Positions 1 through 25,970 of a stretch of DNA of 25,970 nt are shown here, in pieces (positions within the stretch are counted from its first letter, which is position 1; each line of letters begins with the position of its first letter). The position numbers and the translations under genes are program-made. The notes beneath the pieces were generated by a model, which had not been told where the DNA came from, made no database searches, and saw only the letters and a list, made by a program, of their open reading frames with translations. Source of the DNA: a virus; IMG/VR virus record IMGVR_UViG_3300030101_004079, positions 15,699 through 41,668 of that record; one strand, written 5' to 3'.

Positions 1-1
1 T

Positions 2-52
2 GGTTTTGAAGGATTTGCTCCTAACCGTTTCTTATTGTTCAAAAAATCATAA
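2..52 (+). CDS. C-terminal end of upstream phage gene (partial)
   Basis: An open frame entering from the left edge encodes the last 16 residues of a protein (GFEGFAPNRFLLFKKS) and stops at TAA (50-52), 26 bases before the next start. Strand, spacing and TAA stop match the genes that follow. In phages of this type the gene before the small YFYF protein is often the major capsid protein, but 16 residues are too few to say so here. Seen: open frame and stop. Inferred: it is the tail of a head gene. Confidence 0.5.
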   Translation, partial: GFEGFAPNRFLLFKKS

Positions 53-78
53 TTATTAATATATAAAGACATAAGAAA

Positions 79-465
79 ATGGAGAAATATTTTTATTTTA
101 GAAAAGATGCTACTACAGCTAATGATGATGATCAAGTAAATGGATCTAACTTAGTTAAGGTATCAGATCTTATTAGTATGGAAGCCACAGGAAACACTAG
201 TTTAGTTTTAAGATTTCATCCTCGTATGAACGCTTTTGCTGCTGGTGGTAATGCTGCTGCTGATGCTGATAATCTTACGGATACTTTAACATTGACTGTT
301 GGTACTAATGCACAGAGAACTGTTATTGAAACTATTTGTGCTGCTATTGCTAAACCAATGATTGCAGGTGCACCAAACTTAATTGTTTTGTTTGATGCAA
401 ATTCAGGAGATGGATTAGATGGTATTACAGATGTTGTTACTGCTGTAGCTGCTGCTCAAGCTTAA
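79..465 (+). CDS. Small Ala-rich virion-type protein, YFYF family
   Basis: A 128-residue protein starting with an aromatic strand (YFYF, residues 4-7), then an Asp/Asn-rich turn, a beta-rich middle and an Ala/Val-rich C-terminus. Small proteins with this kind of opening are common next to the capsid gene in marine and Bacteroidota phages, where they are usually labelled structural or unknown. A capsid decoration or minor head role is plausible but not shown by any motif. The start is the only ATG near the frame's beginning and follows an A-rich stretch without a Shine-Dalgarno sequence. The gene sits between the upstream gene end and a strong intrinsic terminator at 493-517, suggesting it closes a capsid transcription unit made in large amounts. 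Confidence 0.75.
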   Translation: MEKYFYFRKDATTANDDDQVNGSNLVKVSDLISMEATGNTSLVLRFHPRMNAFAAGGNAAADADNLTDTLTLTVGTNAQRTVIETICAAIAKPMIAGAPNLIVLFDANSGDGLDGITDVVTAVAAAQA

Positions 466-492
466 TAGCTAACAACTATTAATTATATTACT

Positions 493-517
493 GGAAGGGG
501 CTTGTCCCCTTCCTTTT
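493..517 (+). terminator. Intrinsic terminator after the 128-aa gene
   Basis: An 8-bp perfect GC-rich stem (GGAAGGGG, 493-500, with CCCCTTCC, 506-513) encloses a 5-nt loop and is followed by TTTT. In this A/T-rich genome the stem stands out. It lies 27 bases after the stop codon. Confidence 0.85.
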
Positions 518-551
518 ATAAACTTTAAGTTAATTTTAGAAAATAATTATT

Positions 552-1430
552 ATGACACCAACAAAAACTCGTAAGGCTGTAACGCCTCCTACGAATACTA
601 AGGTCGAAGCTAAAGCTCCCGTAGTAGAAAGAAAGTTTGTTCCGAACTTTTCAAACAAACAAAAAAATTACAAACCAACAGTATATCAACTTGTAACAAG
701 TTCTAAAAAGAAAAATGGTATGCCACAGTATCCTATAGTTTCTTTACTAAAGGCTGAGGATATTATTTTTGATCCTGAAACTGGGGAAAACAGAAAGATT
801 AGATACGTTCCTGGAGAGACATCTATATTTGCTGATGAGCAATCTGAGAACGCAAAAATGAGAGAGCCTATAGCTTTCAATAATGGTTATCTTTTTGTAG
901 ATCACACAAATCCTACTCTTAAAAAATACTTAGACACTTGTAATGTTAATGGTAGTAATCCACACAGAATAAAGTCTAAGTCTATTTTATTTACTGTTAA
1001 AGACGATGAGAAGTCTGCACAGCAAAAAATAGAAGAAGTGGGTAGTACCATGGAAGCTGTACAAAGTGCTCTTAAAATGCCTGTAAACGAGCTTATGGGG
1101 TATGCTAAAGTATTAGGTATAAAGATTGATAGAAGTGTCGATGAGGTTCGTTGGGACATGAAAGTTCAAGCAGAAAAAAACCCTAAAGGTTTCTTAGCTG
1201 GCATGAATGATCCTAGAACAGAGATGAAGCAAGTATTGTTAATGGCTGAAGAGTCTGGCATTATAGCGATGAAGGGTAAAAGCGTTACATGGTCTGCATC
1301 AGGTAACACAATATGTATACCACCAGTTGGTATAAAGCCTTTAGATAAGATGGTAGATTACTGCTCTCAAGGTGAAGGAGAACAAGTGTACGCTGAAATA
1401 GAACGTAGGTTACAAGCTCTTAATGGATAA
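552..1430 (+). CDS. Conserved phage structural-region protein, unknown function
   Basis: A 292-residue protein. The first ~45 residues are Lys/Thr/Pro-rich and probably disordered. Residues ~50-150 form a mixed alpha/beta region whose pattern (a Tyr-rich 'IRYVPGE' strand, then 'YLFVDHTNPTLKKYLD') I recognise as typical of unnamed proteins near the head-tail genes of aquatic Bacteroidota phages. Residues ~176-204 (ELMGYAKVLGIKIDRSVDEV) resemble a HeH/SAP-like two-helix motif, a fold that can bind nucleic acid, so head assembly or DNA-end binding are possible roles. The function is not established. It has its own terminator (1457-1482), and the gene stops at TAA with an in-frame TGA right after it. 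No Shine-Dalgarno sequence precedes the ATG. Confidence 0.8.
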   Translation: MTPTKTRKAVTPPTNTKVEAKAPVVERKFVPNFSNKQKNYKPTVYQLVTSSKKKNGMPQYPIVSLLKAEDIIFDPETGENRKIRYVPGETSIFADEQSENAKMREPIAFNNGYLFVDHTNPTLKKYLDTCNVNGSNPHRIKSKSILFTVKDDEKSAQQKIEEVGSTMEAVQSALKMPVNELMGYAKVLGIKIDRSVDEVRWDMKVQAEKNPKGFLAGMNDPRTEMKQVLLMAEESGIIAMKGKSVTWSASGNTICIPPVGIKPLDKMVDYCSQGEGEQVYAEIERRLQALNG

Positions 1431-1456
1431 TGAGTTAATGTAATATATAATAATGT

Positions 1457-1482
1457 AGGGGACTTAGCGGTCCCCTTTTTTT
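1457..1482 (+). terminator. Intrinsic terminator after the 292-aa gene
   Basis: A perfect 7-bp stem (AGGGGAC, 1457-1463, with GTCCCCT, 1470-1476), a 6-nt loop and a run of seven T (1476-1482). It separates the head-protein unit from the tail operon that starts at 1532. Confidence 0.88.
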
Positions 1483-1501
1483 ATTATCTCGATTTATTTT
1501 G

Positions 1502-1509
1502 TATTTTTG
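1502..1509 (+). promoter_or_regulatory. Candidate Bacteroidota -7 box for the tail operon
   Basis: TATTTTTG matches the Bacteroidota primary-sigma -7 consensus TAnnTTTG. It lies just after a terminator and 22 bases before the ATG at 1532, a sensible place for a new start of transcription. No clear -33 TTG element is seen, and such octamers arise by chance in A/T-rich DNA, so confidence is limited. Confidence 0.4.
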
Positions 1510-1531
1510 CTAGGGAATAAAACATACAATA

Positions 1532-2275
1532 ATGACGATTGATGAAATATATAGACTGGTGCAAACCTTTGCAAACAAAGAGCAGAGAGGGTTTATAACA
1601 CCGTCTGATTTTAATCTTTTAGCAAAACAAGCAGAGTTAGAGCTAGTAAATAAAAGGTTAAATATACTACAAGAAAAGTCCCAACCTAGAAAGGCAGGAG
1701 GTTTTATAGAAGAGTCTTTAACACCTGAAATGGCAGAGCAAGATTTAGCTCCTTTTTTAATATCAAAAAGATTTAACGTTTCATCCTCTGTGGTTGCATC
1801 TGGATATTCAGAGGCAGAGGTTAGTCTTACCAACGATGTTCTTTTAATAAAAGAAATTTTTATATTACCAGATGAAAATTTTGGTATAAACTCTCATATA
1901 CCTTTAGAGATAGTAAAACCTGAAGATATAAATAAAGTACTTAGAAGTAGTTTGGTTAAACCTTCAATTGACTTTCCTATAGGTCTTATGAGTGGATCTT
2001 CTACAAGCGAAAGGTTGAAAATAAAAATATTTCCTGACAATATAAAGAATGTGATGGTTTACTACTACCATTTACCGTCTATACCGCCTCAATGGAACTA
2101 TGTTACTGTCGCTGGAAAGCCTGTACATGATCCGTCTAACTCAACTCAATTTAAATTTCCTTCTAGGGTTCATAGTGAAATTGTAGTTAAAATATTAGAA
2201 TATCTTGGGGTTAACTTAAGAGAGGCTCAATTAGTTCAGTATGCTCAAAGTAACGAATTAAAAGCAGATAGTTAA
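1532..2275 (+). CDS. Ring/tail-adaptor-type structural protein
   Basis: A 247-residue protein with a helical N-terminus (residues 1-50, including a 'NKEQRGFITPSDF' pattern) that I recognise from structural proteins before the muzzle gene in crAss-like and flavobacterial phages. The C-terminus (~190-235) has the conserved pattern of a YY...P strand, a 'DPSNSTQFKFP' loop and the helix 'EIVVKILEYLGVNLRE'. Its position immediately upstream of a second ring-type gene and the muzzle genes fits a neck or tail-ring component, comparable in role to podovirus tail tubular or adaptor proteins. The fold is inferred from context and recalled family patterns; no catalytic motif is present. Only 2 bases separate it from the next gene, so the two are very likely translationally coupled. 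Confidence 0.75.
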   Translation: MTIDEIYRLVQTFANKEQRGFITPSDFNLLAKQAELELVNKRLNILQEKSQPRKAGGFIEESLTPEMAEQDLAPFLISKRFNVSSSVVASGYSEAEVSLTNDVLLIKEIFILPDENFGINSHIPLEIVKPEDINKVLRSSLVKPSIDFPIGLMSGSSTSERLKIKIFPDNIKNVMVYYYHLPSIPPQWNYVTVAGKPVHDPSNSTQFKFPSRVHSEIVVKILEYLGVNLREAQLVQYAQSNELKADS

Positions 2276-2277
2276 TT

Positions 2278-3501
2278 ATGGCAATAGATTACACAACAAT
2301 AGAAGAGATTATTAACGATTTTCAGTTAATGATTGACGACACATCTTACGATAAAGAAGCTAGTGTATATCAGCTAAGATTGCTAGCTTTACAAGGACTT
2401 AGAGAACTTACATTTGATGTTGAGCAAAGGGTTAAGACTACCACTATTACTGTGGATTCAACAACACTTCAATGCACTTTACCTGATGATTATGTAAAAT
2501 TGCTTAAGGTTGGCTATAAAAACAGTTCTGATGATTTTGTTTCTTTAGGTTATAAATCTGATTTATCTTTAGATGCAAGTGTAAATTCACAGATAAGTGA
2601 AGATCCTTATGATGAGAATAATCCTTATTTTCACACTGATATGGGTAGAAAATATGGCGTAGGAGGTGGTCAAAACGCTTTAGGTTATTACAGGATTAAT
2701 AGACAAGATGGAACTATAAACTTTTCTTCAGATCTTTCTGGAAAAACAATATTTATGGAGTACATATCTGATGGTATTACTGCTACTCCTGGTGAGGATC
2801 ATATTGTTCGATTTACTATAACTAGCCCTTTTGCTTCTTCATCTTCTGCTACTGGTATTATAAGTGGCACAACAATTAAAATACCATCTAGGTCTGGAGG
2901 TGTAATTACTTACACCTTTAAAAACACTAAACTTTTGGATTCAACTGGAGTAGTAATACATGATTATGACGACTTAAGTAGTAACCCTTTATCTACAGAT
3001 GTTTATGTCGATCTTGTTACAAATTCAGCTTCTGATGTTGCAGAAGCTTTAACCTTAGTTATAAATGAAGGTCATCAAAAGTATCACATATCTCCTAACG
3101 ACTCTAATATAACAGCTGTTAATAATAATGAGGATGTTACTGTAATAATTAGTAATCTTACTTCAGACCCTTTAGATCTACTAAGTACTGGAGGAGAGTT
3201 TGATAGTAATATATTTGATGGATCAACTCCATATTTTTCTGTAGAAAATCAACGATTAATTCAGTTGGGATCTTCAGGAGACGTACCCAAGATACATAAG
3301 TTTTGCGAGGAAGCTTTAAGGTCTTACATGTACTATAAGTACATTCAGAGAAAACGTGGTATTCCTGCTAACGAAAAACAAATGGCTAAAAGAGCTTACT
3401 ACAACGAGAAAAGATTAGCTAGAGCTAGGATGATGAATTTTAATAAAGAAGCTGCTATGCAAGTTTCTAGAAAAGCGTTTAAGCAATCTCCAAAAATATA
3501 A
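2278..3501 (+). CDS. Ring/tail tubular-type protein with an inserted beta domain
   Basis: A 407-residue protein. Residues 1-~160 are an adaptor-like helical bundle and strands (a 'LLALQGLRELTFDVEQRV' helix, then 'LPDDYVKLLKVGY'). Residues ~330-407 are a long basic helical tail with the pattern 'CEEALRSYMYYKYIQRKRG' and a Lys/Arg-rich end. Both are conserved in tail-ring proteins of crAss-like and flavobacterial phages, where 'EYISDG' normally leads almost directly into 'KIHKF..EAL'. Here about 160 residues (~165-325) of Ser/Thr/Asn-rich strand sequence interrupt that junction; they look like an Ig-like or similar beta domain. Probable role: a stacked ring between portal and muzzle. The gene begins 2 bases after its neighbour and ends 5 bases before the next. 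Confidence 0.78.
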   Translation: MAIDYTTIEEIINDFQLMIDDTSYDKEASVYQLRLLALQGLRELTFDVEQRVKTTTITVDSTTLQCTLPDDYVKLLKVGYKNSSDDFVSLGYKSDLSLDASVNSQISEDPYDENNPYFHTDMGRKYGVGGGQNALGYYRINRQDGTINFSSDLSGKTIFMEYISDGITATPGEDHIVRFTITSPFASSSSATGIISGTTIKIPSRSGGVITYTFKNTKLLDSTGVVIHDYDDLSSNPLSTDVYVDLVTNSASDVAEALTLVINEGHQKYHISPNDSNITAVNNNEDVTVIISNLTSDPLDLLSTGGEFDSNIFDGSTPYFSVENQRLIQLGSSGDVPKIHKFCEEALRSYMYYKYIQRKRGIPANEKQMAKRAYYNEKRLARARMMNFNKEAAMQVSRKAFKQSPKI

Positions 3502-3506
3502 ATTAA

Positions 3507-6500
3507 ATGCCTTTAGATAAGAGAAGTTTTTTAGGTGGTATGAATAAAGACGGAGATGTTCGTCTTATTAAAAACCCAGATTACATAGACGCTTTAAATG
3601 TTAGAGCAGCAACATCTGTTGATGGGACTGTTGGTTCTTTAGAGAATATAGAAGGTAACGAGGTAGTTCCTTTTGATTTTTACTCTACAGAATCAGAAAC
3701 ACTTTTTGTTAATGATAACGGTTTATATGAAGAAATAAATCCTGCGACTGTATTCTATCAAAAGGTTATAAGAATACAAGGTTGGGAACAAAATAATTCT
3801 GAATACAGATTTACTTTACTTTCAGTTGGGCCAAATGGAAATATTCCTATTGGTGAGTTTAATTGGTCTGGAAATGTTAATCATACTTTTACAGCTCAAT
3901 ATTTATACTCTCAGTTTAGTAGTGTTGGTACTTATAATAGCGGTATTAACGTGTATGATGTAAATACTGGAGATCAATATACGGCAAGCATAAAACTTTT
4001 AACATTTGGTCAAAACGCTATGTTGCATGGCGGTTATTTTGATGTTGTAGTTGAGTGTGACGTTGCTGGCGTTAATTTTAATCTTGGTGTATCTGTATCT
4101 TTAAATTCAACAGGCGGTGAAAGGTATTCTCCCCCTGGTCTACCTGATATTCAGTATACTTATACTTTTTCTGAAGATTCTAGTATACCAATAACTCCTA
4201 GTGAAAACGTTTCTATAATGTTGTTACCATCTTTTGATACTGGTGGTGTTTATAATTCAGACGCTAATGATGATGGTGTTGTTATAAGTCCTAACGGTAC
4301 TTTTTACGAAGTTGGTAATAGAACTGTTTGGAGAATTACGTTTGTTGCAGGAGAAGAGCCTACGTCACCTGCGGACTTTCCTATAGTAAACGTTTTCTCT
4401 TATAGGGAAAACCTTAACCCAGCAGATGAAAATAATGAATATGAGTTTGAGCCTTTTTTGACTATAGATCCATCTACATTTTCATCTGGAGAGTTTGAGT
4501 TTGACTCAAATCAAAATAAATTATCTGCATTTCTACATGAAGAGTTTTCTCAAAGTAAAACCATCCTTTGTGATGGTTTGCCTTTAGACTTTCTTGTAAA
4601 TTCTGATAATTTCTTTTTAACTTTTTCTGAAAACGCAACTTTTAATGGTGAAAATAACTTTACTGTTATCGTTGTAGGACCTGTTGGTGTTAAATTTAAA
4701 CTAGCCTTAGGGTTTAGTTATCATAGTATAAATAATATTTTAAGCCAATCAGAGGGATTTGATGTTGGAGAATCAGATGTTTTGACTGTTTTTGGAAACG
4801 GAACAATGATGACTCTTAATAGTTATCAAATAGTTGAAAATTCCATCGAAATTACAGACTCTATAATTAATGATTTTGCTACTTTACAAGAAGAGTTAGC
4901 AAATCAAATTCAAATATATAATGAGCAAGAACAGACTTTAATTGAACTAAATATTACTAATAACAATTTAGAAACGCAGCTTGAAAATCAGATAGCTTTG
5001 ACTGATTTAGCAAATGCAGAATTAGCCTCAACTGAGTCTAGTTTAAGTATTGCTAACAGTGTTATTTCTGATCACGTTAGTACTATTAATGAGATGGCTC
5101 AGTCTATTGATTTTTATCAAGAGCAGAATGACGCTATGCTTATACAGATAGCTACTTTAGAAGCAGATTTAGATGATGTTAATGATCAATTAAATCAGAT
5201 TCAAGCTCAATTAAATATAGCTCTAGACAATTTAGAGGCTGAGGAGGATTTAACAGCATCTCAAGTAATAACAATAGCTGAACTTAATGCAGAGATAGTA
5301 GAACTAAGAGACGCTATTATAGCTATAAATGTAGCTCATGGAAGTGATTTAGCAGCTTTAGAGGCTGAGTTAGGGGCTGAGATAACATTATTGCAAAATG
5401 CTAAGGATAACCTTGAGTTTCTTTTGGAAGAGGCTAATCTAATGATAGCTCAGTATGTTCAAGATCTTCAGGATCAAGATGATGATCATGCCGCAGAGAT
5501 TGCACAATTAACACTAGATCATCAACATGAAGTAGCTGTCCTTATTGATGAACATAATCAAGCTTTAGATGATGCAGAAGATGCTGACCAAGCTGCTCAA
5601 GACGCTTTGCAAGCACAGTTTGATCAAGATTTAGATAATCTTACTGCACAGCATAATGCTGAAGTACAGGCTTTAGAAGGAGATATTACTTCCCTTACTA
5701 CTCAGGTTACTGATCAAGGAGCCACAATAGGTAATCTTCAGACTAACCTTTACGAACTTGGTTTGCAAATGGACGCGTTGCAGGAACAACTTAATGCTAA
5801 CGTTATATCTGATTCTATAATAGTGTCTATACTTGATAATTATAATCAAATTTATGTTGATACAACTCGATCATATAATCTAAGTCTAGAAGCATATAAC
5901 GCTTTGAATATAGATAATCAAGTAATTTATGAGGAGGATTTTTCTACAACTTCTGATTATGAAAATGAGTGGATTTTTTATGATAATGTATATTTTACTG
6001 CTGTAGGTAATATAATTTCATTACCTTCATTTTTATTTGAACAAAATGGCTACTTACAAGCACTTTCTGGTACGGGAACTTATGGAGCTTTTAGACTCCC
6101 TTACAGTTCCTTTCAAAACTCAGCATCTTGGGTGAATGGTGCTGAAATAACTTTGTCAATAACTTTTGAAGTTGTTAATACGAGTACGGTTGGTTCTACG
6201 TCAATACCAGCTAATACAAGTGTGCAGATAACTAATCAATGGGATACTACAGGTGATTATGATTTCGCTGAAGAGGTTGTTATTAATGAATCATACAATT
6301 TAACTCCTGGGGGGTTAAATAACCCAGATCCTTTTTTACATACCTTTACTGTTGTCAATAATAGCGTAGGGTATCAAGGTAATTATTTAGATAGATACGC
6401 TAATATTGTTATTATATTTCCTCCTATTCCGAATGCAAATATTGAATATAGGATTACAGATATTCGAATGGGTAATTCTTCTCAAGAGATGTTTGCTTTT

Positions 6501-7640
6501 GATTTAAATAATTTAGTTCCAGGTAGAAGAGACTTTTATCTTGATAGGTACAATGAAGCAAATGATATAATTTTAGATTGGCAAAGTTCTGGACTTGACA
6601 CCCTTAGTGAATTTATACCTCAAGAAAATGTTTACAACAATCTTCTTGGTAAAGTTATTCCTGGGTTTCTTGATAATCCCAACCTTAGTTCAAATTACAC
6701 TCTAGGAGGTAGACTTCAAAGATACGTAGACGCTGTTACAGATTTTTCTAACGCTGTTACGACTCAACTTTATAATCAATACAACCTATATGTCGTAGCT
6801 TCAAGTGCAGATATTTCTGATTTAGAAGCTATGCAGCAAGCGCATCAATTAACTGTAAGCACTTTAGAAGGAAACATTGATTCTCAAGAATTACAAATTC
6901 AAGATTTACAATTTCAACTTGATAACGCTATATTTACTATAGAGAATATGGATACTTTTAATATTGACCATAATATTTCTCTAAAAAGTATAATTACTGC
7001 AGAGAATATTGTGTCATCCGTTTATATGATTAAGGGTCCAGAGCCTGGATCCAGTGATTTTCCAAATGGTATATCTCATTACGGTGCATCAAACTATCCT
7101 CAGGGAATAGCCATTAATCCAAGATGGGTGATTAACGGAGAAATGGTATCTGGAGAGCAAGTTACACTTGTAAGTCAGCAAGAGTATATTGATTTATGCA
7201 CCCAGCCAATTAGTCCTACAAATAATATTTGTTATTACATAACAAATAGATTTAATAATAATCAACCAATTGAAATTGAGATACCAGGAGGTGGTTATCC
7301 AACTCAAGTTATGCATATTATGTTTTTGAACTTTGATGAAAACACACAGGAGCTTAACTCTAGCGTTACACCTGTTGTTGATATTGGGATAGATATTACA
7401 AATAATTTTTTTAGTCCAGCTGAATCTATAGATGATGCTTTTGAAGTGCCAATGATACAAATACTAATTTATTTTAATGAGGATGAAGCTGATAATGTAA
7501 CGTTTTCAGATGAACTTTATCTTAGTACATTTGAGGATAGCGTAAATGGAACTATACTTTGGTATGGAAATTATAATGGAAATCCATATCATATGTCTAT
7601 ACCTTATATTAAGTCAATTAATCTTCCTTCTGTATTTTAA
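3507..7640 (+). CDS. Giant tail protein with muzzle-family N-terminus and coiled coil
   Basis: A 1377-residue protein. Residues 1-~58 (FLGGMNKDGDVR, then DALNVR and ENIEGN) match the conserved N-terminus of crAss-like stabilization/muzzle proteins. What follows is not muzzle-like: residues ~75-440 are beta-sandwich-rich and Asn/Ser/Gly-rich; ~450-775 form a long coiled coil with only one Lys and one Arg; ~805-995 look like a jelly-roll carbohydrate-binding module opening with 'YEEDFSTTSDYENEW'; ~1000-1095 are helical; ~1100-1150 are a second coiled coil; the rest is beta-rich. The protein is strongly acidic overall. It stops at TAA, 27 bases before and in the same frame as the next gene, which starts with the sequence expected after the muzzle N-terminus. 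Likely role: an exposed tail appendage or adhesin anchored to the tail by its N-terminus. Confidence 0.78.
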   Translation: MPLDKRSFLGGMNKDGDVRLIKNPDYIDALNVRAATSVDGTVGSLENIEGNEVVPFDFYSTESETLFVNDNGLYEEINPATVFYQKVIRIQGWEQNNSEYRFTLLSVGPNGNIPIGEFNWSGNVNHTFTAQYLYSQFSSVGTYNSGINVYDVNTGDQYTASIKLLTFGQNAMLHGGYFDVVVECDVAGVNFNLGVSVSLNSTGGERYSPPGLPDIQYTYTFSEDSSIPITPSENVSIMLLPSFDTGGVYNSDANDDGVVISPNGTFYEVGNRTVWRITFVAGEEPTSPADFPIVNVFSYRENLNPADENNEYEFEPFLTIDPSTFSSGEFEFDSNQNKLSAFLHEEFSQSKTILCDGLPLDFLVNSDNFFLTFSENATFNGENNFTVIVVGPVGVKFKLALGFSYHSINNILSQSEGFDVGESDVLTVFGNGTMMTLNSYQIVENSIEITDSIINDFATLQEELANQIQIYNEQEQTLIELNITNNNLETQLENQIALTDLANAELASTESSLSIANSVISDHVSTINEMAQSIDFYQEQNDAMLIQIATLEADLDDVNDQLNQIQAQLNIALDNLEAEEDLTASQVITIAELNAEIVELRDAIIAINVAHGSDLAALEAELGAEITLLQNAKDNLEFLLEEANLMIAQYVQDLQDQDDDHAAEIAQLTLDHQHEVAVLIDEHNQALDDAEDADQAAQDALQAQFDQDLDNLTAQHNAEVQALEGDITSLTTQVTDQGATIGNLQTNLYELGLQMDALQEQLNANVISDSIIVSILDNYNQIYVDTTRSYNLSLEAYNALNIDNQVIYEEDFSTTSDYENEWIFYDNVYFTAVGNIISLPSFLFEQNGYLQALSGTGTYGAFRLPYSSFQNSASWVNGAEITLSITFEVVNTSTVGSTSIPANTSVQITNQWDTTGDYDFAEEVVINESYNLTPGGLNNPDPFLHTFTVVNNSVGYQGNYLDRYANIVIIFPPIPNANIEYRITDIRMGNSSQEMFAFDLNNLVPGRRDFYLDRYNEANDIILDWQSSGLDTLSEFIPQENVYNNLLGKVIPGFLDNPNLSSNYTLGGRLQRYVDAVTDFSNAVTTQLYNQYNLYVVASSADISDLEAMQQAHQLTVSTLEGNIDSQELQIQDLQFQLDNAIFTIENMDTFNIDHNISLKSIITAENIVSSVYMIKGPEPGSSDFPNGISHYGASNYPQGIAINPRWVINGEMVSGEQVTLVSQQEYIDLCTQPISPTNNICYYITNRFNNNQPIEIEIPGGGYPTQVMHIMFLNFDENTQELNSSVTPVVDIGIDITNNFFSPAESIDDAFEVPMIQILIYFNEDEADNVTFSDELYLSTFEDSVNGTILWYGNYNGNPYHMSIPYIKSINLPSVF

Positions 7641-7667
7641 GTTGTTTATGAAATTTAATAAAAACCT

Positions 7668-10600
7668 ATGTCTTTAACAATAAAAAATAAAAACTTAAAC
7701 TTACATAAAAGTTTTTCAACTAAATCTTTGTCGGGAGAGTATACCTGCATAGGTTCTTATGAAGATAAGACTACAAATTGTATATATTACTTTTTATACT
7801 CTGAAGATAATATTGGTGTAGCTGGTAAATACGATTGCATTGTAGAGTATAGCCAAGTTGAAAACAAGACTACTGTGGTTTATCAAGATGGTAAAACAGG
7901 TAGCAATGGGATTAATGAAAATATCTTAAACTTTGATAAAGACCACCTTATAACTGGTATTAATAAAGTTGAAGATATACTTTATTTTACAGACAATCTT
8001 AATAGGCCTAGAAAGATTGATGTAGAGAAAGCTAAAAGAAACGAGCAGTATATAAAACTTGGTCCTACGTTTCAAGGTATATTAGATAATCCAACTTTAG
8101 GTAGTGAACTTATTATAAATAATACTTGGGACATTAGAAGTGTTGATGGTGATAATACCATAAACGGTGCAACCTCTAATGTAACTTCTTCTGACACTGG
8201 AAGTTTTAGATTTATTACAGAAGCCTCAGGTTCATCAGACATACACATTAGAAAATTAGGTATAGTAAGTCCTGGAAAATATTACGAATTATCATACGAG
8301 ATAGATAGTAGTAATAAAGATAATGGATTAGCTACTTATACTGCTGATGATGATGCTGAACAAATTAATATAAACACAACTGTTGGTACTCACAAAACTA
8401 AATATTTTTCTAAAAATACTTTTTTTTTAATTAAAAGAAGTAGTCATGGTGCTGATATAACTATAAGTAATATATCTTTAAAAGAAATAAAAGAAGAAAG
8501 CACTATATTAGTTGGTGTAACTAATAATCATCCTTTTGAAAAAAACGATCACTTGTATCTTCAACAGTTTGGTATAATATCTCCAGACTTGTTAGGTAAA
8601 GGGTATAATGGTTACGCTAAAGCTGTTGGTATTATTAAGAGGTTCGCAAAAGGAACAACTCATGTTACTCTAACACAAAACAGTAAAACTGTTACAATGC
8701 AGGGGGCAACCCCTACTGATGGATTATTATCTGGTGATTTTGTTTGTGTTGTGGTTAGTGGTAACGCATATTTCATTGAGATTGATTTCATCGTTGATAC
8801 TCATACTTTTGAAGCTACTAATGCATGGACTAATATAGGTATAGCTACAACTAGTTTTAATTTATCAACATTTAACCCTGATTTAAATACTGATAATGGT
8901 ATTATAACTAGCACACCTTTTATTGATGAAGTAGAAACATCTCCTGGGGGTAAGGTACTACATGCTCAACCTGATGATGCTTACTCTCCTCTAATTAGTT
9001 TTGGGGAGTTTGAAGATAAGATGTTATACCTTGACGCTTTATCTCATCAACCAAGATATAAGCCTGAGTTTTCTTTTAACAAAGAGCCAGCTAGGGTAAA
9101 CCATATAGTTGGTAAGTTTTTTCAGTTTAGATATAGATATGTTTACAAGGATGGTACTGTATCAGCATATAGTGGTATATCAGATGTAGCTAACCAAAGT
9201 GTTTATACCAAAAGATATATTTCTGGTGAAGACAACACTACTATTAATAACGCTGTAAATAATATTATAAATATAAAGTATAACGATAGCATATCTTATG
9301 TGGATAAGGTAGAGGTTGTAGCTAGGGATGGTAATGATGGTGAGTTTTTCCTTGTAGAAACTATACCTAATGACTTTATAAAGTACTTAAAAAGAAAAAA
9401 GAACGAATCTCTTTTTTCTACCCCTAGTTTGTTTTTTGGTGGATCTACTCAAACTAATGTTGAGTTTTCAACTGCAATATTTAGAAATGATGGTGTTTAT
9501 CCTTTTGTATCTAAAACAGATATTGATAAGCTTCAAGATGCTTTACCTAAACTAGCGAAAGCTCAAACTATACTACCTAAGAATAGAATAGCATATGGTA
9601 ACGTTGTTGATGGATATGATAATACAGATATATATTGTAATTTAAAAATAAAGCCTGTAACTAGTTTGCAAGCTTCCGATCAGCCTATTAATAATATGCT
9701 TTTAGTAGGTGATACTTATTCAAACGCACCTGACTTTGAAGTTGTAAATGCAGGTGGTCCAAACATTAGTACTGTTTTTAAGGTTAGTTTTGATCTTTCT
9801 GGTCTAGACCCAGAAACAAATGGTGGTGAAGGAGTTATAGATCTTAATTACAATTGGGTTAAAACTTTGTTTCAAAATCATGAAGTAACACTTGGACAAA
9901 ATAGTGTAGGTACTGGTGTAGCCTTAGTCCCAAGAGGTGGTCATTTTAGGCATACATCATCTATATCTAATCCTGGCAGCGTTGACGCTATAGGGTTACA
10001 CATTGAGGAAAAAATAAATCTTTTAGAGTTTGATTTAGAAGATAGTGTAGGTTATTTCACTCAAGGTTCAAGTGTTTCTAGTCTTCAAACTAGACCTCAA
10101 AAAAATTTAACAACAGCTTCTTATAATACAAGTAATAATAAATTATCTATAACATTTACTTACCAAGAAGATTATCATCCTTTTGAAAATGAAAATATTG
10201 GAGTAGTTAATATTTTTTCTAATGACGTTAATTATTCTTTAACTGGAAATTCTGGAATTAATAGCGTAGATTTTTCAGGTAAAGGAAAGAGTTCAGGTGG
10301 AGCTACAAATATGCACCATCAAGAAGTTAATAGCTTAAAATCGTCTTTTAGAGGTGCACCTTCTTTTGGTAAATCTTACAAAACTGGGGCTAATCATGGT
10401 TTTGGTTTAGTGTATTATGACGAGACAAATAGGGCTTCTTTTGTTAATACCTCAAAAGCTATAAATAGTTTTAATTCAGGTACAAACGTATACGCACCTT
10501 TTTATACTGAAATTAATCAACCTCAAAGTACATTTAATGGTCTTGAGTGGAGGATATATCATAAGCCTCCAATATGGGCAACTCATTATCAATGGGTGTA

Positions 10601-13600
10601 CTCTGGCAACAATACTTTAGATGAGTTTATACAAATTCCTATACTAAATTCATATAAAGGAACGGGTAATAATTCTAATAAAATATATTTAGGTTTAGGA
10701 TCACTAAAAGGGTTGGGTGAAGAAGATATTGACCTAGAAAGCTATATAGACTCTACATCTGCTGTAATAGATTATGTTTACGCAAAAGGTGATAGGGTTA
10801 GGTACATATCTTTTGGTTTAACAGGTATATCAGGTGATGATAGCAATGAAAATTCTAGAAAATATTTTAAAGAAAATATAGACGTTCCTATATCATCTTA
10901 TGATTTTTACACTCAAGAAGAAATTCAGGATGCTGTTGGTGGGTCTGATCGTATTCCAGGATTTTACATTGTTATAGATAGCCCTACAGATGCTGGTAAC
11001 GATATAGATTTTTCTGAAGCAAATGATGGGGATATTGATGGTAGTATAGCTGTGGATCATGCTGATGTTGATCATACTGACGATGATTTTTCACACAATG
11101 GTTATCACAGACTTATAGTAGAAATATATAGACCTAAAAAATCTATACAATCAGAGGTTTCTGGTTTGTTTTATGAGGTAGGAGAAAAGCTTGATATAGA
11201 GAATCCAGGAACTGATTTTAGATCTCATCAGGGTCAGGGTTCTGATTACTTTTTTGACGAGGAGTCTGGAATGGAGGTTACAGCTATAGACGGATTGAAC
11301 GGGTCTATTGATGATAGTGGAAACCAAACTACAAACTTTGCGTCTGGAACTTTAATTCATGGTGATGTTTACACTAGAAGAAGGGTCATGGTTCCTTTTC
11401 ATAACAATAATGGTTCTTCAGGGATTGCACCAGTTGCTTTTGCATGTGAGAGTTATTACCTAACAGACTTCTATAATTCTGACAACTGGGACAAGGGTAG
11501 AGTTAATATAGTAAACCCTTACTCTGAGGAAAGAAGACTACCTGCTTCAGTTTACTACTCTGATGTTTTTACTAGTACAGCTAACTTCAATGGTCTTAGC
11601 ACCTTTGACATGGCAACATCCCCATACTACGACTACAATCAAGACTTTGGGTCAATACAATTATTAACGCTGAAAGGCGATAATCTTTTAATATTTCACG
11701 AGAATAAAGTAGCTAGAGCTTTAGTTGGTAAGAATATAATTAACTACGCTGACGGGGCTTCTAACGTAACCTTATCTCAAGACATACTTTCTGACTACGC
11801 TCAGGTGTATTCTGCAGAGAATGGTTGTAGCCTTAACCCTGAAAGTATAGTTGAGAATAATGATAGGTTTTATTTTGTAGACATAAAGAGAGGTTCTATA
11901 TTAAGGCTTGGAGGAGATGGTATAACAAGAATATCTGACTACGGATTGTCTGACTATATTAGAGATAAGGGTCAAGTGTATATAGATCAAGAAGTTGAAA
12001 ACCTTAAAATTGTTGCTGGCTACGACCCTAAATATGATGAGTATATAGTTACATTTCCATCTACATTAAAAACTGAAGATTATAATAATTCTGGTTTTTG
12101 GGGTTTTGATTCTAGTAATGTTGACGAGTCTTTTACTTTAATTGGCAATCAAGATCCTGGAGTTTTTGACCCTGCTAAAACTATAGCTTTTAATGACACT
12201 TTAAAAAAGTGGACATCTTTTTATAGCTATAAACCAGAGTTTTATGGCAAGATAAATAGACAGTTTGTTACGTATAAAAATGGTAAAATATACAGACACA
12301 ACACTGAAAATAAAAGTAATTTTAATACTTTCTATGGTGTTAGATACAACTCTAATATAGAGTTTCCATTTAACTCAGATCCATCCTCTGTGAAAACCTA
12401 TAATAGCATATCTTTAGAAAGTGACACAAAGCTTTTAACTAATATGTCTACAAATATGGGTCAATATAACAACTCTTATGATTCTGTTATATCTACCCAA
12501 ATAGGTTATAAAAAAGTTGACGGAACTATATCAACACAAGTAAGTTCTCCTTACTGCCTTTATGGATCTCCAAGCTCTAACTTTTATAAAGATTTATCTC
12601 CAGGTGATTTAATTAGGTTCTATAATGCAGAAAATTCAAGTCCTCAGTACAATGTAGTTAAAAGTATCTTAACAAAGCAAAAAGTTGATTTAGATAACCC
12701 CGTTATATACAGGTCAAAAAACAATAGAATTGATGTTATAGATTATAAAACAAAGGAGGGTATTCAATATTCTAAAATTCCTTTTGCTCCAAGTAAGTTT
12801 AACGTAAATGAGTATGGCGAATTTCAGGGTGATTTTAATGGGGATGCTTCTAATATTTTTGGATTAGGTATGTTTAGTGCAGATCGTTATGCTTCTAATT
12901 TTGCCCTTAAAGGTGATTTTAAATCTAATAGTCTTCCTTTTATGGGCAGTAAATCTACTACTGTTTCTAATATAATACCTGGTGGGGTGTACGGAATTTT
13001 AGATATTAGAGAAGATTTTAAGTTTGAAGAAGTTTTTGATCTTGATGGTAGTCTTAATAAAGGTAAAGATATTATATCTTCTAAAGGCAATTTTTCAAAC
13101 TCTTCTGACTGGACTGTTATAGACTCAGGAGTTAAAGTTCAAAAAAACAAAAAAAGAAGTGGTAATGTTTTGTATTTTGACAAACAAAATTCTTCATCCC
13201 AAATAAGGACAACCTCTACTGTAGACTTTAAGTCTAATTCTAAGTATGTAATTTCTTTTAGATTAGATTTAATAGACTTATTAGACAGAAGTAAAGTTTT
13301 TTTATCTTTTAGAATTGGAGATAGAGTTGATCAATCTGGTAAACTAGGTTCGTCATTTCAGACTATTTCAATTGACAGTACAAATTACTTACAAAATCAT
13401 GAAATCGAGTTAAACTCTGGTGACGAAAACATTGACCCTTATTTATATATAAGATCTGAAGAAAATCAACCTGAGTTTCATATAAATAATTTAAAGGTTC
13501 AAAAAGTAAACCCACCTAGAGGAATTTTTGTAGCTAAAAATGGAACATCATCTAGGTCTAGGTCTTCTGTTTTTCCATGTGAATACTCTTTACATTGTAT

Positions 13601-13865
13601 GGATGTTAAGACAGGAGAAACTACTCACGCAGGATGGGTTTATAACGTAACACAGGAAAGGGTTGAATTTATATCAGATAATTACAGTAGTCTTCAAGGT
13701 AATAAGTTTTACTTTATAGTTAAGGAAGGCCTTATAGATGGTGAAAAGCTTAAAGGACATTACCTTAAAACAATCCTTACATCTCACTGGTATCAATCTA
13801 AGTACAAGTTTAATTTGTACGCTGCAAACGTAGATGTAGACAAGAGTGAGCTTAGTAATAAATAA
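7668..13865 (+). CDS. Muzzle / 'stabilization' protein, crAss-like type (main body)
   Basis: A 2065-residue tail protein. Recognisable crAss-like muzzle blocks in order: 'CIGSYEDK' (27-34), 'LITGINKVEDILYFTDNLNRP' region (~100-125), 'FQFRYRYVYKDG' (~484-496), 'HGFGLVYYDETNRA' and 'PPIWATHYQWVYSG' (~900-985), a block from 'YYLTDFYNSDNWDKGRVNI' on (~1260-1290), 'LNPES..ENNDRFYFVDIKRG' (~1385-1410), and a C-terminal 'GEKLKGHY' element. It starts at the point where the family usually continues after the FLGGMN segment, which here sits in the preceding gene. Two regions look like added jelly-roll carbohydrate-binding modules: ~142-280 and ~1797-1950. Expected role: the large tail component that closes the tail tube and holds fibres. 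It is larger than the family members I recall, mainly through these insertions. Confidence 0.85.
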   Translation: MSLTIKNKNLNLHKSFSTKSLSGEYTCIGSYEDKTTNCIYYFLYSEDNIGVAGKYDCIVEYSQVENKTTVVYQDGKTGSNGINENILNFDKDHLITGINKVEDILYFTDNLNRPRKIDVEKAKRNEQYIKLGPTFQGILDNPTLGSELIINNTWDIRSVDGDNTINGATSNVTSSDTGSFRFITEASGSSDIHIRKLGIVSPGKYYELSYEIDSSNKDNGLATYTADDDAEQININTTVGTHKTKYFSKNTFFLIKRSSHGADITISNISLKEIKEESTILVGVTNNHPFEKNDHLYLQQFGIISPDLLGKGYNGYAKAVGIIKRFAKGTTHVTLTQNSKTVTMQGATPTDGLLSGDFVCVVVSGNAYFIEIDFIVDTHTFEATNAWTNIGIATTSFNLSTFNPDLNTDNGIITSTPFIDEVETSPGGKVLHAQPDDAYSPLISFGEFEDKMLYLDALSHQPRYKPEFSFNKEPARVNHIVGKFFQFRYRYVYKDGTVSAYSGISDVANQSVYTKRYISGEDNTTINNAVNNIINIKYNDSISYVDKVEVVARDGNDGEFFLVETIPNDFIKYLKRKKNESLFSTPSLFFGGSTQTNVEFSTAIFRNDGVYPFVSKTDIDKLQDALPKLAKAQTILPKNRIAYGNVVDGYDNTDIYCNLKIKPVTSLQASDQPINNMLLVGDTYSNAPDFEVVNAGGPNISTVFKVSFDLSGLDPETNGGEGVIDLNYNWVKTLFQNHEVTLGQNSVGTGVALVPRGGHFRHTSSISNPGSVDAIGLHIEEKINLLEFDLEDSVGYFTQGSSVSSLQTRPQKNLTTASYNTSNNKLSITFTYQEDYHPFENENIGVVNIFSNDVNYSLTGNSGINSVDFSGKGKSSGGATNMHHQEVNSLKSSFRGAPSFGKSYKTGANHGFGLVYYDETNRASFVNTSKAINSFNSGTNVYAPFYTEINQPQSTFNGLEWRIYHKPPIWATHYQWVYSGNNTLDEFIQIPILNSYKGTGNNSNKIYLGLGSLKGLGEEDIDLESYIDSTSAVIDYVYAKGDRVRYISFGLTGISGDDSNENSRKYFKENIDVPISSYDFYTQEEIQDAVGGSDRIPGFYIVIDSPTDAGNDIDFSEANDGDIDGSIAVDHADVDHTDDDFSHNGYHRLIVEIYRPKKSIQSEVSGLFYEVGEKLDIENPGTDFRSHQGQGSDYFFDEESGMEVTAIDGLNGSIDDSGNQTTNFASGTLIHGDVYTRRRVMVPFHNNNGSSGIAPVAFACESYYLTDFYNSDNWDKGRVNIVNPYSEERRLPASVYYSDVFTSTANFNGLSTFDMATSPYYDYNQDFGSIQLLTLKGDNLLIFHENKVARALVGKNIINYADGASNVTLSQDILSDYAQVYSAENGCSLNPESIVENNDRFYFVDIKRGSILRLGGDGITRISDYGLSDYIRDKGQVYIDQEVENLKIVAGYDPKYDEYIVTFPSTLKTEDYNNSGFWGFDSSNVDESFTLIGNQDPGVFDPAKTIAFNDTLKKWTSFYSYKPEFYGKINRQFVTYKNGKIYRHNTENKSNFNTFYGVRYNSNIEFPFNSDPSSVKTYNSISLESDTKLLTNMSTNMGQYNNSYDSVISTQIGYKKVDGTISTQVSSPYCLYGSPSSNFYKDLSPGDLIRFYNAENSSPQYNVVKSILTKQKVDLDNPVIYRSKNNRIDVIDYKTKEGIQYSKIPFAPSKFNVNEYGEFQGDFNGDASNIFGLGMFSADRYASNFALKGDFKSNSLPFMGSKSTTVSNIIPGGVYGILDIREDFKFEEVFDLDGSLNKGKDIISSKGNFSNSSDWTVIDSGVKVQKNKKRSGNVLYFDKQNSSSQIRTTSTVDFKSNSKYVISFRLDLIDLLDRSKVFLSFRIGDRVDQSGKLGSSFQTISIDSTNYLQNHEIELNSGDENIDPYLYIRSEENQPEFHINNLKVQKVNPPRGIFVAKNGTSSRSRSSVFPCEYSLHCMDVKTGETTHAGWVYNVTQERVEFISDNYSSLQGNKFYFIVKEGLIDGEKLKGHYLKTILTSHWYQSKYKFNLYAANVDVDKSELSNK

Positions 13866-13879
13866 TAAAAAAAAATTAG

Positions 13880-13887
13880 TACATTTG
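13880..13887 (+). promoter_or_regulatory. Candidate -7 box before the internal virion protein genes
   Basis: TACATTTG matches TAnnTTTG and lies in the 37-base gap between the muzzle stop codon and the ATG at 13903. A start about 7 bases downstream would leave a leader of only about 10 bases. No -33 element is evident, so this is a weak call. It could allow separate expression of the 389-511-2594 aa gene set. Confidence 0.35.
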
Positions 13888-13902
13888 TAAAAATTGAAAT
13901 CA

Positions 13903-15072
13903 ATGGCACGTAGAGTAAAACCTAAAATAAAATACAACAAGAATAAAAAAGCACCTAAAGCCTTTGTTGGAGCTGCAACAGCAGCTCTTGGCTTAGGTAA
14001 GGCAATATACGGTGGTATTCAGGCTAGAAAAGCTAGAAAGGCTCAGGAAGCTTTTGATAAAGGTAGATTGGAAAGAGGAGTTAGTTCAGCTACTAGAAGA
14101 ATGGTTGATGAGCCTATTGATCAGGATTACATAGAAGGTCTAGAACAATCTAGACTTGCTAGTCAAGCTACAGCTATGAGAAATTTAGCTAGAGACCCTA
14201 GAGCATCATTATCTGGTGCCATGGGGCTTCAAAGACAAGCTAGAGAGCAGGAGTTAGGTTTACTTGGTAAACAGCAACAGGCTAAAACTCAGGCTTTACA
14301 AAGATTGTCTCAAGAACAACAAATGGCTGAAACTCAAAGACTAGGTGTTGCTGAGGCAGAGCTTAAAGGTTTGGTGGGTCAAAAGGCTGCTGCAGAACAA
14401 AATATATTTGGTGGTCTTGAGGATATAGCTAGTGGTATTGGTCAAATGAAAGATGATAACGCTAAAGAGGGTGCTAAAATAGATAAAGATGGTGGAGTAA
14501 CTCCTGGAAAGTTTGATCACGACAGTAACCCTATAGATATGGTTAAGGACGGTGAGAAGATTGGTGAGGCTACAGGTGGGGAGCTTATACTACCTCCTGA
14601 TGATGTGCAAGAAATTAGGATGGCTTTAGATAAAGGAGATAAAGAATCTGCATTTGAACTTATGGAAAGACTTGTTGCTAAATACGATAGTAACGTTATA
14701 GGTGATGATGACAATGAAGCCCAAGAAGGTGCTAAAGTTCAACAACCTACTGTTCCACCTTTAAATCAAGATAGAGCTCAAGAAATTGTTAGAGTGATGA
14801 AAGGTAACGCTGATCAAGTTAGAAACGTTGGAGAACTTCCTTTTGATGAGGATCCAACAAATCCTGCGGGACTTGTTAAGTACGTTGGTGACAAACTTTC
14901 TTTTGACATAGATTCAACCAGTAAAGCTGAGATTGACTTTATTAAAAACTATAGAGACTTTCTTATTCAAGAAAAAGGAAGAGTTGACGCACCTAAGAAA
15001 GAGATGATGGGTGGCGGATATTTAGCTAAGGTGAAAGCTAGAATGGGCTCTTACATAAAATCAAAAATGTAA
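13903..15072 (+). CDS. Internal virion (ejection) protein, gp14-like position
   Basis: A 389-residue protein. I chose the ATG at 13903 over an in-frame TTG at 13894, because every other gene here uses ATG. The N-terminus is very basic (RRVKPKIKYNKNKKAPK), then a Gly/Ala-rich hydrophobic helix (~20-38, possible membrane segment), then a long Gln/Ala/Arg-rich helical region to ~170, much like the architecture of small podovirus internal core proteins (T7 gp14). Residues ~201-234 carry the motif 'NPIDMV..GEKIGEATGGELILPP', which I recognise as recurring in internal or tail-associated proteins of Bacteroidota phages and prophages. The C-terminus is acidic then basic. It lies 3 bases before the 511-aa gene. 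A role in forming the DNA-ejection conduit is inferred. Confidence 0.75.
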   Translation: MARRVKPKIKYNKNKKAPKAFVGAATAALGLGKAIYGGIQARKARKAQEAFDKGRLERGVSSATRRMVDEPIDQDYIEGLEQSRLASQATAMRNLARDPRASLSGAMGLQRQAREQELGLLGKQQQAKTQALQRLSQEQQMAETQRLGVAEAELKGLVGQKAAAEQNIFGGLEDIASGIGQMKDDNAKEGAKIDKDGGVTPGKFDHDSNPIDMVKDGEKIGEATGGELILPPDDVQEIRMALDKGDKESAFELMERLVAKYDSNVIGDDDNEAQEGAKVQQPTVPPLNQDRAQEIVRVMKGNADQVRNVGELPFDEDPTNPAGLVKYVGDKLSFDIDSTSKAEIDFIKNYRDFLIQEKGRVDAPKKEMMGGGYLAKVKARMGSYIKSKM

Positions 15073-15075
15073 AAC

Positions 15076-16611
15076 ATGGCTGGAGAAGGTTTATTTTTCA
15101 CAGGAGTTGTTTTAAAGAATAATCGTAACTTAATTCAGGAACAGGCTACTCGTGATTCTTTACAAATTCAAAAGGATCAACTTAAGTTACAGCAAGATGA
15201 GGCTGTTGCTAGGAGAAGACAAGAGAGGGAGGAAGGTACTAAGGAAATATCTTATTCTGGAGACGACATAAATGCAAGACTTCAAGATCCTTATAGAGCT
15301 AACTACGATGAGTATAAGAATTACATGAACGAAAACTCTTTAGATATATATGACTTAGTTCCTGATGCTGTTAAAAAAAGAGGTGATTTTGAGTCTACCC
15401 TTGTTACAGATGGAAAGAAACTAAAGAAAATATCTTTAGACTATAAAGTTATAAAAGATAAAATAGCTGCTGGAGAGATTGATACTTCAAAGATATTGAC
15501 AAATCCAGAGACAGGTAAATTTATTTTTGAAGAAAACTTTGATAACATAGTAAACGGCTATAGTGGTGGTGAATCTTTAGATAGCCTTATGAGCAATTTC
15601 TCTTTAGAGTATGGTGACGTTGTAGATGTTGTTGACTTTGTAGACCCTACTAATGGTTTATTGGATGATATATTAGCAAAAGATGAAAATAAACCTAAGG
15701 TTGATAAGTTTCAAAAAGATGGTAGAATTACAACTACTACAGATGTTCTTACAGATAATGTTTTAAATCAACTTGATCAGTCCCTAAGAGAGAATCTTAG
15801 ATTAGATAAAAATGGTGATTATGATGTTATGGAGTTTAGAGCTTTACTACAAGGTCAACAAGCCTTTGTTTTTGCTGACGGTTCTTCTGGAGATGCTAGA
15901 AGAGCTTTTGCTAACACAAGTAAAGAAAATGGTGGTGCTGGTAAGGCTGGTAATGTTGAGGATACTTTTTTAAAGAAGCTAGACCCTAAGGATCAATCTT
16001 TTGATGAAGATCTTTACAATCAATATGTAGAGTTTATAATTAGTGAGGAAAAGAAAAAAGCTAAAAGTAGATATAAGCCTCAGGTAAGTGTAACTCAAAA
16101 AACTGAGGATAAAAAAGACGCATTTACTGAAAAAGATTTATCTTTAATAACTGCTCAACCAAAAAACGTTGACCAAGTTAACGGATTAGAGTTAAAGCTT
16201 GACGCTAATCAAGCTGCAACAGCTACAATAAAAGATGTTCAAATAACACTCAAAGATCTTCAGGCTGTAGAAGGACAACAGCTAGGTAGCTTAGTAGAGC
16301 CAGAATCTGTTATAGCTAATTTAGAATATTTTGATCCTGGAGCTGAGTCATTTAGAGCTGACGTTAAAAGAATAACTGTACTTAATGACGCAAACTCTAC
16401 ACCTGTAGCTGAGGTAGATCATAACGGTAAGAGAATGTTGGTTCCTTTATATTTATTACATTCAGAGCTTGAAAAGAAATTTAAAGAAGGATCTGAGGGT
16501 GCTAAGTTAATTCAGTACTCTAGAGAGTTTTATAAGAATGAAATTCTAGAAAGACAAGACGCTGGTAAAGATGATTCATCTGCAGAAGGAGATGCTTTAT
16601 TCAATCAATAA
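15076..16611 (+). CDS. Internal virion protein, gp15-like position
   Basis: A 511-residue, soluble-looking and strongly charged protein. A short hydrophobic N-terminus is followed by a Gln/Arg/Glu-rich helix (~20-60), an Asp-rich alpha/beta middle, a Lys/Glu-rich linker (~325-350) and a C-terminal mixed domain (~365-490), ending in an acidic Ser/Asp tail. I recognise no enzyme motif. Its place between a gp14-like small protein and a giant multi-domain protein mirrors the T7 gp14-gp15-gp16 order, and in crAss-like phages the genes after the muzzle encode cargo stored in the tail and capsid. Ejected cargo or tail-lumen protein is therefore the best guess. Gaps are 3 bases upstream and 15 bases downstream, so it is co-transcribed with both neighbours. 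Confidence 0.68.
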   Translation: MAGEGLFFTGVVLKNNRNLIQEQATRDSLQIQKDQLKLQQDEAVARRRQEREEGTKEISYSGDDINARLQDPYRANYDEYKNYMNENSLDIYDLVPDAVKKRGDFESTLVTDGKKLKKISLDYKVIKDKIAAGEIDTSKILTNPETGKFIFEENFDNIVNGYSGGESLDSLMSNFSLEYGDVVDVVDFVDPTNGLLDDILAKDENKPKVDKFQKDGRITTTTDVLTDNVLNQLDQSLRENLRLDKNGDYDVMEFRALLQGQQAFVFADGSSGDARRAFANTSKENGGAGKAGNVEDTFLKKLDPKDQSFDEDLYNQYVEFIISEEKKKAKSRYKPQVSVTQKTEDKKDAFTEKDLSLITAQPKNVDQVNGLELKLDANQAATATIKDVQITLKDLQAVEGQQLGSLVEPESVIANLEYFDPGAESFRADVKRITVLNDANSTPVAEVDHNGKRMLVPLYLLHSELEKKFKEGSEGAKLIQYSREFYKNEILERQDAGKDDSSAEGDALFNQ

Positions 16612-16626
16612 TAAAATTTACATCTA

Positions 16627-19600
16627 ATGGATAGGTTAGAACAACTTTATAATCTTTATGTAGATAAAGGTATATTAACATCAAAAACAACTTTAGACCA
16701 GTTTAAAGAGTCTGATGTTGACATACAAAGTAAACTTTACGATTTAGGAAAAAATAAAGGTTTGTTCAATACAACAGACCTTAATACTTTTCAGTCAGCT
16801 TGGGGTGATGTAAAAAAAAAAGATTCTTCAGCATTTCAAAACTCAATTTCCCAAAAGACTACAGAGGATTCTGTATTGGAATCGGAGCCTTCAACTTCTT
16901 CTTCGGAGTACATAGAGTCTCTAAATGAAAGCATAAGAAAAAGACGACTATCTTCAGAGCAAGGTCAAGACGCATTAGATTTAGATAGAGAATCAAAAAG
17001 ACCTTTTTACGAAGGTCAAGGTGTTGATATAAATAAGGTTCTTGATGCTGAGTTTGTTAAAAGTCAAGTTGCAGAAAAAAAAGAACAAGAGCTTGAACAA
17101 GAAAAAGATCTTGGATTTTTTAGTAAGCTTTACAAAAGAATAACAGACACCTCAGATCTAGAGGAAGATTACTTTACCACAGACGAAGATGTAGCTGATG
17201 AATTTTTAGCTAAAAACTCAGACAAAATATTTGAGGCTGAAAAGCAATTTCATAACGCACAAATAAAAGACGTTATAGATAACATTGCTCCAGAATCTAG
17301 AATGGAGCAGATAGAGGCTAGAGGTATTGATTTATCTTATATGCCTGTAGATAACATAAAGGTTAACAACGAAAGTGTAAGCGTTAACGAACTTCAAAAA
17401 AACTTATTTAACACAGACTTTGTAAACGATGTTATTGATGGTAAAACTACTGTTACTATTGATAATCCTGATAATGACGAAGGACTAAAAACTCTTCAAG
17501 ATTTACTTGAAAGACAAGTTGAGTCTGGTGGTTTTATAGGTGACTGGGCAGAGAGTTTTGCTGCTGGTGCTTTAGATTTGTTAGTAGCGGGTCCTCTTGA
17601 AATAGCTGAAGGGTTATTAATAGGTGGTGCTACTAGTGATTATGAGCAAATAATGTACAACACCAGAGGTGGTAAGTTTGCAAGTAAAGTTAAAAAGACT
17701 GCAGATAAAATAAGAGAAAGAACTAGATTGTATCAGGAAGATGGTATGACAAGCTCAATACTAAAGGGTAACTTCCTTGATGCATTCAAACAAGGAGGCA
17801 GTGCTATAGCAGAGACAATGCCTTTAATATTTAGTATGTACGCATCTAGTCCTACTTTAGCTACAAAGTTTGGACCAAAGGCTGCTCAAAATATATCTTT
17901 AGGGGCTATAGGTTTGTCAACTGCTGGGGTTCAATCTTTAAGCTTGAAAGAGCAAAGAATGAAGGGTGAAATAGATGTTAACAATTTTGCATTATATGCT
18001 AACGCTGCTTTGACTGGTGCTGCTGAAGCTGTCTTTGAAAAAACCACGTTAGATTTAGTTAATGATGCCAGAGCACTAATCGGTAGAGGAAAATCCAAAC
18101 AAAGTGCTAAAGAAATAGCAGATAACATTACAGATGGTTTCTTTGCTAAAGGTATACAAGAGGGTGGTGCTGAATTTAAAACTGAGGTATCTAACACCAT
18201 AACAAATATGATAACTGGTGTAGATAAAAACCCAGAAGATGTTTTAGTTAGGCTATCTGACTCTTTTCTTATTGGTTTTGCTATGGGTGGTGGTATACAT
18301 AGTGCAGGATATTTAGGTAAAGCCTTTACAGACGCAGATTATAAAAAGCTTAACGACAATATAGTTGTTAACTTTATAATGGAGGATAAGTCCACTAAAC
18401 AAATGAGTAGAGCTGAAGCTTTAAGATTTGTTAAGACTGAAGGTGTGGGTCAGCAGATTAGAGATGGTAAGATAAAGATGGATGCTTCTATGAATGCTGA
18501 AGCTCAGTCTTTACTAGATGAACTTGTATTTGGATTCTACGCACCTGATGCTGCTGAGGCTAGAGGATTAATGCAGGAGAAAGAGAAGGTTGTTAATGAT
18601 ATGTTAAACGTCTTAGATTCAAAGAAAAAGTCAGACATATCTATAGATGAAATATCAGCTTTAAATGATGCTGTTAGTCAGATGGAATCTGAGGGTAAAA
18701 AGTCTAAATACAACGTTACAGACAGAACTAAGAGTATAAGAGAAAGACTTGGAGCTGTTTTAAATGATAAAGGTATTCAGGTTATAGACCCTATGACTAG
18801 TCAAGATACTAGTGGATCTAATATAACTGAATCTGTAGAAGCCACAGAAATAAAGACTCAAGAGCAATACGAAAGTGTTAAAAGTCAAATAGATAAAGGA
18901 AAAAGAAAACCTGTAATAGTAACATCACAAGATAAGTCTGGCATTGTATTTAATAACAATAAAGCTGAGACCTCTAATATAACTACTGCTAAGTTTAATA
19001 ACGTATCTGATGCTAGAAACGCATTAAAAGATTACGAAGCTAAAATGTCTGAGGGTGTAAATAAAGAGGACTTATTCAAAGCTAATAATAAATTATTTAT
19101 AAACACATCTAAAGATAATCTTGACCAGATACCTCAAGATGTTATTAATAGTAATGATTATCATATATTAACTTCAGATAGAGGAGGCGTAACGGAACAA
19201 GAGAAAGCATCTAGAATGGAAAGACTTAAGTCTATGCTAAATGAGGCTGGTGCAACTTACTATACTGTTCAAGGTGTTTACAATAGTGTTGCAGAAGAAA
19301 GTCTTTTAGTAACAGGTCTTAGTGACGCTTCAGCTTTAAATATAGGCAATCAGTTTCAACAAGAGTCTATATTCTCTTCTAAGACGGGTTTCATGTATAA
19401 TGATGGTAGAATTGAACCTTTAGACCCTAAGAAAAATACCAAAGGTCCTGACGCTAGAAAGCAAGAAGGTCTAACTATATTAAATATAAACGGTAGAAAA
19501 ACATCAATATCTTTAGGTACAGATAAGTCGAAAACAAGTTATGGTAAAAACTTTAACTCAGAAAACGTACATAAACTTGATCCGAATAATCCTAAGTATG

Positions 19601-22600
19601 ATTCAGACTTGTTTGAAGGTGTTACTGAAGCAAGAAAAGAAGCTTTAGGTTTTGCACTTAAGTTACTTAACTCAATAGGAAACCTTAATGTTACTGTTAT
19701 TAAGAATAGTAACGCAATGGCTGAACAATTAAAGTCTATAGGTCAAGATCCATCTAAGAGTAGATCATCTTTCTTTAGAGGTGCTGACAAGACTATATAT
19801 GTAAACCTTGAAACTGTTCGTGGAAATACTTTATTTCATGAGATCATTCACCCTATGGTTGATTTCATTAAGAAGACTGATGCTGATTTATACAAAAGAA
19901 TAGAGTCTGAAGTTAAGGAAAGTAACATGAAAAGACGTGTTATAAAGGATGGTCGTAGGATGAAGGGTTCTTATCTTGACTGGGCTAAAGCAAACTATGA
20001 AGGTCTTTCTGAGGAGGCACTAATAGAAGAGGCTTTTGCTGAGATGATGGGTGACGCTGCCTATGGTCACTTTGTAAATAAACAGTCTAAGCTAACAAAG
20101 ATTAGAGAAGTTATAAGAGCTATACTAGAGAGACTAAATATAGTATCTCCAATAGAAAATGTTGAGTCTATAGATTTACAACAAATGTCTTTAAAAGATT
20201 TGGCTGATAACTTATCTGGTGCTTTAGTAAATGGTAGAAAGATTACTGTTGGTGGCGTGGAGTTTGAGGTTGGAGATGTAGATAAATTGTCTGAGATTAG
20301 GAAAAAAAATCCAACATTACTTAGTGAACCTAACCCAGAGACTGCAGACATATCTAAGTCTTATCTTTCAGATAAAGCGACAGATCTTGGAATAGATCAG
20401 TACTCTGAACCAAGATTTGTTAATCGTTTAAATGAAGATAATTCTAAAATGATTGCAGACGCTTACGATAGTTTAGTTGATGATCCTAAAAACCCAGAGG
20501 TTATAAAAGCCTACAAAGCTTTAGCTGATGAGACACTAAGCCAGTATCAATCTATAATAGATAAAGGTTACAAGTTAGAAATATGGAAAGGTAAGGGTGA
20601 GCCTTACGCTAACAGCACTGAAATGATTCAGGATGTTAGAGATAATAAACATCTATATATATTTGGGACAGAAGCTGGTTTTGGAGAGGGTGCTATCACG
20701 CCTGATCAAAGAAAAGAAAATGTTATGCTCTCTAGAACAGAATATAAAGATGTTAATGGAGATCCTCTTGTTGTGAATGATATATTTAGATTTGTTCACG
20801 ACTTCTTTGGCCACACAGAGCTTGGTAATGGATTTGGTCCTATCGGTGAAGAAAATGCTTGGCTTAATCATTCTAGAATGTATAGCCCTGAAGCTAGAAA
20901 AGCAATGACTACTGAGACTAGGGGTCAAAACTCTTGGGTAAATTACAATAAGAACCTAAGAAGAAAGGATGGTACTATACCTAAAAAAGGTGAAAAAGGT
21001 TACGTGCCTTTATCTAAAAGACCTTTTGCTGATCAAAAGATGGGTATACTTCCTGATAACATTGTAAACCCTGTAGAGGTTAAGGCTGAAGATATAAGTG
21101 ACATTAGAATGCAGGCTTCTGAAGTAGCAGAAGAATATGTAAATGACTTAGATCAGAAAATTAAATCTACGAGAAACTCTAAAGAATTACAAAGACTATT
21201 AGATATTAAATCTGGTTTAGCTTTTAGGTCTGGAGATTTAACAACTAAGGCTGAAAGTAAATTTAAAATGAGACAAGGTAGAAGCACTGGTCATTTTGGA
21301 ACAGGTTTTTATTTTTTCAGCGACCTCAATAGAGCTAAGGCTTATGATGACAGAAGAGTTTCTGTTATTAACTTAAACAATTATAATTTAGCTCCTGGCA
21401 CTATTAAATTGCACGATGCTCTTAAGTCTATAAATAATAATTCCTTTGATAGAGATGTTAATAAGTATGAGATATTTGGAAGAGAGATAAAAGAAGTAGA
21501 ATCTATTACTGGTGTTAATTTAACTTCAGAACAAAGAAGTCAATTTGTTAATGATATTAACTTAAAGTTAAACGATACAAATAATATTGATAGTCCTTCG
21601 ACTCTTATAATGAAATCTTTAGGTTTTGAAGGTATAGATTCTAGATATAATAAAGATACTGACAACTCAACCTACGGTACTGTAATTTATGATATAAAAT
21701 CTGATCAAGTAGGTGATATTAGAATGCAAGCTCCTCAAGAAGAAACAGAGAATGTAGTATACACTTCAGGATTAGGTAATTTAATATTTGATGTATCTGA
21801 GGCTGTTATTAAATTAGACTATAATCTTGGAGAATGGGTTCAAAATATTCCTGGATATACTACCTTAACAGGTGAGCAAGAAATAGACGCTAGGCTATCT
21901 ACACTACTATTAAAACCTAAAGGGACTCACACCAATAAAGAAATAAAAGAGTTGATGACTCTTAGAAAGGGTGATGTAGCTTTAGAGCTTCACAGGGCTA
22001 ACGAGATAATGAAAAGGTTTGCTGATATTAATAAAGAATATCAGATGTCTGACGCTGAACTGAATGATCTACTTGGTGACGTAAATAAAATAAAAGCCAT
22101 GGAGTCTGATAAAAGCGACATGAAGGGTATACTAATGGAGATGAGAAGACATATTGACTCACTTAGTAGAACACTTATAGACGAAGGATTAATAAGAGGT
22201 CAAGCATCTTTTGCTGTAGAAGCTAATGGAGGCTTTTACATAACTAGATCTTACAAGCAGTTTGAAAGCAAAAACTGGAAACAAACAGATACTGAAATAC
22301 AACAAAGAGCTAAAGACTTTTTGTATCAGGAAGTTAAAAAAGAAAATCCTGATTTACCAGAATCTGAAATACAATCTAAAGTAACTGACGCTTACAACGA
22401 ACTCATTACAAAAGGAGATTTTGCTAGGTTCTCATCTGGTTCTTTTTCTTTGGATGGTTTAAACAGAGTTACATCTATATTTAAACAAAGAAAAGTTATT
22501 CCTCAAGAGATAAGAGATTTATGGGGTGAGATAGATAATCCTGTGTTTAACTACAACAACACAATATCTAAAATAGCAAGAACAGTGGCTGCTGAAAGAA

Positions 22601-24411
22601 TGTATAAAGATCTTTTAGATATTGGTCAAGATAAATTTATATTTGATCAAACAGTTCCTGGTATAGCAGAGAATATACTAGAGGGTAAAAAGTTTGGGTT
22701 ACTAGAGGGTAAGCGTGTAGATAACGAAATGTTTAACGTTCTAAACAGATTTGAAGAGAAGGTGAGCTACCCTTTATTGCTTACTATTTATATGGAATCT
22801 ATACTTCTTAACAAGAAAGCTAAAACAGTTTGGAACTTACCTACTCACTTTATTAATTTGATAGGTAACACTTCTTTTGCTTTAATGAATGGTCACGTTA
22901 GCTTTAAAGACTCTAAGTACTTTGCTAAAGAGGCTATAAAGTCTGTAAGTAATATGACTGATCCTCAAGTGAAAGAGTTTAGAGAGAAGCTAATAAAGCT
23001 TAGAGTTATAGATAACTCAGCAACACTTAGTGAGATACAATCTATAACTGAGCAGGTTAAAAATAGTAACTTTAGTATATCTGAGTATGTTAAAAATAAG
23101 GACTTTACAGATAAAGGAGCTATAGGTTATTTAAGTAAGATAGGTAAAAAACTTGACAACTGGGCTACAGATGCTTATCAAGCTGAGGATAACGTTTGGA
23201 AAGCTTACGGTTTCTTGTCTGAAAAAGCTAGATACTTAGAAGCTGGATTTTCTGTTGAAGATGCTGAGGCTACTGCAGCTAAGAATGTAAGAAACTTATA
23301 CCCAAACTATAACGAGATACCTAGAATAATAAGAACAATAGGTAGATCTCCTGTGGTTGGTTCTTTTGTTGCTTTCCAGGCTGAGTCTGTTCGTAACACT
23401 AAAAATGCAATACTGCTTGGACTTGAAGAAATATCTAGTGACAATAATGTTTTAAGAAAGTCTGGAGTAGCAAGGCTATCTGGTACTCTAGCTACTTTTA
23501 CTCTTCTTCAAAGCATGCAGTTGTATACAGCTAAGTTCTTCATGGAGTCTTTCTTTGGAGAGGATGAGGATGACGAGCAAGTTGAAACTAGAAAGATAAG
23601 AACTATTTTACCAAGCTGGGACGCTAAAGGATTATTATCCTATACTGAAAAAGGTGAGTTAGAGTCTAGATATTCTAAAGGTCAAAAATACAAGGACAGA
23701 TATATAGATTATATAAACTTCTCCAGAGTATCTGGTGTGGGTTATATTAAGGACTTATTTAGATTAGCCTTTACAGATATTAAAACAGAACCTGGAAAGG
23801 AAAGCTTTATGAGAATTGTAGAGGCTATCTACGAGCCGTTTTTAAGTGAAGAGATGACTTTAACTTTATTTCAAGAAGCTTATAACAATAAGGGCGGAAA
23901 AGTATATAATGAAACTGATGACAACCTAACGAAGCTTTTTAAAAGTATAGAATTTATAGGTAAAGGAATTGCTCCAGGAACACTTAGAACTGGTGTTAGA
24001 ATAGGTGAATCAGTATTTGAAGAGGACTCTGAACTTGTTCCTCTTTATGAGGTATTAGCTATATTTGGCTTAAGAGTAAATAGAATAAATGTAAACAAGA
24101 GTGTTTACTTTAGATCTAGATTTGCTAAACAAGAGCTTACTGATATAGTAGGTAAAGATGTTATGAAGGATGAGAGTAAGTTGAGAGGATTCATAACCAA
24201 AGGATCTGAAGATTATGACTCAAGAGCAGATGAGGTATTAAATAAGTTTGCTGATATAATTAGTGCTGCTAGATTAAACAATATAGCAGGTGAAGACATA
24301 AGACAAATACTAAGAAAGGCTGGAATGAGTAATCTTTTAATATCTATAGCTGAGAAAAGAGGTATTGATAGATACCACCAAGACAACATAAACATATTAA
24401 AAGACGAATAA
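16627..24411 (+). CDS. Giant polyvalent ejection protein: zincin, HDxxGH and ART-like domains
   Basis: A 2594-residue protein with several domains in order. Residues 7-26 and 37-55: an imperfect tandem repeat (LYxLxxxKG...TxLxxF). ~300-570: hydrophobic Gly/Ala-rich stretches able to insert in membranes. ~843-930: resembles DUF3293 (starts 'YHILTSDRGG'). ~1006-1165: zinc metallopeptidase motif HEIIH (1071-1075) with a downstream helix EEAFAEMMGD (1135-1143). ~1258-1490: conserved domain with HDFFGH (1391-1396), GEENAW and TTETRGQNSW (1428-1437). ~1535-1697: ADP-ribosyltransferase-like pattern GHFGTGFYFFSD with a late GFEGID...YGTVIYDIKSDQV element. ~1710-2594: helical region resembling large polyvalent-protein-associated domains (WNLPTHFINLIGN; VAFQAESVRNTKN). 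DIRMQA occurs at both inter-domain borders. This fits the 'polyvalent protein' class described by Aravind and colleagues. Likely injected with DNA to breach the envelope and modify host proteins. Confidence 0.8.
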   Translation: MDRLEQLYNLYVDKGILTSKTTLDQFKESDVDIQSKLYDLGKNKGLFNTTDLNTFQSAWGDVKKKDSSAFQNSISQKTTEDSVLESEPSTSSSEYIESLNESIRKRRLSSEQGQDALDLDRESKRPFYEGQGVDINKVLDAEFVKSQVAEKKEQELEQEKDLGFFSKLYKRITDTSDLEEDYFTTDEDVADEFLAKNSDKIFEAEKQFHNAQIKDVIDNIAPESRMEQIEARGIDLSYMPVDNIKVNNESVSVNELQKNLFNTDFVNDVIDGKTTVTIDNPDNDEGLKTLQDLLERQVESGGFIGDWAESFAAGALDLLVAGPLEIAEGLLIGGATSDYEQIMYNTRGGKFASKVKKTADKIRERTRLYQEDGMTSSILKGNFLDAFKQGGSAIAETMPLIFSMYASSPTLATKFGPKAAQNISLGAIGLSTAGVQSLSLKEQRMKGEIDVNNFALYANAALTGAAEAVFEKTTLDLVNDARALIGRGKSKQSAKEIADNITDGFFAKGIQEGGAEFKTEVSNTITNMITGVDKNPEDVLVRLSDSFLIGFAMGGGIHSAGYLGKAFTDADYKKLNDNIVVNFIMEDKSTKQMSRAEALRFVKTEGVGQQIRDGKIKMDASMNAEAQSLLDELVFGFYAPDAAEARGLMQEKEKVVNDMLNVLDSKKKSDISIDEISALNDAVSQMESEGKKSKYNVTDRTKSIRERLGAVLNDKGIQVIDPMTSQDTSGSNITESVEATEIKTQEQYESVKSQIDKGKRKPVIVTSQDKSGIVFNNNKAETSNITTAKFNNVSDARNALKDYEAKMSEGVNKEDLFKANNKLFINTSKDNLDQIPQDVINSNDYHILTSDRGGVTEQEKASRMERLKSMLNEAGATYYTVQGVYNSVAEESLLVTGLSDASALNIGNQFQQESIFSSKTGFMYNDGRIEPLDPKKNTKGPDARKQEGLTILNINGRKTSISLGTDKSKTSYGKNFNSENVHKLDPNNPKYDSDLFEGVTEARKEALGFALKLLNSIGNLNVTVIKNSNAMAEQLKSIGQDPSKSRSSFFRGADKTIYVNLETVRGNTLFHEIIHPMVDFIKKTDADLYKRIESEVKESNMKRRVIKDGRRMKGSYLDWAKANYEGLSEEALIEEAFAEMMGDAAYGHFVNKQSKLTKIREVIRAILERLNIVSPIENVESIDLQQMSLKDLADNLSGALVNGRKITVGGVEFEVGDVDKLSEIRKKNPTLLSEPNPETADISKSYLSDKATDLGIDQYSEPRFVNRLNEDNSKMIADAYDSLVDDPKNPEVIKAYKALADETLSQYQSIIDKGYKLEIWKGKGEPYANSTEMIQDVRDNKHLYIFGTEAGFGEGAITPDQRKENVMLSRTEYKDVNGDPLVVNDIFRFVHDFFGHTELGNGFGPIGEENAWLNHSRMYSPEARKAMTTETRGQNSWVNYNKNLRRKDGTIPKKGEKGYVPLSKRPFADQKMGILPDNIVNPVEVKAEDISDIRMQASEVAEEYVNDLDQKIKSTRNSKELQRLLDIKSGLAFRSGDLTTKAESKFKMRQGRSTGHFGTGFYFFSDLNRAKAYDDRRVSVINLNNYNLAPGTIKLHDALKSINNNSFDRDVNKYEIFGREIKEVESITGVNLTSEQRSQFVNDINLKLNDTNNIDSPSTLIMKSLGFEGIDSRYNKDTDNSTYGTVIYDIKSDQVGDIRMQAPQEETENVVYTSGLGNLIFDVSEAVIKLDYNLGEWVQNIPGYTTLTGEQEIDARLSTLLLKPKGTHTNKEIKELMTLRKGDVALELHRANEIMKRFADINKEYQMSDAELNDLLGDVNKIKAMESDKSDMKGILMEMRRHIDSLSRTLIDEGLIRGQASFAVEANGGFYITRSYKQFESKNWKQTDTEIQQRAKDFLYQEVKKENPDLPESEIQSKVTDAYNELITKGDFARFSSGSFSLDGLNRVTSIFKQRKVIPQEIRDLWGEIDNPVFNYNNTISKIARTVAAERMYKDLLDIGQDKFIFDQTVPGIAENILEGKKFGLLEGKRVDNEMFNVLNRFEEKVSYPLLLTIYMESILLNKKAKTVWNLPTHFINLIGNTSFALMNGHVSFKDSKYFAKEAIKSVSNMTDPQVKEFREKLIKLRVIDNSATLSEIQSITEQVKNSNFSISEYVKNKDFTDKGAIGYLSKIGKKLDNWATDAYQAEDNVWKAYGFLSEKARYLEAGFSVEDAEATAAKNVRNLYPNYNEIPRIIRTIGRSPVVGSFVAFQAESVRNTKNAILLGLEEISSDNNVLRKSGVARLSGTLATFTLLQSMQLYTAKFFMESFFGEDEDDEQVETRKIRTILPSWDAKGLLSYTEKGELESRYSKGQKYKDRYIDYINFSRVSGVGYIKDLFRLAFTDIKTEPGKESFMRIVEAIYEPFLSEEMTLTLFQEAYNNKGGKVYNETDDNLTKLFKSIEFIGKGIAPGTLRTGVRIGESVFEEDSELVPLYEVLAIFGLRVNRINVNKSVYFRSRFAKQELTDIVGKDVMKDESKLRGFITKGSEDYDSRADEVLNKFADIISAARLNNIAGEDIRQILRKAGMSNLLISIAEKRGIDRYHQDNINILKDE
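16645..16791 (+). repeat. N-terminal tandem peptide repeat of the 2594-aa protein
   Basis: Residues 7-26 (LYNLYVDKGILTSKTTLDQF) and 37-55 (LYDLGKNKGLFNTTDLNTF) align as two copies of LYxLxxxKGxxxxTxLxxF with a one-residue gap. The repeat is clear at protein level but diverged in DNA. It could be a docking or packaging tag; that is inference. Confidence 0.6.
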
Positions 24412-24447
24412 AATATACAAACACTATATAATTAATTATTTAATTAC

Positions 24448-24455
24448 TAAATTTG
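24448..24455 (+). promoter_or_regulatory. Candidate -7 box after the late operon
   Basis: TAAATTTG matches TAnnTTTG and lies 36 bases after the stop of the giant gene. It precedes a hairpin and a strong terminator with no gene between, so it would drive a short untranslated transcript. No -33 element is evident. Confidence 0.4.
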
Positions 24456-24461
24456 TATTAC

Positions 24462-24563
24462 TTTTCTAAGGTTCCATTCTGGAACAGTTTGCTTTTTTGT
24501 TCGCATTCATAGATTAGTTTTTTGGTTGTTTGAGAAGGAGGGGTAGTTCCCTCCTTTTTTTTT
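24462..24563 (+). ncRNA. Possible small RNA or structured 3' UTR
   Basis: Between the candidate promoter box (24448-24455) and the terminator (24535-24563) lie about 100 bases with no convincing reading frame. They contain a perfect 6-bp hairpin with a 3-nt loop (GTTCCA, 24471-24476, with TGGAAC, 24480-24485) and a T-rich single-stranded stretch. This could be a small RNA of about 100 nt, or only the structured 3' end of the late transcript. No known RNA family is recognised. Confidence 0.35.
24535..24563 (+). terminator. Strong intrinsic terminator of the late operon
   Basis: A perfect 8-bp stem (AAGGAGGG, 24535-24542, with CCCTCCTT, 24549-24556), a 6-nt loop and a run of nine T (24555-24563). 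It works only in the rightward direction, because the opposite strand has no T run after the stem. Confidence 0.9.
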
Positions 24564-24577
24564 ACTATATTAGCTCT

Positions 24578-24709
24578 ATGGAAATAGGTATACAATTAAT
24601 CAATGGGGTAGTGTTTGGATTTAGACTATTCCCTCCAACAGAATCTATGCCATACAACGAACTCCAGCTATTTGCTGGAGTTATATGCTTTTATGTTGTT
24701 TGGGATTAA
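24578..24709 (+). CDS. 43-aa hydrophobic microprotein
   Basis: A 43-residue reading frame from ATG 24578 to TAA 24707-24709, beginning MEIGIQLINGVVFGFRLFPP and ending in a hydrophobic stretch (LQLFAGVICFYVVWD). Two hydrophobic segments flank a short polar Pro/Glu/Asn turn, so a small membrane-associated protein is possible. I recall similar opening patterns in small phage proteins of aquatic bacteria, which supports a real gene, but I know no function. It starts 14 bases after the late terminator, so it needs its own promoter or read-through; no clear box is seen. Its stop overlaps the stop of the leftward 51-aa gene by 4 bases. Confidence 0.6.
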   Translation: MEIGIQLINGVVFGFRLFPPTESMPYNELQLFAGVICFYVVWD

Positions 24710-24861
24710 TTCTCGCAACTAGAGCAGTCATCTTCTTCCCCACAGCATTCTTCATCTTCAGGGTCAACAAGGTCAACTATCCAAGATTCAAATAATTTTT
24801 CTTTAGATTCATCTGATCTTTTTAACGCTTCTCGTAAAGCTTCGTCTCTGTCGTGTAACAT
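24706..24861 (-). CDS. 51-aa acidic microprotein with Cys-rich tail
   Basis: A leftward reading frame of 51 residues from ATG (24861-24859) to TAA (24708-24706). The N-terminal two thirds is a charged helix (HDRDEALREALKRSDESKEK), then LFESWIVDLVDP, then an acidic tail with four Cys (CCGEEDDCSSC, residues 39-49). The Cys spacing could bind a metal ion or form disulphides; no known family is recognised. It is the last gene of the leftward set and begins 15 bases after the T run of a large hairpin terminator (24876-24930), so its expression probably depends on read-through. It converges with the 43-aa gene and overlaps it by 4 bases. Confidence 0.6.
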   Translation of the reverse strand: MLHDRDEALREALKRSDESKEKLFESWIVDLVDPEDEECCGEEDDCSSCEN

Positions 24862-24875
24862 TACTATATTATTTT

Positions 24876-24930
24876 AAAAAAGTATTGGGGGGTCGCATGG
24901 ACGACCAAATCTCAAAAACCCCCCGAATAC
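24876..24930 (-). terminator. Large leftward terminator or attenuator
   Basis: A GC-rich stem (GTATTGGGGGGT, 24882-24893, with ACCCCCCGAATAC, 24918-24930, one bulged G) of 12 bp has a 24-nt loop. Read leftward it is followed at once by TTTTTT (24881-24876), making an intrinsic terminator for the nuclease operon. A competing hairpin (GGTCG, 24891-24895, with CGACC, 24902-24906) shares bases with the stem, so an attenuator before the 51-aa gene is possible. Confidence 0.75.
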
Positions 24931-24938
24931 AAGAACAA

Positions 24939-24964
24939 CCTAGCCCATATTGCTTAAAGCTAGG
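24939..24964. other. Inverted repeat beside the leftward terminator
   Basis: CCTAGC (24939-24944) and GCTAGG (24959-24964) form a 6-bp stem with a 14-nt loop in the short gap after the nuclease gene. It could be part of the 3' structure of the leftward transcript or a protein-binding palindrome. Weak on its own. Confidence 0.3.
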
Positions 24965-24990
24965 ATTTATATATGTAGCACTCACGCAGC

Positions 24991-25455
24991 TTACTCTCGT
25001 TTTTTAGAACCCCTACCTAAGATGGTATCGACTGCAATATCGACCTCCTTTTGATTTGATGGGACATATACGTCTAATTTTTGATCGGTATCATGAAGAT
25101 ACTTTAAAAACAGCTTGAATCGCATCTTAAACTCAGGGGTTCTTATTCCTTTTGTCTCTATAATAAAACCCTTCTCTAAATTAATAAAGTCTGGAGTATA
25201 AGATATATTTCTTATATTACCAGGCTTCTTTTTAAAGGTAGTTTTACCTTTTGTTTTTCCCTTATCCATAAGAAGTCCTTCAAACTTGAATTTCTCTACA
25301 AGCTCAAAAGTTTTTCCTTCGTATTGATTTGGGATCTTTGCTTTTTTAAGGGCTCTATAACAGTAAAGCTCTAGTCCTGAGGCAAATGTAATTCCATCTG
25401 CGATGTGTTTCTTAGCTTTAGTTATCTGCTTTCCTTTTCTTCTCTTGAATCGCAT
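24991..25455 (-). CDS. PD-(D/E)XK nuclease, DUF1064 type
   Basis: A 154-residue basic protein. Residues 24-30 (FASGLEL) supply the N-terminal Glu29, followed by a helix; residues 86-90 (YTPDF) give the PD motif with Asp89; residues 97-103 (FIIETKG) give the ExK motif with Glu100 and Lys102. Together these match the PD-(D/E)XK nuclease arrangement of DUF1064 (PF06356)-type phage proteins. The family is thought to act on DNA, often proposed as a junction-resolving or recombination nuclease. The N-terminus (RFKRRKGKQITKAKK) and the region 65-77 are Lys-rich and suit DNA binding. All expected catalytic positions are present, so it should be active. It follows the 79-aa basic gene by 20 bases and ends before the leftward terminator. 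Confidence 0.85.
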   Translation of the reverse strand: MRFKRRKGKQITKAKKHIADGITFASGLELYCYRALKKAKIPNQYEGKTFELVEKFKFEGLLMDKGKTKGKTTFKKKPGNIRNISYTPDFINLEKGFIIETKGIRTPEFKMRFKLFLKYLHDTDQKLDVYVPSNQKEVDIAVDTILGRGSKKRE

Positions 25456-25475
25456 TAAGCTAAGATATGAAATAA

Positions 25476-25715
25476 TTATTTCTTACCTCTATTCCTAGCC
25501 CTATTTTTAGATTGACTTTCTAAAACAAGATTACCAGATTTAGTATGCGAAGCATCCTTTCCATCACCTTTCTTACCATTCTTTCTATTGAAAAGGTTTA
25601 GTTTAACACGATACTTCTTTCTTTGTTCAGATGAAGAATATTCGGAGTCGTACTTTTTTTTCTTTTTATACGACTCCTTATTCTTTCTATAATGTTTAGT
25701 GCTTTTACTTGCCAT
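25476..25715 (-). CDS. Small very basic phage protein, likely nucleic-acid binding
   Basis: A 79-residue protein dominated by Lys, Arg, Ser and Asn, with a conserved-looking middle (SEQRKKYRVKLNLFNRKNG) and a GDGKDASHTKSG element near residues 50-61, ending in RARNRGKK. I recognise this arrangement (basic arm, then a 'DGKDxSHTK' loop, then an 'NRARN' tail) as a common small protein in phage genomes, usually of unknown function. The charge suggests DNA or RNA binding; the His in SHTK is not enough to call an HNH nuclease. It lies between the 63-aa gene (30-base gap) and the nuclease gene (20-base gap), so a DNA-processing role beside the nuclease is plausible but inferred. Confidence 0.75.
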   Translation of the reverse strand: MASKSTKHYRKNKESYKKKKKYDSEYSSSEQRKKYRVKLNLFNRKNGKKGDGKDASHTKSGNLVLESQSKNRARNRGKK

Positions 25716-25745
25716 GCTATATTATTGTAGCCTGCAAGATACGAA

Positions 25746-25937
25746 TTATTTCTTTTCTTTTGGAGGAGTTGGTATACCAAAAACGTATTTAGCAAGTTTA
25801 TCTGCATTCTCTAAAAGAGATTTAGCGTTCTTACTTGTTGGTAGTCCTGAGGCTATCTCTAATACTCTAGCTCTCATTTCACAGTCAAACTTTAATAATC
25901 TAACCTGATGTTCTCTGTCTTTCTGTTGCTTGTTCAT
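25746..25937 (-). CDS. 63-aa helical protein, unknown function
   Basis: A 63-residue leftward protein, mostly charged helix (MNKQQKDREHQVRLLKFDCE, then ARVLEIASGLP, then a second helix SLLENADKLAKYVF) with a Pro/Lys-rich end. It resembles the many small unnamed phage proteins expressed early, but I recognise no family. The ATG at 25937 is preferred because the helix begins there. An overlapping leftward frame at 25598-25807 is judged a shadow of this and the 79-aa gene. The 33 bases upstream to the window edge are A/T-rich and lack a perfect TAnnTTTG box, so the gene may be part of a longer leftward operon that starts outside the window. Confidence 0.6.
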   Translation of the reverse strand: MNKQQKDREHQVRLLKFDCEMRARVLEIASGLPTSKNAKSLLENADKLAKYVFGIPTPPKEKK

Positions 25938-25970
25938 GTCTAAAATTTAATTATAGTTAGTAAATCTAAA

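What the first reader, a model, noticed from the sequence alone, without database searches (positions are those of the whole stretch)
21229..21717. ADP-ribosyltransferase-like domain delivered with the virion
Residues ~1535-1697 have GHFGTGFYFFSDLNRAKAYDD and, about 100 residues on, GFEGIDSRY...TYGTVIYDIKSDQV, the layout of phage ART domains (a GxGxYF strand with following helix, and a C-terminal 'GxDGi...vvxxxxxI' unit). T4 Alt shows that phages can inject ARTs to modify host proteins; a homologous function here is inference.
Basis: partly seen in the sequence, partly recalled or inferred. Interest (0 to 1): 0.65.

Follow-up and report, generated by a model that had tools for sequence, protein, structure and literature searches.

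The report
Swappable ADP-ribosylation module in phage protein
A giant phage protein that is probably carried inside the virus particle holds a distant ADP-ribosyltransferase-like module, and closely related phages gain, lose or replace this module at short repeated seams, as if swapping tools in a kit injected into bacteria.

Summary
The motif is real and lies where reported, in a 2594-aa protein (window 16627-24411). The domain starts a few residues earlier than stated, at about aa 1531. No family library, cultured phage or PDB sequence matches it above a curated cut-off, but it belongs to a family of at least 40 members in uncultured-virus contigs. A 37-row alignment gives a confident model (pLDDT 88, pTM 0.85) whose nearest viral matches are 'PolyVal ADP-ribosyltransferases'; solved-structure matches are weak (PARPs, AcrIF11). 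Pfam ART-PolyVal, searched over the whole record, has one sub-threshold match, exactly here. So the ART reading is supported.

The active site is unusual. Strand 1 has His in about half the family and Arg in one well-supported clade that includes the window. The strand-2 Tyr is kept. Gly replaces the expected strand-5 acid; an invariant Asp sits just upstream. T4 Alt is only an analogy: its R-S-E residues are absent.

Unreported but striking: the domain is a cassette. Against one relative its flanks are about 50% identical (protein), the cassette 93%. A sister phage 91-95% identical in the flanks lacks it at the IRMQ seam; others carry a methyltransferase instead. Virion delivery rests on homology to a mass-spectrometry-detected virion protein. 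Catalysis is inferred.

The parts
16627..24411 (+). 2594-aa giant multi-domain protein that contains the domain
   Evidence: PHROG 22602 'virion structural protein' at aa 1821-2345 and PHROG 3170 at aa 1267-1444
21217..21711 (+). ART-like domain, aa 1531-1695 (from strand 1 to just past strand 5)
   Evidence: family alignment A3, AF2 model pLDDT 88.4, BFVD matches, sub-threshold Pfam ART-PolyVal at 21244-21417
21226..21228 (+). R1534, strand-1 active-site position (His in the other half of the family)
21280..21315 (+). RSTGHFGTGFYF, aa 1552-1563: strand 2 with Y1562; near-invariant R1552, T1554, H1556
   Evidence: T/H/G/Y partly imposed by the search patterns, R1552 not
21661..21678 (+). D1679 (invariant, in the loop before strand 5) to G1684 (position where an acid is expected in PARP-like ARTs)
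21100..21117 (+). left seam DIRMQA, aa 1492-1497
   Evidence: ART-less sister L009 reads DIKMQ at its single seam
21715..21732 (+). right seam DIRMQA, aa 1697-1702
20425..20958 (+). neighbouring cassette, aa 1267-1444 (PHROG 3170), present in ART-less relatives too
19837..19851 (+). HEIIH at aa 1071-1075 with a downstream glutamate-containing helix: zincin-like metallopeptidase signature
   Evidence: fits the description of zincin-like MPTases in PMC5512222; no Pfam match
19192..19371 (+). DUF3293, aa 856-915 (also in the Flavobacterium elemo phage structural protein)
22087..23661 (+). conserved C-terminal region, aa 1821-2345, homologous to MS/MS-detected virion protein gp123 of Cellulophaga phage phi18:3
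7668..13865 (+). upstream virion structural gene (PHROG 14478), part of the same structural run

Best explanation
The span encodes a divergent member of the ADP-ribosyltransferase superfamily, closest in fold to the ARTs of phage polyvalent proteins and PARPs. It is one exchangeable cassette in a giant structural-cum-cargo protein of a phage of probably Bacteroidota hosts. The giant protein is packaged in the virion and its cassettes enter the cell with the DNA. There the domain binds NAD+ (strand-1 Arg and strand-2 Tyr lining the pocket, an invariant Asp in the loop before strand 5 standing in for the missing acid) and ADP-ribosylates a host or defence protein early in infection. Cassettes are gained, lost or replaced between related phages by recombination at short IR[MF]Q seams. 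Shown here: motif, family, predicted fold, seams, cassette gain/loss, purifying selection. Inferred: packaging of this protein (by homology), injection, NAD+ use, catalysis and target.
For: Family and conservation. Fold: confident model; BFVD rows 1, 3, 6, 8, 9 and 10 are PolyVal-ART, large-polyvalent or PARP-labelled; PARP and 6kyf rows in VIA-align; sub-threshold matches of family members to Pfam DUF3990, ART-PolyVal and PARP and to NCBIfam AcrIF11; single ART-PolyVal match in the record at this place. Cassette: DNA 95.8% over 642 nt against 65-78% for most matching flank pieces, abrupt change at the seams, protein 93% vs about 50%, clean absence in L009, methyltransferase PF13489 instead in L010/L011, 21 of 21 seam motifs inside the cassette region and none in 22,137 aa outside. 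Virion: MS/MS note on phi18:3 gp123, virion PHROGs around. Polyvalent class: LPD23 in the relative L003/L020, LPD39 in family member L111.
Against: No library calls the domain an ART above its cut-off. Foldseek against PDB gives nothing significant (best E about 1, mostly calmodulins) and the VIA Z-scores (at most 4.9) are in the range the tool calls common. The canonical strand-5 acid is Gly in all 36 members with that region, and strand-1 His is Arg here, so loss of catalysis is possible. Sequence comparison with ART-PolyVal covers mainly the strand 1-3 half (a set selected by the same motif); with a set mostly not chosen by that motif it drops to 35% probability. No mass spectrometry of this phage exists.
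Confidence: 0.62

Rival explanations
1. A catalytically dead ART-like domain kept as a binding module (pseudo-enzyme): it holds NAD+, ADP-ribose or a protein target without transfer, or acts as a decoy.
For: Gly instead of the strand-5 acid in all members and Arg instead of His in the window clade.
Against: Near-invariance of R1552, H1556, Y1562 and D1679 across a very diverse family and purifying selection between close copies. AcrIF11 is an active ART with noncanonical H-F-H-D residues whose Asp lies in a loop (PMC12421852).
Confidence: 0.23
2. An NAD+ hydrolase, or an ART acting on nucleic acid or a small molecule rather than on protein.
For: The ART superfamily includes DNA-, RNA- and phosphate-acting members and NADases (PMC9503650); nothing here fixes the acceptor.
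Against: The polyvalent-protein ARTs nearest in fold are predicted protein modifiers (PMC5512222).
Confidence: 0.2
3. A purely structural module of the virion or ejection apparatus that only resembles the ART fold; host modification plays no part.
For: The protein is embedded among virion structural genes and the top VIA-align row is a cyanophage A4 pre-ejectosome chain (Z 4.9, rmsd 5.9).
Against: The cassette is missing or replaced in close sister phages, so it is dispensable for the virion; the family also occurs as short free-standing genes.
Confidence: 0.1
4. A T4 Alt-type (R-S-E) ART.
For: Arg in strand 1 is shared.
Against: Strand 2 carries Tyr, not Ser, and there is no Glu at the strand-5 position; no R-S-E family among the matches listed (25 of 30 families shown).
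Confidence: 0.03

Closest known systems
ART domains of phage polyvalent proteins (Pfam ART-PolyVal PF18760; Tox-ART-HYD2 clade of Iyer et al. 2017, PMC5512222)
   Same: Predicted fold, FGxGxYF strand 2 with Tyr, G-[FY]-[DE]-G-[IV] unit, occurrence inside giant multi-domain phage proteins; best structural matches in BFVD.
   Different: Below the Pfam cut-off; Arg at the strand-1 His position in the window clade; Gly where the strand-5 acid sits; a helical middle with an LHDxLxxIN helix; own RSTGHFGTG and DN..YG[ST]V signatures.
PARP catalytic domains
   Same: Weak structural alignment over 95-106 residues (PARP1, PARP2, tankyrase, PARP14); GxYF strand.
   Different: Z only 2.2-3.5; no catalytic Glu; 9-14% identity.
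AcrIF11 anti-CRISPR ADP-ribosyltransferase
   Same: Weak structural row (6kyf) and a sub-threshold NCBIfam match of one family member over the C-terminal half; precedent for an Asp in a loop and for a noncanonical residue set.
   Different: AcrIF11 is a small free protein that targets Csy1; nothing shows such a target here.
Phage T4 Alt
   Same: The idea of an ART packaged in the head and injected.
   Different: R-S-E clade; different residues; separate protein, not a cassette.
Virion structural protein gp123 of Cellulophaga phage phi18:3 and the giant structural protein of Flavobacterium elemo phages
   Same: Homologous C-terminal (phi18:3, about 27% identity) or mid-N-terminal (elemo, about 23%) regions and a similar place at the end of a structural gene run.
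   Different: Neither carries this ART family.

Membership tests
ADP-ribosyltransferase superfamily | Split beta-sheet ART fold | tested here: inconclusive
   Confident model whose top BFVD matches are PolyVal ARTs; PDB matches weak. Favours ART.
ADP-ribosyltransferase superfamily | NAD+ binding and ADP-ribose transfer | not testable with these tools
   Needs biochemistry.
ART-PolyVal / Tox-ART-HYD2 | Score over Pfam PF18760 cut-off (31.2 bits) | tested here: not met
   12.6 bits, E 0.0056 for the record, single match, at the domain.
ART-PolyVal / Tox-ART-HYD2 | His in strand 1 | tested here: not met
   Arg in the window and its clade; His in 19 other members.
ART-PolyVal / Tox-ART-HYD2 | Tyr in strand 2 | tested here: met
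   Y1562, 37 of 37; the search pattern asked for it in most rows.
ART-PolyVal / Tox-ART-HYD2 | Asp in strand 5 | tested here: inconclusive
   Gly at the expected place; invariant D1679 five residues before, D1689 in 22 of 36.
T4 Alt / VIP2 (R-S-E) | Ser in strand 2 and Glu in strand 5 | tested here: not met
   Tyr and Gly.
Polyvalent proteins | Several unrelated domains fused in one giant phage protein, often with zincin-like peptidase and LPDs | tested here: met
   DUF3293, HEIIH, PHROG 3170 cassette, ART-like cassette and virion-type C-terminus in one ORF; LPD23 in relatives.
Polyvalent proteins | Delivered into the host at infection | not testable with these tools
   Only a homolog's presence in virions is documented.

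The most novel reading that the evidence does not exclude
The family is an active ART with a rewired catalytic set (one His-to-Arg switch in strand 1, no strand-5 acid, a loop Asp instead), and the IR[MF]Q seams do double duty: they are recombination anchors for swapping injected effectors and cleavage sites at which the protein's own zincin-like domain releases each effector.
Probability: 0.2. Interest if true: 0.75.

Novelty: new variant of a known kind. Interest (0 to 1): 0.52.

Why it matters
Injected phage effectors act before any phage gene is expressed, but few are characterised. If right, this adds an ART family that is absent from the family libraries searched, with a clean evolutionary His-to-Arg test case for ART catalysis. 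It also shows near-identical phages that differ by a single injected-effector cassette: natural with/without pairs for finding what a virion-borne enzyme does and which defence it meets. The seam motif gives a testable idea of how such proteins are built and perhaps cut.

Tried and rejected
Structure from the three close copies only: pLDDT 49, unusable. Pfam, NCBIfam, PHROGs, PADLOC and PDB sequence searches: no match to the window domain above a cut-off. Apparent ART-like matches in the upstream structural ORF of relatives were inspected and rejected as chance alignments in a structural protein. tblastn of the window domain and four divergent members against cultured phages, and of one member against plasmids, found nothing. 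DUF3990 and PARP Pfam models do not match the window's own record. The profile comparison is biased because both sets were picked by the same motif; the less biased repeat is weak. A first dN/dS run was out of frame and is replaced. Absence of an ART row in Foldseek-PDB is not taken as evidence against the fold. Attempts to line up AcrIF11's catalytic Asp with D1679 by sequence failed; the equivalence is inference.

Full report
WHERE IT IS. The window is part of a 45,656-base uncultured virus record. The motif lies in one 2594-aa ORF at 16627-24411. The reported residues are there.

IS IT A REAL DOMAIN FAMILY. The domain alone matches nothing in Pfam, NCBIfam, PHROGs or PDB sequences at a useful level and nothing in 50,697 phage records. 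Two viral-contig scans found only two close copies (L002/L019 and L003/L020). Pattern scans of viral contigs for G[HNYD]FGxGFYF and TGHFGxGxYF followed by hmmsearch gave 41 domains of one family: Y[HR]xGDL ... GR[SG]TGHFG[TS]GxYF ... YNL ... LHDxLKxIN ... STxxMKxLG[FY]xG[VI][DN] ... DNxxYG[ST]V[IV]Y. Two more sit in genome contigs, labelled a proteobacterial and a Pacearchaeota MAG. Most members lie in giant ORFs; some are free-standing genes of about 275-430 aa in large viral contigs. Four divergent members tested also have no match in cultured phages.

FOLD. With three sequences the model failed. With 37 it reached pLDDT 88.4 and pTM 0.85. Against BFVD the best match is a 'PolyVal ADP-Ribosyltransferase' (E 3.7e-3, prob 0.94), and five further rows of the top ten are large-polyvalent, PolyVal-ART, ART-PolyVal-like or PARP-labelled. 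Foldseek against PDB has no significant match. VIA-align over Foldseek's own candidates lists a cyanophage A4 pre-ejectosome chain (Z 4.9), PARP2 and PARP1 (3.5), 6kyf (2.8), tankyrase (2.5) and PARP14 (2.2) among calmodulin-like rows. Those Z values alone prove nothing, but they point the same way. 6kyf is AcrIF11 (PMC12421852). Sub-threshold sequence matches of family members fall on DUF3990, ART-PolyVal and PARP in Pfam and on AcrIF11 in NCBIfam, mixed with unrelated chance rows. Searching the whole record with Pfam ART-PolyVal gives a single match, at window 21244-21417 (E 0.0056, under the cut-off). DUF3990 and PARP do not match the record. I put the ART-like fold at about 0.85.

ACTIVE SITE. 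Polyvalent ARTs are described as His (strand 1), Tyr (strand 2), Asp (strand 5) (PMC5512222). Here strand 1 is His in 19, Arg in 17 and Thr in 1 member. In the tree (36 rows) the Arg sequences form one side of a well-supported branch (99/94), so a single switch explains them. Strand 2 Tyr is universal, though largely required by the search pattern; R1552, D1679 and G1684, which no pattern required, are also near-universal. The place of the usual strand-5 acid is Gly; D1679 lies five residues before. The equivalence of G1684 with the PARP catalytic Glu is read from the strand boundaries of the model and the motif, not from a superposition. AcrIF11 shows that an ART can work with a noncanonical H-F-H-D set and an Asp in a loop. 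Catalysis is therefore plausible but not shown, and a pseudo-enzyme is the main rival.

CASSETTE. Relatives found through the C-terminal region share flanks with the window but not the middle. L019: flanks about 50% protein identity, ART cassette 93%; DNA 95.8% over 642 nt against 65-78% in most flank pieces, with abrupt change at aa 1492-1501 and about 1700. L009: 91-95% identical in the flanks, no ART, single seam DIKMQ. L012 and L021: no ART, single seam. L010 and L011: about 83-91% identical flanks, a methyltransferase (PF13489, over cut-off in L010) in the slot. L020: six seams with several cassettes, one carrying LPD23. The seam motif [IL]R[MF]Q[AVT] occurs 21 times in the proteins with clear anchors, always inside the cassette region (6,088 aa) and never outside (22,137 aa); 0.065 expected in shuffles. 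The DNA under the seams is also alike (ATTAGAATGCAGGCTCCT and variants). Recombination at these seams is the simplest explanation.

DELIVERY. The C-terminal region is homologous to gp123 of Cellulophaga phage phi18:3, annotated as structural from MS/MS proteomics, and part of the N-terminal half to a structural protein of Flavobacterium elemo phages. Three window genes upstream hit virion-structural PHROGs, and one structural gene has relatives only in Flavobacterium and Cellulophaga phages, which suggests a Bacteroidota host. The ORF carries HEIIH plus a downstream glutamate-containing helix, a zincin-like signature (no Pfam hit). Iyer et al. propose that such peptidases process polyvalent proteins. 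That the seams are cut is my inference; a term search of that paper's main text found no mention of linkers.

VERDICT. The ART reading is supported as remote kinship; Alt kinship is not. Delivery is likely by homology. The additions are an ART family absent from the libraries searched, a strand-1 His-to-Arg switch, and the exchangeable-cassette architecture. ART domains in giant injected phage proteins are a known kind, so this is a new variant of it.

Noticed in passing
L010:9167-10009 (+), in the giant ORF, and the same slot in L011: In near-identical sister phages the slot holds a class I methyltransferase (PF13489 over cut-off in L010), which could serve anti-restriction or modification.
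   Followed up: partly
window 20425-20958 (aa 1267-1444): The neighbouring cassette (PHROG 3170, HDFFGH...HSRMY motif) has relatives in 200 phage records, mostly mycobacteriophages; one Microcystis phage annotates it as 'lysin' and Rhodococcus phage E3 as a structural protein. Function unknown.
   Followed up: partly
L126, L131, L132, L127 and other pattern-found polyvalent proteins (L064, L073, L074, L075): Unrelated polyvalent proteins seem to have their own short repeated seams between modules (PDIRYS, APRQQ, QTRQQ); seams with Arg and Gln/Ser may be a general feature of such proteins.
   Followed up: no
L057 (two copies), L075 (two copies), L073 with a canonical ART-PolyVal at L128: Some phages carry tandem copies of this ART family, or one copy together with a canonical ART-PolyVal, in one protein.
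   Followed up: no
window 19837-19851: HEIIH zincin-like signature conserved in relatives but not recognised by Pfam.
   Followed up: partly
PDB 9k3a chain B (cyanophage A4 pre-ejectosome), structural row for window 21178-21717: Best-scoring structural row for the domain; whether that ejection protein contains an ART-like domain was not checked (paper not held).
   Followed up: no
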